DNA from: Shewanella putrefaciens
GTDB taxonomy: Bacteria; Pseudomonadota; Gammaproteobacteria; Enterobacterales; Shewanellaceae
Direction of reading: 5' to 3'
Length of the DNA: 64,000 nt
Assembly: GCF_016406305.1 (NCBI RefSeq)
Contig: NZ_CP066369.1
Coordinates: 1,692,501-1,756,500, forward strand
Under the pieces are notes generated by a model. That model had not been told where the DNA came from. It was given only the letters and a program-made list of their open reading frames with translations, and did no database searches. The position numbers and the translations under genes were made by a program. Positions within the stretch are counted from its first letter, which is position 1. Every line of letters begins with the position of its first letter. Below, piece by piece: positions 1 through 64,000 of the stretch.

Positions 1-810
1 AAAACCGATTTTGGTTTCCACATTATTAAATTACTCGATGTGCAAGCGGGTGCAACAGTGCCTTTTGCCGACGTGAAAGCTAAAATTGTGGCCCAGTTGC
101 AGGACAAGAAGGCTGTCGACCAATTCTACAGTTTGCAAAGTAAGTTGGCCGATACCAGCTACGAGGTACCAGATACCTTAGCTGAAACGGCAAAAGCCGT
201 AGGTATTGCGGTTAAAACCACTGCACTCTTTTCCCGCGATGATGTTCCCGCTGAGTTTAATAAGCCGGATTTTGTGAAGGCAGCCTTCTCTGAAACTGTG
301 ATGTTAAAGGGCTTGAACAGCGAAGTGATTGAACTTGCGCCTAACCACGTGATTGTTATCCGTGCCAAAGAGCATCAGGATGCAGGCACTTTGCCATTAG
401 CGACTGTGAAGGCCGATATCACGGAACGTTTGAAGCAAGATCAGGCGAACGATGCCGCCCGTGCGAAAGCGCAGGAAATACTGTCACAGGTTAAAGCGGG
501 TGCGACCGATATCGCGCTAATCGCTAAAGCTAAATTGGGCCGTGGTGAGCAAACTATTGACCCTGCCATAGTGGGTAAAGTGTTCCAAATGCCAACACCG
601 AGTACGACCTCTGTGGTAGATACTGTGGCTTTAGCCAATGGTTATGCCGTGGTTGCGCTGGATAAAGTCAATGCCGCTGAGAGTGTTAGCGATGAGCTAG
701 TCAATGCGCTTAAGCAACGTTTGAACGCGCAATACAGTGAAGCAGACTACCGTGGCTTGATCGACTCACTCAAAGCCAATGCCGAGGTATTGTACCCGGT
801 AGAGGGTTAA
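1..810 (+). CDS. ppiD: Peptidyl-prolyl cis-trans isomerase D, C-terminal part (5' end outside window)
   Basis: The reading frame is open from base 1, so the gene enters from the left. The first residues (TDFGFHIIKL) are the end of a parvulin rotamase domain, which typically finishes with a GxHI(I/L)KL strand. About 255 residues of alpha-helical C-terminal region follow, as in PpiD, the inner-membrane-anchored periplasmic chaperone that helps outer-membrane and secreted proteins fold after leaving the Sec translocon. The N-terminal membrane anchor is not visible, so the PpiD assignment (rather than SurA) rests on the long region after the parvulin domain. A strong hairpin terminator follows the stop codon. 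Confidence 0.85.
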   Translation, partial: KTDFGFHIIKLLDVQAGATVPFADVKAKIVAQLQDKKAVDQFYSLQSKLADTSYEVPDTLAETAKAVGIAVKTTALFSRDDVPAEFNKPDFVKAAFSETVMLKGLNSEVIELAPNHVIVIRAKEHQDAGTLPLATVKADITERLKQDQANDAARAKAQEILSQVKAGATDIALIAKAKLGRGEQTIDPAIVGKVFQMPTPSTTSVVDTVALANGYAVVALDKVNAAESVSDELVNALKQRLNAQYSEADYRGLIDSLKANAEVLYPVEG

Positions 811-857
811 TCTAAGTATGGATAGCGGCCAAGGCTGTTATCCTCTAATAGATTGAA

Positions 858-891
858 TAAAAAGGCCAAGTGAATTCACTTGGCCTTTTTT
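858..891. terminator. Bidirectional rho-independent terminator between ppiD and the mop gene
   Basis: An inverted repeat AAGGCCAAGTG / CACTTGGCCTT with an AATT loop is flanked by A-runs on the left and T-runs on the right. It can therefore end transcription of ppiD on the plus strand and of the converging small mop gene on the minus strand. Confidence 0.85.
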
Positions 892-925
892 GTTAGCGTG
901 TTTCTCTAGGATTTAAATCGAAGGA

Positions 926-1138
926 TTAATCATCCACTCCAATCATAACGCTGCTCGCTTTGATAAGTGCATAAGCTGAATCGCCAACTTTAAGCCCTAA
1001 ACGTTCGCAGGATGCTTTAGTAACCACAGAGGTGAGCACTACGCCCGGTGCGAGTTCAATCGTGACCTCGTTATTCACTGAGCCGATTTCGATGGCGGTA
1101 ATTGTGCCACTAAGGGTATTGCGTGCACTGATCTTCAT
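926..1138 (-). CDS. Small molybdenum-pterin/molybdate-binding protein (Mop/TOBE domain, molbindin-like)
   Basis: A 70-residue protein made of one TOBE/Mop domain. It starts KISARNTLSGTITAIEIGSVNNEV and has the typical end of the fold, LKVGDSAYALIKASSVMIGV. Molbindins of this size oligomerise and bind molybdate or tungstate in the cytoplasm, probably as a storage or buffering protein; the same domain occurs in ModE and ModC. No mod transport genes are adjacent, so it looks like a single-gene unit between the ppiD terminator and fabV. The metal ligand is inferred from the family. Confidence 0.85.
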   Translation of the reverse strand: MKISARNTLSGTITAIEIGSVNNEVTIELAPGVVLTSVVTKASCERLGLKVGDSAYALIKASSVMIGVDD

Positions 1139-1206
1139 TTTTTGTCCTTATGCTACCTGTGAAAAGTCATGCTAGTTTAGCTTATCGACCTAGTTTTGCA
1201 GCAAAT

Positions 1207-1232
1207 AAAAACGCCACCCGAAGGTGGCGTTT
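1207..1232 (-). terminator. Terminator of fabV
   Basis: The hairpin ACGCCACC-cga-GGTGGCGT lies just after the fabV stop. Read on the minus strand it is followed by a T-rich run. Confidence 0.8.
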
Positions 1233-1259
1233 AGTATTAACGCTGGTAATTCACGGGAA

Positions 1260-2462
1260 TTAGAGTTCGATCACATCAAATTCAACGTAAGGATTTACAT
1301 CCGCGTCGTAATCAATCCCTTCAATGCCAAAGCCGAAGAGTTTAATAAATTCAGCCTTGTATTCTTGATAGTCAGTAAGCTCAGAGAGGTTCTCTGTGGT
1401 GACTTGCGGCCATAAATCGCGACAATGTTGCTGAATATCTTCACGCAGTTCCCAGTCGTCTAAACGTAGGCGATTGTCGCTGTCGGTTTCAGGCTTGGCA
1501 CCGTCGGCGCGGAACAGACGCTCGCTGAACATACGATAGATTTGCTCCATACAACCTTCGTGGAGTCCTTCTTGGCGCATTTTCTTAAATACCATAGCGA
1601 TATACAGTGGCATTACAGGGATAGCTGAACTCGCTTGAGTCACAACGCTCTTTAGTACCGCTACATTCGCGCTACCACCGGTTGCGGACAGTTGCTCATT
1701 TAAGGCTTTTGCTGCGCGGTCCAGATCCATCTTGGCCTTGCCAAGGGCGCCATGCCAGTAGATTGGCCAGGTCAGCTCAGTGCCGATATAGCTATAGGCT
1801 ACTGTTTTGCAGTTATCGGCTAAGACACCGGCTTCTGATAAGGCTTTAATCCACAGTTCCCAATCTTCGCCGCCCATAACAGTGACGGTATCGGCAATTT
1901 CCTGCTCAGTTGCGGGCTCAACGGTCGCTTCTATAATGCAGTCTTTATTGGTATCAACGGCAGTTGCGGTATAGGTTTCGCCAATGGGTTTTAAAGCTGA
2001 GCGGATAAGCTCACCTGAATCTGGGTGTTTGCGCACAGGGGAGGCCAGTGAGTAAACGACCATATCGATTTCGCCGAGATCTTGCTTAATAAGCTCGATG
2101 ACTTTTTGCTTTGCTTCATGGCTGAAGGCATCGCCGTTAATGCTTTTTGAATACAAGCCTTCGGCTTTTGCAAACTTATCGAAGGCGGCAGAGTTATACC
2201 AACCGGCCGTGCCAGGTTTGGACTCTGTACCTGGCTTTTCGAAGAACACGCCAATGGTCGCCGCATCGCTACCGAAAGCGGCGGCGATACGTGAAGACAG
2301 ACCGTAACCGCTGGATGAGCCCACTACTAAAACCTTTTTAGGGCCATTCGCGATTTTGCCTTTCGCTTTGGTTAAGGCGATTTGTTCTTGAACGTTTGCT
2401 TCACAGCCAACGGGATGGGTGGTGGTACAAATAAAGCCACGAATTTTTGGTTTGATAATCAT
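1260..2462 (-). CDS. fabV: Enoyl-[acyl-carrier-protein] reductase FabV (trans-2-enoyl-CoA reductase)
   Basis: A 400-residue protein, the usual FabV length. It begins [20 protein letters not shown] and carries the FabV nucleotide-binding segment [20 protein letters not shown]. The catalytic Tyr-x8-Lys of the SDR superfamily lies in the [20 protein letters not shown] region. FabV uses NADH to reduce the enoyl-ACP double bond in the last step of fatty acid elongation and is usually triclosan-insensitive. It is a single-gene unit with its own terminator. The assignment is strong because the family is compact and well conserved. Confidence 0.95.
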
Positions 2463-2567
2463 GTTTAAGCTTCTTCTATCAAAATAGCCAATAGGATAAA
2501 TATTTCAGCGAGTAAATGGCATCTATTTTTAACCAATTCGCCTGATTATTTAAGTGGTTGGAGCAGT

Positions 2568-3353
2568 TTAACGCTTGTGGACAAACAGGCTCTGCTCTTG
2601 GATCAGCCTCTGGGTGTATTCATGTTGTGGCGAGTTAAATATCTGTTCTGTGGGGGCTTTCTCAACCATAACCCCCTTATGCAACACCATAATTTTATCG
2701 CTAACATGGCGAATAATATTGAGATTATGGGAGACAAAGATATAAGACAAGCCGAGATCTTTTTGCAGTTTCAGTAATAAATTTAGAATTTGTGAGCGTA
2801 CAGAAAGATCAAGAGCCGTTAAGGCTTCATCGGCAATAATAATCTTAGGGTTGAGCATAAGAGCCCGTGCAACCGCGACCCGTTGTTTTTGGCCTTCGGA
2901 GATCATATGCGGATAGAAATCAGCATGTTCCGGCAATAAACCAACTTTCCTTAAGGTGTCTATGACCTGACTATGACGCTCTTTGGCCGACAGTTCAGTG
3001 TTAAACCGCAGTGGCTCATCGAGCAACTGACCAATAGTGAGCCTAGGATTGAGTGAAGTATTCGGATCTTGGAAAATCATCCTGATCAAGCGGCAACGCT
3101 GTTTGATGTTGCGGCTATCTAAGGCTTCACCCTCGAAGTAAATTTCACCGCCGCTGCGGGGCTCTGCACCGACTAATATGCGCGCAAGAGTACTCTTACC
3201 CGAGCCAGCTTCACCGACTATGGCTAAGGTTTCGCCACTATTGAGCTCAAAAGAAACGGGGGCTAATGCATCGTTATATTGGCGTGAAAAGCCTCTATAA
3301 CCCGTATCATATCTTTTATAGAGATCGTTAACTTTAAGCAGTGGGGTCGTCAT
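2568..3353 (-). CDS. sapF: Peptide ABC transporter ATP-binding protein SapF
   Basis: The last gene of a sapABCDF operon. The preferred start gives a 261-residue protein beginning MTTPLLKVNDLYKRY; an upstream ATG at 3389 would add 12 residues that lie deep inside sapD. It shows Walker A GEAGSGKS, a signature helix SEGQKQRVAVARAL and Walker B PKIIIADEALTAL. Together with SapD it should energise the SapBC permease on the cytoplasmic face. The Sap system is linked to resistance to antimicrobial peptides and, in some reports, to putrescine or potassium handling; the true substrate here is unknown. The start overlaps the sapD stop, which suggests translational coupling. Confidence 0.9.
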   Translation of the reverse strand: MTTPLLKVNDLYKRYDTGYRGFSRQYNDALAPVSFELNSGETLAIVGEAGSGKSTLARILVGAEPRSGGEIYFEGEALDSRNIKQRCRLIRMIFQDPNTSLNPRLTIGQLLDEPLRFNTELSAKERHSQVIDTLRKVGLLPEHADFYPHMISEGQKQRVAVARALMLNPKIIIADEALTALDLSVRSQILNLLLKLQKDLGLSYIFVSHNLNIIRHVSDKIMVLHKGVMVEKAPTEQIFNSPQHEYTQRLIQEQSLFVHKR

Positions 3354-4341
3354 TTGTTGTTTCGCCGTGGTAAGGGAAATGGCATGCAAAGTAGCGGTCT
3401 TTGATATGACTCAAATTTGGCTGGTTAACACATTTCTTTTGTGCTTCGGGGCACCTTGGCCCTAGGCGGCAACCAATGGGAAGATGTTGTAGCGCAGGTG
3501 CTGAGCCTGGGAGTGTTGGCATGATAGCCTTGTGCGCTTTGATGCCCGAGTAGTCAGGCATATTATCGAGTAATGCCTTAGTGTAGGGATGATAGGGGGT
3601 GGCAATTAATTCCTCGGTTGGCCCCGACTCCATCACTTGGCCACAGTAGAGTACCGACAAGTGATCGCACCACTGGGCTAAGGTTTCAAGCTCATGGCTG
3701 ATGATTAAAATCGACACATTTTGCAGTTGATTGAGTTGGGAGAGCAGGCGAAAAATCTGAGCCTGAGTGCTAAGTTCCATGGAGTTTGTCGGTTCATCGG
3801 CAATCAACAATCGCGGTTGATTGGCGACGGCCATGGCGATCATTACTTTTTGGCATTCCCCCTCGGATAATTCCCAAGCGTAGCTCGCCATGACTTTTTG
3901 TGGGTCTTTAATGCCGACCTTATGTAGCCATTTTTGAGCGGTGAGTTTGGCATGTTTATGCTTTTGCCAAAAATAGGCTTTGGGATTTTTGGGCATAGCC
4001 TGCATCAACTGACTGCCAACCGTTTGGGCTGGGTCGAGACTACCTGAGGGATCTTGGAAAATCATCGCTATATCTGAGCCCATCAGATTGCGGCGCTCCT
4101 TTGAACTCATCGCCATCAGATTATTGCCGTCCCACATCATGCGATCGGCGGTAATAGTCCAATTGGGGCCTGGGATCCCAAGAATGGCTCTGGCCAACAA
4201 ACTTCGTCCAGAGCCGGATTCACCGACTAGGCCATGAATTTCCCCCGCATTGAGCGTTAGGCTGACCTTTTCGAGTGCCCGCACTCTGCCGTGGGGCGTA
4301 TCGAGTTCAATCGTTAGATTTCGTACGTCGAGTAAAGGCAT
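3334..4341 (-). CDS. sapD: Peptide ABC transporter ATP-binding protein SapD, with altered Walker A
   Basis: A 335-residue ATPase starting MPLLDVRNLTIELDT, close to E. coli SapD in length and order of motifs. The Walker A loop reads GESGSGRS: residue 46 is Arg (codon CGA) where ABC ATPases have the catalytic Lys. The signature is LSEGECQKVMIAMAVANQP and Walker B is LLIADEPTNSME. The C-terminal oligopeptide-transporter domain includes the Cys-bearing LPIGCRLGPRCPEAQKKC, followed later by FACHFP. It partners SapF at the SapBC permease. The Lys-to-Arg change could reduce or remove ATP hydrolysis at this site; whether it is shared by relatives was not tested. Confidence 0.9.
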   Translation of the reverse strand: MPLLDVRNLTIELDTPHGRVRALEKVSLTLNAGEIHGLVGESGSGRSLLARAILGIPGPNWTITADRMMWDGNNLMAMSSKERRNLMGSDIAMIFQDPSGSLDPAQTVGSQLMQAMPKNPKAYFWQKHKHAKLTAQKWLHKVGIKDPQKVMASYAWELSEGECQKVMIAMAVANQPRLLIADEPTNSMELSTQAQIFRLLSQLNQLQNVSILIISHELETLAQWCDHLSVLYCGQVMESGPTEELIATPYHPYTKALLDNMPDYSGIKAHKAIMPTLPGSAPALQHLPIGCRLGPRCPEAQKKCVNQPNLSHIKDRYFACHFPYHGETTNDDPTA

Positions 4342-4344
4342 AAG

Positions 4345-5235
4345 TTAGTTTCTGATGGGCGCAAGCGCCGACCGTAGGCCATCGCCAACCAAGTTAATGG
4401 CCAGCACACTAAAAAGAATTGCTAATCCCGGAATAGTAACCGTCCAAGGAGCGGTCAATAAATTATCTATACCTTGAGCCACCATGGCTCCCCATTCCGG
4501 GCTTGGCGCCTGTGCCCCTAAGCTTAGGAATCCGAGGGCGGCTATGTCTAAAATAGCGGCAGAAATGGCCATAGTTGTTTGAATAATCACGACTTCCCAG
4601 ACGTTTGGCATGATGACATACCAAAAAATCTGCAGTGAATTAGCACCATCTAAACGGGCTGCGGTTACGTATTCTTTTTGTAATTCTTCATGCACAGATT
4701 GATGAATCGAACGCACAAACTGGGGCGTTAAGGCGATACCGACGGCCCAAAACACATTTTCAAGCCCTGGCCCCATCACGGCCACCACTAAAATGGCCAT
4801 CAAAAGTGAAGGAATTGACAGCAACGCATCGAGTAAGTGACCGAGGATACTGGATTTTAAGCCGCGCATCATGCCGGACAATGAGCCGATTATAAAACCT
4901 GTCACTAGGGCGGTAATTACGATTAAAAGTGCCATGCCGAAGGTCAAATGGGCACCGTGCAGTAAACGGCTAAATATATCGCGGCCGAGATCATCAGTCC
5001 CTAAAAAATGAGCAACTGTACCCGAAGGGTCCCAAGATGGCGGTAATAATAACGCTTTAGGATCTTGGGCTTCTGGGGGAAAAGGCGCAATCATAGGGCC
5101 AAACAGGGTTAGCAAAAGCAGGAATGCAATCGTCCACAGCCCCGCCAAGGCAAAAGGGTTGGCCGAAAAATTTTGCCATACCCGCATCATAGGGGAGGCG
5201 ATTTGATCTTCTTGATAGATTTTAACTGGCGGCAT
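4345..5235 (-). CDS. sapC: Peptide ABC transporter permease SapC
   Basis: A 296-residue inner-membrane permease of the DppC/OppC type. An N-terminal transmembrane segment (ALAGLWTIAFLLLLTLFG) is followed by an extracytoplasmic loop containing FLGTDDLGRDIFSRLLHG, the mark of OppC-like permeases. Several more membrane helices follow, and the EAA-type coupling loop is LQKEYVTAARLDGANSLQIFWYVIMPN. It pairs with SapB to form the channel. The start overlaps the end of sapB, and only 3 bases separate it from sapD. Confidence 0.92.
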   Translation of the reverse strand: MPPVKIYQEDQIASPMMRVWQNFSANPFALAGLWTIAFLLLLTLFGPMIAPFPPEAQDPKALLLPPSWDPSGTVAHFLGTDDLGRDIFSRLLHGAHLTFGMALLIVITALVTGFIIGSLSGMMRGLKSSILGHLLDALLSIPSLLMAILVVAVMGPGLENVFWAVGIALTPQFVRSIHQSVHEELQKEYVTAARLDGANSLQIFWYVIMPNVWEVVIIQTTMAISAAILDIAALGFLSLGAQAPSPEWGAMVAQGIDNLLTAPWTVTIPGLAILFSVLAINLVGDGLRSALAPIRN

Positions 5236-6253
5236 AAAGGTCTTTTCTGCTCAGTGGATTGAAGACAGTATGCAATACTTCAATCAAGATACTTAGGAAG
5301 ATGATCAGCAAGGCAACGGCCAGAATACCCCCTTGGATAACAGTATAATCCCGTTGATAAATTCCCGATACCAACCATGATCCGACCCCCGGCCAAGAGA
5401 AAATCATTTCGACCACAATGGCATAGCTGGCAAAGGCGCCCAGCATTAACCCTAGGTGCTTAAGCACAGGGATTAAGGCATTGGGTAAGGCATGGCGCAG
5501 AATAATAGTGCCAGTGTGCATTCCCCTGGCTTCGGCGGCGCGAATAAAGGTTTGATTCATCACATTCATCATGGCGGAACGGGTGCTGCGAACGACCACG
5601 GTAAAAGGTAAAACGGCTAAGGTTGTTGCGGGTAAGACAATATGTAACAGCGCATCTTTAAAGGCTGACATGCTGTATTGTGACTCAGAAAGTAAGATAT
5701 CAACTAACATAAAGCCTGTGATTGGCTTGATTTCATACAACAAATTAAGCTGTCCTGAAATAGGTAACCAGCCGAGGTCGACCCCAAACCAGAGTGACAG
5801 ATAAAGTCCTAACCAGAAAACGGGCACTGAATAGCCCGTAAGAGTAATGGCCATAATCGTGTTCTGGGTGAGTTTATGTTGACTTTGAGAGGCTAAAACC
5901 CCGAGCGGTACCCCTAAGCCAATGGCAATGATTGCCGCCATAATCGCTAATTCAAATGAGGCGGGAAGGACGGCGCGTAATTCTTCGGCAACGCTTTGGT
6001 GAGAGGTGACCGATACCCCTAAATTCCCGCTTAATCTTTGTTGCAAATACGCAAAAAATTGCAAAGCTTGATTGTCATTTAATCGGTAATCTTGCTCTAT
6101 TTGCACCAGTTGGCTTGCCGTAGGGGCATGAATGCCCGTCAGTGCAAAGCTTCGCTCAACGGGAAATAATCCCGTGCTGTAAAACAGCACCCCAATCATC
6201 ACCAAGGATGTCGCAAGAAAGAGATAAAGGCGCCGCAAAAGGTATCTGAACAT
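5222..6253 (-). CDS. sapB: Peptide ABC transporter permease SapB
   Basis: A 343-residue DppB/OppB-type permease. It has an N-terminal membrane helix (LYLFLATSLVMIGVLFYSTGLFP) and several more transmembrane segments. The EAA loop is MMNVMNQTFIRAAEARGMHTGTIILRHALPN, where the conserved RAAEARG motif contacts the ATPases. It forms the membrane channel with SapC. Its ATG overlaps the sapA stop codon (ATGA), which implies coupled translation. Confidence 0.92.
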   Translation of the reverse strand: MFRYLLRRLYLFLATSLVMIGVLFYSTGLFPVERSFALTGIHAPTASQLVQIEQDYRLNDNQALQFFAYLQQRLSGNLGVSVTSHQSVAEELRAVLPASFELAIMAAIIAIGLGVPLGVLASQSQHKLTQNTIMAITLTGYSVPVFWLGLYLSLWFGVDLGWLPISGQLNLLYEIKPITGFMLVDILLSESQYSMSAFKDALLHIVLPATTLAVLPFTVVVRSTRSAMMNVMNQTFIRAAEARGMHTGTIILRHALPNALIPVLKHLGLMLGAFASYAIVVEMIFSWPGVGSWLVSGIYQRDYTVIQGGILAVALLIIFLSILIEVLHTVFNPLSRKDLYAAS

Positions 6254-7878
6254 CAGTGAGCCTCCAGCGGAGCTTGGCTGGTTTGAGAAAAGGAAATGCC
6301 ACCAAAGGGAGTGAGTTGCATGTTTTGGACATTGCTACGGGTTAAGGCAACACGTTTGGCGTGGGCTAAACTCACCATAGGCACTTGGTCTGCTAGAAAG
6401 GCCTCGGCCTCTTGGTAAATGGCTTTACGTTCTGCCTGGGTCGACACTTCTCGTGCCCTATCTAAGATGGCATCAAATTGGCGGTTACACCAGCGAGAGC
6501 GGTTGTTGTTCGACTGCATTGCCGAGCAGCTAAGCAACGGAGTAAAGAAATTGTCGGGATCGCTGTTATCGGCATTCCAGCCAATGAGCACTGAGTCATA
6601 TTCATCGCGGCTGAGCCTTTGACTAAATACACTCCAATCAAAACTAACAATGTTAACCTTTACGCCGATATTCGCTAAATCAGATTGAATTAACTCAGCA
6701 GTTTTCAATGCATTAGGATTATAAGCTCGGGCTACTGGCATGGCCCAAATATCGATACTGAGATTTTTTATCCCTACTTCTTTGAGTAAATCCCGAGCTT
6801 TTTGTGGGTTGTAATCATTCAGGCCTTTATTGTTATCGTAGGCCCAAGAGGCGGGTGGCAGCACCCCTGTGGCCTCAATGGCGGTATTTTGGTAGACAGC
6901 CCGCAGGATATTCTGTTTATCGACCGCATAGGCGAGTGCGCGGCGGACGCGGACATCATCTAGCGGCGGTTTTTGGGTATTAAAGGCCCAGAATGCGACG
7001 TTGAGTCCAGGTTGGGATTCAATGGTTAATTCGCTATGTTGTTTGATGACGGGTAGTTCACCCGCCTTAGGGAGTGCTGAAACGCTGCAATCCCCTGCGA
7101 TAAGTTTAGCCAGCCTGACCGTGCTTTTTGGGGTGATATCAAATACTAGCATATCGATTTTTGCGGGCTCGCCCCAAAAATCGGGATGACGGCGATAGCG
7201 AATATATTCGTTTTTAGCGTATTGGACTAAGGTAAATGGCCCTGTACCTATGGCAAAGTGATCGACGTTTTCAGGGTGACCTAGGGCTAACTGCTGCTGG
7301 GCATATTCAGCGGATAAGATCACCGCAAAGTCGGTCGCTAGATTTGACAGAAAAGAGGCGTCTTTGCGGGCTAAATAAAAAACGACTTCATGGTCATTAA
7401 TCTTTTTTATTTCTTTGACTTGCGCTGAAAAGCCAATGCTTTGGAAAAAGGGATATCCAGTATGAGAGACCCTATGGTAAGGATGTTGAGGGTCAATGAT
7501 ACGATTAAACGAAAATAACACATCGTCGGCATTAAAAGTGCGAGAAGGGGTAAAACGCGATGAGTTTTGGAATTTGACATTCTCCCTGAGGACAAACCGG
7601 TAGCTTAGTCCATCCTCCGACATTGACCATTGGGTTGCCAATGCCGGAACGAGTTTGCCCGATTGAGTATCGTAGTCGACCAAGCGGCTATAAATTTGGT
7701 GCGAGGTGGCGTCGATAGTGGTGCCAGAGGTCACCAACTGCGGATTAAAAGACTCGGGATTCCCTTCGGAGCAATACACCAAACCAGAGGGAAGTCGTTG
7801 GGGGCCACACGCGACCAACAACCAACTCATGCAGCAAACTGCAGTTGTTAGGCACAGGCGTCTAATTAGCACACTCAT
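6253..7878 (-). CDS. sapA: Periplasmic solute-binding lipoprotein SapA
   Basis: A 541-residue family 5 (peptide/nickel) extracellular solute-binding protein. It starts with a signal peptide ending in a lipobox (LLVAC, Cys24), so it is probably a lipoprotein. The family core follows: a GNPESFNPQL start, FVLRENVKFQ, an AYAVDKQNILRAVY helix and VLPPASWAY. It delivers the ligand, presumably a peptide, to SapBC. First gene of sapABCDF, downstream of pspF on the same strand with about 70 bases between them, so it could be co-transcribed with pspF or have its own promoter. Confidence 0.9.
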   Translation of the reverse strand: MSVLIRRLCLTTAVCCMSWLLVACGPQRLPSGLVYCSEGNPESFNPQLVTSGTTIDATSHQIYSRLVDYDTQSGKLVPALATQWSMSEDGLSYRFVLRENVKFQNSSRFTPSRTFNADDVLFSFNRIIDPQHPYHRVSHTGYPFFQSIGFSAQVKEIKKINDHEVVFYLARKDASFLSNLATDFAVILSAEYAQQQLALGHPENVDHFAIGTGPFTLVQYAKNEYIRYRRHPDFWGEPAKIDMLVFDITPKSTVRLAKLIAGDCSVSALPKAGELPVIKQHSELTIESQPGLNVAFWAFNTQKPPLDDVRVRRALAYAVDKQNILRAVYQNTAIEATGVLPPASWAYDNNKGLNDYNPQKARDLLKEVGIKNLSIDIWAMPVARAYNPNALKTAELIQSDLANIGVKVNIVSFDWSVFSQRLSRDEYDSVLIGWNADNSDPDNFFTPLLSCSAMQSNNNRSRWCNRQFDAILDRAREVSTQAERKAIYQEAEAFLADQVPMVSLAHAKRVALTRSNVQNMQLTPFGGISFSQTSQAPLEAH

Positions 7879-7947
7879 TTATAAATCATTATTTTATCGA
7901 CTATGAAGTGCTATTTTAGCAGTGCATCTCCCCCGTGGGCAATCTGC

Positions 7948-9039
7948 TTATGCTTTATCGAGCAAATTGTATTTTTTAAGGATGCCACGCAGCTGGTGAT
8001 AGCTTAATCCTAAAAGCTCAGCCGTCTTTTTCTGATTATATTGGCTGTTTGAGAGTGCCTGCTGCAGCAAGTCCATCTCGTACTTCTCCGTTTGCTCTTT
8101 GAAATCCAGCGGGAAATTAAAAGTATTCATTGCAGCATCATTGTTGGTAACCGCTGCCGATTCGAGTGTTGGTACTACTTGGGGCGTTGCGGCCACCGTT
8201 GCTGGCGCGACTAAAGGCAGTTGACGCTCGCGGGTCTTGACCCGAGTTTTAGGCCGATAGGGTGATGCAAAGGGGTCGAGGGTAATATGATCGATGGGTC
8301 TATTTTCACCACCATTGCGATAGACGCTACGCTCGACCACGTTTTTCAGCTCACGGATATTACCCGGCCAATCGTGGCTCATTAATTGCTCGATCGCGCG
8401 GGCGCTAAATCCACTAAAGAGTTGCAGCTTTAATTGGCGGGCCATGCCAACGGCGAAGTATTCCGCCAGCGTCATAATGTCTTCAGGACGACAACGCAGC
8501 GGCGGCAGCGTGATCACATCGAAGGCAAGCCTATCGAGTAAGTCGGCACGAAATTCGCCTGCGTCAGCAAGCGAGGGCAGATCTTCGTTGGCGGCGCAGA
8601 TTAAACGAACATCACTTTGCACGGTTTTACTGCCGCCGACCCGTTCAAATTCGCCATATTCAATAACACGTAATAGCTTTTCTTGGATGAGACCTGAGGT
8701 ATTGGCTAATTCGTCGAGGAATAAGGTGCCGCCGTCGGCGCGCTCAAAGCGGCCTTCATGTTTACCTTTGGCGCCAGTAAAGGCGCCAGACTCATGGCCA
8801 AATAATTCACTCTCGAGTAAATTTTCACTCAAAGATGAACAGTTTAGCTTAATAAAACTTTGATCCCAGCGCTTAGACAGATAATGTAAGCGTTCGGCAA
8901 TCAGCTCTTTACCTGTGCCACGTTCACCAATAATCAGTACGGGTTTAGACAGGGGCGCAATTTGCGACACATGTTCTAACACTTCGAGTAGGGCGTTGGA
9001 TTGACCGATAAGGTTGTCTTGCTGAAATTTATTATCCAC
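7948..9039 (-). CDS. pspF: Psp operon transcriptional activator PspF (sigma-54 enhancer-binding protein)
   Basis: 363 residues. The AAA+ domain begins almost at the N-terminus, with no receiver or sensor domain, which is typical of PspF. Motifs are Walker A GERGTGKE, the sigma-54 contact loop GAFTGA, Walker B GGTLFLDELAN, and a C-terminal Fis-type helix-turn-helix (NQKKTAELLGLSYHQLRGILKKY). It drives psp transcription with sigma-54 RNA polymerase and is held inactive by PspA. It is transcribed away from pspA, the usual arrangement. It is longer than E. coli PspF (about 325 residues) because of a linker of low-complexity residues before the helix-turn-helix. Confidence 0.93.
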   Translation of the reverse strand: MDNKFQQDNLIGQSNALLEVLEHVSQIAPLSKPVLIIGERGTGKELIAERLHYLSKRWDQSFIKLNCSSLSENLLESELFGHESGAFTGAKGKHEGRFERADGGTLFLDELANTSGLIQEKLLRVIEYGEFERVGGSKTVQSDVRLICAANEDLPSLADAGEFRADLLDRLAFDVITLPPLRCRPEDIMTLAEYFAVGMARQLKLQLFSGFSARAIEQLMSHDWPGNIRELKNVVERSVYRNGGENRPIDHITLDPFASPYRPKTRVKTRERQLPLVAPATVAATPQVVPTLESAAVTNNDAAMNTFNFPLDFKEQTEKYEMDLLQQALSNSQYNQKKTAELLGLSYHQLRGILKKYNLLDKA

Positions 9040-9160
9040 GATATTTTTTAGTCTTTCGCGCTAAAAATTGGTGAAAATGATAATAAGTGGCTTGGAGCGT
9101 AAAAGGAAGTAAAAGTTAATTTTTTGTTTAACTTGCTGTATTTTAATAATAATTAAAAGT

Positions 9161-9176
9161 TGGCACGGTTAGTGTA
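9161..9176 (+). promoter_or_regulatory. Sigma-54 promoter of pspABC
   Basis: TGGCACG matches the -24 element of sigma-54 promoters exactly. At the right distance the -12 element reads GTGT instead of TTGC, keeping the key G but not the C. It lies about 40 bases before the pspA start, between divergent pspF and pspA, with an AT-rich stretch upstream where PspF and IHF would be expected to bind. Confidence 0.75.
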
Positions 9177-9216
9177 TTACCCTATACGAGACCAACATCA
9201 ATTTGAGGATAGGATT

Positions 9217-9900
9217 ATGGGAATTTTCTCTCGTTTCGCCGATATCATTAACTCTAATATCAGCGCATTGCTGGATAAAGCCGAAGACCCAGAAAAAATG
9301 GTTCGACTGATTATCCAAGAAATGGAAGACACACTCGTTGAAGTGCGTTCGACCTCAGCTAAAGTATTAGCTGAAAAGAAAGAGCTGCAACGTCGTATCA
9401 ACCGCGTGTTAGAGCAAGTGCAAGATTGGCAAGATAAGGCTGAACTGGCACTGTCGAAAGACCGTGAAGACTTAGCGAAAGCCGCTTTAGTTGAAAAGCA
9501 AAAAGCGACTGGTTTAGCAGACACGCTGAATCAAGAATTAACTGTTATTGATGAGCACATTGCACGCTTGAAAGATGAAGTGAGCATGCTGCAGGAAAAG
9601 CTGCTCGACGCTAAAGCACGCCAAAAGACCATTATTCTGCGCACTCAAACCGCGTCATCGCGCTTAGAAGTGAAAAAGCAGTTAGATTCAAGCAAAATCG
9701 ACAACGCTATGCTCAAGTTTGAACAATATGAGCGCCGTGTCGAAGGCTTAGAAGCCCAAGTTGAATCCTACGATCTTGGCGGCAAAAAGACCTTAGCCGA
9801 TGAGTTTGCGGCGCTGGAAGCGGAAGACTCTGTGAATGCAGAACTGGCAGCGCTCAAAGCCAAGGTAAAAGCTAAAGCGCCAACTAAGTCAAAAGAATAA
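9217..9900 (+). CDS. pspA: Phage shock protein A
   Basis: A 227-residue all-helical coiled-coil protein of the PspA/IM30 (ESCRT-III-like) family, starting MGIFSRFADIINSNISALLDKAEDPEKM-type sequence. The ATG at 9217 is preferred over an upstream in-frame TTG at 9160, which would lie on the sigma-54 promoter; GAGGAT is a suitable ribosome binding site. PspA binds stressed inner membrane and stabilises it, and in the cytosol it inhibits PspF. It is followed at short distance by pspB and pspC. Confidence 0.96.
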   Translation: MGIFSRFADIINSNISALLDKAEDPEKMVRLIIQEMEDTLVEVRSTSAKVLAEKKELQRRINRVLEQVQDWQDKAELALSKDREDLAKAALVEKQKATGLADTLNQELTVIDEHIARLKDEVSMLQEKLLDAKARQKTIILRTQTASSRLEVKKQLDSSKIDNAMLKFEQYERRVEGLEAQVESYDLGGKKTLADEFAALEAEDSVNAELAALKAKVKAKAPTKSKE

Positions 9901-9917
9901 CAATTCAGAGGTGAGTT

Positions 9918-10157
9918 ATGGATATGGACGTACTGATGGCGCCGATTATTATTTTCATGGTGATAGTCGCGCCAATATGGTTAGTTCTTCATTATCGCAG
10001 TAAGCGACAAGTGAGCCAGGGACTCACTGAGGAAGAGTTTTCACAACTCAATGATTTGATTGCCAAAGCCGATAAAATGGCGGCACGCATTGAAACCTTA
10101 GAGGCCATTCTGGATACAGAATCGCCCGAATGGAGGGGGAAAAATGAGAGGATCTAA
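9918..10157 (+). CDS. pspB: Phage shock protein B
   Basis: 79 residues. A single N-terminal membrane segment (LMAPIIIFMVIVAPIWLVLHY) is followed by a short cytoplasmic coiled coil ending NDLIAKADKMAARIETLEAILD, the PspB pattern. PspB and PspC sense membrane stress and release PspF from PspA. The end overlaps the start of pspC by 14 bases, so the two are translationally coupled. GAGGTGAG precedes the ATG as ribosome binding site. Confidence 0.93.
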   Translation: MDMDVLMAPIIIFMVIVAPIWLVLHYRSKRQVSQGLTEEEFSQLNDLIAKADKMAARIETLEAILDTESPEWRGKNERI

Positions 10158-10530
10158 TGGCCGTACTTTGTACCGCATTCCCCAGTCCGGTAAAATAGCG
10201 GGTGTATGTGCAGGGATTGCCGAGTACTTTGCGATTGAAACTTGGTTAGTGCGTGTATTGACTGTGTCTATCTTCTTACTCGGTGGCTCAGGTGTGGTGT
10301 TTATCATCTATGTTGCCCTGTGGGTGATTTTAGACATCAAGCCTCAAAAGTCGTACGATAGGGACGATATCGAGGTGAAGAAGAAGCCGTGGCAGTCGGG
10401 GGAGCCCGCAAAGCAAGCACTGAGCGACGTGAGTCGTCAATTCCGAAATTTGGAAGTCAGGCTGCAAAATTTAGAACGCCACGTCACCTCTGACAACTTT
10501 GATTTAAAAAGACAGATCAATAGTTTGTAA
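10144..10530 (+). CDS. pspC: Phage shock protein C (membrane stress sensor)
   Basis: 128 residues. The PspC domain contains LYRIPQSGKIAGVCAGIAEYF, then the membrane helix VRVLTVSIFLLGGSGVVFIIYVALWVIL. A C-terminal helical tail (LEVRLQNLERHVTSDNFDLKRQI) resembles a leucine-zipper-like segment. It acts with PspB in the inner membrane. No pspD or pspE follows, so this is the minimal pspABC form; a hairpin separates it from ycjX. Confidence 0.93.
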   Translation: MRGSNGRTLYRIPQSGKIAGVCAGIAEYFAIETWLVRVLTVSIFLLGGSGVVFIIYVALWVILDIKPQKSYDRDDIEVKKKPWQSGEPAKQALSDVSRQFRNLEVRLQNLERHVTSDNFDLKRQINSL

Positions 10531-10538
10531 CCCTTCTA

Positions 10539-10560
10539 AAGGGCGGCCATGTCCGCCCTT
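10539..10560 (+). terminator. Hairpin after pspC (weak terminator or processing site)
   Basis: AAGGGCGG / CCGCCCTT with a 6-base loop lies directly after the pspC stop. There is no T-run, so it may only attenuate read-through into ycjX. Confidence 0.5.
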
Positions 10561-10643
10561 GTTGCTTAATCTCTTCTCTATTCCAGTGTATAGTCAACAT
10601 TACTTGACATAAGTTAACCTCATTCGACATAAGGGAAGTCTCT

Positions 10644-12104
10644 ATGGGAATGCTTGATGCCTCGCTCCATAAATTGACCCAAAAGGGCCAATCCCTGTTA
10701 CATCGCACTGCGGACCGGCATTTACGTTTGGCGGTGACTGGGCTTTCTGGTGCGGGAAAAACCGCGTTTATCACTGGGTTAGTCAATCAGTTACTCAACT
10801 CTGGCCCTGTATCTAGCTTAACCCATGCCCGTACTAACAGTGCTTTGCCACTTTGGCAGGTGAGCCGTGAGCAGCGTTTACTCGGGGTTAAGCGTGCCAT
10901 GCAGCCGGATCTGGAAATCGCCAGTTTTGATTACCAAGGCGCCATGTTAGCGCTCACTTCCGAACCTGCGACTTGGCCTGCCTCCACCCGCACTATTTCA
11001 GAGTTACGCTTGGCGATTAAATACCAGCCGCAAAAGGGCTTGCTGGCCAAGTTTTCCGATACCGCGACCTTATATTTAGACATAGTCGATTATCCCGGCG
11101 AATGGTTACTCGATTTACCTATGCTGCGTCAAGACTTTGTCCAGTGGTGTCGTGCCCAGCAAGTTCGCATCGAGAATCTTAAAAGTTCACCCTTATATGC
11201 CCAGTTTGAGCAATCCTTAACTGCGTTGGATCTAGCCGCTAGCGCCGATGAGCAGCAATTGAAACTGATTGCCGATCAATATCAGTTATTACTCAATGAT
11301 TTAGTGCACGTGCAAGGGTATTATCAGGCGCAACCCGGGCGGATGTTATTGCCGGGCGAATGGCAGGGCGCACCTTTATTGGCTTTTTTCCCCCTGTTAT
11401 TTGTCAGTGATGAAAAGTTCACTGCGCTTTCGCAAAGCGACAAACACAGTGGCTTCCATGTGCTTGAAAAACGCTATCATGAATACGTCGCTAAAGTGGT
11501 TAAGCCTTTCTATAAAAACCATTTTGCCGGTTTTGACAGGCAGTTAGTACTCGTTGACTGTTTTAGTGCGTTGAATCGCGGTAAAAAGCAATTTGAGGAT
11601 ATGGGCGCGGCGCTCAACGCCATTATGGAAAGTTTCCATTTTGGCCAATCGAGTTATTTACGGCGTTTATTTGCCCCCCGCATCGACCGTTTATTGTTTG
11701 CCGCGAGCAAGGTTGACCATGTGACCCGTGATCAACAGGGCCATGTGCTGTCCCTGTTAACTGATATGTTGAAACACAGCCAGCATTTTGCCAGTTTCGA
11801 TGGTTGTAAAGTGGAGACAATGGCGATTAGCGCCATCAAGGCGACTCGCCATGGCATGGTGACAACCCAAGAGGGCGAGGTGGAAGTCGTGCAGGGGACG
11901 GGACTCAACGGTAAAGCCCTGACCTTATTTCCCGGCGAAGTGCCTACTCGCTTACCTGAAGCGCATTTTTGGCGTGACCAAGGGTTTAACTTTGTCGGCT
12001 TTGCACCGCCAAACAATGTCAATGTCGATCCCTCTCAAGTGCACTTTGACCATATTCGTCTCGATCATCTGCTGCAGTACTTACTGGGAGATAAGTTGGA
12101 ATGA
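10644..12104 (+). CDS. ycjX: YcjX family P-loop GTPase-like protein (DUF463)
   Basis: A 486-residue protein with Walker A GLSGAGKT near residue 35 and the DUF463 features LYLDIVDYPGEWLLDLPML and LVLVDCFSALNRGKKQFEDM. YcjX proteins are stress-associated P-loop proteins induced with the Psp response in enterobacteria; their biochemical role is poorly known. Its stop overlaps the ycjF start by 4 bases (ATGA), so the pair is co-translated. Placement after pspABC follows the E. coli order, but tyrR, which follows there, is absent. Confidence 0.92.
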   Translation: MGMLDASLHKLTQKGQSLLHRTADRHLRLAVTGLSGAGKTAFITGLVNQLLNSGPVSSLTHARTNSALPLWQVSREQRLLGVKRAMQPDLEIASFDYQGAMLALTSEPATWPASTRTISELRLAIKYQPQKGLLAKFSDTATLYLDIVDYPGEWLLDLPMLRQDFVQWCRAQQVRIENLKSSPLYAQFEQSLTALDLAASADEQQLKLIADQYQLLLNDLVHVQGYYQAQPGRMLLPGEWQGAPLLAFFPLLFVSDEKFTALSQSDKHSGFHVLEKRYHEYVAKVVKPFYKNHFAGFDRQLVLVDCFSALNRGKKQFEDMGAALNAIMESFHFGQSSYLRRLFAPRIDRLLFAASKVDHVTRDQQGHVLSLLTDMLKHSQHFASFDGCKVETMAISAIKATRHGMVTTQEGEVEVVQGTGLNGKALTLFPGEVPTRLPEAHFWRDQGFNFVGFAPPNNVNVDPSQVHFDHIRLDHLLQYLLGDKLE

Positions 12105-13333
12105 CGTTAAAGTTATCGGATAACCCAAATGAACAGGCTGCCAAAACATCTGAAAAGCCAGTTGAACACTGCGCGGAACAATCTGTCGAACAAAAGCCGC
12201 TGAAAAAGCAGTTGCTGTTTGATCCACAAGTCGTTGAGCTTAAACCCAGCAAAGAGGAACTCAAAGGAGCAAAAGCTTTTGATCCCTATACGCCAGTGCA
12301 AGAAGTCGCTACTGATATTGAGGAATTAATGGATGCGACATTGTCTGCCCATCCCAATATCATCGACGTTAAATCCGTATCGCCTCAACTGGTTAAATCA
12401 CGCCGTTGGTCTTGGCTCGCCCGTTTAGCGGTGTCGAGTTTAATACTGCTCGTAGTCGTTCAAACGGGATTAGGACTGAGGGATGCTTGGCTTGAGAGCC
12501 CTTGGTTGTTCAGTTTTTATGGCATGGTGCTTGGGGTCGTCAGTGCGTGGGCATTGGCGGGCGCCGTCAGTGAATACCGTAAGCTTAAGCGGCTCAAACA
12601 GGTCGCCGATACCCAAGAAACGGGCGCTAGACTAGCCCAGAGCATGCAAATGGGTGAAGCAGACAGCTTTATCGATAATATCGTTTGCCACTATGAAGAC
12701 AGCCAAGGTGTGCAGCAACTTCGCCGTTCATTAAAGGATGACCATAATGATGCCGAGAAAGTCTTGTTATTCGAGGACTTAGTGTTGACTGAGCGGGATG
12801 AACTGGCCAAAAAAGTGGTGCGGCGATATGCGGCCGAATCGGCAGTTTTATTAGCCGCCAGCCCGTTAGCCGTGCTCGATATGGCAATTATCCTCTGGCG
12901 TAATCAACGTATGCTGCGCGATGTGGCCCGCTGTTATGGCATAGAGCTGGGTTACTGGAGCCGAATTAAACTTATCCGCAGCATTATCATTAATATTATT
13001 TATGCGGGCACCAGTGAGTTAGTCACAGATTTAGGTACGCAGCTGTTATCCGTTGAAATGACGGGTAAATTGTCTGCTCGCTTAGCTCAAGGCTTAGGGG
13101 GCGGTATGTTAACGGCGCGCCTTGGATACCAAGCCATGGCGCTGTGTCGGCCGATTGTGTTTAGGGAAGACCAAAGGCCTAAATTGTCTAAAGTGCATCA
13201 GGAATTGTTAATTGAGCTTAAGCAGTTTTCAGGCAAGCTGTTTACTAAGGAAGGCCGAGACGCATTAAAAGGCCAGTTCGCCGATGTTGATGTCAAAGTA
13301 TCTCGTTCGGCTAAAGATAATCCAAGAGAGTAG
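12101..13333 (+). CDS. ycjF: YcjF family inner-membrane protein (UPF0283, DUF697)
   Basis: 410 residues. A charged, disordered N-terminus of about 100 residues precedes two membrane helices (WLARLAVSSLILLVVVQTGL and LFSFYGMVLGVVSAWALAGA). The C-terminal DUF697 domain includes SAVLLAASPLAVLDMAIILWRNQRMLRD and GTSELVTDLGTQLLS. It is the usual partner of YcjX and probably places it at the inner membrane during envelope stress (inference from pairing). A terminator follows. Confidence 0.9.
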   Translation: MTLKLSDNPNEQAAKTSEKPVEHCAEQSVEQKPLKKQLLFDPQVVELKPSKEELKGAKAFDPYTPVQEVATDIEELMDATLSAHPNIIDVKSVSPQLVKSRRWSWLARLAVSSLILLVVVQTGLGLRDAWLESPWLFSFYGMVLGVVSAWALAGAVSEYRKLKRLKQVADTQETGARLAQSMQMGEADSFIDNIVCHYEDSQGVQQLRRSLKDDHNDAEKVLLFEDLVLTERDELAKKVVRRYAAESAVLLAASPLAVLDMAIILWRNQRMLRDVARCYGIELGYWSRIKLIRSIIINIIYAGTSELVTDLGTQLLSVEMTGKLSARLAQGLGGGMLTARLGYQAMALCRPIVFREDQRPKLSKVHQELLIELKQFSGKLFTKEGRDALKGQFADVDVKVSRSAKDNPRE

Positions 13334-13380
13334 ATGCTTTAAATATCAAATAGTGTCTGATTTAAAGGGGTGAAAATAGA

Positions 13381-13414
13381 TGCGCTAGTGGATTTATTCC
13401 TTAGCGCATTTTTT
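13381..13414 (+). terminator. Terminator of ycjX-ycjF
   Basis: TGCGCTA / TAGCGCA arms enclose a 14-base loop and are followed by TTTTTT. Confidence 0.75.
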
Positions 13415-13506
13415 ATGATTTTTTGCCGAGATTGAGTATCCATGTAACAAGTTTATTACACTTGGCGCTCGGCTATTTTCGCCATGCTACTGGCTTAAGT
13501 GTTTGG

Positions 13507-13579
13507 CCGCGTTATGGTAGGGCTTATTCGATAGGGCTAATGTTTCATTAACTTATCTATTGAATTGTCCATAACGCGG
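13507..13579. repeat. 11-base inverted repeats upstream of the methionine gamma-lyase gene
   Basis: CCGCGTTATGG (13507-13517) recurs as its exact reverse complement CCATAACGCGG (13569-13579), 51 bases apart, within the leader of the lyase gene. The arms could be two copies of an operator in opposite orientation, or the base of a long stem. Confidence 0.6.
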
Positions 13580-13650
13580 GCATTGAACATCCTAAACGAA
13601 CAATCAATCAACAACGGGAATCGCTCAATGCCAATTACAAGGAGCTAGGT

Positions 13651-14844
13651 ATGCAAGATGAGTCAGGCAAGATGTGGAAGGCGGCAACACAGGTTATTCA
13701 TGGCGGTCACGAACGGGAGGCCTTTGGCGCCTTAGTGACGCCGCTTTATCAAAGTGCAACTTTTGTATTTGAGTCGGCTAAGCAAGGTGGTGAGCGATTT
13801 GCGGGCAATGAGCCAGGGTATATTTATACTCGCTTAGGTAATCCGACAACCGCCGAGCTTGAACGTAAAATGGCGATTTTAGAAGGGGCCGAGGCCGCCG
13901 CCGCGACCGCATCTGGTATGGGAGCGGTATCCGCCGCATTATTGGCAAACCTGCAGATGGGCGATCATTTAGTGGCGTCCAATGCCGTATACGGCTGTAC
14001 TTTTGCGTTAATGACGTCCCAGTTTGCGCGCTTTGGTATTGAAGTGTCCCTAGTGGACTTTTCATCTCTGGCAGAAATAGAAGCGGCAATTAAATCCAAT
14101 ACTAAGGTCATTTTCTGTGAAACCCCAGTTAATCCCCATTTGCAGGTGTTTGATTTAGCGGCAATTGCGAATATTGCCAAACGTCATCAGTTGGTCAGTA
14201 TTGTCGACAATACTTTTATGACGCCATTACTGCAGCGGCCGCTCGATTTTGGTATCGATTTGGTGGTCCACAGTGCGACTAAGTATTTAAATGGCCATGG
14301 TGATGTGATTGCGGGAATAGTGTGTGGCAGTGAAGATCAGCTCCATAGAGTGAAGTATGAAATCTTAAAAGATATAGGCGCTGTCATATCGCCCCACGAT
14401 GCTTGGCTTATCCTACGCGGCCTTAAAACCTTAGATGTGCGTTTACAACGCCATTGCGATAGTGCCCAGCGCGTGGCGGAGTTTTTAGCACAATACCCAA
14501 GTGTTACGCGAGTGTATTACCCCGGACTTAAATCCCATCAAGGGCATCAATTTATGGGTAAGCAGATGAAACGCGCCGGTGGGGTGATCGCGTTTGAGTT
14601 GGCGGCAAATCTAGAACAAGCCATGGCCTTTGTGGGGTATTTAGAGTTATTTTCTATCGCGGTGAGCCTAGGGGACGCTGAATCCCTCATTCAACATCCG
14701 GCATCAATGACGCACTCTCCCTATACGCCAGAGGCGAGGGCAGAGGCTGGGATTGGCGATAATCTACTGCGAATTTCTATTGGTTTAGAGGATTGTGATG
14801 ACATTATTGCCGACCTAAGCCAAGCCTTAGGGAGATTGGCATAA
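13651..14844 (+). CDS. mdeA: Methionine gamma-lyase (PLP-dependent)
   Basis: A 397-residue Cys/Met metabolism PLP enzyme. The PLP lysine is Lys211 in SATKYLNGHGD, and Cys116 in VYGCTFALM sits at the position that marks methionine gamma-lyases, as opposed to cystathionine gamma-lyases or synthases. The YTRLGNPT motif binds the cofactor phosphate. It should split L-methionine into methanethiol, 2-oxobutanoate and ammonia in the cytoplasm. Single-gene unit with its own terminator and a strong AAGGAGCT ribosome binding site. The product is named on residue grounds; activity on homocysteine or cysteine is also possible. Confidence 0.88.
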   Translation: MQDESGKMWKAATQVIHGGHEREAFGALVTPLYQSATFVFESAKQGGERFAGNEPGYIYTRLGNPTTAELERKMAILEGAEAAAATASGMGAVSAALLANLQMGDHLVASNAVYGCTFALMTSQFARFGIEVSLVDFSSLAEIEAAIKSNTKVIFCETPVNPHLQVFDLAAIANIAKRHQLVSIVDNTFMTPLLQRPLDFGIDLVVHSATKYLNGHGDVIAGIVCGSEDQLHRVKYEILKDIGAVISPHDAWLILRGLKTLDVRLQRHCDSAQRVAEFLAQYPSVTRVYYPGLKSHQGHQFMGKQMKRAGGVIAFELAANLEQAMAFVGYLELFSIAVSLGDAESLIQHPASMTHSPYTPEARAEAGIGDNLLRISIGLEDCDDIIADLSQALGRLA

Positions 14845-14871
14845 TGGTAAAGTAGCGCATTTAACTGCGGT

Positions 14872-14902
14872 AAAAATGGGGGCTAGTTGGCGCCCCATTT
14901 TT
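14872..14902 (+). terminator. Terminator of the methionine gamma-lyase gene
   Basis: AAAATGGGG and CCCCATTTTT arms enclose a short GC-paired loop and end in a T-run. Confidence 0.8.
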
Positions 14903-15075
14903 ATGAGTAAGCATTGGCGTTATTTTATGATTAAGCATGCCTGAATAGGCCTTAAGTTTAGTGATAGATAATATTTATTGTGGTGATTTGGTAATTCAGC
15001 AGACCTTAGTCTATTTTTGATTTGAGGCCACGGAAGTAGGATGAAAGGCCGAATATCATGGAAAGAGGAACTATT

Positions 15076-15441
15076 ATGAAAACCACACTCAATATAACGG
15101 CTATTGTGAGTGCCATTGCGCTTACTGCATTAGTAGCCATCCCTGCAATCGCAGCGGATCCCGTCAAAGAAGCCACTAAAGTACAGACTCAAGCAAACAT
15201 GGATGTGAAAGATGCGGCATCGGAAGCGAAAAAAGCGATGCCTGATACCGCACAAGTCAATATCAATACCGCCTCCTCTGAACAGTTGCAAATGCTGAAG
15301 GGGATCGGCGCCGCTAAGGCCCAAGCCATCATAGATTATCGTACTCAGAATGGTAAGTTTAAGGCGGTCGATGATTTAGCGAATGTATCGGGTATAGGTG
15401 CAAAATTGATTGAACAGAATCGACATTTGATAAAGATCTGA
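15076..15441 (+). CDS. ComEA family helix-hairpin-helix DNA-binding protein, exported
   Basis: 121 residues from the ATG at 15076, which has AGAGGAAC upstream; an earlier in-frame ATG at 15058 lacks a good site. A signal peptide ([21 protein letters not shown]) is followed by a charged linker and a C-terminal double helix-hairpin-helix ([26 protein letters not shown] and [14 protein letters not shown]). ComEA-like proteins bind DNA without sequence preference in the periplasm and help pull in transforming DNA. Stand-alone gene with its own terminator. Confidence 0.88.
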
Positions 15442-15488
15442 GTTAATAATCCGCATCGGCTAATGATTAATTGAGCGTACTAACGATG

Positions 15489-15514
15489 AAAAAGCCTACA
15501 AATGTAGGCTTTTA
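15489..15514 (+). terminator. Terminator of the comEA-like gene
   Basis: AAAAGCCTACA / TGTAGGCTTTT hairpin with a T-rich 3' side. Confidence 0.85.
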
Positions 15515-15696
15515 TCATTTAAATACTATGCATACACTATGGTGCACACAATGGTTTGCCTATAGATTGTCCAGTTAAGCGGGATATTTGCCAAATGGGT
15601 GGATTAGCACTTGATCCCTTAGGTGCCATAGGGGATAATCCGCGTCGTTCAACTAACCTCCTTACCTAAGGGCACAGGATTGTTATTTGAAGTTAT

Positions 15697-15805
15697 GGTG
15701 ACCCTAGGGTCCCCCCGCAATGATAACTTGTGAACTCGGCCAGGCCCGGAAGGGAGCAACCGCAGCAAGCGACTCGTGTGCCGGGGTGTCGGCTCTAGGG
15801 GAACC
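15697..15805 (+). ncRNA. ffs: Signal recognition particle 4.5S RNA
   Basis: It has the conserved bacterial small SRP RNA core: CCAGGCCCGGAAGGGAGCA, with the GGAA tetraloop and the internal-loop AGCA, followed by GTGTGCCGGGGTGT. The ends (GGTGACCCTAG and CTAGGGGAACC) pair to close a single long hairpin of about 109 nucleotides, matching the size of the E. coli 4.5S RNA. It binds Ffh and targets nascent inner-membrane proteins to FtsY and SecYEG. The end positions are estimated from pairing, to within a few bases. Confidence 0.92.
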
Positions 15806-15899
15806 TCCAATCTCTGCTCGTTTACTCTCTTTTTAGCAAACTTCCAATTTCTATAACTTCACACTTTATTATTTTGCTAGCGAATACCACCTGCAAAAA

Positions 15900-16184
15900 T
15901 TAATATTCTGTTTCTTCCTGCAACCTTTTTTGTAGATTCTGCTTGAGGAAGGCGCGGGATTTTTCCAATGCGGCTTGAATTTCCCGCTTCAACTCCTGCA
16001 ACTCGTTGTAGTCTTCAAAAAAGTAAGTGTCGACGAGGTGGCGTATATAACGCACGGGCAGTTGGTTGAGGGTTACACAACAGAGATCGGCTAAATAATC
16101 CTCTGGCAGTTCATCCATAAGTCCTTCATCGGATAACATTTCCATTAAGAGAACTTCGTAATAATTACGGATTTCGAGTTGCAT
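15900..16184 (-). CDS. ComFB-like protein (late competence development family)
   Basis: 94 residues. It opens with EIRNYYEVLLMEML and has YLADLCCVTLNQLPVRYIRHLVDTYFF, matching the ComFB family pattern (NYYE, then D-x-x-C-x-x-x-x-LN-x-L-P-x-RY). In Bacillus ComFB lies in the comF operon and its role is unclear; related proteins in other phyla have been linked to nucleotide second-messenger binding. It is the last gene of a minus-strand run, 33 bases after the deacetylase-like gene. Family call good; function unknown. Confidence 0.8.
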   Translation of the reverse strand: MQLEIRNYYEVLLMEMLSDEGLMDELPEDYLADLCCVTLNQLPVRYIRHLVDTYFFEDYNELQELKREIQAALEKSRAFLKQNLQKRLQEETEY

Positions 16185-16217
16185 CGCTGTGCTCCATGAT
16201 GGTTTTTATTGAGTGTG

Positions 16218-17120
16218 CTACCACAAATGGTTTGCCGCAATAAAAAGTTGGCTGTGTCTTTGGCTTAATTGTAGTGCGTCTCTGCTATAACCGCCGCCTA
16301 TCACAGCTGCAATTGGAATATTTGCCGATTTTGCCATTGATAATACAGTTAAATCCCGTCTGAATAGTCCTTCTTGGCTGATGTTAAGCAAACCGAGATC
16401 GTCATCTTGATGAATATCGACCCCTGCATCATAGAGGATGAGATCCGGCTGATGGATCCGAATAAGGAGGGCGAGCGTTTGTTCAACGGTTTCAATATAG
16501 GCTTTATCATCGGCGCCCTTAGAGAGCTCAATATCATGGTGGGAGCTTTGTTTACGGCTAGGGAAGTTTTCTTTGCAATGGATTGAGCAACTGATGATCC
16601 CATTATGCCTATGGCTCAGGGTAGCGCTACCGTCACCTTGGTGAACATCACAGTCAAAGATGAGCACCCTATGGAGTTGCTTTTCTGCAATAACTTTTTT
16701 GGCTGCGATGATTAAATCATTGAAAATACAGTAACCACTGCCAAAGTCGTAGTGTGCATGGTGATAACCACCGGTTAAATGCAGACTAATGCCATGCTCG
16801 ATAGCGAGTGAGGCCGTGAGTGTGGTGCCCGCCACTGAATGTAAAGTGCGCTCGACTAAGGCTTCACTCCAGGGAAAACCAATTCGTCTGAGCGCCGCGG
16901 TTGGCAAAGTGCCGGCGATAAACTGCTCAACATACGCTTTTTGATGCACTTGCATGACATCCTGCGCCGTCATCGCGATGGGTGCGTGAAACTGCGCTGG
17001 TGTGGCAAGCTGATTATCGAATAAGTATTGCCGAAGGTTTGCGTATTTAGTGGTGGGAAATCTGTGGTGAGAGGGAAGCGCCAGCTTGGAATAGCTGGCG
17101 TGATAAACCAATGGGATCAT
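16218..17120 (-). CDS. Histone deacetylase / acetoin utilisation (AcuC-like) superfamily protein
   Basis: 300 residues from the ATG at 17120; a TTG two codons upstream is the alternative. It has the arginase/deacetylase fold with the zinc and catalytic motifs of the HDAC family: GGYHHAHYDFGSGYCIFND, IFDCDVHQGDG (metal-binding Asp and His) and LYDAGVDIHQDDDLG (second metal Asp). These support an active zinc hydrolase that deacetylates a protein or small amide such as an acetylpolyamine; the substrate cannot be told from sequence. Neighbours are a ComFB-like gene downstream and a DUF2057 gene upstream. Confidence 0.88.
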   Translation of the reverse strand: MIPLVYHASYSKLALPSHHRFPTTKYANLRQYLFDNQLATPAQFHAPIAMTAQDVMQVHQKAYVEQFIAGTLPTAALRRIGFPWSEALVERTLHSVAGTTLTASLAIEHGISLHLTGGYHHAHYDFGSGYCIFNDLIIAAKKVIAEKQLHRVLIFDCDVHQGDGSATLSHRHNGIISCSIHCKENFPSRKQSSHHDIELSKGADDKAYIETVEQTLALLIRIHQPDLILYDAGVDIHQDDDLGLLNISQEGLFRRDLTVLSMAKSANIPIAAVIGGGYSRDALQLSQRHSQLFIAANHLW

Positions 17121-17155
17121 AGCCAATATCGACTAAACCTTGTTATCGCAAGGTG

Positions 17156-17848
17156 TTATAGCTGTGAAATCGCCCAGCTCATAAATTCTTTGCGAGTTTT
17201 CTCATCGGCTTGTAGCCACCAATACTGCAACATTTGCTGGGGATTGGCTGCCGCTGCCTTAGATGCATCGACAGGTGCCGTTAATGACGTTGCATTGACC
17301 GCTGCTTGGGTAGAGGTGGGCGCCGATGCTACCACGACGGCCGCAGCACCTGCAGCTCCCGTTGCCGCCGCAGCCGTACCGGATACATCAACGGCTTGGT
17401 TACCACTGAACAGACGGGAAACAAAACTTTCTTCTTCAATATCGGTATTGGCAACTTGGTAGTTGACTTGGCCCTTGTCACTACGGGTTAACACTACCTG
17501 TGGGTTTTGAGCATAGGACTTAGGTTTCTTGACCACTTCGCCTTCGGCGGCCTGTAGATGGTATTGATGATCACCATCGACTTCTAAGGTCACGATAAAA
17601 GGAGCTGATTTTACAAAGGTTTGGCTATCACTAAAATCATCTTCAACCATCTCATGGTAACGAATGGCGATTTTGTGAGTGCCGGGGGCCAATTCTAAGC
17701 TGCTCTTGTGATTAAATACGCTGGACTCGACTTTTTTACCATCGAGGGCAAGGTATTCGAAGGACATGGGAATATTCAGATCTGCAGCAAAGGCTGAGGC
17801 AGAGCCGAGTAACACGAGCAGACTACTGATTGGCAAAAGTGATTTCAT
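17156..17848 (-). CDS. DUF2057 family exported protein (YccT-like)
   Basis: 230 residues with a signal peptide ([19 protein letters not shown]). The DUF2057 domain runs to about residue 145 ([20 protein letters not shown]-like start, then [22 protein letters not shown]). An Ala/Thr/Val-rich stretch at about residues 150-205 is low complexity and probably a linker; the last 25 residues ([25 protein letters not shown]) form an aromatic helix typical of longer family members. Periplasmic; role unknown. Confidence 0.8.
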
Positions 17849-17857
17849 TATTGTTCC

Positions 17858-18526
17858 TTAACGATTATGGCTCTGATGCGGACGTTCGAATGCTTGAATG
17901 CGATCTTCTATATAACTGATAGCTTGTCTGCATTTCCCTAAACGACGATGCATCAAAAGGATGTCATTTTGCAAACTGATTTTGTCAGCACTATGACAGT
18001 TTTCAAGTTTTGATTCCATTTCTGCAATTTTTTGTTCAAATTTTTTCGCCCAGTTTAAGTGCTTGTTCAGTTCTTCGTAAATTTCATGGCTATTTTGTAA
18101 CACATTGCTGGCGATCCAGCCAAATCCGCTTTCTTGATGGGATAGGGCTTGGCGCTTAGCAAAACGTGCGCGGCTACTGGCACGTTGCTGATTTTTTGCT
18201 TTTAAATCAATGGATGTGGTCAGGAGCGCACGTTTTACCGCGGTGAATCTATCTTGAATGCGTTCACAACTTAACGCGATAGTGTGATGCGCGAGTTTGA
18301 GGTTAATTTGTTTTTCCAACTGACTGATGCTACTTCGGATTTGCTCGATGCAGGGCATTAACTGGGCACCATGCTGAATAAATAACGATTGGTTAAAACG
18401 CTCAGTATCCTGCAATAGTTTTCGTTGCTGCGGTGCGAGGTGATTATCGTGCAGAATGACTTCCTGCTCGAGCGCTTTTAGTTGATTTTTCAGGATGCTG
18501 AGTAGCTGCTTTGTATTCAAAACCAT
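17858..18526 (-). CDS. priC: Primosomal replication protein N'' (PriC)
   Basis: 222 residues. The start is the ATG at 18526, which has GGAG four bases ahead; an in-frame TTG three codons upstream is less likely. It is a helical, basic protein with the PriC layout: N-terminal LLSILKNQLKALEQEV, a central basic patch (QQRASSRARFAKRQALSHQE), and a C-terminal LGKCRQAISYIEDRIQAFER that matches the E. coli PriC ending. PriC loads DnaB helicase at abandoned forks lacking a nascent leading strand. It overlaps the stop of the TauE/SafE gene upstream. Confidence 0.78.
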   Translation of the reverse strand: MVLNTKQLLSILKNQLKALEQEVILHDNHLAPQQRKLLQDTERFNQSLFIQHGAQLMPCIEQIRSSISQLEKQINLKLAHHTIALSCERIQDRFTAVKRALLTTSIDLKAKNQQRASSRARFAKRQALSHQESGFGWIASNVLQNSHEIYEELNKHLNWAKKFEQKIAEMESKLENCHSADKISLQNDILLMHRRLGKCRQAISYIEDRIQAFERPHQSHNR

Positions 18527-19290
18527 GCACTCCAAACTAAATTTGCCGCAATCGCTAGGACAATTAATACAAATAAAGGCCGAATAAAGGGGAGGCCCAA
18601 TTTAATTGCACAGCGGGCGCCGATAAACGAGCCTAACATCATGCACAAGCCCATCCAAAGCCCTATTTGCCATTGTACTTGTCCAAGCCAAGCAAAAATG
18701 GCTAAGGCGGTGAGATTGCTTGTGAACGTCATCGCACGGGCAAGGCCGCAGCTGTGAAGCAAAGGTAATTTATAAAGTGAACCTGCGCTGACGGTCCAAA
18801 ATGCGCCAATCCCAGGGCCTGCAAAGCCATCATAGGCGCCGAGGATCAGTCCTTGCAGTCCTTGTTTTTGTCTCGGCGGCGGTTGAGTCAATGCCTGGCA
18901 ATCGGTATCGGATATCGCGTTTGGGCTCACTAAGCTATAGACAGCTATACCGATAATCAGTAAGGGTAAGATTTTTTCGAGCCACAGTGTGTCTAGCAAA
19001 TACACTAAAAGGCTACCAAGGATAGCCCCCACAAAAGTGGCAATAAATGCCATGTACCAGAATGCGGGTTTAAATAGATGTTGGCGGTAGTAGGTCCATG
19101 CCGCCATCGATGAGCCAAAACTTGCTGCGAGTTTATTTGTGCCAAGGGCTGTGTGTGGGGCAATGCCAAGGGTTAAGAGTGCCGGAATTGACAATAGACC
19201 ACCGCCGCCAACTACGGCATCGATAAAACCAGCGATTAAGCCAATGACTGCCAACAGGGCCCAGTTGCTGGGCTCGAGTAACAACTCCAA
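18517..19290 (-). CDS. TauE/SafE (TSUP) family permease, YfcA-like
   Basis: A 257-residue membrane protein with about eight transmembrane segments in two halves. The repeated TSUP motifs are IAGFIDAVVGGGGLLSIPALL near the N-terminus and GAYDGFAGPGIGAFWT near the middle. It starts at a TTG with AGGA seven bases upstream; that ribosome binding site lies on the dinG stop codon. Family members export sulfite, sulfoacetate or other organosulfur anions; the substrate is unknown here. It is co-directional with dinG and priC. Confidence 0.85.
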   Translation of the reverse strand: MELLLEPSNWALLAVIGLIAGFIDAVVGGGGLLSIPALLTLGIAPHTALGTNKLAASFGSSMAAWTYYRQHLFKPAFWYMAFIATFVGAILGSLLVYLLDTLWLEKILPLLIIGIAVYSLVSPNAISDTDCQALTQPPPRQKQGLQGLILGAYDGFAGPGIGAFWTVSAGSLYKLPLLHSCGLARAMTFTSNLTALAIFAWLGQVQWQIGLWMGLCMMLGSFIGARCAIKLGLPFIRPLFVLIVLAIAANLVWSAWF

Positions 19291-19299
19291 ATTTCAATC

Positions 19300-21372
19300 C
19301 TACTCTATGACACGTCTAAAGGGAGGCAAGGCATCTAACAGGGATTTACCGTAACGTTTAGTCACTAAGCGCCTATCTAAGATAGTGACGCGGCCATAAT
19401 CCTGTTCTTTACGCAGTAATCTACCACAACTTTGGATGAGCTTGCGCGAGGCATCTGGAATGGTCAGTTGTAAGAAGGGGTTGCCACCTTTGACTTTGAC
19501 ATATTCCGCATGGGCTTGCTCAACGGGTGAGGTGGGTACCGCAAAGGGTAACTTAGTGACAATCAGATTGGTCAGATAATCCCCCGGTAAGTCGAGTCCT
19601 TCTGAAAAACTGCCCGTACCAAACAAAATGCTGGGTTCACCTTTATCGCACTTGGCTTTATGGTTTTCGAGCAATTGCTGCCTCGGTGCATTACCTTGGA
19701 TAAGGAGCTCAGTGGTGAGTTTACCTTCAAGTAATTCAACCACTTTCTCCATTTGCCAGTAGGATGCAAACAGCACTAAGGTTGCCATTTCCCCCTCTAT
19801 CAATTCAATGATTTGCTCGGCTAACTCCTCGGTATAGGCATCATCCGTAGGTTCAGTCTTCATCTTAGGTAAATAAAGTGTGGCATTATTGGGGTAATCG
19901 AAGGGAGATTGCAGTGCCAAATAACGACTCCCATCGTTAAGGGATAACCCGACCTGATGGGCGAAGTGATCAAAGTTATTGAGCGCACGTAGGGTGGCAC
20001 TGCATAGCACGACCCCCGCGGCCTTTTGCCACAGCATAGATTCGAGCATAAAGCCGACTTCAATAGGGGATGCACTAAACAGGTAATCCACTTGTTTTCC
20101 CGTGATAAGTTCAATCCAGCGTGCCATTGGCGCACCTTTATGGGTGTCTTCCTTGGCCATCATGCGCCATAGTTTTTGCAGATTCTCGAGGCGCTGTAAC
20201 ATAAACCCCATTTCGGCTTGCAGCGCTTCGGACTGATGTTTGGGGATATCACCGTCTTTAATGGCTTCTGTGAGCAACAATTGCATCTTGTTAAATTGCT
20301 TAAGGGCAAGATTGGCCGTGGTGGCTAAGTTTTCGGCGGGGATCCTAAGGGCCTCAGGCAGCTTGCCATGCTCGAAGCGATAACGGCTTTCTGGATTGGC
20401 AAATTGTTTGGTTTGGGTATCGCAATAATGGGCGACTTGATTAAGCTGGCCGATAAGATCGCCAATATGGTCCTGCATTGCCTGTGCTGGGGCGATGATA
20501 TTATTGCTTTTTATCTGATTTTGTAATTTTGCACTGGTCTTTCCGACCTTTTCAAGCCAGTCGGCGGCGCCCCGAAGCGTGGCCTGTGCGCTGGAAAAGT
20601 CCCGCGCCACAATGGGCAGATGGTGGGCTTCATCGATAACATAAAACACCTCTTCGGGATCGGGCAGGATCACGCCGCCACCTAATTCTAAATCGGCAAA
20701 CAGCAAACTGTGGTTGGCTATCAGTACATCCCAGGTATCCACATCTTCACGTGCCTTGTGGAAGGGGCAATTTCTGTGGCTCGCTACTTGCCGATGACAG
20801 CTGTGTTTATCGCAGGCGATTTGCTGCCAAAGATGATCTGGGATGGGTGTCGATAGCGTATCGAGCTCGCCATTCCAGCGTCCTTCGGCATAGTCCTTTA
20901 GCAATTCATGCAACATGGCAATCTGGCTGTTGTCGGGCTTAGTTTGCCACATGGCCATTTGGGTACTGTTATCATCGCCAATCAACATGGCTAATTTTGA
21001 AAGGCAAACATAGCGCTGGCGACCTTTTACTAGGCCGAAGCGAAAGTTTAACCCAGATTGCTCAAGGAAGAAGGGCAGATCTTTGTGCAGTAACTGCTCC
21101 TGAAGCGCGACCGTTGCGGTGGCAATACAGACCTTTTTTTTGCTTGCTAAGGCGAGCGGAATAGTCCCCAAAATGTAAGACAATGATTTACCAATGCCCG
21201 TACCCGCTTCGACCACAATAATGCGCCTGTCTTTGTCGTAATCACCAGCGAGGGTCTTAGATATTTCGGCCACCATAAAATTTTGTTCGCGGCGCGGCCT
21301 AAAATTAGGTAAGGCGCTGGCGATATCTTTATAGATGGCGCGGATCTGGGTTTTTACATTGTCAGGTAACAT
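19300..21372 (-). CDS. dinG: ATP-dependent DNA helicase DinG
   Basis: A 690-residue XPD-like superfamily 2 helicase. Motifs are Walker A EAGTGIGKS, DEAH box VIDEAHHL and C-terminal motif VI SCGRLLRKEQDYGRVTILDRR. Four cysteines fit the iron-sulfur site: one in RYVCLSK and three in CDKHSCHRQVASHRNCP. DinG unwinds DNA 5' to 3', including R-loops and forks, and is damage-inducible in E. coli. It is divergent from polB, which fits a shared repair theme, but I find no clear LexA box in the 104 bases between them. Confidence 0.92.
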   Translation of the reverse strand: MLPDNVKTQIRAIYKDIASALPNFRPRREQNFMVAEISKTLAGDYDKDRRIIVVEAGTGIGKSLSYILGTIPLALASKKKVCIATATVALQEQLLHKDLPFFLEQSGLNFRFGLVKGRQRYVCLSKLAMLIGDDNSTQMAMWQTKPDNSQIAMLHELLKDYAEGRWNGELDTLSTPIPDHLWQQIACDKHSCHRQVASHRNCPFHKAREDVDTWDVLIANHSLLFADLELGGGVILPDPEEVFYVIDEAHHLPIVARDFSSAQATLRGAADWLEKVGKTSAKLQNQIKSNNIIAPAQAMQDHIGDLIGQLNQVAHYCDTQTKQFANPESRYRFEHGKLPEALRIPAENLATTANLALKQFNKMQLLLTEAIKDGDIPKHQSEALQAEMGFMLQRLENLQKLWRMMAKEDTHKGAPMARWIELITGKQVDYLFSASPIEVGFMLESMLWQKAAGVVLCSATLRALNNFDHFAHQVGLSLNDGSRYLALQSPFDYPNNATLYLPKMKTEPTDDAYTEELAEQIIELIEGEMATLVLFASYWQMEKVVELLEGKLTTELLIQGNAPRQQLLENHKAKCDKGEPSILFGTGSFSEGLDLPGDYLTNLIVTKLPFAVPTSPVEQAHAEYVKVKGGNPFLQLTIPDASRKLIQSCGRLLRKEQDYGRVTILDRRLVTKRYGKSLLDALPPFRRVIE

Positions 21373-21476
21373 GCGTCATTACTTTATCGAATTAATGCTG
21401 TACATAATAACAGTGATTGCATAGCCTAAGAAACTTTTCTGCCATTTAACGGCATTTAAATTGGAAACCCACGCAG

Positions 21477-23900
21477 ATGAAGCCTGAGACTATGGCACCA
21501 ATGAGTGTACAAGGTCGAGTCTTAACCCGCCATGCGAGCCAACGTGATGGGCAGTTAGTGTTGCAATATTATTTAGCAACCGAGCAAGGCCCTGTGCTGG
21601 TGGAAGTGCACGATACGGAATACCTCTGTTTTTGTCATCAAATGGATGTGGCCGCCCTGCAGTTACAGATGCCGGGCCAAGCCCTACGATTCGTCCCTTT
21701 AGCCCTAAAAAGCTTCAAGGGCGCTGTCGTGGCTGGGATTTATGCCAAATCAAGTAGCACAATGCGGACTGTACAAAGGATTGCGAAGGACGCCGACATT
21801 CCCTTATTTGAGGCGGATATTCGTCCAGAACAGCGATTTTTAATTGAGCGTTTTGTCGCCCTTGATGTGGCCTTTTTAGGGCATTATCGCCCATCGGATG
21901 ACAATCAGGCGTCGGTTGCTAGCACTATTCCTGTGTTTGTCGCAAAGCGGGCGAGGAGCATAGCGCCGCAAACATCGATCCGCTTACGCACCGTATCGCT
22001 GGATTTTGAGTGCAGCTTCGAGGGCCTGCTCTATTCGGTGGCTTTGTATGGCAAAGAGCATAATGAGCAAGTCTATGAAAAAGTGATTATGGTGGGTGAG
22101 CCTGAGCCGGACGCGCCTGGCCATATCGGTTCTCGCTATATCGAATGGGTAAAGGATGAGCCCGAGCTTATTCATCGCTTAATTGCTTGGTTTGCGGCCT
22201 ATGATCCCGATTTCATCATAGGTTGGTCGGTGGTGACTTTTGACTTGGCCTTGTTATTTCGCCGAGCACAATTGCACCACATTCCCCTTCGCATTGGGCG
22301 CGGTGGTACTTTACTCGAATGGAAAGTTGATAATAAATTTCGCCCAGAAACCTTGAGCCTACCAGGGCGTGTGGTGCTCGATGGTATAGATTGGCTTAAG
22401 GCGGCGTTTTATCATTTTGAGCGATTTTCCCTCGAGTTTGTCGCCCAAGCGCTTTTAGGTGAAGGCAAAGCGATTCATAACGTTGATAATCGTGTACAAG
22501 AAATCGATGCACTCTTTGCCAATGATAAGCAGGGGCTGGCACACTATAATCTGACCGATAGCCGCCTCGTTTGGGATATTTTTCACCATACACAGTTATG
22601 GGATTTTGCCCTTGCAAGGGCTGAACTAACGGGGTTAGAGCTTGGGCGCGTCGGTGCTTCGGTCGCTGCATTTAATCATTTGTACTTACCTCATTTGCAT
22701 AGAGCGGGCTATGTTGCACCCGATACACCAGCGAGTCAGGGGATAGAGAGCCCCGGCGGTTATGTGATGGACTCGGTCCCCGGACTATATCAGCATATTT
22801 TAGTTTTTGATTTTAAGAGCTTATATCCCTCGATCATTCGCACTTTTCTGATTGACCCTAAAGGGCTGATCGAAGGGTTACAGTTGCCCGAGTCAGAGTG
22901 CGTCCCAGGGTTTCTTGGGGGGCGATTTAGTCGCCAGCAACCCATTTTACCTAAACTCATCCATAATCTTTCCGAGCAGCGTGAAAAAGCCAAGCGTGAA
23001 TCGAATGCGCCCTTATCCCAAGCAATTAAAATTATTATGAATTCGCTTTATGGTGTTTTAGGTTCCCAGGGGTGTGTATTCCATGATGCCAAATTGGCGA
23101 GTTCGATCACTATGCGCGGCCATCAAATTATGAAGCAAACGCGGGCTTGGATTGAAGACATGGGATATCAGGTGATTTATGGCGATACCGACTCGACCTT
23201 TGTGTGGTTAGGTAAAAATCCTGAGCTTATAGATGTTGCCCAGTTAGGTAAGACCATAGCTGCACACATTAACGCTAAATGGCAGGTGAAAATTAAGCAG
23301 GAATTCCAACTTGAGAGTTTTCTTGAATTACAGTTTGAGCGGCATTATGAGCAATTTTTTATGCCGACTCTACGAGGTTCACTGGAGGGCAGTAAAAAAC
23401 GCTATGTTGGCGCTTGGCGAAACGGTCAAAATCAGCTTGAAATCACCTTTAAGGGGATGGAGCAAGTTAGAAGCGATTGGAGTCCTCTGGCGCGAAACGT
23501 TCAGGCTGAATTGTACGAACGCATGTTTAATCAACGGGATATTAGTGGTTATCTCGCATCGGTTATTGATGAGCTCTTAGCCGGAAAACGGGATGATGAG
23601 CTGATATTTCGCAAGCGGATGCGGCGTAATTTGGAGGAATATACCGCCAAAGCCTCCCCCCATGTCAAAGTGGCAAAACAATTATGTGAACTAACAGGAA
23701 AGGCCTCATTTGGCAAGAGAGGAGCGCAGATTGATTATGTGATCACAATCAATGGTCCGGAACCTGTACTGTACAGAACGTCGGTAATTGACTATCAATA
23801 TTATATTGATAAACAGATCAGCCCCATCGCCGAGCCTGTATTTTCAATAATGAAACTAAACTACATGGACATTGCATCGAAACAGTTGTTGTTAATATAG
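21477..23900 (+). CDS. polB: DNA polymerase II (family B)
   Basis: An 807-residue family B DNA polymerase. The proofreading domain keeps Exo I SLDFECS, Exo II IIGWSVVTFDLALL and Exo III YNLTDSRLVWDIF. The polymerase core has motif A DFKSLYPSIIRTF (about residue 445), motif B KIIMNSLYGVLGS and motif C YGDTDS (about 568-573). It performs translesion and restart synthesis at damaged forks. ATGs at 21477, 21492 and 21501 are all possible starts; I keep the first. Adjacent to divergent dinG. Confidence 0.95.
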   Translation: MKPETMAPMSVQGRVLTRHASQRDGQLVLQYYLATEQGPVLVEVHDTEYLCFCHQMDVAALQLQMPGQALRFVPLALKSFKGAVVAGIYAKSSSTMRTVQRIAKDADIPLFEADIRPEQRFLIERFVALDVAFLGHYRPSDDNQASVASTIPVFVAKRARSIAPQTSIRLRTVSLDFECSFEGLLYSVALYGKEHNEQVYEKVIMVGEPEPDAPGHIGSRYIEWVKDEPELIHRLIAWFAAYDPDFIIGWSVVTFDLALLFRRAQLHHIPLRIGRGGTLLEWKVDNKFRPETLSLPGRVVLDGIDWLKAAFYHFERFSLEFVAQALLGEGKAIHNVDNRVQEIDALFANDKQGLAHYNLTDSRLVWDIFHHTQLWDFALARAELTGLELGRVGASVAAFNHLYLPHLHRAGYVAPDTPASQGIESPGGYVMDSVPGLYQHILVFDFKSLYPSIIRTFLIDPKGLIEGLQLPESECVPGFLGGRFSRQQPILPKLIHNLSEQREKAKRESNAPLSQAIKIIMNSLYGVLGSQGCVFHDAKLASSITMRGHQIMKQTRAWIEDMGYQVIYGDTDSTFVWLGKNPELIDVAQLGKTIAAHINAKWQVKIKQEFQLESFLELQFERHYEQFFMPTLRGSLEGSKKRYVGAWRNGQNQLEITFKGMEQVRSDWSPLARNVQAELYERMFNQRDISGYLASVIDELLAGKRDDELIFRKRMRRNLEEYTAKASPHVKVAKQLCELTGKASFGKRGAQIDYVITINGPEPVLYRTSVIDYQYYIDKQISPIAEPVFSIMKLNYMDIASKQLLLI

Positions 23901-23948
23901 TGTTTTTATTGTTTTTTACCTGTTGACTTTACTGGTGGTTGTAGCGTT

Positions 23949-23971
23949 TTAACCTGTTTTGTAGAGGTTAA
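23949..23971. repeat. Inverted repeat upstream of the porin gene (TTAACCT-N9-AGGTTAA)
   Basis: Perfect 7-base arms with a 9-base spacer sit about 150 bases before the porin ATG. This is the usual geometry of a dimeric repressor operator, but the binding protein is unknown. Confidence 0.5.
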
Positions 23972-24122
23972 CTGGTTTATTTTTGTGATGCTAATCGACA
24001 TATTCTTTAGGTTTCGCTTTGAGAGCTCGTTGAAAGTTTGCTACTCTCAGGGGGGAAATTGTAAGGAAATATAACAACGGAATGACGTTGATAGAACATA
24101 AACGAAAAAGGTTAAGCACCAA

Positions 24123-25331
24123 ATGAACAAAACGTTAGTAGCAACTGCGTTAGCAGCAATATTCCTCGCTCCAACAGTCTCGGCAATTGAGATCTACAAA
24201 GACGATAAAAATGCCGTCGAAATCGGTGGATTTATTGATGTGCGCGTAATCAATACGCAAGGGGAAACTGAAGTTGTTAATGGTGCTTCTCGCATTAATT
24301 TTGGTTTTAGCCGTGAACTGACCCACGGCTGGAATGCATTTGCCAAATTAGAATGGGGTGTTAATCCCGTTGGTAGCAGCGACATCGTTTACAACAATCG
24401 TTTTGAATCTGTTCAAGATGAGTTTTTTTACAACCGCCTCGGTTATGCGGGTATTTCCAATGATGACTACGGGACTATCAGCATTGGTAAGCAATGGGGT
24501 GCTTGGTACGACGTGGTATATAACACTAACTATGGTTTTGTATGGGATGGTAACGCCGCCGGTGTTTACACATTCAACAAAGATGACGGTGCGGTTAACG
24601 GCGTAGGCCGTGGCGATAAACTGGTTCAATACCGCAACGCATTTGGTGATGTGAGCTTTGCGGTTCAAGCCCAATTGAAAAACAGCAGTTTCTACACCTG
24701 TGATGTTGAAGATATCACCGAAGAAGCTTGTGAGGCACGTTGGAACCAAGGTGAAGCTGACTCGCAGCAAGTGACTTACAACTATACCTATGGTGGAGCC
24801 GTTACCTACCAAGCAACAGATATGCTGAGCCTAATGGCGGGTATTAACCGTGGTGAATTTGATATTAATTACGGTAATGGTGATCAAAAGACTGCTGTTG
24901 ACCTAATCTACGGTGCGGGTATTACTTGGGGTAATTTTGACAATAACGGCTTCTATGCAGCTGCTAACGTCAACAAGCAAGAAAACCATGATACCGATAA
25001 TATTGGCCGATTAATCAAAGACGCTTATGGTGTTGAAACCTTAGTATCTTACAAGTTTGACAATGGGTTACGTCCATTTATCTCTTATAACCTGTTGGAT
25101 GCCGGTAAGGATTACGTGATTCAGCCAAATTTTAACGCCGATCCTAATGATGTATTTAAACGTCAGTTCGTGGTTGCAGGGCTGCATTTTGTTTGGGATC
25201 CGAACACAGTTCTCTATGTCGAAGCACGTAAAGATTTCAGTGATTTCACCAGTGCCGATAAAGAACAAGAAGCCAGAATGTCACTTTCAGAAGATGATGG
25301 TATCGCAATCGGTATCCGCTACACTCTGTAA
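24123..25331 (+). CDS. General porin (Gram-negative outer-membrane trimer)
   Basis: 402 residues. A signal peptide (VATALAAIFLAPTVSA) is followed by a porin beta-barrel with alternating aromatic strands and short turns, ending with the aromatic-terminated strand GIAIGIRYTL needed for BAM assembly. The pattern VEIGGFIDVRVINTQGE, FGFSRELTHGWNAFAKLEWGVN and YGTISIGKQWGAWYD is that of the OmpC/OmpF-like porin family of marine gammaproteobacteria. It lets small hydrophilic solutes cross the outer membrane. Own terminator, so monocistronic. Confidence 0.9.
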   Translation: MNKTLVATALAAIFLAPTVSAIEIYKDDKNAVEIGGFIDVRVINTQGETEVVNGASRINFGFSRELTHGWNAFAKLEWGVNPVGSSDIVYNNRFESVQDEFFYNRLGYAGISNDDYGTISIGKQWGAWYDVVYNTNYGFVWDGNAAGVYTFNKDDGAVNGVGRGDKLVQYRNAFGDVSFAVQAQLKNSSFYTCDVEDITEEACEARWNQGEADSQQVTYNYTYGGAVTYQATDMLSLMAGINRGEFDINYGNGDQKTAVDLIYGAGITWGNFDNNGFYAAANVNKQENHDTDNIGRLIKDAYGVETLVSYKFDNGLRPFISYNLLDAGKDYVIQPNFNADPNDVFKRQFVVAGLHFVWDPNTVLYVEARKDFSDFTSADKEQEARMSLSEDDGIAIGIRYTL

Positions 25332-25884
25332 GAGTTACATTTTATAAAGTAAGAGCGAAACTAAGCTCACCACTTTTGTTGCCAAATGCCAGTCAGCCAT
25401 GACTGGCATTTTTGTTTGTGTGGTACGCGTATCAATAAGCACTTAAGTATTAATCTTGGTTGTTTTAGTGAAGCGAAACAAAATTGTCTGTTTAAAAGGT
25501 GAGCAGTTGTCGAGTTAACTTCTACTTCAGGACGCCGTAATTTACATTTAAAAGTCGTTCTCAATGAGGATGTTTTTTTGTGAATGCAAGACTATTTTTT
25601 GTTAGATCAAGGGCATAAATCTTAGTCGCTTTAAACTTGCTTTTAAGCCAACTTGTTACTTTGAATGATTTTAATTTTATTCAACATATTGATTTAATTG
25701 TGTTTTACGTGATTTTGATATTTTAAAATGCATTACTATTGTAATTCTGTGGTTGTATTTGTTGATTTTATGTTTCCCATGTGTTTTTATTGTGTCGCCT
25801 ATACGTGGCTTTGTGGCGCATTTGGTGCCTAAAGGTTGCTCAAAGTAAAAAATAATAAATAACAAATATCCAGGGAGATAGACA
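25332..25884. other. Long AT-rich intergenic region before the TonB-dependent receptor gene
   Basis: It holds the porin terminator at its left end and otherwise an AT-rich stretch of about 470 bases. I see no credible gene, no Fur-type GATAAT repeat and no strong palindrome. The long leader suggests that the receptor gene has a substantial upstream control region. A strong ribosome binding site (CAGGGAGAT) precedes its ATG. Confidence 0.6.
25384..25413 (+). terminator. Terminator of the porin gene
   Basis: ATGCCAGTCA / TGACTGGCAT stem followed by TTTTTG. Confidence 0.9.
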
Positions 25885-28494
25885 ATGCATAAGAATAGCT
25901 TATTGGCTAAGTCAGTACGTTTTGCGTTGATTAGTGGTGTTACCGCCGCAACATTAAGCGTACCTGTTACTTTTGCTGCTGAAGAAGAAGGCGCGAAAGT
26001 TGAACGTATCGAAGTTACTGGTTCACGTATTAAACGTAGTGATCTAGAAGGTGCTTCGCCTGTAACATCTATAACAACAGAAGACATGAAAGTTGAAGGT
26101 AACTTTACCGTTGCGGACGCACTCCGTAACAGTAACCTAAACTCTTTCGGTTCATTCTCTGAGCGTTCTGGTAGCTCAGCACAGTCACAAGCGACTATCG
26201 ATTTACGTGGTGCAGGTTCATCACGTACTTTAGTGCTGATTGATGGCAAACGTTTCCCTGGTTCACCAACTCTGGGTGGCAGTTCTGCTAACTTGAACGC
26301 TATTCCAATGGCGGCCGTTGAGCGTATCGACATTCTTACCGATGGTGCATCATCAACCTACGGTTCAGATGCGATTGCGGGTGTGGTTAACATCATCATG
26401 AAGAAAAACTATCAAGGCATTGAATTTAATGCTGGTGGTGGTTCTCGTGAACAAGACGGTGGCTTAACAAGCAAAGAATTCTCTGTCGTTGCTGGTTACC
26501 AAATGGACAAAGGGAATATCACATTCTCATTCGATCACCAAGACCGTAAAGGTATTTCTGATGCGGACCGTGATTATACTGCGCCTAGCATGAATGATGC
26601 TAACGGTGATGGCATTATTCAGGCGTACACAGAGACCATCGGTTGGAGTATCTATGGTGCTACAGTAGCAGCCCCTGATTTCTCTTCTGCACAAGCTTCT
26701 CCACTATGTGACGATTTAGCCGCCCAATATGGTTCAAATGTGTTCAAAGAAGTAGCTGCCGATGATGACTGGGGTCCAGGTTCAACTTACTGTATGTATG
26801 CCCACGCTAACGTCTCTTACAACAAAGCCTCTACTGACCGTAACACTGTCTATGTAGATGCGAACTATGAAGTGGCCGAAGATGTTGAATGGTTCGGTCG
26901 CACTATGGTGACACAGAACAACTCCTTTGGCCGTTATGCGCCTCCAGCTGCCCCATGGAACAACATGGCAGCCGATAACCCACATAACCCATTTGGTGAA
27001 GAAACAACAGGTTACTGGCGTTGGGCGGGTATCGGTACTCGTGATGGTAACGTAGACGATTATAACCAAGATTATTTAACGGGTTTACGTGGAACTATCG
27101 CATCATTAAATGATGCATCGTGGGAAGTTTACTATCACTACAATAAAGCCGATAACAAATCCATTGGTGAATACTATTTAAGTTATGCTGGCCTTGCTTA
27201 TAATGAGGCAAACGGTATCGATTTAGGGTCTGAAGAAGGTATCGCAAATATGAAAGCGACTACTTTGACTCAGGATCGTTCTGTATTTAACCAGTGGTAC
27301 GCCGGTATCGGTTTCGATGCTTTTGAACTGCCAGGTGGTGCTGTGGCGCACTATGTTGGTGCCGAATACTTCGAGCAAGATTACTCATCAGTATATGATG
27401 CACAATCTGAAGCAGGCTTAATTGGTGGTAGTGCGGGTAACTCTGCGGGCGGTAGCCGTGATGTTAAAGCGGTATTCTACGAAGCAGTATTGCCAGTAAT
27501 TGATAACGTAGAGCTAAACTTAGCGGCTCGTTATGACGATTACAGTGACTTTGGTGGCGAGCTTTCTCCTAAAGCATCTGTTCGTTGGCAAGCTCTGGAT
27601 AGCCTTGTAGTACGTGCTTCATACTCAGAGGCTTTCCGTGCTCCTTCGTTAGACCAATTGTATGCTGCGACTTCATTTAGTGCTGAATCAGCTCGTGACA
27701 TTCCATACTGTACTAGCCAAGGCATTGCTGATGACAAGTGCCCAAGCAGACAGATCGATACTTACTATTCTGCTAACCAGAACCTAGAGCCAGAAACTTC
27801 TGACTATATTAACTTAGGTGTGGCTTGGGATATTATTGATAACGTTGGACTGAAAGTTGATTACTTCGACTTAACTGTTGATAACGTTATCAGTTCTCGT
27901 ACTACTGAGTCAGTACTTAAGGGTATTGATGATGGTACTATCTCAGCTGACCAAACATTCTATGTTGTTCGTGCTCCAAATGGTGCCGATGGTTCATTAG
28001 GTAAAGCACTGGAAGTGGGTACTGGCTACGCTAACGGTGATACATTTGAAATTGAAGGTATCGACGTAACAATCGATGCCAACATGGAAACTGGTATCGG
28101 TGAGTTTGGCCTTGTGTGGAGCAACAGCTTCATTCTGAGCTATGTTACTGAAGATACCGCAGGTGTGTCAGAAGATATCGCAGGATGGGCAGGTAGCCCA
28201 GACTACAAGTCTGTCTTCACAACGACTTACTCTTTCGGTGATAGCGTGTTAGCGTGGAACATGAACTACACAAGCTCAACTTATGAGTCTGGTACTTCTG
28301 GTAGCTTGGATTCATGGTTAATTCACAACATCAGCTATAGCTATGACCTAGGTAACTACGGTAAAGTTATGTTAGGTATCAACAACCTGACTGATGAAGA
28401 TCCAGTTCTAAGCTCTTCTGGTGTGTATGAGAACGCTGACCTGTATAACAACTATGGTCGTGAATATCGTGCAAACTACACAATCAAGTTCTAA
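25885..28494 (+). CDS. TonB-dependent outer-membrane receptor
   Basis: 869 residues. A long signal peptide ends near VTFAA, then an acidic start and a TonB-box-like VERIEVTGSRIKRSD. The plug domain includes VADALRNSNLNSFGSFSERSG, TIDLRGAGSSRTLVLIDGKR and ERIDILTDGASSTYGSDAIAGVVNIIMKK. A 22-strand barrel follows and ends with the aromatic strand YRANYTIKF. The plug is of the type often found in receptors for peptides, glycans or other non-siderophore ligands; the ligand is unknown. Genes for a dedicated TonB system start 1.8 kb downstream. Confidence 0.92.
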   Translation: MHKNSLLAKSVRFALISGVTAATLSVPVTFAAEEEGAKVERIEVTGSRIKRSDLEGASPVTSITTEDMKVEGNFTVADALRNSNLNSFGSFSERSGSSAQSQATIDLRGAGSSRTLVLIDGKRFPGSPTLGGSSANLNAIPMAAVERIDILTDGASSTYGSDAIAGVVNIIMKKNYQGIEFNAGGGSREQDGGLTSKEFSVVAGYQMDKGNITFSFDHQDRKGISDADRDYTAPSMNDANGDGIIQAYTETIGWSIYGATVAAPDFSSAQASPLCDDLAAQYGSNVFKEVAADDDWGPGSTYCMYAHANVSYNKASTDRNTVYVDANYEVAEDVEWFGRTMVTQNNSFGRYAPPAAPWNNMAADNPHNPFGEETTGYWRWAGIGTRDGNVDDYNQDYLTGLRGTIASLNDASWEVYYHYNKADNKSIGEYYLSYAGLAYNEANGIDLGSEEGIANMKATTLTQDRSVFNQWYAGIGFDAFELPGGAVAHYVGAEYFEQDYSSVYDAQSEAGLIGGSAGNSAGGSRDVKAVFYEAVLPVIDNVELNLAARYDDYSDFGGELSPKASVRWQALDSLVVRASYSEAFRAPSLDQLYAATSFSAESARDIPYCTSQGIADDKCPSRQIDTYYSANQNLEPETSDYINLGVAWDIIDNVGLKVDYFDLTVDNVISSRTTESVLKGIDDGTISADQTFYVVRAPNGADGSLGKALEVGTGYANGDTFEIEGIDVTIDANMETGIGEFGLVWSNSFILSYVTEDTAGVSEDIAGWAGSPDYKSVFTTTYSFGDSVLAWNMNYTSSTYESGTSGSLDSWLIHNISYSYDLGNYGKVMLGINNLTDEDPVLSSSGVYENADLYNNYGREYRANYTIKF

Positions 28495-28510
28495 TTTGAT
28501 TGCGGTTTAA

Positions 28511-28543
28511 TAAAAAGGCCAGTTCTTTGAACTGGCCTTTTTG
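28511..28543 (+). terminator. Terminator of the TonB-dependent receptor gene
   Basis: AAAAAGGCCAGTTC / GAACTGGCCTTTTT hairpin with a T-run, separating the receptor from the methyltransferase gene. Confidence 0.9.
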
Positions 28544-28628
28544 TATTTGAAGCTAACGAAACTATTTAGTTATTCTTACTTGTAAGTGTACATAATTTGC
28601 TATGTAGCATAAGTTGAATTATCACGGG

Positions 28629-28647
28629 TAACCTATAAGATAGGTTA
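28629..28647. repeat. Perfect palindrome upstream of the methyltransferase gene
   Basis: TAACCTAT-AAG-ATAGGTTA has perfect 8-base arms with a 3-base centre, 51 bases before the ATG. It fits a dimeric operator or a short leader hairpin. Confidence 0.6.
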
Positions 28648-28698
28648 TTAGGCGAAAAAGTTATTTCATATCTAAATTTAACAAAGGATTAGCTGTAA

Positions 28699-29655
28699 AT
28701 GAGCAAGCATTGGAGTGAGTATTGGAAATTAGGGCACTTAACTTCTTTTGGTGCCGATTTTCAAGGAAATTACACTGGATTACTGAAAGCGCGTTGGTCT
28801 AATGTTTTTAGTGGTTTCCCATCAAAATTCAATGTGTTAGATGTTGCTACCGGGAATGGTGCTTTGCCTCTTTTAGTCCAAGATTATTTTAGTCAGTCTG
28901 ATATAAAAGGCGTGGTTAAAGGAATTGACTATGCTGATATCAACACACTTCCACTTGCCGATTCACATTATAATAAAAACATACGTATAGAATTAATTGG
29001 GAATACGCCTGCAGAAAAACTTCCTTTCAGAAACGGTGAATTTAATGCCGTTATTTCCCAGTTTGGTATTGAGTACTCAAATTTAGAACTTTCTCTAGCA
29101 GAGGTTGAAAGGGTCTTAGCATCGGATGGCGTATTTCATGGAATAATGCACCATAGGGAGTCTGTCATAATAAAATATAACCATAAGTTGTTGGACTTTA
29201 TACTTAGAGAAGAACTGGATAAAGTGATTGAACGCCTAAATTGTCTAGCGACAGATATGGGGGTCGTACTGGATAAGCAAGATTTAGCTCGAATTAAGTC
29301 ATGTGAAAAATGTGAAGAAAGTCGTTTGGAAATTAATGGTTTACTGTCAAAGTTGGCCGCCTGTGATGAGCTGTCCTTACGGGAGAGTGAGTTTCTAAAT
29401 TATGTGAATAATTTTTTTAAAAGCGGCTTGTATTGGGATGTCGATAAAAAACTCGAATATCTTGATTTTGTGGGTGTGCAATTAAGGGTTTACAGAACTC
29501 GATTGACAGAGTTAGTTGCAGCGTCAATGTCTGCAGAACGCATATCAACACTGAAAGAAAATTTACAACAAAGGAATATCAAAAAATTTGAAGCAAGTGA
29601 GATAAGAGATGATAACAATAATGTGTTGGCATGGTATGTGTTTTTTCAGAAATAA
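28699..29655 (+). CDS. Class I SAM-dependent methyltransferase, target unknown
   Basis: 318 residues. The N-terminal half is a Methyltransf_11-type Rossmann domain: motif I VLDVATGNGALPLL (SAM binding), an acidic GIDYADINTLP after strand 2, LPFRNGEFNAVISQFGIEYSN (motif IV region) and AEVERVLASDGVFHGIMHH (post-motif). The C-terminal 160 residues are helical and carry no motif I know. Base composition is more AT-rich than in most genes around it. It lies between a TonB-dependent receptor and a TonB2 operon and may act on a ligand taken up by that system, but nothing in the sequence shows this. Confidence 0.8.
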   Translation: MSKHWSEYWKLGHLTSFGADFQGNYTGLLKARWSNVFSGFPSKFNVLDVATGNGALPLLVQDYFSQSDIKGVVKGIDYADINTLPLADSHYNKNIRIELIGNTPAEKLPFRNGEFNAVISQFGIEYSNLELSLAEVERVLASDGVFHGIMHHRESVIIKYNHKLLDFILREELDKVIERLNCLATDMGVVLDKQDLARIKSCEKCEESRLEINGLLSKLAACDELSLRESEFLNYVNNFFKSGLYWDVDKKLEYLDFVGVQLRVYRTRLTELVAASMSAERISTLKENLQQRNIKKFEASEIRDDNNNVLAWYVFFQK

Positions 29656-30080
29656 ATAGCTAAATTAGCATCTATAATGTGTTGCTATATAAATAGCCGT
29701 TTCGAATTCTAGATCACTCTATGGGCGAGCAGTGTATCTCGCACCCTGGAGGCGAACGGAAACGATATGTTGTATGAATCAAACCAGTTCCGCATTTTTT
29801 AACAAAATTGGTTGGTTGTTGGTTTGTTAGCAAAGTGCACTAACGTAAGGATATTTTAGTAAGTTAGTGCCCAGTTGTTTAATGTTTGCTTATAGATGCC
29901 GAGATTTACTATAGACAGCTAATTTCTACTTTTTCTTCTAAATATCAATGCACTATTGGTGATTCGCGTCTCTTTGTTAAGATTTTAAGGACTGTGTAAA
30001 CCGTCTTTCGTGTAAAAAAGCCCCTTCCGTAAAGATTTTTATCGCTAACGCTCCTTTACACTAGTTTTTACGTATTCCGA

Positions 30081-30100
30081 ATGTTGACACAGGTCAACAT
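30081..30100 (+). promoter_or_regulatory. Perfect palindrome overlapping a candidate -35 element of the TonB2 operon
   Basis: ATGTTGAC-ACAG-GTCAACAT is a perfect inverted repeat with 8-base arms. It contains TTGACA (30084-30089), a consensus -35 hexamer, and AATGAT lies 18 bases downstream as a possible -10. A protein bound here would block the promoter. The regulator is unknown. Confidence 0.55.
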
Positions 30101-30123
30101 TTTGTGAAATGATGCCAGCGGGT

Positions 30124-30143
30124 CTATGCCTGCAGAGGCATAG
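30124..30143 (+). repeat. Second perfect palindrome / leader hairpin of the TonB2 operon
   Basis: CTATGCCT-GCAG-AGGCATAG has 8-base arms and a 4-base loop. It would form a stable stem-loop near the 5' end of a transcript from the promoter just upstream, and may stabilise or regulate the mRNA. Confidence 0.6.
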
Positions 30144-30276
30144 GAAAGGGAAGAAAAAACTAAGAATCACAAGAGAAAGACGAACTTACAGTATTTATGG
30201 CCTGACGCATTTGTTGCTGAGGGAGATGTTGCTGGTAAGTTAAACCTTTTTATTCACTTCAAATTGGTTGGGAACT

Positions 30277-31059
30277 ATGTCCAAGGTAAGCAATAGAACA
30301 AAAATCGCTACTGCACTTGTTGGCGTGCTGGCATTAGCGAGCAGCAACTTCGTGGTTGCAGATCCTCTTACCGACGTGCAAAAAGCGGATAGTTTAATCC
30401 ACGCTGATGCCGCTGCGTCGCAAAAGAATGTTGATAAGTATTTCGATCAAGCACAAGACATGCTTTTTGAGTATGGCTCTGTGGCTGATGAACGCGAGTC
30501 ACTGAAGTCATATAACGACTATGTTGCTAGCTTAGTTGCTGATCAACAAAAGACAATGGACTCGATTCAAAACGATATTAACGGCGTTGATAAATTACGT
30601 CAGGGCGTAGTGCCTTTAATGTTTAAAATGGTTGAGTCATTAGAGCAATTTGTTCAATTAGATTTACCATTTAACTCTGAAGTACGTGCTAACCGTGTTA
30701 AAGAGTTGAAGACTCTTCTAAATACGGCTGAAGTAACTTTAGCTGAAAAATACCGCTTAATCCTTGATGCGTATAGCATTGAGCGTGAATATGGTAGTGC
30801 TGTTGCAGTAAACCAAGGCAAATTAGACCTCGACGGTAAAGAAGTGTTAGTTGACTTCTTTAACTTAGGTCGCGTTGCTCTTTATGCACAGAGCTTAGAT
30901 CAAAAGACTGGCTGGATTTATAACTCTCAAACTAAGTCTTGGGATAAGTTAGAAGATAGCTACCTGCGTGAACTGACAAAAGGTATCCGCATTGCCCGTA
31001 AACAAGGCGCTCTAGATCTATTCGCGTTACCAATTCCTGCTGCGGAGACTGCACAATAA
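30277..31059 (+). CDS. DUF3450 family periplasmic coiled-coil protein of the TonB2 operon
   Basis: 260 residues from the ATG at 30277; a TTG three codons upstream is less likely. A signal peptide (IATALVGVLALASSNFVVA) precedes a long helical, coiled-coil region and a small C-terminal domain typical of DUF3450 (DGKEVLVDFFNLGRVALYAQSLDQKTGWIYN). The family is found almost only next to TtpC-type ExbB genes and is thought to be a periplasmic accessory of that TonB system. Its stop overlaps the next ATG (TAATG). Confidence 0.88.
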   Translation: MSKVSNRTKIATALVGVLALASSNFVVADPLTDVQKADSLIHADAAASQKNVDKYFDQAQDMLFEYGSVADERESLKSYNDYVASLVADQQKTMDSIQNDINGVDKLRQGVVPLMFKMVESLEQFVQLDLPFNSEVRANRVKELKTLLNTAEVTLAEKYRLILDAYSIEREYGSAVAVNQGKLDLDGKEVLVDFFNLGRVALYAQSLDQKTGWIYNSQTKSWDKLEDSYLRELTKGIRIARKQGALDLFALPIPAAETAQ

Positions 31060-32414
31060 TGAAGAAGTTAATTACTACAGCTGTATTAGCTGCAAGTTTC
31101 TCTTTAACTGCTGGTATGGTAAGTGCAGCTGATGCACCTAAGACCATCGATCAACTATTGCAGCAAGTTAAAGTTGACCGTGCTGCTGAAGGCAAAGTGA
31201 ATAGCAAGCGTGAGCAAGAATTCCAAGCAGAACGTGGCGATAAAGCTGCGCTGTTAAAACGCGAGAAAGATGCTCTAGCTGCTGAAAAACAACGCGGTAA
31301 AGATTTGAACCAAGCGTTTTTAGATAACGAGCGTAAAATCGCTCAGTTAGAAGAAGATCTGAAAACCGCTCAAGGTGACTTGGGTGAAATGTTTGGTGTA
31401 GTTAAAGGTGAAGCCGGTGATTTCGCTGGTAAACTGTCTAGCTCAAACATCAGTGCTCAGTATCCAAATCGTGACAAGTTTGTTGCCGATTTAGGCGCTC
31501 GTAAGCAATTACCTAAGATTGAAGAATTAGAACAATTCTGGCAAGAGCAGCTGTTTGAAATGGCGCAATCTGGCAAAGTTGTTAAATTCGAAGGTTCTGT
31601 TACTGGTATCGATGGTAGCGTTAAAACAACGACTATTCACCGTATCGGTGCTTACAACTTAACTGCCGACGGTAAATATGTTGTTTACAACCCTGAATTA
31701 GGTTTAATTCAAGAGTTATCACAACAACCAGAAGGCTACCAAGTTAGTGCGGTTGGCAAGTGGGAACAAACTACGTCAGGTACTGCACCTTTCTATATTG
31801 ACCCTGCGCGTGGCGTACTGTTAAACATCTTCACTAACAAAGCGAGCTTTGAAGACCGTTTAGAAGCTGGTGGTTCTATCGGTTACATCATTATTGCTCT
31901 GTTAGCTTTAGGTCTGTTGATCTCTATTGAACGCTTAGTCACTATGACTATCATCGGTTCTCGTGTGAATAGCCAACGTAAGAATATTGATAACCCAGGT
32001 AACAATGCCTTAGGCCGTATCCTGAAAGTATATCAAGAGAACAAAGACGTTGATGTTGAAACATTAGAGTTGAAACTAGACGAAGCGATTCTGAAAGAAA
32101 CGCCTGCTTTAGAGTCTCGCATTTCAATCATCAAAGTACTGGCCGCTATCGCACCTATGATGGGTCTGTTAGGTACAGTAACCGGTATGATTGCAACCTT
32201 CCAAAGTATTCAATTGTTCGGTACTGGCGATCCAAAACTGATGGCTGGCGGTATCTCTATGGCGTTGATCACGACTGTCCAAGGTCTGGTTGCGGCACTG
32301 CCTCTGATGTTAATGCATGCAGTTGTTGTTGCGCGTAGCAAATCAATCGTACAAGTTCTGGAAGAGCAAAGTGCTGGTATCATTGCAGCGCACGCTGAGA
32401 AGAGGGCTAACTAA
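31059..32414 (+). CDS. exbB: TtpC-like ExbB1: periplasmic coiled coil fused to a MotA/TolQ/ExbB proton channel
   Basis: 451 residues. A signal peptide (AVLAASFSLTAGMVSAA) and a periplasmic coiled coil (about residues 30-115) precede a small domain, then the MotA/TolQ/ExbB channel at about residues 270-450. The channel has helices GYIIIALLALGLLISIERL, APMMGLLGTVTGMIATF and ISMALITTVQGLVAALPLMLMHAVVV. This layout matches TtpC, the extra component needed by TonB2 systems in Vibrio. It overlaps both neighbouring genes by one base (TAATG). Confidence 0.9.
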   Translation: MKKLITTAVLAASFSLTAGMVSAADAPKTIDQLLQQVKVDRAAEGKVNSKREQEFQAERGDKAALLKREKDALAAEKQRGKDLNQAFLDNERKIAQLEEDLKTAQGDLGEMFGVVKGEAGDFAGKLSSSNISAQYPNRDKFVADLGARKQLPKIEELEQFWQEQLFEMAQSGKVVKFEGSVTGIDGSVKTTTIHRIGAYNLTADGKYVVYNPELGLIQELSQQPEGYQVSAVGKWEQTTSGTAPFYIDPARGVLLNIFTNKASFEDRLEAGGSIGYIIIALLALGLLISIERLVTMTIIGSRVNSQRKNIDNPGNNALGRILKVYQENKDVDVETLELKLDEAILKETPALESRISIIKVLAAIAPMMGLLGTVTGMIATFQSIQLFGTGDPKLMAGGISMALITTVQGLVAALPLMLMHAVVVARSKSIVQVLEEQSAGIIAAHAEKRAN

Positions 32415-32941
32415 TGATGCTATACCTGATGGACATTTGGGATTCCGTCAGGGGCTTCATGGCCTCCGGAGGCGACGTCCTCTGGTTAGTAGCGTTTGTG
32501 CTGTTCTTAATGTGGGTATTGATGCTTGAGCGTTACTGGTATCTAAATTGGATATCACCAAAGCAACATCAAGCAATCATAGCTGCATGGGATGCTAGAG
32601 AGGAAACAACCTCTTGGTATGCACACCGTATCCGTGAAGCTTGGCTGTCCCAAGCGAAGCAAGATTTGAATGCACGTATGCTGGTCATTAAAACCTTAGT
32701 AGCGATTTGTCCTATGATAGGTTTGTTAGGTACTGTTACCGGTATGATTTCAGTGTTCGATGTGATGGCAGTTCAGGGGACGAGTAATGCTCGTTTGATG
32801 GCGGCTGGTATTTCAATGGCAACAATGCCCACAATGGCGGGAATGGTTGCCGCATTATCGGGAGTATTTTTCAGTACTCGCCTTGATGCAAAAATGAAAA
32901 TCAGTTTAGAAAAGCTAAAAGACAGCATGCCGCACCACTAG
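32414..32941 (+). CDS. exbB: ExbB2 proton channel protein (MotA/TolQ/ExbB family)
   Basis: A 175-residue short ExbB with three membrane helices: VLWLVAFVLFLMWVLMLERY, LVAICPMIGLLGTVTGMISVF and ISMATMPTMAGMVAALSGVFF. With ExbD it forms the proton-driven motor that energises TonB. It starts at an ATG that overlaps the previous stop; a second ATG follows directly. This second ExbB beside a TtpC-like protein is the signature of a TonB2 system. Confidence 0.92.
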   Translation: MMLYLMDIWDSVRGFMASGGDVLWLVAFVLFLMWVLMLERYWYLNWISPKQHQAIIAAWDAREETTSWYAHRIREAWLSQAKQDLNARMLVIKTLVAICPMIGLLGTVTGMISVFDVMAVQGTSNARLMAAGISMATMPTMAGMVAALSGVFFSTRLDAKMKISLEKLKDSMPHH

Positions 32942-32954
32942 AGAGAGATTGAAC

Positions 32955-33359
32955 ATGGCACGTAAAAAGCATTCCAGTGTAGATGAGGAAGCGCAAATTG
33001 ACATGACCCCGATGCTAGACATCGTGTTTATTATGTTGATCTTCTTCATTGTAACAACGTCATTTGTGAAACCATCTGGTTTGGACTATAACAAACCAAA
33101 AGCTTCACAAGCGACTTCAAAGCCTTCGGCTAACATCTTTATCGGCGTCAGTAAAACGGGCGTGATCATGATGGAAAACCGTCAGGTTGATATCGAGCGT
33201 GTAACTGCAAACGTTGAGCGTATGTTAGCTGAAGCCCCAGAAGCCGCTGTGCTTATTCAGGCTGATAAAGATACGCAACACGGCTTAGTAGTAAAAGTAC
33301 TAGACCAAGTCAAAGCGGCTGGTATAGATAAGATTTCGGTATCTGCGGGGAACGATTAA
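32955..33359 (+). CDS. exbD: ExbD2 proton channel protein
   Basis: 134 residues from the ATG at 32955, with GAGAGAGAT as ribosome binding site. A short cytoplasmic tail is followed by DMTPMLDIVFIMLIFFIVTT, whose Asp22 at the membrane edge is the proton-carrying residue of ExbD/TolR. The periplasmic domain follows (MMENRQVDIERV, AAVLIQADKDTQHGLVVKVLD). It works with ExbB2 in the inner membrane. One base separates it from tonB2. Confidence 0.93.
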   Translation: MARKKHSSVDEEAQIDMTPMLDIVFIMLIFFIVTTSFVKPSGLDYNKPKASQATSKPSANIFIGVSKTGVIMMENRQVDIERVTANVERMLAEAPEAAVLIQADKDTQHGLVVKVLDQVKAAGIDKISVSAGND

Positions 33360-33360
33360 T

Positions 33361-33981
33361 ATGCTAAGAGCACTAGTATCAATCATTATTGGTGCTGCTG
33401 TGACTTTTGGTCTGTTCGCTTTTATGGCGTTCTTGGTCGGTGGAGGTGCGCAGCGCGCAGATACATCGGCTGAGACCCCTGTAATTGAAATCACTATGGA
33501 TAGACAGGATTCAAAAGCACAGAATAAGCCAAGGGTAGTGCCTAAGCCGCCACCACCACCAGAGCAGCCTCAGAAGCCTGAAGCTACACCACCGGATACA
33601 TCGTCAAATATTGATACGTCTATGTCGTTCAATATGGGTGGTGTTGAAGCGGGCGGTCCTAGCACAGGTTTCAAATTGGGTAATATGATGACTCGTGACG
33701 GTGATGCGACACCTATCGTCCGTATTGAGCCTCAATACCCAATAGCAGCAGCTCGTGATGGTAAGGAAGGTTGGGTGCAATTGCGCTTTACGATTAACGA
33801 GTTGGGTGGTGTTGATGACGTTGAAGTTATCCAAGCCGAGCCTAAGCGTTTATTCGATAAAGAAGCGATTCGAGCACTAAAAAAGTGGAAATATAAGCCT
33901 AAGATTGTTGATGGCAAGCCACTTAAGCAACCCGGTATGACAGTGCAACTTGACTTCACTTTAGATAAAGGAGGCAACTAA
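33361..33981 (+). CDS. tonB: TonB2 energy transducer
   Basis: 206 residues. An N-terminal membrane anchor (IIIGAAVTFGLFAFMAFLVGG) is followed by a short Pro-rich linker (VVPKPPPPPEQPQKPE) and the TonB C-terminal domain (EPQYPIAAARDGKEGWVQLRF, EAIRALKKWKYKP). It spans the periplasm and pulls on TonB boxes of receptors, most simply the large receptor encoded upstream. The linker is short compared with TonB1. Its stop overlaps the next gene (TAATG). Confidence 0.93.
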   Translation: MLRALVSIIIGAAVTFGLFAFMAFLVGGGAQRADTSAETPVIEITMDRQDSKAQNKPRVVPKPPPPPEQPQKPEATPPDTSSNIDTSMSFNMGGVEAGGPSTGFKLGNMMTRDGDATPIVRIEPQYPIAAARDGKEGWVQLRFTINELGGVDDVEVIQAEPKRLFDKEAIRALKKWKYKPKIVDGKPLKQPGMTVQLDFTLDKGGN

Positions 33982-35228
33982 TGATGCGTAATGCTAATAA
34001 AATCGCAGCTTTATTATTGCTTTCTCTTTGTGGTGGTTTTTCTATTTCGTCTGCAGTAGCAGCTGAAAAATGTGAAATTGATAAACGCCAATCTAAAGCA
34101 GTAGGTGAGGGCGCCGCGAAGAAAGTTCAGAAGTCTTTCGAAGCTTATACTAATGGCCAACTCGATGAAGCCATTGCTATTTTGCTTGAAGCAAACGCTA
34201 AGAACGATTTTGATAAAGCCTATGTAGCGCGTATGCTAGGTAACTTTTATGCCGAAAAAGGCAAAATGGATACCGCGATCAAATACCTAAAACAAGCCGT
34301 TGAGGCGGATATTTTAGGTGGAACGGATCATGCTGCGACTATGCGTCTTTATGCTGATTTGCTGTTACAAGAGAAGAAGTTTAAGGAAGCGATTCCTTAT
34401 TACTACAAGTGGATGGACTTCACTTGTAAGGCGGATTCTCAGATGTATCGCCGTATCGGTATTGCACACTCAGAACTGAAGCAGTGGGATAAAGTAATTG
34501 AAGTGGCCGATAAGGGTCTTTCTCTTGCTGAATCGCCTGACAAAGGTCTGTATCAGATGAAGCTAACGTCTTACTTCAACCAAAAGAAGTATAAACAAGC
34601 CGTTGGTGTGTTAGAAATCATGGTGCCTTTATTCCCGGATGACGGCAGATTATGGGTTCAGCTAGCACAGTTTTATCTGATGGTAGAAGACTATGATAAG
34701 TCTCTTGCAACCTACGATTTAGCTTACAGAAATGGTTTCCTTGATAGTGCGGGTAACATTACTCGTTTAGCACAGCTGATGGCGCAGAAAGGTGCACCAT
34801 ATAAAGCCGCTAAAATCTATCAGAAACACATGAAGTCAGGTTTAATCGCTGAAGACGCAAAAACGCTTGAAATTTTAGCGGGTTTCTACCAAAACGCGAA
34901 AGAGTTTAAAGAAGCTGCTGAATTTTATGGTAAAGCCGCCGCGATCAGCAATGATGGCAAGCTTTATCTGAAACAAGGACGTTTATTGAGCTTAGATGAA
35001 AAATACGCAGCAGCGATCCCAGTGCTTGAAAAGGCCATTTCGCTCGGTATTGAACATCCAGGCGAGGCAAACTTTGAATTGGCTTTAGCCCATTTGAGTT
35101 TGAAACAGTACAAGTCTGCTTATAACCGTGCAGTATTAGCTGCCAAAGATAAGAAGACTGAGAAGAGTGCAAACAGCTATATCTCTTATATTAAAGAGAA
35201 AGCTCGTATGCATAACGTCACACTGTAA
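33981..35228 (+). CDS. Exported tetratricopeptide-repeat protein of the TonB2 operon
   Basis: 415 residues with a signal peptide (AALLLLSLCGGFSISSAVAA). The rest is tetratricopeptide helices, with repeats visible as AYVARMLGNFYAEKGKMDTAIKYLKQA, GLYQMKLTSYFNQKKYKQAVGVLE and LWVQLAQFYLMVEDYDKSLATY. Periplasmic TPR proteins are regular last members of TtpC-type TonB2 operons and probably hold the complex or bind receptor. Translationally coupled to tonB2; terminator after it. Confidence 0.9.
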   Translation: MMRNANKIAALLLLSLCGGFSISSAVAAEKCEIDKRQSKAVGEGAAKKVQKSFEAYTNGQLDEAIAILLEANAKNDFDKAYVARMLGNFYAEKGKMDTAIKYLKQAVEADILGGTDHAATMRLYADLLLQEKKFKEAIPYYYKWMDFTCKADSQMYRRIGIAHSELKQWDKVIEVADKGLSLAESPDKGLYQMKLTSYFNQKKYKQAVGVLEIMVPLFPDDGRLWVQLAQFYLMVEDYDKSLATYDLAYRNGFLDSAGNITRLAQLMAQKGAPYKAAKIYQKHMKSGLIAEDAKTLEILAGFYQNAKEFKEAAEFYGKAAAISNDGKLYLKQGRLLSLDEKYAAAIPVLEKAISLGIEHPGEANFELALAHLSLKQYKSAYNRAVLAAKDKKTEKSANSYISYIKEKARMHNVTL

Positions 35229-35254
35229 TCCTTAGTCTGTATTAACAGCGTACT

Positions 35255-35280
35255 AAAAGCCCCTAGATAGGGGCTTTTTT
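35255..35280. terminator. Terminator of the TonB2 operon, overlapping the converging gene's end
   Basis: AAAAGCCCCTA-GA-TAGGGGCTTTTTT. A-run and T-run on either side make it usable in both directions; the stop codon of the minus-strand GGDEF-like gene lies at its edge. Confidence 0.9.
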
Positions 35281-35788
35281 ATTGAAGCCTTATCAATACT
35301 TGGGATTGCTGCAGATTTTTCTCTAGCTCCAGGGATAACTTAGATACGTTGGTAAATAGGGTTTCAATTTTCTGCTCTTGTGTCGGTAAACAAATACAAG
35401 CGGCGAGTTTATAGTCAATTTTTAGCTTGTGGTTTTTACCAAAATCCTCATTAAACGCTTGTATATGCTGCTCAATTCTTTCCAGTACCACCTCAGTGCC
35501 TTCTTCATCAATGTTAAATAAACCTAAGGCAAAATGGTTATGATCTAGCCTTGCAATCATATCCGTTGCCCGCAGCAGGGCTTCTTGTACTTGTTTAGTG
35601 AAGAATTCGAGTAAATGGGGTTGTTTGACTGTTTCATGAATGTGGGGGCACAGATACAATAGTGCCAAGCTTTGGTGTTCCCTCATATGCCGATGCCATT
35701 CTCGGTTAAATACTTCCATGAAATAGGTTTGATTGTAGACCCCGGTTTCTGGATCCCTAAATCCCGAGTTGCGAAATGAGTAGATCAT
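35279..35788 (-). CDS. Degenerate GGDEF-domain protein
   Basis: 169 residues with no membrane or sensor part, consisting of a single GGDEF-fold domain. The opening FRDPETGVYNQTYFMEVFNREW matches the D-x-LTG-x-xNR start of GGDEF domains. The active-site turn reads ARLDHNHFALGL where the family has R-x-GGDEFA, so the catalytic and GTP-binding residues are lost and it should not make c-di-GMP. It may bind a nucleotide or act as a partner of a real cyclase. Single gene, converging with the TonB2 operon and divergent from the DUF885 gene. Confidence 0.75.
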   Translation of the reverse strand: MIYSFRNSGFRDPETGVYNQTYFMEVFNREWHRHMREHQSLALLYLCPHIHETVKQPHLLEFFTKQVQEALLRATDMIARLDHNHFALGLFNIDEEGTEVVLERIEQHIQAFNEDFGKNHKLKIDYKLAACICLPTQEQKIETLFTNVSKLSLELEKNLQQSQVLIRLQ

Positions 35789-35868
35789 AGATTAACTCCG
35801 TTAGCAGACTTTTTACTAAGTATAGGAACTGTTCCGCTATCACGGATCTAAAAGGAGAAATATAAAAA

Positions 35869-37698
35869 ATGAAATTGAATTTATTGGCGGGAACGATAGC
35901 GTTACTTTTTGCTTTGCAAGGTTGCTCTAAGCCAGAGGTGACCTTAGCTGAACAAACTAGCTCACCTAATACCACAATCCAACAGGGTGATGAGCAGACC
36001 GCTGAGCAGCGCTATGTCGCCCTCGTCGATGCCTATTTTAAAGATTATCTAAGACTCGAGCCTATTTACGCGACGTTTGTAGGTGTGAACGATTATAACG
36101 CTGAGTTTGGTGGCGATTTGACCGAAGAATATCTTAAGGCGCGTCATGAGCTAAATACTCGCTACTTAGCACAAGCAAAGGCAATTGATGCTGCGCAATT
36201 GCCCGCTGATTTACAATTAAGCTATGCACTGTTTGTTTACGATCGTGATATGGCACTTGTGGATGAAACTTTCCCGTCACGCTTTATGCCGATTAGCCAG
36301 TTCTACAGCACTGTGATTACTATGGTGCAACTCGGCAGCGGTGAAAGTGCGCAACCTTTTAATACAGTTCAAGATTACCGTAATTGGGAACAGAGAGTCG
36401 AGGGGTTCATCAAATGGATCCAATTGGCACAAAATCGCATGAACGAAGGGATTGAGAGCAAAGTGGTGTTACCAAGAGTACTAGTGGAGCGTATTATTCC
36501 ACAGCTCGACACTATGCTAACAACGGATGCAACTCAAAGTATTTTCTACTCGCCAATATTGCACTTTCCTGAAAGCTTTTCCGAGCAGGATAAATCCACA
36601 TTAAGTGCGTCCTATCAAGCGATGATTAGCGAGCGTCTTGTGCCTGCGTTGACTGGGCTTAGGGATTATTTCAAACAAACCTATTTACCTAAGGCCCGCG
36701 CGACCGATGGTTGGTCTGGTTTACCCAATGGCAAAGCTTGGTATCAACACCTCGCAAATTCACATACTACGACTGCGATGCCAGTGGATGAAATCCATCA
36801 AATTGGTTTAAGCGAAGTAGCACGGATCCTTTCTGAAATGGATAAAGTGCGTGAGCAAGTGGGTTTCAAGGGCGATTTAAAAGCGTTTTTTGCCTCTTTA
36901 TCTTCTGAGCCACAGTATTTTTATACTGATCGCCAAGGTTTAATCGATGGTTATATGGTGCTTAAAGATAAAATTAACCAAGTATTGCCGCAGTATTTTA
37001 ATGTTATGCCTAAGGCCGATTATGTGGTTAAACCCGTCGAAAGCTTCAGGGAGCAATCGGCGGCTGGCGCATCCTATGAATCACCCGCGGTCGATGGGAG
37101 TCGTCCTGGGGTGTTTTATATCAATACCTATAATTTGAAAGCACAGCCTAAATGGGGCATGACGACACTGTCTTTGCACGAGGCCGCACCTGGGCATCAT
37201 TTTCAAATTGCGATTAAGCAAGAGCTAACCGGTGTGCCTGAGTTCCAGCGTTTCAGTGGTTATACCGCCTTTGAAGAAGGTTGGGCGCTATATGCGGAAT
37301 ACCTTGGTATCGAGATGGGCTTATTTAGCGATCCTTATCAATATTTTGGTAAGCTCTCCGATGAAATGCTGCGGGCAATGCGTTTGGTTGTGGATACAGG
37401 GCTGCACGCAAAAGGGTGGAGCCGTGAGCAGGCGATTCAATATATGAAGGACAACTCGCCCATGGCCGAATCTGATATTGTGGCCGAAGTTGAACGTTAT
37501 ATGGCGATCCCTGGTCAAGCGCTTTCCTATAAAGTAGGTCAGTTGAAAATTCTGGCACTGCGTGCCCGTGCCGAAAAGGCTTTGGGCGATAAGTTTGATT
37601 TAAAGGCCTTTCACGATCAAATCTTAACCTCTGGCTCATTACCTATGGCGGTTATGGAGCAGAAAATTGACCGCTGGATAGCGTTGAACCAAGCGTAA
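35869..37698 (+). CDS. DUF885 family lipoprotein, probable metallopeptidase-like enzyme
   Basis: 609 residues. The signal peptide ends in a lipobox (LQGCS, Cys19), so it is a probable lipoprotein. The DUF885 domain contains PGVFYINTYNLKAQPKWGMTTLSLHEAAPGHHFQIA; the HEAAPGHH block (His437 onward) resembles a metal site of M3/M32-like peptidases, and FEEGWALYAE supplies a further Glu. The family is often annotated as a peptidase, but little is proven. Monocistronic, with AAAGGAGAAA as ribosome binding site. Confidence 0.85.
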   Translation: MKLNLLAGTIALLFALQGCSKPEVTLAEQTSSPNTTIQQGDEQTAEQRYVALVDAYFKDYLRLEPIYATFVGVNDYNAEFGGDLTEEYLKARHELNTRYLAQAKAIDAAQLPADLQLSYALFVYDRDMALVDETFPSRFMPISQFYSTVITMVQLGSGESAQPFNTVQDYRNWEQRVEGFIKWIQLAQNRMNEGIESKVVLPRVLVERIIPQLDTMLTTDATQSIFYSPILHFPESFSEQDKSTLSASYQAMISERLVPALTGLRDYFKQTYLPKARATDGWSGLPNGKAWYQHLANSHTTTAMPVDEIHQIGLSEVARILSEMDKVREQVGFKGDLKAFFASLSSEPQYFYTDRQGLIDGYMVLKDKINQVLPQYFNVMPKADYVVKPVESFREQSAAGASYESPAVDGSRPGVFYINTYNLKAQPKWGMTTLSLHEAAPGHHFQIAIKQELTGVPEFQRFSGYTAFEEGWALYAEYLGIEMGLFSDPYQYFGKLSDEMLRAMRLVVDTGLHAKGWSREQAIQYMKDNSPMAESDIVAEVERYMAIPGQALSYKVGQLKILALRARAEKALGDKFDLKAFHDQILTSGSLPMAVMEQKIDRWIALNQA

Positions 37699-37872
37699 GC
37701 TGTTCACACAACAGTTATTTAGATTAAAAGTGAGTGACGGTATTTTTAGTTCTTTTTAATTAAACAGAATGTTTTTATACTGGGCATTCTCACCCCGTTT
37801 GGAACAGTTAACTGAATGGGAACTACATGATATTTGGGGCAAATGTCTCATGATCTTCAACGGAGTTTTATT

Positions 37873-38151
37873 ATGGTCCAGGCAACAGCAAGACATTTGT
37901 TAGTCAGCAGCGAAGAACAGTGCCAAGCGCTCAAACAACAAATTATAGACGGTGCAGATTTTGCGCACCTTGCCCGTGCACATTCTTCTTGTCCATCGGG
38001 GGCTCAAGGTGGTGAACTGGGCTCATTTGGCCCAGGTATGATGGTGCGTGAGTTTGATGAAGTGGTCTTCAGTGCGCCATTGAACCAAGTCCAAGGTCCA
38101 GTGAAAACCCAATTTGGCTATCATTTGCTTGAAGTGACCAGTCGCGGTTAA
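37873..38151 (+). CDS. ppiC: Parvulin-type peptidyl-prolyl cis-trans isomerase (PpiC)
   Basis: A 92-residue single parvulin domain without signal peptide, so cytoplasmic: ATARHLLVSSEEQC, SCPSGAQGGELGSFGPGMMVREFDEVVF, VQGPVKTQFGYHLLEV. Size and sequence match PpiC. The ATG at 37873 lies right after AACGGAG; an upstream in-frame start at 37834 is unlikely since the parvulin begins immediately. Terminator follows. Confidence 0.92.
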   Translation: MVQATARHLLVSSEEQCQALKQQIIDGADFAHLARAHSSCPSGAQGGELGSFGPGMMVREFDEVVFSAPLNQVQGPVKTQFGYHLLEVTSRG

Positions 38152-38167
38152 TTGTTGAGCAGTAGAT

Positions 38168-38193
38168 AAAACGGCAGCTTATGCTGCCGTTTT
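38168..38193 (+). terminator. Terminator of ppiC
   Basis: AAACGGCAGC-ttat-GCTGCCGTTTT with a T-rich 3' end. Confidence 0.85.
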
Positions 38194-38222
38194 CTTTTAT
38201 AAGCCCTTATCACGGAGTCGCT

Positions 38223-38759
38223 ATGTTAGAACTCTATACAGATAGACTAAAACTCAGAAGCTTACACGAGAGTGATTGGGAGCATTTTTATATGCTGCAT
38301 CGCGATCCACAAATTAATCAATATGTCCGTATTCCCGAGTCAGAAGAGGTGATCCGCGCTAAGTTTCAACAGCGTTCAGATACTTGGTTTTATGGCTCAG
38401 GTGAATGGCTCACCTTAGCCATTGAGACGCTCGATACTGGCATGTTTGTTGGGCTGACGGGGCTCTATTGCCAGAGTATGGAGGACCAACGCGCAGAAGT
38501 GGGCTATTTGCTTGCGAAAGAAGCCCATGGGAAAGGGTATGCGACTGAAAGCCTGCAAGCCGTGATTGACTGGGCCTGCTTGAGTTTTGATGTGCATAAA
38601 TTTGTTGCCCATTGTGCCCAAGATAACCATGCCTCGGCACGTGTACTTGAGAAATGTGGTTTTAGGCTTGAAGGGGTACTCAGGCAGGAATTTAAGATAG
38701 GCGAACAATGGTTTGACGATTGCGCCTATGGGTTACTGAGCGCCGAAAGGCAAAGATAA
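38223..38759 (+). CDS. GNAT family N-acetyltransferase (RimJ/RimL-like)
   Basis: 178 residues from the ATG at 38223, with ACGGAG upstream; an in-frame upstream start would fall in the ppiC terminator. RimJ/RimL-type pattern: LYTDRLKLRSLHESDWEHFY at the start, VGYLLAKEAHGKGYATESLQAVIDWA (acetyl-CoA loop), and HASARVLEKCGFRLEGVLRQEFKIGEQWFDDCAYGLL at the end. It transfers acetyl to an amine; target unknown (protein N-terminus or small molecule). Confidence 0.88.
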   Translation: MLELYTDRLKLRSLHESDWEHFYMLHRDPQINQYVRIPESEEVIRAKFQQRSDTWFYGSGEWLTLAIETLDTGMFVGLTGLYCQSMEDQRAEVGYLLAKEAHGKGYATESLQAVIDWACLSFDVHKFVAHCAQDNHASARVLEKCGFRLEGVLRQEFKIGEQWFDDCAYGLLSAERQR

Positions 38760-38788
38760 TTGAAATTTCTGCATCACAGAGGACATGC

Positions 38789-38797
38789 TGCTATAAT
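38789..38797 (+). promoter_or_regulatory. Extended -10 promoter upstream of ybcJ
   Basis: TGCTATAAT combines a perfect TATAAT with the TGn extension; no good -35 is needed or seen. It lies 31 bases before the GTG start of the S4-domain gene. Confidence 0.6.
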
Positions 38798-38828
38798 GCC
38801 GCAGGTTTATTTTTAGAGGCGTGTTTAA

Positions 38829-39059
38829 GTGGCGCAAATTAATCAGTTAGCTTTGCATTCCGGTGATGATTTCATTGAATTGTACAAAGTATTAAAAGTG
38901 CAGGGCATGACAAATGCTGGCGGTGAAGCCAAGCATTTTATCGACCAAGGCCTAGTCACTGTCAATGGCGAAGTGGAAACGCGTAAACGTAAAAAGATCG
39001 TAGCGGGCGATATCGTCAGTTTTAACGGTGAATCAGTTCAAATCATTGCGGCTGAATAA
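38829..39059 (+). CDS. ybcJ: YbcJ-like S4-domain RNA-binding protein
   Basis: 76 residues starting at GTG, with AGAGG about nine bases upstream. It is a compact S4 domain: FIELYKVLKVQGMTNAGGEAKHFIDQGLVTVNGEVETRKRKKIVAGDIVSF, which is the YbcJ pattern with the basic RKRKK loop for RNA contact. Probably bound to ribosomal RNA or acting in assembly; role not settled. Nine bases separate its stop from the rraB-like region, so the two are likely co-transcribed. Confidence 0.88.
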   Translation: MAQINQLALHSGDDFIELYKVLKVQGMTNAGGEAKHFIDQGLVTVNGEVETRKRKKIVAGDIVSFNGESVQIIAAE

Positions 39060-39080
39060 GCCTATCCAGTGGAGAAAGAT

Positions 39081-39470
39081 ATGCAATTTCCTGATGATGA
39101 TAATGGCAAAATGCTGGCCGCAATGGCTGACGCAGGCATCGATTTAACCAAAGCTTTAGATGTTGATTTCTTTTTAGTTTTTGATGATCAACGTGATGCT
39201 GAGTCTGCATTAGAAGAATTAGCTAATTCTGATTTAGACGGTGAACTTGAGCTCAATCTGAACGATGAGCTGGGTAAGTGGGAAATTATTGCCTGCATCA
39301 ATATGGTGCCTGACTACGATGATTTAGTTGAGCAAGAGACTATGCTCAACGAATTCGCCGCAGAGTTTGGCGGCATGACCGATGGCTGGGGTGTCATGCA
39401 ACACCAAGATGGCGACGATGAATTTATGGACGATGATGACCATGTCCACGATGAGCATTGTCAGCACTGA
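39081..39470 (+). CDS. rraB: RraB family protein (regulator of ribonuclease E activity B)
   Basis: 129 residues from the ATG at 39081, with GGAGAAAG upstream; a GTG at 39069 is less likely. A ferredoxin-like RraB domain (DUF1260) with DVDFFLVFDDQRDAESALEELAN and EQETMLNEFAAEFGGMTDGWGVM. The very acidic tail with His and Asp (DDEFMDDDDHVHDEHCQH) resembles E. coli RraB. It would bind RNase E and tune RNA decay. It is shorter at the N-terminus than E. coli RraB, so orthology is probable, not sure. Confidence 0.82.
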   Translation: MQFPDDDNGKMLAAMADAGIDLTKALDVDFFLVFDDQRDAESALEELANSDLDGELELNLNDELGKWEIIACINMVPDYDDLVEQETMLNEFAAEFGGMTDGWGVMQHQDGDDEFMDDDDHVHDEHCQH

Positions 39471-39494
39471 TCCAATAGGGTCACCCTTAAATAC

Positions 39495-39521
39495 TAAAAA
39501 ACCACCGCAAGGTGGTTTTTT
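39495..39521 (+). terminator. Terminator of ybcJ-rraB
   Basis: AAAAAACCACC-gcaa-GGTGGTTTTTT hairpin and T-run. Confidence 0.9.
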
Positions 39522-39639
39522 AATATCTAATCACTTCCTTATGCCGTGGTTGTTGGATTTAGAGTGTGGATATGAGTCGTTCAATTTTTGAATACACTTT
39601 TATTGCAGCAGTTCGCCCAATAAATTAATCGCAAATAGA

Positions 39640-40527
39640 TCAATGACGATAGGGCGCAAAGATCTCCAGCAACCAGTCGATAAAGGCTTGTACTTTCAGT
39701 GGCATACTCGGGGATTTTGGGGTGAGTAAATAGTAGGCATACGGGCTGATAAAGTTAGCATCAAAGGGGATCACTAAACTGCCGTTTGCGAGTTGATCTT
39801 CAATAAAAAATCGTGGGATGAGTGCCGCGCCCATCCCACTGGCCGCGGCTTGACTCAACATATAAAAATGTTCAACCCCAAAGGTTTGTTCCTGGGTGAG
39901 CTTAAGTCCGACTTTTTCTGCCCAATATTCCCATAGCTCAGGTCTGGTGGTGTGCTTAAGGAGAGTGATGCTATTAATATCCTCAATACACTGAAGCTTA
40001 GGTGCTAGCGAGGGAGCACACACAAGGCATAAATCCTCATCCATCAGTTTGATATAGTTGACCCCTTTGGGTATGACAGTGCTGCTACGAATGGCGATAT
40101 CGTAACGGCCTTGGCTAAAATCCACGGCAAAATCCCCAATGGAGAGATCCACATATAAGTGTGGATGGCGGGATTTAAACTGCTCCATTCTTGGGATTAA
40201 CCAGTTGATGGTTAAACTGGGCAATACGTTTATCGCTAAGCTTTGTGGCACCGCACTTTGGCGGCGTAAATCCCCTGTGGCACTGGAGAGGGTTTGCAGC
40301 GCAGCCTGTACATGGGGTAAATAGCGTTTGGCTTCATCGGTTAGTCCAACTCTTTTGTGTAAGCGTACAAAGAGCGCAAAGCCAAGATAATCCTCTAATA
40401 TTTTGATCTGTTTGCTGATCGCGCCATGGGTGACATGCAACTCCTTGCTGGCGAGTGTCATACTTTGCAATCTCGCGGCAGCCTCGAAGGCGCGAAGGGC
40501 ATTGAGTGGTGGCAAATCGGGAAACAT
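39640..40527 (-). CDS. LysR family transcriptional regulator (GcvA-like)
   Basis: 295 residues from the ATG at 40527; the longer frame would start at TTG. The N-terminal winged helix-turn-helix (LPPLNALRAFEAAARLQSMTLASKELHVTHGAISKQIKILEDYLG) is of the GcvA/AmpR subgroup. The C-terminal effector domain ends GSLVIPFDANFISPYAYYLLTPKSP. It is divergent from a TauE/SafE permease gene with about 150 bases between, the usual layout for a LysR protein and its target. Effector unknown, perhaps the permease substrate. Confidence 0.88.
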   Translation of the reverse strand: MFPDLPPLNALRAFEAAARLQSMTLASKELHVTHGAISKQIKILEDYLGFALFVRLHKRVGLTDEAKRYLPHVQAALQTLSSATGDLRRQSAVPQSLAINVLPSLTINWLIPRMEQFKSRHPHLYVDLSIGDFAVDFSQGRYDIAIRSSTVIPKGVNYIKLMDEDLCLVCAPSLAPKLQCIEDINSITLLKHTTRPELWEYWAEKVGLKLTQEQTFGVEHFYMLSQAAASGMGAALIPRFFIEDQLANGSLVIPFDANFISPYAYYLLTPKSPSMPLKVQAFIDWLLEIFAPYRH

Positions 40528-40679
40528 AGCGATATCCAAGCTGCTGGTATAGGCCAAAAATAATGGTTTAGTGTGACTTTATCTCACGCTATGGCGACAA
40601 TAACTCCTTTGCGTTTATAAGGCAAACGCAGTCTAATGCACTGCAATGACACCCATTTACCTAAAAAGAATCATAAATC

Positions 40680-41453
40680 ATGCTCGAGTTTGAACTCACT
40701 CTACAAATTGCTGCGTTACTTTTTGCCGTTGCTATGGTGGCGGGATTTATCGACTCCATCGCCGGAGGTGGCGGTTTACTGACGATACCTGCCTTGATGT
40801 GGGCGGGTTTACCGCCAGCGGTTGCCTTAGGTACAAATAAACTCCAAGCCTGTGGCGGCAGTTTTTTTGCGAGCCTGTATTTTGTGCGTAAAGGACTCGT
40901 TGATCTTAAATCTGTGAAATTGTCGCTCTTTTGCGCGTTTATCGGCGCGGCATTGGGCACTATTCTAGTTCAGCTGGTTGATACTAAAGTGCTGGAGTTG
41001 ATCTTGCCCTTTTTGATTTTAGCCATTGGTTGTTATTTCTTATTTTCGAAAAAGATTTCTGAAGACGATAAGCATCAAGTGCTGACACCGACTGCGTTTG
41101 CGTTCACTGCGGCTTTAGGTGTGGGCCTGTACGATGGTTTTTTTGGCCCTGGCACGGGCAGCTTTTTTGCGCTGGCCTTTGTATCCCTTGCGGGCTTTGG
41201 TCTGGCAAAAGCCACAGCCCATGCCAAACTACTTAATTTCTCGACTAACATCGCTTCGCTGATCTTCTTTGCCTTGGGCGGTAAAGTGATTTGGTTATTG
41301 GGCTTAGTGATGTTGGCAGGGCAAGCAATTGGCGCAACCTTAGGCTCGCGTCTGGTTGTCACTAAAGGCACTAAGATCATTAAGCCGTTAGTTGTGACTA
41401 TGTCCCTTGCCATGAGTTTTAAATTGCTGGTGAATCAATATCAGCTGTTTTGA
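40680..41453 (+). CDS. TauE/SafE (TSUP) family permease, second copy
   Basis: 257 residues and about eight membrane segments, with the paired family motifs VAGFIDSIAGGGGLLTIPALMWAGLPPAVALGTNKLQ and VGLYDGFFGPGTGSFFALAFV. It is the same length as the TauE/SafE protein encoded at 18517-19290 and shares both motifs, so they are paralogues. Likely moves an organosulfur or organic anion; probably controlled by the divergent LysR gene. A long hairpin follows. Confidence 0.87.
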   Translation: MLEFELTLQIAALLFAVAMVAGFIDSIAGGGGLLTIPALMWAGLPPAVALGTNKLQACGGSFFASLYFVRKGLVDLKSVKLSLFCAFIGAALGTILVQLVDTKVLELILPFLILAIGCYFLFSKKISEDDKHQVLTPTAFAFTAALGVGLYDGFFGPGTGSFFALAFVSLAGFGLAKATAHAKLLNFSTNIASLIFFALGGKVIWLLGLVMLAGQAIGATLGSRLVVTKGTKIIKPLVVTMSLAMSFKLLVNQYQLF

Positions 41454-41470
41454 TCGATTGAGTCAATTTA

Positions 41471-41503
41471 GGGAATTTCCATCCTGCTTGGATGGAAATT
41501 CCC
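41471..41503 (+). terminator. Long hairpin after the second TauE/SafE gene
   Basis: GGGAATTTCCATCC and GGATGGAAATTCCC are 14-base perfect arms with a TGCTT loop. No T-run follows, so it may protect the 3' end or act with Rho rather than be a classic terminator. Confidence 0.65.
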
Positions 41504-41717
41504 CCGCGTGTTTCTAATTCATTCACTCCTTTTGCTTTGGCTATACACTGTTAGGTTTTTTGCATAGTATAACCTGTCATTTCTCGTGCACTTTTTGAGT
41601 TTGTTTTCATTGTTTTTCTTGTATTACTCAGTGCGTTACATTATCTGCGTTTGGCCAAATTACAGCCAATATGAATATCAGCCCTCGGTTTGGCTGCAAT
41701 AGGGTTTAAGAGCGATT

Positions 41718-42863
41718 ATGAAATTTATCCACACCTCAGATTGGCACATAGGCCGTCAGTTACACAATCAATCATTACTGGATGATCAGGCCTTTGTCCT
41801 CGACCAAATTGTGGCTTTGGCAACGGAACAGAGTGTCGATGCCGTGATTGTGGCGGGGGATATTTATGATAGATCGATTCCGCCAGCCAATGCGGTCGCG
41901 CTCTTAGATAATGTACTCAATCGGCTAGTGCAGGATCTTAAACTGCAAGTGATTATGATTGCCGGTAACCACGATGGTCACGAGCGCTTAGGATTTGCGG
42001 CCAAACAAATGGCGGCAGGTGGATTACATATTATTGGGCCGCTTAGCGCTGCGCTTTCGCCTATTAGGTTAGAAAGCCCAACGGGCGCCGCCTATTTTTA
42101 TCCGTTACCCTACGCTGAACCTGCCACAGTGCGGCAAGTTTTGGAGTGTGAGGCACCAAGCCATGAGGCCGCCATGGCACTATTGCTTGAGCAAGTGCGT
42201 CAGCACGATAGCCAAGGTTTGCCAAAAGTGGTGATAAGCCATTGCTTTTTGGATGGTGGCAGTGAGTCGGAATCTGAGCGACCACTGAGTATTGGCGGCG
42301 CCGACAAAATATCGCCAGCGCTATTCGCTGAGTTTGATTATGTTGCCCTTGGGCATTTGCACGGACCGCAATATAAGGGCGCCGAGCATGTGCGCTACTC
42401 AGGATCGATTTTGAAGTATTCCTTTAGCGAACAGCATCAACACAAGTCGGTGACTTTAGTTGAGCTTGGCGCACAAACGCCGATGGATATTCGTTTATTG
42501 CCGTTAACGTCGCTGCGTGATGTTCGTGTTTTAGAAGGGGAGTTAGCTAACCTCATTGAGCAAGGTAAAACCGATACAAAGCGTGATGATTATCTTATGG
42601 TTAGGCTCCTCGATAAACACGCAATTTTGGATGCAATGGGTAAACTCAGAGCCGTTTACCCCAATGTGCTGCATTTAGAGCGCACTGGGTTAATGGCGGG
42701 GCAACAGCAAGTCGCCTTGAGTCGTGACCATATCAAAAAAGGCGAGATGGACATGTTCTGTGACTTTTTTACTCAAGTGTCTGGCGAATCATTGACTCAG
42801 GCGCAGCAAGCTGTGATGGATGAGCTGCTGACTAAGCTACACAATGAGGAGCGCCAAGCATGA
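41718..42863 (+). CDS. sbcD: Exonuclease SbcCD subunit D (Mre11-like nuclease)
   Basis: 381 residues with the calcineurin-like phosphoesterase motifs in order: TSDWHIGRQL, VIVAGDIYDRSIPP, MIAGNHDGHERL, VVISHCFLDGG and ALGHLHGPQ. With SbcC it forms an ATP-dependent complex that cleaves DNA hairpins and blocked ends and removes long palindromes. Its last four bases overlap the sbcC start (ATGA), as in many sbcDC operons. Confidence 0.96.
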   Translation: MKFIHTSDWHIGRQLHNQSLLDDQAFVLDQIVALATEQSVDAVIVAGDIYDRSIPPANAVALLDNVLNRLVQDLKLQVIMIAGNHDGHERLGFAAKQMAAGGLHIIGPLSAALSPIRLESPTGAAYFYPLPYAEPATVRQVLECEAPSHEAAMALLLEQVRQHDSQGLPKVVISHCFLDGGSESESERPLSIGGADKISPALFAEFDYVALGHLHGPQYKGAEHVRYSGSILKYSFSEQHQHKSVTLVELGAQTPMDIRLLPLTSLRDVRVLEGELANLIEQGKTDTKRDDYLMVRLLDKHAILDAMGKLRAVYPNVLHLERTGLMAGQQQVALSRDHIKKGEMDMFCDFFTQVSGESLTQAQQAVMDELLTKLHNEERQA

Positions 42864-45800
42864 GACCGCTAAACCTTTCCATGTCTGCCTTTGGTCCCTT
42901 TGCCACGACTCAGACGATTGATTTCACAGCATTAGGTAATAATCCGTTATTTCTGATCAACGGCCCAACGGGCGCGGGTAAGACAACCTTGCTCGATGGC
43001 ATTTGCTTTGCGCTCTATGGTAAAACCACGGGCAACGAGCGCGAAGGCAGCCAGATGCGCTGCGATATGGCAGACAATAGCTTGCTTACAGAAGTCACTT
43101 TCAGTTTTCAACTGGGCAGTGACAGCTATCGCATCCGCCGAGTGCCAGAGCAGGACAGAGTCAAAAAAAGCGGTGATGGCTCAACAGTCCAAAAGAGTGA
43201 AGCGCAGCTCTATAAAATTGACGCCGATGGCAATGAAAGCTTATTAGTCGCCAGTAAAGTGTCCGAGGCCACCGCTGAGATTGAAGCCCTAACCGGGCTC
43301 GATGTGGAACAATTTCGCCAGGTGATGGTGTTACCCCAGGGCAAGTTTCGTGAATTGTTGATGGCGGATTCTAAGGCGCGTGAACTGATATTTAGTCAGC
43401 TATTTCAAACGCATATTTACCGCCGGATTGAAGATACCCTAAAAAATAAGGCTGCCGATATTAGCGCCCTAGTGAACGATCAACGCAGTCGCCGCGATGG
43501 TATTTTACAGAGTGCGGGCCTAGCATCCGATGACGAGCTTAGCAGTGAATTAGCCAAGCTCACGCCTGAACTGGCGCTCGCCCAAAGTGCGAAGGAACAG
43601 GCATTACAGCTGCAACAATTAGTGATTAAAGCAAATGATGCCGCCCAGCATCTACAGGCTGAATTTGCACAGTTGGATGCCTTAACGCAAAGTGCAGCCG
43701 CGCTCGATGCCAAGCAAGAGTGCATAGCCGCGCAAACCCACAAGTTAAATTTAGCCAAGCAAGCGCAGCGCTTAGCGCCCATGGTTGAGGTGTTTGTGGC
43801 CCGAGAGCAGGAAGCCAAGGCGGCCAATCTTGCCTTGAGTCACGCGCAAACGGCACTGACTCAGGCCAAGCAAGCCTTTGATGAGGCTGAGCTCAAAGCG
43901 CAGGATTTACCCCTATTAGAAGCCTCGCTACTCGAGCAGGAACAAGTTAAACAGCAACTGAATGCGCTGGGGCCGCAGCTTAGGGAACTGGATCAACTCA
44001 ATAAAACCCTAGAGCAAGAGCGAGCGCAGTTAGTGAGGGCCAAAGCGCAGCTTCAGGGCTGTAAAAATGAGTTTACCGCAGTTACTCAAAAACGTTATGA
44101 ACTGGAGTCTGCTCTGCCACCACTGCAGGCCAGTAGTGAAACTCGGTTCTCACTGCAGCAGGCGCACCAACAGCAGCAACAGTTATTGACTACCTATCGG
44201 CAATGGCAGCAAGTTGCGGCAAAGGTCGCGGCGACACAGGTTAAAATTGCCGAGGCAAAAGCCCAAGGGCAACAACTCAATGCCCAGCATCAGCAAGCAC
44301 AGCTTGCGCATAAAGCCTTATTGATGACTTGGCACCAAGGGCAGGCGGCCATTTTGGCTAAGCAATTACAGCAAGATGCACCTTGTCCCGTCTGTGGCAG
44401 CCACATTCACCCGCAGCCAGCACAGAGCCAAGAGTCGCTCCCGAGTGAAGAAGCGCTGCAACTGGCCCAAGAGGCTGAAGCGACGGCCCAAGAAATTTTG
44501 AGTAAAGCCAGAGCGGAATACCGTGGATTACAGACACAGTTAGAAACCCTGCAGCAACAAGCGCAGGATCTTGCGGCCCAATTGGGGGCTGCGGTTGATA
44601 TTTCTGTAGATGAACATTCGCAAACCCTGTCGCAATACGCTTTGTCACTCGCACAGGCCGAGCAAGCGCATCGACATTTGCAGCAGTTACAACAAGATAT
44701 TGCCCTGTTGCACGTACAGGAAACGCAGCTGCAACAAAAGCTGGAGCAAGGGCAAGCGCAGGACAACGCGTTGCAATCTAAAGTGGATTTATTGCAGGGA
44801 CAGTTAGCGCAAATGCAGCAAAGCGTGCCATCTGCCCTGGCAACGCTTGAGGCATTAACCGCTGCGATAATGCAAAACCAGCAAACTCTTAGCCAAATAA
44901 AACAACAGATTGCGAGCGTGAGGGAGCATCAGCAACAGGCCGGGCAAACCTTTGTTGCTGCAAAAGCTGCACTTAATGGGGCCGAAAAGGCCGCTGAGGT
45001 GGCATTAGCCCAGCAAACCCGTGCCCAGCAGCAACTCAATCAGCAACTCGTCGCTGCAGGTTTTGTCGATCAACAGGCCCTATTTGAGGCCATACTAGAT
45101 GAAACGCAACTGCATGCATTGGCAAACGAGATTGAGGTTTATCAGCAACAGTGTGCGTTGACTAAGGCCCAGTGCGAACAGTTAGCACTTAAGCTTAAAG
45201 ATAAAGTGCCGCCCGATAGCATTAAGCTTGCTGTCGAGCTTGAGTCGGCGCAGCAAGCATTGCAAGTGGCAGAGCAGGCATGGCAGCTACTTCACACTCG
45301 CACAGTATTACTGACGCAAACCCAAACCCAATTGAGTATCGCAGATACGAAGGCTAAGGCCTTAGAGGATGAATATGCGGTTATCGGCACACTTGCCGAT
45401 GTGGCTAATGGAAAAACCGGCAATAAAATCAGTCTGCAACGTTTTGTATTGAGCGTACTGCTAGACGATGTGTTGCTCGAAGCGAGCCATAGGTTACATC
45501 TGATGAGTAAAGGGCGTTATCGTTTGCTCCGCAAGGAAGATAGGGCAAAGGGCAACAAAGCCTCTGGGCTCGAGTTAGAAGTGGAAGATGCCTACACCTC
45601 GAAAGTGCGTCCGGTGGCGACCCTCAGCGGCGGCGAAAGCTTTATGGCGGCATTATCTATGGCACTAGGATTATCCGATGTAGTGCAAGCCTATGCGGGA
45701 GGAATTAAGCTCGATACCCTGTTTATCGATGAAGGTTTTGGCAGCCTTGATCAGGACTCATTAGAGCTTGCCATTCGAACCTTGATGGATCTGCAATCCT

Positions 45801-45916
45801 CTGGCCGCATGATAGGGCTGATCTCCCACGTTTCTGAGATGAAAGAGCAAATAAATACCCGTATTGATATCTTAAAAACCTCCCATGGGAGTGAAATTGC
45901 AATCGTTTTGCCTTAG
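42860..45916 (+). CDS. sbcC: Exonuclease SbcCD subunit C (Rad50-like SMC ATPase)
   Basis: 1018 residues. N-terminal Walker A NGPTGAGKTTLLDG; two long coiled coils rich in Gln, Ala and Leu; the zinc hook CPVCG near residues 509-513 at the turn; then C-terminal signature TLSGGESFMAALSMALGLSD and Walker B LDTLFIDEGFGSLD. The hook links two SbcC arms so that SbcD nucleases sit at the heads. The size matches E. coli SbcC (about 1048). Confidence 0.96.
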   Translation: MRPLNLSMSAFGPFATTQTIDFTALGNNPLFLINGPTGAGKTTLLDGICFALYGKTTGNEREGSQMRCDMADNSLLTEVTFSFQLGSDSYRIRRVPEQDRVKKSGDGSTVQKSEAQLYKIDADGNESLLVASKVSEATAEIEALTGLDVEQFRQVMVLPQGKFRELLMADSKARELIFSQLFQTHIYRRIEDTLKNKAADISALVNDQRSRRDGILQSAGLASDDELSSELAKLTPELALAQSAKEQALQLQQLVIKANDAAQHLQAEFAQLDALTQSAAALDAKQECIAAQTHKLNLAKQAQRLAPMVEVFVAREQEAKAANLALSHAQTALTQAKQAFDEAELKAQDLPLLEASLLEQEQVKQQLNALGPQLRELDQLNKTLEQERAQLVRAKAQLQGCKNEFTAVTQKRYELESALPPLQASSETRFSLQQAHQQQQQLLTTYRQWQQVAAKVAATQVKIAEAKAQGQQLNAQHQQAQLAHKALLMTWHQGQAAILAKQLQQDAPCPVCGSHIHPQPAQSQESLPSEEALQLAQEAEATAQEILSKARAEYRGLQTQLETLQQQAQDLAAQLGAAVDISVDEHSQTLSQYALSLAQAEQAHRHLQQLQQDIALLHVQETQLQQKLEQGQAQDNALQSKVDLLQGQLAQMQQSVPSALATLEALTAAIMQNQQTLSQIKQQIASVREHQQQAGQTFVAAKAALNGAEKAAEVALAQQTRAQQQLNQQLVAAGFVDQQALFEAILDETQLHALANEIEVYQQQCALTKAQCEQLALKLKDKVPPDSIKLAVELESAQQALQVAEQAWQLLHTRTVLLTQTQTQLSIADTKAKALEDEYAVIGTLADVANGKTGNKISLQRFVLSVLLDDVLLEASHRLHLMSKGRYRLLRKEDRAKGNKASGLELEVEDAYTSKVRPVATLSGGESFMAALSMALGLSDVVQAYAGGIKLDTLFIDEGFGSLDQDSLELAIRTLMDLQSSGRMIGLISHVSEMKEQINTRIDILKTSHGSEIAIVLP

Positions 45917-46181
45917 TCAGGGTTTAACGTGACAATGACTTGATAACAATATGTTTTAAAAGATAAATTTAAGTGCATTTTAGTATTTATATATAGAGAG
46001 ATAGGGCATGTAACCGGTTTGAAATGCAAGCTGGCGCATATTTTTGGTAAATAGTGCAGCAAAACTGCGAAATAGCGTTTGTCATAATCGATTTTTTGAG
46101 ATAAGTTGACAAAATTAGGGCTTCCCCCAAAGGGACTGATTCAAAAATATAACGCCATAACGATAACAAAAGGTGAAAGCG

Positions 46182-47477
46182 TTGCAGACAGGCAAACCCA
46201 CATTTAACTATTTTTCGCAAACCCGTTTGCAGAATTTATCACCCACCCACAAGAATATTCTTTTAGTGGGTGGTTTGTTGATTGGCGCAGCCATGCTAAT
46301 GCCCAACGCTAACCATGTTGTGCCGACCGCACAGCGAATTCCCGTTACCCTCGATCTTGACAATATTTTACCTCCGGTTTCAGCACCCCTTGAGCAAGAT
46401 CCCATAATAGACAACAGCCCTGATTTCGAGCGTATTATTGCTTCAGGTGATACTTTAAGTAGTTTATTTTCTAAGGCGGGCGTCGATCAGCAGACTATGT
46501 ATAAGGTATTAGAGGCAGACTTAAACGTACTCGCCCTCGATACCTTATTACCCGGTAACCGTATGCAGTTTTGGCTGGATAATGAAGGCCAATTGCAAAA
46601 ATTAGAACTTTACTTCAACGCAGCACGCCAAGTGGTATTTACTCGTTATGAAGACGGGAGCTTTAACGTTGAAGAAGTGAATGTGGAAGGTGTTTGGCAA
46701 AATCGTATTGTGACTGGAGATATTAAAGGTTCATTTTACGTTTCTGCTCAAAAAATGGGATTAGCAGCCGCCGATATTCAGCGGATTGAAGATTTACTCA
46801 AAGAGAAATTGAATTTTGCACGGGATCTACATGCAGGAGACAAATTCTCTGTTTTGGTAAATGATCAATATGTTGAAGGTGAAGCGACGGGTAGCAGCCA
46901 AATATTAGGCGTGAGTATTAAAACGGGTCGTTCTGAAATTAGTGCATTCCAACATACCGATGGTAGTTATTATGATGCCAAAGGCCGAAGTCTAGTGCGT
47001 GCATTCCAGCGTATTCCATTAACTAAACAGCCACGAATGAGTTCTCGTTTTAACTCCCATCGCAAGCATCCGATTACTGGCCGTATTTCTCCCCATAATG
47101 GTGCTGATTTTTCGGTGCCTATTGGTACTAAGGTCATTGCCCCAGGTGATGGTGTCGTGAGTTTAGTTACTGACCATCAGTTTGCGGGTAAATATATAGT
47201 GATAGAACACGGTGGTAAGTATCGCACCAGATATCTGCACCTTTCTAAGGCTTTGGTGCGTAAAGGACAGCGGGTAACTCGCGGTCAAGTCATTGCTTTA
47301 TCAGGTAATACGGGTCGTTCGACGGGACCGCACCTACATTATGAATTCCATGTTAATGGCAAGCCTGTCGATCCGATGAAGGCCGATATTCCAATGTCGA
47401 GTCAATTAGCAAATCAAGAATTGAATAGCTTTGCTAATACGGTTAAAAGTCGCCAAGCTTTAATGAATTTGGGTTAA
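46182..47477 (+). CDS. M23 family murein endopeptidase, MepM/YebA-like
   Basis: 431 residues from the TTG at 46182, which has AGGTGA five bases ahead; the GTG at 46173 lies on that site and is less likely. One N-terminal membrane anchor (NILLVGGLLIGAAMLM), then an OapA/LysM-like domain (ERIIASGDTLSSLFSKAGVDQQTMYKVLEAD), and a C-terminal LytM (M23) domain with zinc ligands in HNGADFSVPIGTKV and PHLHYEFHVNG. It should cut peptidoglycan crosslinks in the periplasm. MepM is the closest by layout and length. Confidence 0.88.
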   Translation: MQTGKPTFNYFSQTRLQNLSPTHKNILLVGGLLIGAAMLMPNANHVVPTAQRIPVTLDLDNILPPVSAPLEQDPIIDNSPDFERIIASGDTLSSLFSKAGVDQQTMYKVLEADLNVLALDTLLPGNRMQFWLDNEGQLQKLELYFNAARQVVFTRYEDGSFNVEEVNVEGVWQNRIVTGDIKGSFYVSAQKMGLAAADIQRIEDLLKEKLNFARDLHAGDKFSVLVNDQYVEGEATGSSQILGVSIKTGRSEISAFQHTDGSYYDAKGRSLVRAFQRIPLTKQPRMSSRFNSHRKHPITGRISPHNGADFSVPIGTKVIAPGDGVVSLVTDHQFAGKYIVIEHGGKYRTRYLHLSKALVRKGQRVTRGQVIALSGNTGRSTGPHLHYEFHVNGKPVDPMKADIPMSSQLANQELNSFANTVKSRQALMNLG

Positions 47478-47521
47478 TTAATTTACTCAATCGGCGATTC
47501 TTCAAAACCGATTAGATGAAT

Positions 47522-47561
47522 AAAAAATGCCGATGAAATTTATTTTCATCGGCATTTTTTA
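47522..47561 (+). terminator. Terminator of the M23 peptidase gene
   Basis: AAAAATGCCGATGAAA / TTTTCATCGGCATTTTTT, with a strong T-run. Confidence 0.92.
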
Positions 47562-47614
47562 TTGCTTTGTTTATTTGTTAAAAAAGGCTAAAGGCAGTTA
47601 TGCGATACGCTGTT

Positions 47615-48085
47615 TTAACTCGCTTGGCGCTTTTGCATTGCCTTTAAGGCACATTTGCATAGTCGTCCTTTTAAAGCCGGACAGCCACTACAGGGGGATT
47701 TTTTATAGGGACGCAGTGCAAAACTGCGGCCTGTCGGTGAGGGGGATAAACGTTTAATGACGGCCGATGACAGGAAACTTGCATCATTAGCGGCAATAAA
47801 CTGGGCTTTAGCGAGTTTTAATTGTTTTTTAAGTGCAGGCTTGTCGAGATGCTTAATGTGCTGTTTAGCGAGGTGGTCGGATAATAGTTGACCTAAATAT
47901 TTACGCTGAGCTTTTTTGCTTTGTAATCGAGTATTTGAATTTAAATTCGCCGTGTCATTAGACACCGATGACATGAATTTCATCGAAGCCGATATTTCAG
48001 TCGATTTAACCTGTTGCTTTTGCAGTTTCTTTGCTTGTTTTTTACACCACTTTTCAAGCTTTTTATCAATATTCGGCTTTTTCAT
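47615..48085 (-). CDS. Hypothetical basic protein with a C-terminal Cys cluster
   Basis: 156 residues, not recognised. The N-terminus is very Lys/Gln-rich (KKLEKWCKKQAKKLQKQQ), the middle is helical (KKAQRKYLGQLLSDHLAKQHIKHLDKPALKKQLKLAKAQ), and the C-terminus has PCSGCPALKGRLCKC, a CxxC...CxC group that could bind zinc. No signal peptide or membrane segment. Basic charge and cysteines suggest nucleic acid or ribosome binding, which is only a guess. Not adjacent to any gene of related function. Confidence 0.6.
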   Translation of the reverse strand: MKKPNIDKKLEKWCKKQAKKLQKQQVKSTEISASMKFMSSVSNDTANLNSNTRLQSKKAQRKYLGQLLSDHLAKQHIKHLDKPALKKQLKLAKAQFIAANDASFLSSAVIKRLSPSPTGRSFALRPYKKSPCSGCPALKGRLCKCALKAMQKRQAS

Positions 48086-48187
48086 ACGACCTGGCGATGG
48101 CTGATAATACGAATTTATTCTAAATGAAAATTATTATCAGTCAATATCAGGTAGTATAAAAATGAGGTGCAGAGGAAGAAACTGTGA

Positions 48188-48697
48188 CTAAGTCGTGTAA
48201 GGTGATGTATTTGTATCTATGCAGGTGAGTAATAAGCGCAAATCAAATTCGAACTGGTGGTAATCGGGCTCCATATAAGTACACAGATTATAGAAAGCCT
48301 TATTATGATCTTTTTCTTTAAGATGGGCTAATTCATGTACGACGACCATTCGAAGTAAAGGCTCGGGGACGCGTTTTAATCTGGAAGATATACGAATTTC
48401 ATTCTTAGCTTTAATTTTGTTCCCTTGTACCCGTGATACATAGGAATGTAAGCCAAGTGCATGATGACTAATGCTAATTTTGTCGTCGAAGATCACTTTT
48501 GACAAAGGTGAGGATTGACGCAAGAAGCGGTTTTTTATCCCTTGGGTATAGTCATAAAGTGCTTTATCACTGCGAATATCATGGATTTCAGGATGACGGC
48601 GTAGGAGGAGTGCGGGCAAGGTTCCTGCATCTAGATGCTGTCGTACCTGTTGCTGGATGTCGGGGCTATAGCCGCTTAAATATTTTAATAATGGCAT
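48188..48697 (-). CDS. YgjP-type metallopeptidase (M48/DUF45 family)
   Basis: 169 residues from the ATG at 48697 (MPLLKYLSGYSPDIQQQVR); the longer open frame would begin inside the neighbouring gene. The zinc motif is VVHELAHLKEKDHNKAFYNL, HExxH with a further His seven residues on, as in DUF45/SprT-like metalloproteases of the YgjP type. The end QFEFDLRLLLTCIDTN is family-like. Cytoplasmic, substrate unknown. Its only plausible ribosome binding site (GGAG) lies in the 3' arm of a hairpin just upstream. Confidence 0.82.
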   Translation of the reverse strand: MPLLKYLSGYSPDIQQQVRQHLDAGTLPALLLRRHPEIHDIRSDKALYDYTQGIKNRFLRQSSPLSKVIFDDKISISHHALGLHSYVSRVQGNKIKAKNEIRISSRLKRVPEPLLRMVVVHELAHLKEKDHNKAFYNLCTYMEPDYHQFEFDLRLLLTCIDTNTSPYTT

Positions 48698-48703
48698 AGG
48701 AAG

Positions 48704-48729
48704 TTGGCTCCGAATCGCTTCGGAGCCAA
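48704..48729 (-). promoter_or_regulatory. Hairpin between the DUF3010 gene and the YgjP-type gene
   Basis: TTGGCTCCGAA / TTCGGAGCCAA is a perfect 11-base stem with a 4-base loop. On the minus strand it follows the DUF3010 stop and no T-run comes after it. The GGAG in its 3' arm is the likely Shine-Dalgarno sequence of the next gene, about ten bases before the ATG. Confidence 0.6.
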
Positions 48730-48740
48730 TAGTCTGGGTA

Positions 48741-49178
48741 TTAGGCTTTACCAAAAATACGACGGTTTTGCTGTGCGAAAGCGGCCTCAAAGGCACCCTG
48801 TTGCACACGCTTAAGATCTAAGCTGTCAAAATCGACTTGGGGTGGGTTGCGTTTATTTTGCTCTTTGATCGTCACAGGGGATAGCAAAGTCACTGGTAGG
48901 TCGCCTAACTGAATGGCGGCTTCAAGTTTAAAACTCGTCGCAGAACCTGCCAACTTACCTTTTTGCTCGCGCTCGATAATCACTATCTCATCGACTTTGT
49001 AGTCTTGCATTAACTTATGGAAAGCAAAATGAAAGTCACGGATCGCCTCTGTGGTTGCCGATTGCGAAACACTGAAGGACACCTTACGGCACTCAGGCAC
49101 ATTAAAGGTCTCACCTTCATAACTTAATAAACTGATAATGGCTTCGCCACCTTTTAATTCAACACCACAAACTCTCAT
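48741..49178 (-). CDS. DUF3010 family protein
   Basis: 145 residues: MRVCGVELKGGEAIISLLSYEG, then CRKVSFSVSQSATTEAIRDFHFAFHKLMQDYKVDEIVIIEREQKGKLAGSATSFKLEAAIQL. This matches the DUF3010 family, found in many gammaproteobacteria; its fold recalls RNase H/RuvC-like proteins (conserved acidic residues in strand starts), but no activity is known. It lies upstream of the YgjP-type gene on the same strand. Confidence 0.8.
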   Translation of the reverse strand: MRVCGVELKGGEAIISLLSYEGETFNVPECRKVSFSVSQSATTEAIRDFHFAFHKLMQDYKVDEIVIIEREQKGKLAGSATSFKLEAAIQLGDLPVTLLSPVTIKEQNKRNPPQVDFDSLDLKRVQQGAFEAAFAQQNRRIFGKA

Positions 49179-49317
49179 GTTACACCTTCAAAATATCAAT
49201 AACTGCGCTATTGTAGCTGGAATGAGGCTCAGAGAGCTTACGACGTTGATTCCAGCCGGTTTTAAGTTGATGGTAATGAGCCTTAGTACTCAGTGACCAT
49301 CAACGCCAATTTAAAAA

Positions 49318-50667
49318 TTAAACTTCTTCAGTATCATTGTCTTGCAGCAAGTGGGCCGTGGGCTTTCTACGCATTGGCGCATCGCCTACATCGACGCCCG
49401 TAATAAAGCGTTTATCACGGGATGGTGCGGCTTTAGCCGCTTTAGCCTTGACGCTGCCCTTTGCGGGGGCTGTTTTAGCGATTCGTTTTGCCGGTGTCTG
49501 TTTAGACTTATCTTTAAGACCGCTAAATTTTGCTTCTAGACCAGGAATAACACTGATTTCAAATGTTTTTCTGAGGAAAACTTGGACTTTTTTGAAGTTA
49601 TCCCAATCCTTTGGCCCTACGAGTGATATCGCATCGCCTTTGGCTCCTGCACGACCGGTACGACCAATACGATGAACGTATTCTTCGGCAAACTTTGGCA
49701 TGTCGAAGTTAATGACTAATGAGACGTTAAGCAGATCCAGCCCACGGGACGCCACGTCCGTAGTGACTAAAACCTGCTGTAGCCCTCGGGCAAATTGATC
49801 CATGATCTGATTGCGGGCGGTTTGCTTTAACTCGCCACTGAGTGCTGCCGTTGCAAAGCCTTGAGCCGAGAGTTTGGCCGCTAATCGCTCGGTATCAGGA
49901 CGCGTCGCTGTAAAGATAATCACTTGTTTATGCTGTTCATCTTGCAGTAAACGCGTTAATAAAGCCTCTTTATGATCTAAGTGATCACAGAGGAAAATAC
50001 GCTGATGAATATCGTTATGCTCACTGTGGGCTGCGCCTATGGCCACATGGGCAGGATTTTTCAACAAAGTTGCAGCTATATCATTGATTTCACTGTGATC
50101 TAACGTTGCCGAGAACATTAAGGTTTGACGGCGTTTATGATCCGCAGCGTCGTTGATGGCCTTAAGTTGCGGCGCAAAACCTAAATCCAGCATACGGTCA
50201 GCTTCATCGAGGATGAGCAGTTCTAGTCCGTTGAGGAATAAATGTTTTTGTTCTAAATGGTCCGCAATTCGCCCCGGTGTTGCAACGATAAAATGTGGTT
50301 CTTTGGCGAGCGCTTTAGCTTGATCGTTAAAGTTTTCACCCCCCAGAACGCTAATGGCCTTGTATTGAGTATTGGCAACGAGTAAACGAAGTTGGCTATA
50401 AACCTGATGGGCTAGCTCGCGGGTTGGTAATAAAATCAATACTCTAGGATCGCGTTTGGTGAGTGCACGGGTAGATATGACTCTTTGCAATGCTGGCAGC
50501 AAAAACGCAAGGGTTTTACCCGAGCCTGTTTTTGATGACGCCATTAAATCTTTACCTGCCAATGCGATAGGCAGTGCTTGTTCCTGGATGGCGGTAGGGG
50601 CAGTGATCCCCATATGCTTTAAGCTTTGTAACAGACGCTGGTCCAGAGAAAAATCGGTAAATTGCAA
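49318..50667 (-). CDS. DEAD-box ATP-dependent RNA helicase, SrmB-like
   Basis: A 449-residue DEAD-box helicase: Q motif (FSLDQRLLQSLKHMGITAPTAIQEQALP), Walker A SSKTGSGKT, LILDEADRMLD, SAT, and C-terminal VLVTTDVASRGLDL and HRIGRTGRAG. A basic Ala/Lys-rich tail (KTAPAKGSVKAKAAKAA) should bind RNA. It starts at TTG with GGGGAT six bases upstream. Closest in style to SrmB, which helps large-subunit ribosome assembly; RhlE is an alternative. Confidence 0.88.
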   Translation of the reverse strand: MQFTDFSLDQRLLQSLKHMGITAPTAIQEQALPIALAGKDLMASSKTGSGKTLAFLLPALQRVISTRALTKRDPRVLILLPTRELAHQVYSQLRLLVANTQYKAISVLGGENFNDQAKALAKEPHFIVATPGRIADHLEQKHLFLNGLELLILDEADRMLDLGFAPQLKAINDAADHKRRQTLMFSATLDHSEINDIAATLLKNPAHVAIGAAHSEHNDIHQRIFLCDHLDHKEALLTRLLQDEQHKQVIIFTATRPDTERLAAKLSAQGFATAALSGELKQTARNQIMDQFARGLQQVLVTTDVASRGLDLLNVSLVINFDMPKFAEEYVHRIGRTGRAGAKGDAISLVGPKDWDNFKKVQVFLRKTFEISVIPGLEAKFSGLKDKSKQTPAKRIAKTAPAKGSVKAKAAKAAPSRDKRFITGVDVGDAPMRRKPTAHLLQDNDTEEV

Positions 50668-50915
50668 AGGTATATCCCCTAAATCTTAGTAAGGGCAGAT
50701 TATAGCCTTAAACGGCTGTTCTCAGCTATCCACATCGGTAATTATCTCGGCATTAGTGCTAAGTTACTGTCAAAAATCGTACAGATAATGTTAGGGGTCT
50801 ATATTTATTTACATTGATGTTACAACCACTTAATTCCATCTATTTTACTCTCTATGGTCGAAATGCTGGGATTTTAGGTTATTCTGTGACCGAGTCTATT
50901 TAGGGGGAACATTTT

Positions 50916-51860
50916 ATGGTCAAAGGATCAGCACCGACTATTGGCATTGCCTTAGGCAGTGGCGCGGCAAAGGGGTGGGCACATATTGGGGTGTTAAATG
51001 GATTGGCTGCGCTGGGCATTAAGCCCGATAAAGTGGCGGGTTGTTCCATTGGCGCTTTAGTTGGGGCGGCCTATGCCCACGATCATTTGCCTGAACTCGA
51101 AGAGTGGGTGCGTAGTTTTTCGAGCTGGGATGTTCTTGGTTTAATGGATATTCGCTGGCGTAAAGGAGGATTGATTGGCGGCGAAAAAGTGTTTGATGTG
51201 CTGCAGTCTCGCATCGGAGATCTGACGATCGAACAACTTAATCGGCCTTTTGCGGCGGTCGCAACGGATTTATATTCGGGTCAAGAGATTTGGTTCCGCC
51301 ACGGCGATTTGCGCCAAGCTGTCAGGGCATCTTGTTCTATGCCGGGGATTTTAGCGCCAGTGCGTCAGGGAGATCGCTGGTTAGTTGATGGCGCAGTAGT
51401 GAATCCTGTTCCTGTGTCCGTTAGCCGTGCTATGGGAGTAGATATCGTTATTGCTGTCGATTTAAACGGATATCATTCGGGGCGATTGCAAGTATTGCCT
51501 GTCAATATGACCAGCCAGAAGGTGACTGAAGCGTCCGATTTACCCGCTCGACAAGAAACGGGCTTTATGGATTTATTCGCCCGTGGCCGGGAATATGTTA
51601 GCAGTTTGACCGATAAATTTTCCCTCGGGACTAAATCCAACCCAGGCATGATTGCCGTGATGTCCCAGTCCATGGGGATTTTAGAGCAAAGACACAAACG
51701 GGTCCGCCTAATGGGCGATCCTCCGGATATCCTTGTTGTGCCAGAAGTTGCCAATATTGGCACTATGGAGTTTCACCGCGCCGATGAGGCCATTGCCGCC
51801 GGTGAGGCTGCCGTTGCGAAAGTGGCTCATTTGATTGAGGCTGCGATATGGAAGGGCTGA
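50916..51860 (+). CDS. Patatin-like phospholipase, RssA/YchK-like
   Basis: 314 residues with the patatin catalytic features: the oxyanion loop GSGAAKGWAHIGVL, the nucleophile elbow GCSIG (G-x-S-x-G) and the dyad Asp in DGAVVNPVPV. Length and motifs match RssA. No signal peptide, so a cytoplasmic acyl hydrolase. AGGGGGAA is a strong ribosome binding site. Divergent from the DEAD-box helicase gene. Confidence 0.9.
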   Translation: MVKGSAPTIGIALGSGAAKGWAHIGVLNGLAALGIKPDKVAGCSIGALVGAAYAHDHLPELEEWVRSFSSWDVLGLMDIRWRKGGLIGGEKVFDVLQSRIGDLTIEQLNRPFAAVATDLYSGQEIWFRHGDLRQAVRASCSMPGILAPVRQGDRWLVDGAVVNPVPVSVSRAMGVDIVIAVDLNGYHSGRLQVLPVNMTSQKVTEASDLPARQETGFMDLFARGREYVSSLTDKFSLGTKSNPGMIAVMSQSMGILEQRHKRVRLMGDPPDILVVPEVANIGTMEFHRADEAIAAGEAAVAKVAHLIEAAIWKG

Positions 51861-51974
51861 TGTAGGCGGAAGGGCTGCAACAGTGCCGCTTGAACTCAAG
51901 GATTTGAGTTTTAAAACAATTGGCTTATTTTTTGCTTTAAAACGTCACGCAGTTTTAGACGCCGAATATTTGAC

Positions 51975-52664
51975 ATGAGTTCTATTTTAAATACCTCAAA
52001 TCTTAATCGCAGCAACACCAGTATTGCCGATGCCTACGGCCTCAATAGCCAAAAAGCGAGCACGGCCAAGACGGAATCGAGTACCGAAAAAACCTCATCC
52101 CAGAAAGGCACAGCTCAGACCGAATCGACGGGGGCCGATGCGATTGCACTGTCACCACGGGCGCAGCGGGCACAAAAAATCCAAGCGATGTCGAAGGATT
52201 TTTTTGCTAATGGTCAATTCAGTGTTGCGGATATTCCTGCGTTAGTGTCTCGTTTACAGAAGGATGGCATCCTCTCGGAGAGCCAGCTCGAACGCCTATC
52301 GCAAAATGGGATTAATCCACCGACTACAGATAAGACGAACACCCAATCTCTGCAGGACTTCATCGATGATGAGCTTAAGTCACTGAGTAAAACGTCCCCT
52401 AACAGTCCATTGATTAACACCTTAGTCGATGCTAAGCATGTACTAACGAATATGGATGATGCCCAGTCCCCTCTTTTAGCCCAAAAAGCGGCCAAAGTGT
52501 TTGGGCAATTAACAGATTATTTAAACTCAAATCCTCCCATGACGGACACGCAAAAGCAGCAATGGCAGGGACTTAAATCCACCATGCAAGTGGCCTCGTC
52601 TATGGGATCTCAGCAGTCGGCCCTTGGGCAGTTGAGTAGTTATTTAGCCTTGGCAAAGCGTTAA
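51975..52664 (+). CDS. Hypothetical Ser/Thr/Gln-rich protein
   Basis: 229 residues, not recognised. The first 60 residues are Ser/Thr/Lys-rich and likely disordered, ending in GADAIALSPRAQRAQKIQAM. A helical region follows (VADIPALVSRLQKDGILSESQLERL, SPLLAQKAAKVFGQLTDYL). No signal peptide or membrane helix. The IALSPRAQRA segment recalls the short LS-x-x-A element of FlgM and other flagellar-exported proteins, so type III export is a possibility only. No gene partner. Confidence 0.6.
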   Translation: MSSILNTSNLNRSNTSIADAYGLNSQKASTAKTESSTEKTSSQKGTAQTESTGADAIALSPRAQRAQKIQAMSKDFFANGQFSVADIPALVSRLQKDGILSESQLERLSQNGINPPTTDKTNTQSLQDFIDDELKSLSKTSPNSPLINTLVDAKHVLTNMDDAQSPLLAQKAAKVFGQLTDYLNSNPPMTDTQKQQWQGLKSTMQVASSMGSQQSALGQLSSYLALAKR

Positions 52665-52758
52665 CTAGCCTGCTTTTTCACTCAGGTCAAGGCTCTACTT
52701 GCAGATCATAGGGCTTTGCTACAGTTCTTCTTTGTTCTTTTCTTCCATCTGCTAAATC

Positions 52759-52772
52759 ATGATCTGGATCAT
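52759..52772 (+). promoter_or_regulatory. FNR/EtrA-type box upstream of nrdDG
   Basis: ATGAT-CTGG-ATCAT matches the FNR consensus TTGAT-N4-ATCAA in 8 of 10 fixed bases, and is itself palindromic. It lies about 110 bases before the anaerobic reductase gene, a sensible place for activation without oxygen. Confidence 0.6.
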
Positions 52773-52800
52773 GGAAGTTTCAACACCGATATCGCTTAAT

Positions 52801-52847
52801 GCTCTACATATTGTGTTTATTGATTATCAAATCACTATATGTAGTGT
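52801..52847 (+). promoter_or_regulatory. Tandem NrdR boxes upstream of nrdDG
   Basis: Box 1 (52801-52816) GCTCTACATATTGTGT and box 2 (52832-52847) TCACTATATGTAGTGT match the NrdR consensus ACACWATATATWGTGT in 13 and 14 of 16 bases. Their starts are 31 bases apart, three helix turns, the standard NrdR pair spacing. NrdR represses ribonucleotide reductase genes when dATP is high. Confidence 0.88.
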
Positions 52848-52879
52848 TAATTTTAATCGAGATGGAGAGGAACTGAACA

Positions 52880-54997
52880 ATGCCAGTCGTGATTAAGCGG
52901 GATGGTTGCCGCACGCCTTTTGATGAGACAAGGATAAGAGATGCAGTTATCGCCGCTGCAAACTCAGTTGGGATAGAGGATGCCGACTATGCCGCCACCG
53001 TGGCCGCTTGTGTCAGTCAACGGGTGGCATCTTTAGCCGAAGTCGATATCCACCATTTGCAAGATGCCGTTGAAAATCTGTTGATGGAGGGACCCTATAA
53101 GTCATTGGCTCGGGTGTATATTGAGTATCGCCATGATAGGGATATTTGCCGTGAAGCCACCAGTAAACTGAATTTAGAAATTCGTGGTCTGGTTGAGCAA
53201 AGCAATGCCGCGCTGCTGAATGAAAATGCCAATAAAGACTCGAAAGTTATCCCGACCCAGCGGGATTTACTCGCGGGGATTGTGGCTAAACATTATGCCA
53301 AGAGCCATATTTTGCCAAAGGATGTCGTGGTCGCCCATGAAGTGGGGGAAATCCACTACCACGATTTAGATTATTCGCCATTCTTCCCCATGTTTAACTG
53401 TATGCTGATTGATCTGGCTGGCATGCTAACCCACGGTTTTAAAATGGGTAATGCCGAGATTGAAACACCCAAATCGATCTCAACGGCAACCGCGGTCACC
53501 GCTCAAATCATCGCCCAAGTGGCCAGCCATATCTATGGCGGTACAACCATCAATCGAATCGATGAAGTGTTAGCGCCCTTTGTGGCAAAGAGCTATGACA
53601 AACACTATCAAGTGGCATTGAACTGGCAGATTAAAGATGCCAAGGCTTTTGCTACGGCGCAAACCGAAAAAGAATGCCACGATGCTTTTCAGTCACTCGA
53701 GTATGAAGTCAATACCTTGCACACGGCTAACGGTCAAACCCCCTTCGTTACCTTTGGTTTTGGTTTAGGCACTTCGTGGGAGTCACGCCTGATTCAGCAA
53801 TCTATGCTCAAAGTGCGCATGGCAGGCCTAGGAAAAAACCGTAAAACCGCGGTCTTCCCCAAATTGGTGTTTGCCATTCGAGATGGTATTAACCATAAGG
53901 CGGGCGATTGCAACTACGATGTCAAACAAATGGCTTTGAAATGTGCGAGCATGCGGATGTATCCCGACATTTTAAACTACGAGCAGGTTGAAAAGGTCAC
54001 TGGCTCATTCAAAACGCCCATGGGATGCCGTAGCTTTTTAGGCACCTATAAAGAAAATGGTGAGTTGGTCCATGAAGGGCGTAATAACCTCGGGGTGGTG
54101 AGCCTTAACCTGCCGCGTATTGCCCTAGAGGCCAAGGGGAATGAAGTCGAATTTTACCGCATTCTCGATGACCGTCTAGCCCTTGCCCGCAGGGCTTTGG
54201 ATACCCGTATTGAACGTTTGAACGGCGTTAAAGCCCGTGTGGCCCCGATTCTTTATATGGAAGGTGCCTGTGGCGTGCGTTTACGTGCCGATGACGACAT
54301 AGCGCAGATATTCAAAAATGGCCGCGCGTCTATCTCATTAGGCTATATAGGGTTGCATGAAACCATCAATGCGCTCTATGGCACAGAACTCCATGTTTTT
54401 GATAATGCAGCACTGCGTGAAAAAGCCGTGGCAATCGTGGCCTATTTAAAAGCGGCAACCGAGGCGTGGAAGAACGAGACTGGTTATGGGTTTAGTTTAT
54501 ACAGCACGCCAAGCGAGAGCCTGTGCAGCCGTTTCTGTAAACTCGATGCAAAACAATTTGGTGTCGTAGCAGGCGTCACGGATAAGGGATATTACACCAA
54601 TAGCTTCCATTTGGACGTTGAAAAGCATGTTAATCCCTATGATAAGATTGATTTTGAACAACCTTATCCCGCCATCGCCAATGGTGGTTTTATCTGCTAC
54701 GGCGAATATCCTAATATGCAGCATAACCTAGAGGCGTTGGAAAATGTCTGGGATTACAGCTATAGCCGCGTGCCTTATTACGGTACCAATACGCCGATAG
54801 ATGAATGTTATGACTGTGGTTTTACAGGGGAATTTAGCTGCACGAGTAAAGGTTTTACCTGTCCTAAATGCGGTAACCACGAACCGAGCCGAGTGTCGGT
54901 GACCCGCCGAGTCTGTGGCTATTTAGGTAGCCCAGATGCCCGGCCATTTAACCACGGCAAGCAAGAAGAAGTGAAGCGCAGGATCAAGCACTTGTAA
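52880..54997 (+). CDS. nrdD: Anaerobic ribonucleoside-triphosphate reductase
   Basis: 705 residues. The N-terminal ATP cone (VIKRDGCRTPFDETRIRDAVIAAANSVG) gives allosteric control. The catalytic barrel ends with the zinc site CYDCGFTGEFSC...CPKCG and the glycyl radical motif RRVCGYLGSPDARPFNHGK, where Gly680 carries the radical. It makes deoxynucleotides from NTPs without oxygen. NrdR boxes and an FNR-type box lie just upstream; nrdG follows after a 113-base gap with a hairpin. Confidence 0.96.
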   Translation: MPVVIKRDGCRTPFDETRIRDAVIAAANSVGIEDADYAATVAACVSQRVASLAEVDIHHLQDAVENLLMEGPYKSLARVYIEYRHDRDICREATSKLNLEIRGLVEQSNAALLNENANKDSKVIPTQRDLLAGIVAKHYAKSHILPKDVVVAHEVGEIHYHDLDYSPFFPMFNCMLIDLAGMLTHGFKMGNAEIETPKSISTATAVTAQIIAQVASHIYGGTTINRIDEVLAPFVAKSYDKHYQVALNWQIKDAKAFATAQTEKECHDAFQSLEYEVNTLHTANGQTPFVTFGFGLGTSWESRLIQQSMLKVRMAGLGKNRKTAVFPKLVFAIRDGINHKAGDCNYDVKQMALKCASMRMYPDILNYEQVEKVTGSFKTPMGCRSFLGTYKENGELVHEGRNNLGVVSLNLPRIALEAKGNEVEFYRILDDRLALARRALDTRIERLNGVKARVAPILYMEGACGVRLRADDDIAQIFKNGRASISLGYIGLHETINALYGTELHVFDNAALREKAVAIVAYLKAATEAWKNETGYGFSLYSTPSESLCSRFCKLDAKQFGVVAGVTDKGYYTNSFHLDVEKHVNPYDKIDFEQPYPAIANGGFICYGEYPNMQHNLEALENVWDYSYSRVPYYGTNTPIDECYDCGFTGEFSCTSKGFTCPKCGNHEPSRVSVTRRVCGYLGSPDARPFNHGKQEEVKRRIKHL

Positions 54998-55034
54998 CAC
55001 TTCTGAATCATTTCATCTAGTACACTGACCTTGA

Positions 55035-55061
55035 GGCGCAGCGGGTACACCTTGCTGCGCC
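55035..55061 (+). terminator. Hairpin between nrdD and nrdG
   Basis: GGCGCAGC / GCTGCGCC with an 11-base loop, followed shortly by TTTT. It may partly stop transcription so that less nrdG than nrdD is made. Confidence 0.45.
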
Positions 55062-55110
55062 GCATGTTTTAGCCGACTTAGGATCGGGCGGCTCATCGGG
55101 AACTGACATT

Positions 55111-55572
55111 ATGAATTATCACCAATATTATCCCATCGATGTGGTCAACGGCCCCGGAACCCGTGCAACCTTGTTTGTCTCGGGTTGTGAGCACCAGTGC
55201 CGTGGTTGCTATAATCAAAGCACTTGGGATGTGCGCTCTGGGCATCTGTTTGATCAAGCAATGGAAGATAGAATTATTGCCGATCTTAAGGATACGCGCA
55301 TTGTGCGCCGTGGTCTGTCACTCTCTGGCGGCGATCCACTGCTACCTGCCAATGTCGAGGCCATTCTGGCGCTGGTTAAGCGGGTAAAAATAGCCTGTCC
55401 CGAGAAAGATATCTGGCTGTGGACGGGTTATGTACTTGATGAGCTCACCGACTTACAAAAAGTCGTACTTGAGTATATTGATGTGCTGGTGGATGGAAAA
55501 TTCGAGCAAAGCTTAGCGGACCCAAGTTTGGCTTTCCGTGGTAGCAGCAATCAGAAAATACGTTTGTTATAA
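55111..55572 (+). CDS. nrdG: Anaerobic ribonucleotide reductase activating protein
   Basis: A 153-residue radical SAM enzyme. The cluster motif is CEHQCRGCYN (C-x3-C-x2-C) after LFVSGC, and SLSGGDPLLPANVEAIL is the SAM-binding GGD. It makes the glycyl radical on NrdD. In operon with nrdD. The length agrees with E. coli NrdG (154). Confidence 0.95.
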   Translation: MNYHQYYPIDVVNGPGTRATLFVSGCEHQCRGCYNQSTWDVRSGHLFDQAMEDRIIADLKDTRIVRRGLSLSGGDPLLPANVEAILALVKRVKIACPEKDIWLWTGYVLDELTDLQKVVLEYIDVLVDGKFEQSLADPSLAFRGSSNQKIRLL

Positions 55573-55599
55573 AAGCGGTAACGAGGATCGACAACTTGC

Positions 55600-55608
55600 T
55601 GTTATAAT
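55600..55608 (+). promoter_or_regulatory. Extended -10 promoter upstream of yibL
   Basis: TGTTATAAT, a TGn extension plus consensus TATAAT, lies about 80 bases before the yibL ATG. Confidence 0.5.
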
Positions 55609-55686
55609 CCCAAACCTTGACACAGATGCTAGCACTAACAGGCGAAGATATTACTGTGGCTAACTTAGGTAAATTAAGGTAAGAGA

Positions 55687-56043
55687 ATGAATTTAAAGCA
55701 AGAACTGCAGCAGCTAAACGATAAATTAGATAAATTTCGTCGTAAACTTGCTGCGGCAGAGCAAAGGGGCGATGATGCGATTATTGCCCAGTTTAAACGC
55801 GAAATCGCCGCGGTCACTAAGCAAATTAACAGTGTGAAGGGTCAGCAGACGCGCCTATTAAATAAACAGGGCAGCGATATCCAACATTTGCCCTTTCACC
55901 GTGCACTGACGAAAGCCGAGCAAGCCGATATGGGCCAACTGAAAAAATCAGTTAAAGGTTTAGTCGTGGTTCACCCTATGACAGCTTTAGGGCGTGAAAT
56001 GGGACTGACTGAAGTGACCGGTTACGCACCTGCAAAGTTTTAA
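55687..56043 (+). CDS. yibL: YibL family ribosome-associated protein
   Basis: 118 residues. A charged coiled coil at the N-terminus is followed by the highly conserved block HRALTKAEQADMGQLKKSVKGLVVVHPMTALGREMGLTEVTGYAPAKF, which is nearly the same as in E. coli YibL. Associated with ribosomes in proteome studies; role not defined. AGGTAAGAG precedes the ATG. Confidence 0.92.
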   Translation: MNLKQELQQLNDKLDKFRRKLAAAEQRGDDAIIAQFKREIAAVTKQINSVKGQQTRLLNKQGSDIQHLPFHRALTKAEQADMGQLKKSVKGLVVVHPMTALGREMGLTEVTGYAPAKF

Positions 56044-56252
56044 CCTGAATCAAGGTTTACTCGGCGCAGCTGAGCATCAAGGGATTGGCAGCATAGCTTC
56101 GAATATCGATGCTGTGTTTGCGGCCCCAAATAGACTAAAAGTCGCTGGGATGCGTCAATATTGCGATTGAGTACTAGGTATTCTAGTTGGGGTTGATTCA
56201 ACCACAACAGTTTTCCTGATGGTGTAAAACGCTTTAGAATAGGGCGCTTCAT
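56040..56252 (-). CDS. Small hypothetical protein
   Basis: A 70-residue open frame, not recognised, convergent with yibL and overlapping its stop. It begins MKRPILKRFTPSGKLLWLNQPQ and is basic, with two adjacent cysteines (KLCCQS). No good ribosome binding site precedes the ATG. It fills the only space between yibL and ribA, so it may be real, but a chance open frame is also possible. Confidence 0.4.
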   Translation of the reverse strand: MKRPILKRFTPSGKLLWLNQPQLEYLVLNRNIDASQRLLVYLGPQTQHRYSKLCCQSLDAQLRRVNLDSG

Positions 56253-56333
56253 TGGCTAAGTGCCTAATTACGGTTTTGTTTTTATGGATGTTCCCTCGTC
56301 TCATGGAATGAGAGTTGTCGTTAAGGTTAAGTC

Positions 56334-56960
56334 ATGTCGATAAAATATGTCGCGACGTCAAAGTTACCCACTCCTTGGGGTGTGTTTGCCATGCATGGTT
56401 TTGAAGATACTGAAACTGGCAAAGAGCATGTTGCACTCACGTTTGGAACTCTCAGTGCGGATGAGCCGGTATTAGGCCGTATTCATTCAGAATGTTTAAC
56501 CGGTGATGCCCTATTTAGCCTACGTTGTGACTGTGGTTTTCAGTTACAGACTGCGATGCAAAATGTTGCTGAGACAGGCAGCGGTTTTATTCTGTATCTG
56601 CGCCAAGAGGGGCGGGGCATTGGTTTATTAAATAAGATCCGTGCCTACGAGTTGCAGGATAAAGGGGCTAATACGGTCGAAGCCAACGAACAGTTAGGTT
56701 TCCCTGCTGATATGCGTAAATACGATATGATTAAGCCTATGCTTGAACAGATCGGCGTGAAGCATGTGCGTTTGATGACTAATAATCCGCGTAAAGTCAA
56801 AGCGATGAAAGATCTTGGTATTGAAGTGGTTGAGCGTGTGCCATTACAAGTGGGTAAAAATCGCTATAATGAAGCCTATTTAAAGACTAAGTCTACCGAG
56901 CTTGGGCATATGATGTCTGAACACCATTTTATGGATGAAGATGAGTCGCCTTTAAGCTGA
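56334..56960 (+). CDS. ribA: GTP cyclohydrolase II
   Basis: 208 residues. The zinc site is [15 protein letters not shown], and [22 protein letters not shown] supplies the catalytic loop; it ends in [11 protein letters not shown]. It opens GTP to start riboflavin synthesis. Single-domain form, not fused to RibB. A small palindrome (TCTCAT-GGA-ATGAGA, 56299-56313) lies in the leader. I see no FMN riboswitch before it. Confidence 0.95.
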
Positions 56961-57005
56961 AAAGTCTACCGTTTAAGTGCTGAACATCAGGACTGTTAGA
57001 ACAAA

Positions 57006-57932
57006 TTGAGCTATTTTTTCAATCGGCTATTATTCACTGTTTTATCTGTGCCTACGCTGTGTATCGGCGTTATTGCTTCTATGGTTGCGTGGGCACAGGT
57101 TGTTTCTGCTGCCCCCCTTATATCGAGTCAATCATCGACGGATCCTTTGGCAACAACATCCGTTGATTCTCCCATCGATGCTAAGAACAATCCCAATTCT
57201 GCCTATGCCTTTGGCAGTTACCTTGGCACTGGGGTTTATCGCGCCGCAGAACAGAATGCGACCGTTGTCAGTATTCCTTTAACCTTTGATTTGCAAAAAG
57301 ATAAAGACAGCCGCACTTGGCTGCGTATTCCCTTATCCTTTGGTTTTTTTGACTACTTAGCCCGGGACTTAACCGAAGGAGAATTACCTTCTTCGGTGGG
57401 CACTATGACGGTGACCCCCGGTGTGGAGCATCATTGGCAGGGGAGTGAGAATACCCGCATGGAAGCCTATTTTGACCTCGGGTTTGGCACTAATTTTAAT
57501 ACCAGTGAAAATGTGGCGATCTTCGCCTCGGGCGTGAGTAGCCTGTACGACTTTACGTTTGCGGGGGAAGAAAGCGTTTGGGTGTCTCGCTTACACTTTG
57601 CGGGCTACAGTGAGCGGATTGGCACCTTAACGGATCAATTTGCGGTGTTGCAAAGTGGCGTGGATATCGGACTCTCACCGCGCTGGCAATGGTGGAACGT
57701 TCAGGTCCAACCGAGGATTTTTGCCATAGGGTATTGGTATTTTAATGAGCTGAACTTTAGCAGTAATGCCGAGGAAGATACGTTAGTCTCTGGCAGCTAT
57801 GAAATAGGTGCTACGCTTGCGTTCTCAAAGCCTTTGGGGGGCGATTTACTCGGCGTTGATCGCATCGGGCTCAGTTACCGTACTGGTGATGGGTTAGATA
57901 TCTGGCGATTGGTGTTTAGCTTCCCGATTTAG
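57006..57932 (+). CDS. Outer-membrane beta-barrel protein, possibly the solitary autotransporter-barrel family
   Basis: 308 residues from a TTG start, which yields a proper signal peptide (LLFTVLSVPTLCIGVIASMVAWA...VSAAP); the next ATG (57081) would cut into it. The mature part is a series of amphipathic beta strands (WLRIPLSFGFFDYL, MEAYFDLGFGTNFN, QVQPRIFAIGYWYF) ending in an aromatic strand (WRLVFSFPI) as barrel proteins do. The pattern resembles solitary autotransporter-like barrel domains of Shewanella and Vibrio, without a passenger. Function unknown. Confidence 0.7.
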   Translation: MSYFFNRLLFTVLSVPTLCIGVIASMVAWAQVVSAAPLISSQSSTDPLATTSVDSPIDAKNNPNSAYAFGSYLGTGVYRAAEQNATVVSIPLTFDLQKDKDSRTWLRIPLSFGFFDYLARDLTEGELPSSVGTMTVTPGVEHHWQGSENTRMEAYFDLGFGTNFNTSENVAIFASGVSSLYDFTFAGEESVWVSRLHFAGYSERIGTLTDQFAVLQSGVDIGLSPRWQWWNVQVQPRIFAIGYWYFNELNFSSNAEEDTLVSGSYEIGATLAFSKPLGGDLLGVDRIGLSYRTGDGLDIWRLVFSFPI

Positions 57933-57954
57933 CCGTAAATGTATTCAGCCTTCA

Positions 57955-57983
57955 GCCCCTGCAAAGGTTCAGGGGCAACTTTT
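57955..57983 (+). terminator. Terminator after the barrel protein gene
   Basis: GCCCCTG / CAGGGGC with an 8-base loop, followed by AACTTTT. Confidence 0.6.
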
Positions 57984-57993
57984 AAGGCGCAAT

Positions 57994-58049
57994 TCTCAAT
58001 AAACTCCTCTCAACAAATCCTTCTCAACAAACCCTTTACAACAAGGAGG
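57994..58049. repeat. Tandem 14-base repeat, four units
   Basis: Units TCTCAATAAACTCC, TCTCAACAAATCCT, TCTCAACAAACCCT and the diverged TTACAACAAGGAGG follow without gaps in the intergenic region. It ends at a GGAGGCCTCC palindrome. Confidence 0.7.
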
Positions 58050-58088
58050 CCTCCTCAAGGGGCGAATTCTCAACGCTCGGTGATGTCA

Positions 58089-58541
58089 CTATCCCGCTGA
58101 CTCTTGGGCATCGCGCATTTTTTTATCCATTAAGACCGCTATTTGATTGCTGAGCAACATGATCTGCTCTTGGATCAACTTACGTTGCTGCTCTGCCGTC
58201 TTTGAGTTATCGCCTGCAAGTTTTGTGAGCATTTCTTGGAGCGCCTTTATTTGCTCTTTTATGCGTTCAATTTGTTCATCGATAAGCGATGTGGGTTCTT
58301 CTGCATCGGCGCTTTCGGCTTGTTGTTTTTTCTCTGCGTTACTGCTTCGCAATGCTGCACCCACTTCCGTTGCTAGAGCTGCGCGCCCAGCATCGGATAT
58401 TGACACACTTGCTTGAGTGTCATCGCTTTGGGGATCCGCTGTCGCGGTTGAGGTTGCCGTTTGAGTGGGAGCAATAAAGGCGTTTGAGACGGATTTAAAT
58501 GCCGAACTATTGGCTGCGATGTTTAATCCATTAATGTTCAT
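58089..58541 (-). CDS. FlxA-like coiled-coil protein
   Basis: 150 residues. A disordered N-terminus with MNINGLNIAANSSAF and QASVSISDAGRAALATEVG, then a coiled coil (LIDEQIERIKEQIKALQEMLTKLAGDNSKTAEQQRKLIQEQIMLLSNQIAVL), the FlxA-like family pattern of Gln/Leu heptads. FlxA in E. coli is expressed with the flagellar class 3 genes, but its role is unknown. No flagellar genes lie nearby. GGGAT ribosome binding site before the ATG. Confidence 0.7.
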   Translation of the reverse strand: MNINGLNIAANSSAFKSVSNAFIAPTQTATSTATADPQSDDTQASVSISDAGRAALATEVGAALRSSNAEKKQQAESADAEEPTSLIDEQIERIKEQIKALQEMLTKLAGDNSKTAEQQRKLIQEQIMLLSNQIAVLMDKKMRDAQESAG

Positions 58542-58718
58542 CGGATATCCCTTATAACGCTTGATGTATAGAATTTAACCTATATCGGCGGCGGTCCAAA
58601 AAACTCGAGTCGATTAACCCATAAATTGCCGGCAATGGGCTATCGTTGGGGTGTTGTGTGTCCAGCCCTTTGTTGTCTAAAGGGCTGTGTTAGGCGGTGC
58701 TGTCTGTGTGAGGAGACG

Positions 58719-59141
58719 TTAGTCCCGCGTTCCCCAAATATGACTGTTGACATTGCCATCAGTGGCAGTCGGCTCCGTCCCTTTGCTCGGCTTTTTACTC
58801 TGAGCAGGGTTACTCTGCGTAGAGGAGCTCGGCGTTTTATTCGAAGCCATGGTTTTAGGGGGAGTAGTCTTAGCCCTGTGGGGCGCTGAATTACTCGCCT
58901 CTGATTTAATCGGTAGAGGGAGTTTATTGGCTTTTAAGTACAAATATTCCACTTTTTCCCTTGCCCAGTCGGTTTTTCTTAGGAAACGTAGGCTCGATTT
59001 AATGCTGGGATCATGGGTAAAACAACGGATTTTGATCCGTTCACCCAATTCTTCCCAGCCATAACGCTCGACGAGGTCGGTGATAATGGTTTCTAATTTA
59101 ATACCATGCAGTGGATTATTGGCTTGAGTCATATTTTGCAT
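58719..59141 (-). CDS. VF530 family DNA-binding protein (DUF2132)
   Basis: 140 residues. The N-terminal 70 residues are the VF530 domain ([62 protein letters not shown]), a fold known to bind double-stranded DNA. The C-terminal half is a Pro/Ser/Thr/Lys-rich tail, probably disordered and basic. ATGs at 59141 and 59132 are both possible starts. Single-gene unit. Confidence 0.85.
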
Positions 59142-59206
59142 ATTGCAGTGAACTATGGCGGGATTATAGCAGTTTAGTGGCTGAAGTTAGAGCCTATTTA
59201 TGGCCA

Positions 59207-59239
59207 TAAAAAAACAGGCACTATTGAAAGTGCCTGTTT
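59207..59239 (-). terminator. Terminator of the CstA-family gene
   Basis: On the minus strand AAACAGGCAC / GTGCCTGTTT closes a short loop and is followed by TTTTTT. Confidence 0.85.
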
Positions 59240-59273
59240 GGGAGCATTTGCTTAGACTAAGCTTGTTAGACGC

Positions 59274-60722
59274 TTATGCTTCGTCGGGTAACTCCGCATC
59301 GCTATCGACTTCGCCTTTACCTTTGGTTTTTACAATCAAAAGTCCTGTAATCACTAAGGTAGAGATTAGACCTGCAATGGTAGATAAGGTCATAGGTAAG
59401 CCAGCACCTAAGGTTGCAGAGTTGAGCAAGAAGGTGATGACGACTGTGGTCATAAACATGGCTGGAATAGTACAAATCCAGTGCAGTTTATTATGGCGTA
59501 GCAGATAGGCTGAAGCTGTCCACAGCATAAGTACTGCAGTCGCTTGGTTCGCCACACCGAAATAGCGCCAAATCACCCCAAAATCGACTTGAGTCAGCAG
59601 ACCACCAATCACAAACAAAGGTATCGCAAGCACTAAGCGCTTAGGTAAGGCCACCTGTGGCATTTTAAAGAATTCAGCCAAAATCAGACGGGCGGAGCGG
59701 AAGGCGGTATCACCTGAAGTAATAGGCAGGATAATCACCCCTAGGATAGCCATAAAGCCACCGACAGCGCCTAACAAGCCAGTAGAAGCCTCATATACGA
59801 CGTTAGCAGGGTTGCCTGACATACCTGCGCTAAGGCCTTCAACGCCGCCGAAGTAAGAAAGCGCAATCGCACACCAAAGCAGTGCAATAATACCCTCACC
59901 AATCATGGCACCGAAGAACACAAAGCGGCCATTCGTTTCATTTTCAACACAACGTGCCATTAATGGAGATTGGGTTGCATGGAAGCCTGAAACGGCACCA
60001 CAAGCGATGGTGATAAATAATGCCGGCCAAAGTGGCATGTCATTTGGATTTAAATTCTGGAAGAAATCGCCAGCTTGTACATTGGGCAGTAAGGTATGCT
60101 CGCTCGACAGAATAATGGCGAAGGCCAGACCAAAGGACATAAAGAACAGCAGGGCGCCAAAAAATGGGTAGAGTCGACCGATAATTTTATCGACAGGTAC
60201 CACAGTCGCGATCAGATAATAAACGAAGATAATACCCACAAAAATGCTGACATCCCAGCCAGTCAGTTTGCCAAGCAGGCCCGCTGGTGCCGAAATAAAC
60301 ACCACGCCTACGAGCAGTAGTAATATGATCGCAAACACATTCATAAAGTGTTTTGCACTCTTACCTAGGTATTTCCCCGCGAGGTTAGGCACAGATTGGC
60401 CACCGTTACGAACGGATAACATGCCCGAGAAATAATCGTGAACCGCACCTGCGAAAATACAACCGATCACAATCCACAGCATAGCTGCAGGACCATAGAG
60501 AGCACCGAGGATTGGACCAAAAATTGGGCCGACGCCAGCGATGTTAAGTAATTGGATTAAATAGACTTTACCCTTTGACATCGGCACGTAGTCGACGCCG
60601 TCCGTTTGGGTGTAAGCCGGTGTTTGACGTTTAGCGTTAATGCCGAAGACTTTTTCGACAAAGGCGCCATAGATAAAATAGCCGCCGATCAGAAGACCGA
60701 CGCAGAGCAGGAACCACATCAT
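59274..60722 (-). CDS. CstA family transporter, short form (probable pyruvate or peptide uptake)
   Basis: A 482-residue membrane protein of the carbon-starvation CstA family, with about 12 helices. Family motifs are DGVDYVPMSKGKVYLIQLLNIAGVGPIFGPILGALYGPAAMLWIVIGCIFAGAVHDYFSGMLSVRNGG and FHATQSPLMARCVENE. E. coli CstA and BtsT are about 700 residues, so this is a short variant. It lies downstream of btsS-btsR on the same strand, and E. coli BtsSR controls the CstA-family pyruvate transporter BtsT, so pyruvate uptake is my best guess. Confidence 0.88.
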   Translation of the reverse strand: MMWFLLCVGLLIGGYFIYGAFVEKVFGINAKRQTPAYTQTDGVDYVPMSKGKVYLIQLLNIAGVGPIFGPILGALYGPAAMLWIVIGCIFAGAVHDYFSGMLSVRNGGQSVPNLAGKYLGKSAKHFMNVFAIILLLLVGVVFISAPAGLLGKLTGWDVSIFVGIIFVYYLIATVVPVDKIIGRLYPFFGALLFFMSFGLAFAIILSSEHTLLPNVQAGDFFQNLNPNDMPLWPALFITIACGAVSGFHATQSPLMARCVENETNGRFVFFGAMIGEGIIALLWCAIALSYFGGVEGLSAGMSGNPANVVYEASTGLLGAVGGFMAILGVIILPITSGDTAFRSARLILAEFFKMPQVALPKRLVLAIPLFVIGGLLTQVDFGVIWRYFGVANQATAVLMLWTASAYLLRHNKLHWICTIPAMFMTTVVITFLLNSATLGAGLPMTLSTIAGLISTLVITGLLIVKTKGKGEVDSDAELPDEA

Positions 60723-60754
60723 ATTGTTATCTCCCCATTTGAGTTGAGCAGAGT

Positions 60755-60771
60755 GTAAACAAGTTGTTTAC
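60755..60771. repeat. Perfect palindrome in the CstA-family gene leader
   Basis: GTAAACAA-G-TTGTTTAC, 17 bases, lies 33 bases before the ATG. It looks like an operator of a dimeric repressor; the protein is unknown. Confidence 0.55.
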
Positions 60772-60832
60772 CTAAAACAGGGGGATTTGGTTAAGAGGTC
60801 GATAATGCAGCGTCAGCGGCAATAGGATGGCG

Positions 60833-60883
60833 TGAGCGGTTACATACGTATGTCTTACACAAGTAAGCATCGCCCTAAGCGGT
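60833..60883 (-). promoter_or_regulatory. Candidate BtsR-binding direct repeats upstream of the CstA-family gene
   Basis: Minus-strand ACCGCTTA (60876-60883) and ACCGCTCA (60833-60840) both fit the motif ACC(G/A)CT(C/T)A known for BtsR at the E. coli btsT promoter. Starts are 43 bases apart, about four helix turns, where E. coli has two turns. A perfect 12-base palindrome (ACATACGTATGT, 60842-60853) lies between them. Confidence 0.65.
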
Positions 60884-60912
60884 GTTCTGGTGCGGTTAAG
60901 TAGTTAAAATAG

Positions 60913-61623
60913 CTATTGAAAACCAAACAATTGCTTAAGGCTTTTAAGATAACGGCGCGATACGGGCACTTTGTCTCCGAGTAGGGTAGTGACCTCAGCG
61001 CCAGTATCGAGCAACTCAATCTCGGCGATAGCCTTTGGTGAGATAAGATATTGACGATGACAACGCACGAGCGGCGTTTTTTCCTCTAGTACTTTCAACG
61101 TGAGTTGGGTGTGGACTTTTCCCTTAGTGCAGGCGACATGGATGCCGCTTAAATCACTAAATACGTATTCCACATCCCCAATAGGAATGACTTTTAACTT
61201 GCTACCGCTGTAGCAGGGCAAGTGCTCGAGGCGGGATGGTGCTATGGCATTGACGGCCTGTGGTGTAAGATCTTTGCGAACACGTTTGAGGGTTTGATTG
61301 AGCCTATCGGCATCTATGGGTTTGAGTAAATAATCGAAGGCATGGCTATCGAAGGCCTTTACGGCAAACTCATCATAGGCGGTAACAAACACGATTTTAG
61401 GCAAGGTTTCAGGATCGAGCATGGCAATTAACTCCATCCCTGAGATCCGCGGCATTTGAATATCGAGGAAAACCAGTTGGGGCTTTTCCTTAGCAATGGT
61501 TTGTAACGCCTCTATGGCATTAGCGCATTGGCCGATAATATCAATGTCGGCTTCTTGACCGAGGAGATCGGCGAGCTCCTCACGAGCAAACAGCTCATCA
61601 TCCACAATTAAACAAGTGATCAC
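60913..61623 (-). CDS. btsR: LytTR response regulator BtsR
   Basis: 236 residues. Receiver domain with VDDE acidic pocket, phospho-acceptor Asp54 (LVFLDIQMP) and Lys in LLKPIDADRL; then a LytTR DNA-binding domain (GDVEYVFSDLSGIHVACTKGKVHTQLTLK, VRCHRQYLISPKAI). Length and sequence match E. coli BtsR (239). Its ATG overlaps the btsS stop, so the pair is coupled. It probably activates the CstA-family gene just downstream. Confidence 0.9.
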   Translation of the reverse strand: MITCLIVDDELFAREELADLLGQEADIDIIGQCANAIEALQTIAKEKPQLVFLDIQMPRISGMELIAMLDPETLPKIVFVTAYDEFAVKAFDSHAFDYLLKPIDADRLNQTLKRVRKDLTPQAVNAIAPSRLEHLPCYSGSKLKVIPIGDVEYVFSDLSGIHVACTKGKVHTQLTLKVLEEKTPLVRCHRQYLISPKAIAEIELLDTGAEVTTLLGDKVPVSRRYLKSLKQLFGFQ

Positions 61624-63302
61624 GTGTTTGTTTCCGTTGGTTCTATGGGCAGACGAATGGTGATTTTAGTGTATTCATCCGGCTCGCATTCTACTGTGAT
61701 GCCATATTGTTCGCCAAATAGGTTTTGGATCCGTTTATGGACTAAGTTCATTCCCAGCCCTTCGGAGCCAGTTATGGGCTGATATAAACCTGCATTATCC
61801 GTGACATCTAACTCTAAAATATTGTCATCTAGCTTACCTGTTACTTTGATTTGCCCTTGTTCTATCATATGGGATGTGCCGTGTTTGACGGCATTCTCTA
61901 TGATAGGTTGCAGGGTAAATGCGGGCACTTTGCAGTGGTAGAGTGACTCAGGTATGGCGATATTAACTTGTAATTTATCAATAAAACGCGCCTTCTCAAT
62001 CGTGAGATAGGAGGCGATGTGATCGAGTTCATCCCCGAGGGTGACTAGGCCTGTGGTGCGCTTTAGGTTTATCCGTAAAAACTGCGATAGCTGTTGTAAT
62101 AGCTGTTTGGACATATCAGGATCGCGTTTGATAATCGCACTGATAGTATTGAGCGCATTAAATAAAAAGTGTGGATTAACTTGGGCTTGCAGCAGTTTTA
62201 ACTCCGCCTGTGTGAGTAAGTTTTGCTGTTGTTCGAAGCGTCCATACAGAATTTGGTTGGATAGCAAGCGTGCGATACCTTCACCTAAGGTGCGATTAAT
62301 ATTCAAGAACAGTTTATTTTTAGGTTCATACAATTTAATGGTGCCTATGACCTCAGTGTCACTACGCAAGGGGATCACTAGACTCGAGCCGAGTTTACAT
62401 TGGGCCGAAATCGAACAGGCATAGGGAGTTTCGACGCCATCGGCAAACATCACCTTATTTTGATTTATGGCCTCAAGGGTGATTTTTGATGAAATAGGCG
62501 TGCCTGGGATATGGTGATCGGCGCCGATCCCGATAAAGGCTAAAAGTTTTTCCCTATCCGTAATCGCGACTGCACCCACATTGGTCTCTTCAATCACAAT
62601 TTGAGCTACTTTGCCGCTGCTTTCCTCATTAAAACCTTTAGAAAGTAAACCCACACTGCGTTCGGCAATTTTGAGGGCTTTAGTCGAAAAGCTTGAGGAG
62701 AGTTTATCGAACATCGTCTTTTGATCACGGATCATGCTCATAAACAGCGCCGCACCAATAGAGTTTACGAGTAACATCGGCGGCGCAATTTGACGAACAA
62801 GTTCCCATGCATCGTCAAATGGGCGTGCAACCAACAGGATAATGCTCATTTGCATCATCTCAGCGTAGAAGGTGACTAAACACACCAGCAATGGATTGTA
62901 GATAAGTTCGCTCTTACCCGCTCTGCGTAGATAAAAACTGATCATCCCCGACGAGAGGCCTTCCAGTGTCGTCGATATGGCGCAGGCGATATCGGTAAAG
63001 CCGCCCATACTGTAGCGATGCAATCCCCCCGTCAATCCGACTAACAATCCGGTTACTGGACCGCCTAATAAACCACCCAGAACGGCACCCATGGCGCGGG
63101 TATTGGCAATCGCACCTGAGGTTTGCTCGCCAAAGTAGGTTGCCATAATGCAGAAACTGGAAAAAATTAAATAGATAAAAATTTTGTGGGGTAAGCGTGG
63201 TGAGGTTTCTGCAAATAGCTTAAAAAGCGGTGTTTTACTGACTAAGTAAACAATCACTAAGTACAGTGACATCTGCTGGGTGAGTAAAAGGATCAAGGAC
63301 AT
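61620..63302 (-). CDS. btsS: Sensor histidine kinase BtsS (LytS family)
   Basis: 560 residues. N-terminal 5TM-LYT membrane sensor with the diagnostic AIANTRAMGAVLGGLLGGPVTGLLVGLTGGLHRYSMGG; a GAF-like domain (VGAVAITDREKLLAFIGIGADHHIPG, CSISAQCKLGSSLVIPL); the His_kinase domain with the phospho-acceptor His in NPHFLFNALNTI; and an ATPase domain (LQPIIENAVKHGTSH, GLGMNLVHKRIQNLFG). Matches E. coli BtsS (561) closely; that protein is a high-affinity pyruvate receptor. First gene of the btsSR pair. Confidence 0.92.
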   Translation of the reverse strand: MSLILLLTQQMSLYLVIVYLVSKTPLFKLFAETSPRLPHKIFIYLIFSSFCIMATYFGEQTSGAIANTRAMGAVLGGLLGGPVTGLLVGLTGGLHRYSMGGFTDIACAISTTLEGLSSGMISFYLRRAGKSELIYNPLLVCLVTFYAEMMQMSIILLVARPFDDAWELVRQIAPPMLLVNSIGAALFMSMIRDQKTMFDKLSSSFSTKALKIAERSVGLLSKGFNEESSGKVAQIVIEETNVGAVAITDREKLLAFIGIGADHHIPGTPISSKITLEAINQNKVMFADGVETPYACSISAQCKLGSSLVIPLRSDTEVIGTIKLYEPKNKLFLNINRTLGEGIARLLSNQILYGRFEQQQNLLTQAELKLLQAQVNPHFLFNALNTISAIIKRDPDMSKQLLQQLSQFLRINLKRTTGLVTLGDELDHIASYLTIEKARFIDKLQVNIAIPESLYHCKVPAFTLQPIIENAVKHGTSHMIEQGQIKVTGKLDDNILELDVTDNAGLYQPITGSEGLGMNLVHKRIQNLFGEQYGITVECEPDEYTKITIRLPIEPTETNT

Positions 63303-63429
63303 AGAGGCTCACATGTGCGTCACAGATGTCGGGCAGCGGACCAAATTAACAGTATGTGCGCGAGATCAGGGTTCAAATTCAACAGTTCGGCTATAAAGAG
63401 CAATCTTAATTGCATCTTTTGGAGGATAC

Positions 63430-63672
63430 ATGTCCGACTCTGTTCACGGTCATGACGTTATGGCGCTGATGGTAGCTCAAGGAAGCCCCATTTTAAAGCA
63501 TGAATTGATCACCCTTATGGCACAGAAATTTGGTGATTCTGCGCGTTATCACACTTGTAGTGCTGAAAATCTCACAGCAATTGAGTTGCTAAGCCTACTT
63601 ATGGGTAAAGAGAAGCTCCAAGAAACGGAGTTGGGAATGACACTCGTCGCTGGACGGCAGTGCCATCATTGA
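63430..63672 (+). CDS. yecH: YecH family protein
   Basis: 80 residues: SVHGHDVMALMVAQGSPILKHELITLMAQKFGDSARYHTCSAENLTAIELLSLL, ending in GRQCHH. It matches YecH, with the HGH start, HTCSAENLTA centre and CHH tail, a likely metal-binding set. Role unknown. It has TTTTGGAGGA as a strong ribosome binding site and is divergent from btsS. Confidence 0.9.
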   Translation: MSDSVHGHDVMALMVAQGSPILKHELITLMAQKFGDSARYHTCSAENLTAIELLSLLMGKEKLQETELGMTLVAGRQCHH

Positions 63673-63711
63673 GATCGCTAAATAGGTTTAAAGGAAGATA
63701 ATTGCTGCTGA

Positions 63712-64000
63712 TTAACGCTCATCTTCATCTTTATGGACGATTCTGTGTTGCTCGGCGGCAGTGCGTTGACTGAACTCTTCAATTAAAATCCGCAATAAGC
63801 GAGACTTAGCAACTTTAGTGTCCTTTGACAGTATATCGAGTTGGGAAATACTGGTTTCTGTGAGCGTAAAAGTGGCGTGTCGGTATATTTTGGCCGACTT
63901 TTTATCTAACCCCCGTTGAACATTTGTCGGCGGCGCAGCTAAAAGACTCGCCTTACCTAAGGCGTAGTTATTGGCATCCTCAATAAAATCATCGACAGAA
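63712..64000 (-). CDS. Ribbon-helix-helix-like protein, C-terminal part (5' end outside window)
   Basis: At least 96 residues are open to the window edge with no internal ATG, so the gene begins to the right. The visible sequence reads SVDDFIEDANNYALGKASLL, a Pro-rich linker, then HATFTLTETSISQLDILSKDTKVAKSRLLRILIEEFSQ. That block has the strand-helix-helix form of CopG/Arc-type DNA-binding domains, followed by an acidic tail. It could be a small transcription or partition-type regulator; the family is not certain. Confidence 0.6.
   Translation of the reverse strand, partial: SVDDFIEDANNYALGKASLLAAPPTNVQRGLDKKSAKIYRHATFTLTETSISQLDILSKDTKVAKSRLLRILIEEFSQRTAAEQHRIVHKDEDER

Follow-up and report, generated by a model that had tools for sequence, protein, structure and literature searches.

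The TtpC-type TonB2 systems of Vibrio and other marine Gammaproteobacteria are encoded in the order ttpB-ttpC-exbB-exbD-tonB-ttpD and are characterised by a long, ExbB-like TtpC (PMC10734418). The same source describes tonB genes of Teredinibacter without clear iron control, which is a further likeness to the Shewanella locus discussed here. A receptor encoded next to such a system is SO_1822 of S. oneidensis MR-1. It ranks among the peptide-uptake genes required on gelatin (PMC3658271) and is up in an arcA mutant, with log2 values of 3.4 to 5.0 (PMC2262068).

We here deal with a window of 64,000 nucleotides from a complete Shewanella genome of 4.58 Mb, in which it occupies positions 1,692,501-1,756,500. 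Around its middle it encodes a TonB-dependent receptor (TBDR), a methyltransferase (MT) and a TonB2 motor (Table 1). A preliminary description, made from the letters alone, had listed these genes in the right order, as coordinates and Pfam domains confirm. It had also rightly called the MT AT-rich: its GC content is 36.6%, against 44.5% in the receptor gene and 45.7% in the window. The genes had been taken to form a single run. They are better described as two modules, the first with a hairpin terminator between receptor and MT, the second headed by a separate promoter of its own.

Table 1. Features of the receptor slot and the TonB2 operon (positions in the window)
Feature	Position	Strand	Remarks
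polB	21477-23900		forms, with the porin gene, the conserved left boundary of the slot
Porin (SO_1821-like)	24123-25331	+	Pfam Porin_1; flanks the slot on its left side in most Shewanella loci
ArcA-like box in receptor leader	25761-25775	+	GTTGATTTTATGTTT; matrix (PWM) from published MR-1 ArcA sites
TBDR, type-B lineage, 869 aa	25885-28494	+	Pfam Plug at 56-167, plus barrel
Terminator hairpin	28512-28542	+	AAAAAGGCCAGTTC-TTT-GAACTGGCCTTTTT; perfect 14-bp arms; -24.8 kcal/mol; z -5.7 against shuffles (this hairpin alone)
Receptor-linked class I SAM methyltransferase (MT), 318 aa	28699-29655	+	Methyltransf_11/25 above cut-off
Window-specific spacer	29656-30004		right end of the exchangeable segment; blastn of the gap
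TonB2 operon promoter (predicted) with overlapping palindrome	30082-30113	+	TGTTGAC-ACAG-GTCAACA, then ...TGTGAAATGAT (-10)
DUF3450 periplasmic protein (TtpB-like by position)	30277-31059	+	PF11932, 292 bits; TTG at 30268 possible as alternative start
Long ExbB1/TtpC, 451 aa	31059-32414	+	MotA_ExbB domain at 319-435 only
ExbB2 (short ExbB), 175 aa	32414-32941	+	MotA_ExbB
ExbD, 136 aa	32949-33359	+	ExbD domain
TonB2, 206 aa	33361-33981	+	TonB_C
TPR protein (TtpD-like by position)	33981-35228	+	TPR repeats

The motor is of the TtpC type, since genes for a long ExbB, a short ExbB, ExbD and TonB lie side by side and encode the expected domains. It shares with the systems of Vibrio the gene set, the gene order and the long ExbB-like TtpC, but differs from them in adjoining an exchangeable receptor slot and in retaining its own invariant palindromic promoter. 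The DUF3450 gene of the operon was present in 129 of 129 Shewanella genomes searched. The leader keeps TGTTGACACAGGTCAACATTTTGTGAAATGAT and contains a predicted -35/-10 pair; of 120 Shewanella loci, 117 preserve the 18-bp palindromic promoter core with at most two mismatches, regardless of the type of receptor upstream. The exact palindrome is a single copy in the genome. It was also considered as the operator of a regulon, yet the sole copy with one mismatch is intragenic, in the rseP region, and the element thus looks locus-specific. The TonB2 system may energise an outer-membrane receptor, to judge from genomic adjacency and the phenotype of SO_1822 in MR-1.

In the slot between polB/porin and the TonB2 promoter, one to three TBDRs are almost always encoded, which make up ~17 divergent families (at 55% identity). 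With so many families upstream of a universal operon and its near-invariant promoter, the genome comparison demonstrates a constant motor and promoter beside an exchangeable receptor slot. The exchange itself can be followed in pairs of genomes. In one pair (G006 and G060), polB, the receptor leader and the plug agree at ~100%; identity then falls to 60-83% over barrel and MT, and is 98-100% again from the TonB2 promoter onward. In two other pairs, G016/G081 and G031/G089, the barrel was exchanged without the MT. Such alignments demonstrate that the contents of the slot are swapped with sharp borders. The median pairwise identities of type-B receptors, 95% in the plug and 75% in the barrel, may be added here. 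In the gap upstream of DUF3450, blastn found only ~30005-30276 to be common to other species, and the spacer at 29656-30004 had no match among plasmids or other slots. The identity of the MT tracks that of polB (rho 0.72) more than that of the barrel (0.35; partial 0.20, p=0.04); because of this, and because barrels are exchanged without it, any fine co-adaptation between MT and barrel is weak.

Which of the two neighbours the MT belongs to can be read from its distribution. Among the 129 Shewanella genomes, with at least 74% identity defining the receptor type of the window, 39 carry receptor and MT, 3 the MT only, 1 the receptor only and 86 neither (Fisher p=2.7e-28, a value that overstates independence, as the species are related). 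The one receptor-only genome (G015) has a contig that ends inside the receptor, i.e., an assembly gap; another (G070) contains an MT remnant only and was not counted as MT-bearing. Within the genus, the MT is thus kept without the receptor in 3 of 42 cases. The preliminary description had proposed to check whether the MT co-occurs with the receptor, and it does so in 39 of 40 receptor-bearing genomes. It had also held that absence of the MT from the same site in relatives would speak against its proposal. Such absence is literally found in 86 of 129 species, S. oneidensis MR-1 included. The link between receptor and MT nevertheless stands, because the slot is there filled by a different receptor; what finds no support is the postulated island of MT and TonB2 motor, the motor occurring throughout the genus whereas receptor and MT come and go. 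The co-occurrence establishes that the MT belongs to the cassette of one receptor lineage, not to the motor.

The preliminary description had further considered it unusual that a soluble MT sits between receptor and motor, but receptor-MT pairs turned out to be widespread in Gammaproteobacteria. A same-strand TBDR lies within 1.2 kb upstream of the MT in 31 of 53 named loci outside the genus, which is a lower bound, as the receptor of one locus (L271) was recognised by Pfam only. Forty-two non-Shewanella genomes had an MT match, and in the 20 MT-linked loci fetched at order level a TBDR was seen in 20 of 20. Two loci from other families (L291 and L353) repeat the layout receptor-MT-DUF3450-ExbB1-ExbB2, and a third (L364) resembles the window, like these two, in having receptor, MT and TonB2 genes in this order; most receptor-MT pairs outside Shewanella, though, are not adjacent to TonB2 genes. 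In some Chromatiales-type loci, relatives of the MT occur without a nearby receptor. The receptor tree suggests that the linkage is ancestral in the receptor clade and was lost in one genus (g36) and in a paralogue group of Shewanella, to which the window genome's own second receptor (a 45% paralogue) belongs; MT-linked receptors are over-represented in the tree, since outside the genus the MT served to find most loci and the MT-less ones come from a separate search. The receptor comparison revealed no residues that track the presence of the MT. T459 had looked MT-specific and was a candidate methylation site, but is absent in the MT-linked receptors L352/L353.

The MT itself is a class I SAM-dependent enzyme, as judged from Pfam, fold and invariant residues. 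The AF2 model (pLDDT 91) comprises a Rossmann core and a helical domain at ~156-290; 19 residues are invariant in 27 homologues, including the SAM site (D48, G52-N53, D77). No signal peptide is visible. The proteins diverge fast, with a median identity of 42%, yet dN/dS is only 0.08-0.19 for close pairs; the alignments demonstrate a conserved enzyme under purifying selection. A structure search returned generic class I enzymes only, with poor superposition and no solved close relative. An assignment to the quinone methyltransferases UbiE/MenG fails with 31 bits against an equivalog cut-off of >=158, and PADLOC had no match for the MT as a known anti-phage defence protein. The literature searched yielded nothing useful on TBDR-linked methyltransferases or halogenases.

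In about 39 of 41 species the genes for receptor and MT are separated by a hairpin similar to that of the window, but with a different stem. That the stems differ argues for the structure being maintained. Rfam matches at this place were sub-threshold only and due to the hairpin. Some of the receptor-MT gaps measure only 47-62 bp, hairpin included, which leaves scant room for a promoter. All 41 of the 41 species show a weaker codon bias in the MT than in its receptor (Nc 50.8 vs 38.2; in the window 53 vs 39, the receptor gene being strongly biased), and in all of them the MT is also the lower of the two in GC content. In view of the frequent terminator and the weak codon bias, the simplest reading is that the MT is probably made in small amounts through terminator read-through.

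The regulation of the receptor does not appear to depend on Fur. The Fur box TGATAATNATTATCA (7-1-7), with up to three mismatches allowed, was not found in 25331-30277, which bears out the lack of Fur-like boxes in the leaders noted before. The scan as such was valid genome-wide: it detected 39 sites at up to two mismatches, against 7 for the reversed pattern. Elsewhere in the window, at 48125, a Fur-like box with one mismatch is seen. The receptor leader contains a conserved ArcA-like box instead, and the earlier suspicion that iron is not the (only) cue is supported by these two observations. A best ArcA-like site of >=9 occurs in 85% of type-B leaders versus 18% of shuffled ones; the species are related and the counts accordingly not independent. 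The corresponding slot of MR-1 (L085) was recognised by the two published ArcA boxes that it holds, those of SO_1821 and SO_1822. By analogy to SO_1822 of MR-1, the only member for which binding and expression are known, expression of the window's receptor would follow ArcA, and hence the redox/carbon state, rather than Fur.

The receptor is a TBDR with a plug and a barrel of the 22-strand type: its AF2 model matches solved TBDRs, PfeA and BtuB among them, with E-values as low as 3.5e-32. A known siderophore, heme or B12 receptor it is not, the NCBIfam equivalogs all scoring far under cut-off (BtuB 92 vs 836 bits). The MR-1 locus is alike in slot, flanks and the distance of its ArcA-like box (about -130), and its reported phenotypes are growth on gelatin, i.e., on peptides, and repression by ArcA; but its receptor is only ~30% identical to that of the window, and an MT is absent. 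From position and fold, extrapolating from SO_1822, the window's receptor may import a peptide-like nutrient, which is one of our weaker claims.

The MT is not the only enzyme found in such company. Behind another receptor family of the slot, a TPR-2OG-Fe(II) oxygenase of ~595 aa (PF13759) is encoded in 11 species; in one more (G090) such an oxygenase lies beside a different receptor. Beyond the genus, MT and receptor have 2OG oxygenases, TPR-sulfotransferases and Asp/Asn hydroxylases as neighbours, and in some of these loci the 2OG oxygenase and the MT are part of one gene run. The pairs of TBDRs with TPR-2OG oxygenases (PF13759) or TPR-sulfotransferases (PF13469) thus resemble ours in having a cytoplasmic modifying enzyme directly 3' of the receptor; the chemistry, of course, differs. 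The literature searched contained no published function for either kind of TBDR-linked enzyme. SAM enzymes dedicated to methylating a surface protein are known from other contexts, namely the flagellin lysine methylase FliB, which is encoded near its target, and the OmpB methyltransferases of Rickettsia. To these the MT can be likened by description, methylation of the receptor in the window being a hypothesis.

All in all, we hold with considerable confidence a model in which the TonB2 motor is fixed, the receptor slot beside it is exchangeable and the MT is part of the receptor cassette. Receptor and MT would share one transcript, and the terminator would let pass only some of the polymerases, so that the cytoplasmic MT stays low and proportional to the receptor. 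ArcA would set receptor expression according to the redox/carbon state; the receptor might bring in a peptide-like nutrient, and the MT, which is the weakest step, might modify the receptor polypeptide before export. The whole, i.e., cassette, read-through dose, ArcA cue and peptide cargo, short of the exact target of the MT, we favour by a small degree. MT-less related receptors (the 45% paralogue, g36), receptor-less relatives of the MT (Chromatiales-type) and the lack of an MT-tracking receptor residue were counted against it. Most likely, the MT serves the receptor and neither iron uptake nor the motor, and modifies either the receptor precursor or the (peptide) cargo. Between these we tentatively choose the receptor polypeptide prior to export, since no other macromolecule is encoded with the MT in every case (the short receptor-MT gaps leave no place for a small precursor gene), and since TPR-2OG oxygenases, TPR-sulfotransferases and Asp/Asn hydroxylases are members of families that act on proteins or peptides. 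The imported cargo is in our view only slightly less probable than the receptor, and something else about as probable as the receptor.

Handling or detoxification of cargo nevertheless deserves comment. The MT, or the 2OG oxygenase, would then inactivate or process a peptide-like molecule entering via the receptor, for instance a Trojan-horse peptide antibiotic, and act as immunity or catabolic partner. An enzyme that travels with the receptor instead of the motor, diverges fast and is predicted to be cytoplasmic and of low abundance would fit this role, as would the fact that different receptors bring different enzymes. Yet the dN/dS values give no sign of an arms race, the defence library was without a match, and the near-universal retention of the MT with type-B receptors is easier to reconcile with an integral role than with occasional immunity; we regard the idea as rather unlikely. 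Less probable still is mere hitchhiking, in which the MT would be a general enzyme of metabolism or the cell envelope, carried along between two recombination borders. That it follows the species tree (polB) over the barrel would be explained, and so would receptors without MT and the receptor-less Chromatiales-type relatives, but the linkage persists far beyond Shewanella in settings that lack such a slot, and a lone MT is confined to the three of 42 cases in the genus. The proposal of the preliminary description that MT, receptor and TonB2 are one functional island, with the MT possibly acting on the TonB2 complex, can draw on the gene order in the window and its repetition in L291, L353 and L364. 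It is mostly refuted and now very improbable, as TonB2 is intact and near-invariant in the 86 MT-less species, has its own invariant promoter, and does not adjoin most of the receptor-MT pairs outside Shewanella.

What remains as a testable rule is that a conserved motor for import adjoins a slot of interchangeable receptors, certain lineages of which come with a modifying enzyme of their own. The expected cue would shift from iron to the ArcA-controlled redox/carbon state. If the MT acts on cargo, it offers a clue to the imports of many orphan receptors; if it acts on the receptor, TBDRs carry overlooked post-translational modifications. That the TBDR-linked cytoplasmic enzymes, MT, TPR-2OG oxygenases, TPR-sulfotransferases and Asp hydroxylases alike, constitute a general, unrecognised system modifying outer-membrane receptors before export is a speculation to which we give little credit at present. 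If true, such a system would alter ligand binding or hide the receptors from phages and bacteriocins.

The promoter of the TonB2 operon, which comprises the TtpC-type motor genes, is overlapped by a palindrome, TGTTGACACAGGTCAACA, that is near-invariant in 117 of 120 Shewanella loci; a scan of the window's genome yielded a single exact copy. The operon's convergent neighbour encodes a protein of 169 amino acids, whose sole domain match is GGDEF. Elsewhere in the window, a Fur box with one mismatch, TGAAAATTATTATCA, lies about 40 bp upstream of a gene for a small, lysine-rich, Cys-tailed protein, which makes this gene a candidate Fur target.

Features in the window
Feature	Position	Strand
TonB2 promoter palindrome	30082-30099	
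GGDEF-type protein	35279-35788	-
Small Lys-rich protein	47615-48085	-
Fur box	48125-48139	

Relatives of the receptor-linked methyltransferase also occur without a receptor, in a conserved context where the neighbouring gene encodes a homologue of papain-family cysteine proteases (loci L247, L256, L269). At some receptor loci (L367, L368, L349, L364) multiple tailoring enzymes occur together: TPR-2OG oxygenase, methyltransferase, Asp/Asn hydroxylase and TPR-sulfotransferase.

The slot, i.e., the variable receptor region upstream of the TonB2 promoter, is subject to duplication and decay, as seen from tandem type-B receptors (L072, genome G023), a receptor disrupted by an internal stop (L089, G067) and a stop-containing methyltransferase remnant (L098, G070). 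In L070 (G083) it contains an IS4-family transposase. In L179 (G026) the receptor is followed by a DUF547 protein, which, with its homologue in L169 (G027), is possibly a further receptor-linked accessory.

Follow-up and report, generated by a model that had tools for sequence, protein, structure and literature searches.

Pyruvate sensing by the two-component system BtsS/BtsR has been described in Escherichia coli and in Vibrio. In the E. coli sensor BtsS, residues R72, R99, C110 and S113 have been implicated in pyruvate binding and H382 is the phospho-acceptor (PMC10653868). The E. coli pair lies away from its target, btsT, as a preliminary description of the locus studied here had stated. 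In V. harveyi the target M892_07985 adjoins its BtsSR pair M892_07975/07980, and Aeromonas cases are listed too (PMC5552118 Table 1), while V. campbellii has a single BtsSR system and a sole pyruvate transporter, BtsU (PMC10653868). Almost all LytTR regulators are described with two repeats and 11-13 spacer bases (PMC4847170).

The 64,000-nucleotide stretch of DNA analysed here (the window) comes from a complete, 4.58-Mb Shewanella genome and carries btsS, btsR, a gap and a short cstA gene in this order, with the whole module on the minus strand within one 4-kb stretch. The gene order, the checked coordinates and lengths, and the family assignments agree with the preliminary description, which had placed a btsSR pair 5' of a CstA-family gene. 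We consider it highly probable that this pyruvate-sensing BtsSR module controls the adjoining compact CstA, and with it pyruvate import, via a phased array of BtsR-like sites. Extracellular pyruvate would bind the membrane part of BtsS, which would phosphorylate BtsR, and BtsR would in turn bind the direct-repeat array 5' of the short cstA gene. The array consists of an upstream pair and a core triad, three 8-mers in 20/21-bp steps, the last of which starts 42 bp 5' of a weak -10. The 20/21-bp steps correspond to about two helical turns and set the sites on one face of the DNA; BtsR on the proximal site would help RNA polymerase to start transcription, and the compact CstA-type carrier would import pyruvate. 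The sequences themselves establish the identity of the genes, the sensor residues, the array with its spacing and constant distance to a -10-like hexamer, and the lack of the array where BtsS is lacking; BtsR binding, activation, pyruvate induction via BtsS and pyruvate as the substrate are what we infer.

According to Pfam and NCBIfam, the two-component genes encode a 5TMR_LYT, GAF and His_kinase kinase with a LytTR partner. The sensor gene btsS (61620-63302, minus strand) encodes a LytS-type kinase of 560 aa with 5TMR_LYT, GAF, His_kinase and HATPase domains, the individual GAF models scoring slightly below their curated cut-offs, and its product aligns with E. coli BtsS over 552 aa at 59% identity. 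The 236-aa LytTR response regulator is encoded by btsR (60913-61623, minus strand), whose GTG start overlaps the end of btsS; it matches the NCBIfam BtsR equivalog NF008677 with 368.7 bits (cut-off 246) and shares 51% identity with E. coli BtsR. In the alignment, BtsS residues R69, R96, C107, S110 and H378 of the window correspond to E. coli R72, R99, C110, S113 and H382, and these pyruvate-binding residues and the phospho-histidine are kept in the window and in all BtsS relatives aligned (73 of 73). A LytS-type 5TMR sensor domain also opens a protein of 1016 aa (L148, 2767-5817; genome C1 about 1377266-1380316), the later part of which, read by eye, looks like PAS, GGDEF and EAL.

The transporter gene (59274-60722, minus strand) encodes a short CstA-family protein of 482 aa (PF02554, 3.6e-60; 204.7 bits, cut-off 27), a probable pyruvate importer, and is followed on its 3' side by a terminator-like hairpin with a T-run (59212-59239, minus strand). 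The protein falls far below the NCBIfam model for the long BtsT/CstA symporter, NF011590 (97.9 bits and 482 aa vs 1188 bits and about 700 aa); E. coli BtsT itself reaches 1014 bits, below 1188, so this model is CstA-specific. Identity to BtsT is only about 28% over its N-terminal part, and the alignment covers BtsT residues 40-210, 248-384 and 564-610. Because three separate stretches align, the short transporter, as judged from its sequence, is a compact form without internal and terminal parts, and no truncated gene. The transporter of Shewanella sp. HN-41 is 99% identical. The preliminary description had read the short length as a sign of a variant, which holds against E. coli only (BtsT, 716 aa); the same short type is found in Vibrio and Aliivibrio, and relatives at E<=1e-100 occur in 159 of 295 genomes of the order. 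Pseudovibrio (Alphaproteobacteria; L111, L113, L114 and L115) carries the entire btsSR-cstA module with a transporter identity of 79-82%, which suggests horizontal transfer.

No long BtsT was found in the source genome at E<=1e-250. Its one other CstA relative is a paralogue 47% identical to the window transporter, and the array is absent from the paralogous promoter. This paralogue, likewise a short CstA, lies near LrgA and LrgB genes (L147, 2169-5682; genome C1 about 3505168-3508681); relatives of LrgA and LrgB are responsible for pyruvate uptake in Streptococcus mutans. A search of solved structures gave no sequence match to the short CstA, and an AlphaFold model of it (24 relatives) was set aside with a mean pLDDT of 52.

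The partial alignment to BtsT, at about 28% identity, does not fix the substrate by homology. BtsSR might control the short CstA while its cargo is something other than, or besides, pyruvate, such as amino acids, peptides or a different small acid. This would accord with the low score on the NCBIfam pyruvate symporter model and with the first description of CstA as a peptide transporter, as the title of PMC5847655 indicates. We nevertheless regard it as unlikely, since the sensor shows no variation at its pyruvate-binding residues and V. campbellii has a single pyruvate transporter beside its one BtsSR system (PMC10653868), namely BtsU, probably a short CstA as well.

Turning to the proposed control by BtsSR, the 190-nt gap between btsR and cstA contains five matches to the BtsR-like consensus ACCRCTYA, i.e. 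ACC(G/A)CT(C/T)A, arranged as ACTACTTA-21-ACCGCTTA-43-ACCGCTCA-20-GCCGCTGA-21-ACCTCTTA (start-to-start distances in bp). All lie on the minus strand: an upstream pair with one mismatch in the first copy (60897-60904, -182 from the ATG) and an exact second copy (60876-60883, -161), and a triad comprising an exact copy (60833-60840, -118), a copy with two mismatches (60813-60820, -98) and a promoter-proximal copy with one mismatch (60792-60799, -77). The register of both degenerate triad members is conserved; the middle position holds an exact copy in many relatives, and a relative with 99% identity (L058) has an exact ACCGCTTA at the position equivalent to the ACTACTTA site of the window. The preliminary description had correctly located the two exact copies, at 60876-60883 and 60833-60840, but its 43-base spacing instead of about 21 joins these two and skips the degenerate ones. 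Counting the degenerate copies restores the standard 20/21-bp spacing, with direct repeats about 21 bp apart 5' of the target in the form of the triad, and 43 bp is the distance from the upstream pair to this core. What stands of the proposed variant pyruvate-sensing uptake module is thus a module beside its target, as borne out by comparative evidence, and not a variant by spacing. A middle copy at -140/-139 was rejected, having 6-7 mismatches, so that the window array has 2+3 copies and is not a continuous six. Between the array halves lies a perfect palindrome, ACATACGTATGT (window 60842-60853), partly kept in close relatives; CRP-like sites were found neither in the window gap nor, consistently, in relatives.

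The array extends well beyond this genome. A comparison of 136 regions upstream of short-cstA relatives, reduced to 94 distinct promoters (<80% identity), yielded 172 exact sites in the distinct set vs 2.5 expected, with 66 site pairs spaced by 20-21 bp and 39 spaced by 40-43 bp vs about 0 expected for each. Chains of 2-6 copies are present in 125 of 131 upstream regions (BtsS-less genomes left out), and the inspected exceptions retain degenerate copies that match the register or nearly so. Most often a triad steps by 20 and then by 21 bp (n=49 promoters), and related promoters repeat the copies at about -119/-99/-78. Such arrays precede the short cstA in Shewanella, Oceanimonas, Pseudovibrio, Aliivibrio, Vibrio and Photobacterium, and at <=1 mismatch the triad occurs in 8 of 295 genomes of the order, seven times directly before a short cstA and once before a btsT homologue. 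The longest array seen, with six copies from -180 to -79, belongs to Shewanella fodinae (L103, upstream of 5001). The E. coli btsT promoter has two exact copies and a third, GCCGCTCA, 20 bp upstream; the nearest btsT promoters likewise have three copies at 20-21-bp steps, and more distant ones (family f27) mostly one or two.

The distance between the array and a -10-like hexamer is also fixed. In the window the proximal site begins 42 bp 5' of a predicted -10 hexamer, TACACT (60752-60757, minus strand), and TANNNT follows the proximal copy at 42-43 bp in 72 of 84 promoters. A scan of the window promoter gave no good match to a sigma-70 consensus promoter, which fits activator dependence. An inverted repeat, GTAAACAACTTGTTTAC (window 60755-60771), overlaps the predicted -10 and is kept only in the nearest Shewanella relatives. 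Five short-cstA genomes have no BtsS match at E<=1e-40, and the array is absent in all five, while it is kept in the genomes tested in which BtsS is encoded elsewhere. This co-absence (Fisher p about 1e-6) argues for a link between array and BtsSR in a supporting role only, because the five genomes, four Shewanella and Pseudovibrio japonicus, represent few lineages.

Transcription of the transporter mainly by read-through from btsSR, with the repeats not the main control, would be in keeping with the shared strand, the gap of 190 nt and the lack of a terminator-like site in a scan of this gap. Read-through may indeed contribute as well, but we judge it very improbable as the main source, since the array and -10 geometry is retained in divergent promoters, including some with btsSR downstream or at another locus. 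Chance matches can be dismissed with near certainty. ACCRCTYA by itself shows no enrichment in the window (9 found vs 6.9 expected), and it is the clustering that is improbable: two exact copies within the gap arose in 13 of 20000 shuffles and the quality of the phased triad was matched in 1 of 20000. The triad is conserved across genera, and a search allowing up to 3 mismatches finds it a single time in the window (shuffles 0) and a single time in the 4.58-Mb genome (reversed-pattern control 0).

Given control by BtsSR through the array, the two-turn spacing on one helix face suggests that the copies are bound cooperatively by BtsR. More speculatively, BtsR could act as a cooperative multimer along 3-6 phased sites, and species could differ in how strongly, or at what threshold, pyruvate induces the target according to how many sites they have and how good these are. 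LytTR regulators are otherwise pictured with two repeats; we hold the multimer reading to be possible, with the odds somewhat against it. The natural variation in copy number offers a simple dose-response test.

Adjacency and the short transporter are ordinary, since the arrangement is widespread, and an adjacent BtsSR target has already been reported for V. harveyi/campbellii (PMC5552118). The under-described point appears to be the phased array of 3-6 BtsR sites at a fixed distance from the -10, masked when exact matches are read by eye. The third copy at E. coli btsT likewise goes beyond the two-repeat LytTR description (PMC4847170). A single 4-kb stretch in a tractable genus brings together the sensor and regulator of the proposed pyruvate uptake with the promoter they would act on and the transporter. 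We know of no paper on a three-site BtsR layout, subscription literature being mostly outside our coverage.

Among known systems, E. coli YpdA/YpdB-YhjX is also a LytS/LytTR pyruvate system with direct-repeat sites, but the YpdB binding motif, GGCATTTCAT (PMC4847170), differs from the window sites. A separate YpdAB-like LytS/LytTR pair was observed elsewhere in this genome, directly 5' of an OFA-type MFS gene (L146, 2586-6384; genome C1 about 4520085-4523883). The sequence TGCATTTCAT, which differs from the YpdB site at one position, precedes the start codon of the MFS gene by 85 bases, and this locus resembles E. coli YpdAB-YhjX. E. coli BtsS/BtsR-BtsT shares with the window the sensor residues, the three-copy array and the 20/21 steps in the btsT promoter, but its target is distant from btsSR whereas that of the window adjoins it. 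Vibrio relatives match the window transporter at 70-73% identity and have about its length, and some Vibrio loci have the order cstA-btsS-btsR instead of btsS-btsR-cstA, consistent with the V. harveyi locus tags. By this comparison the window transporter is likely the Shewanella counterpart of btsU, and the module seems most like V. campbellii BtsSR-BtsU, which likewise has one BtsSR system with a neighbouring transporter target.
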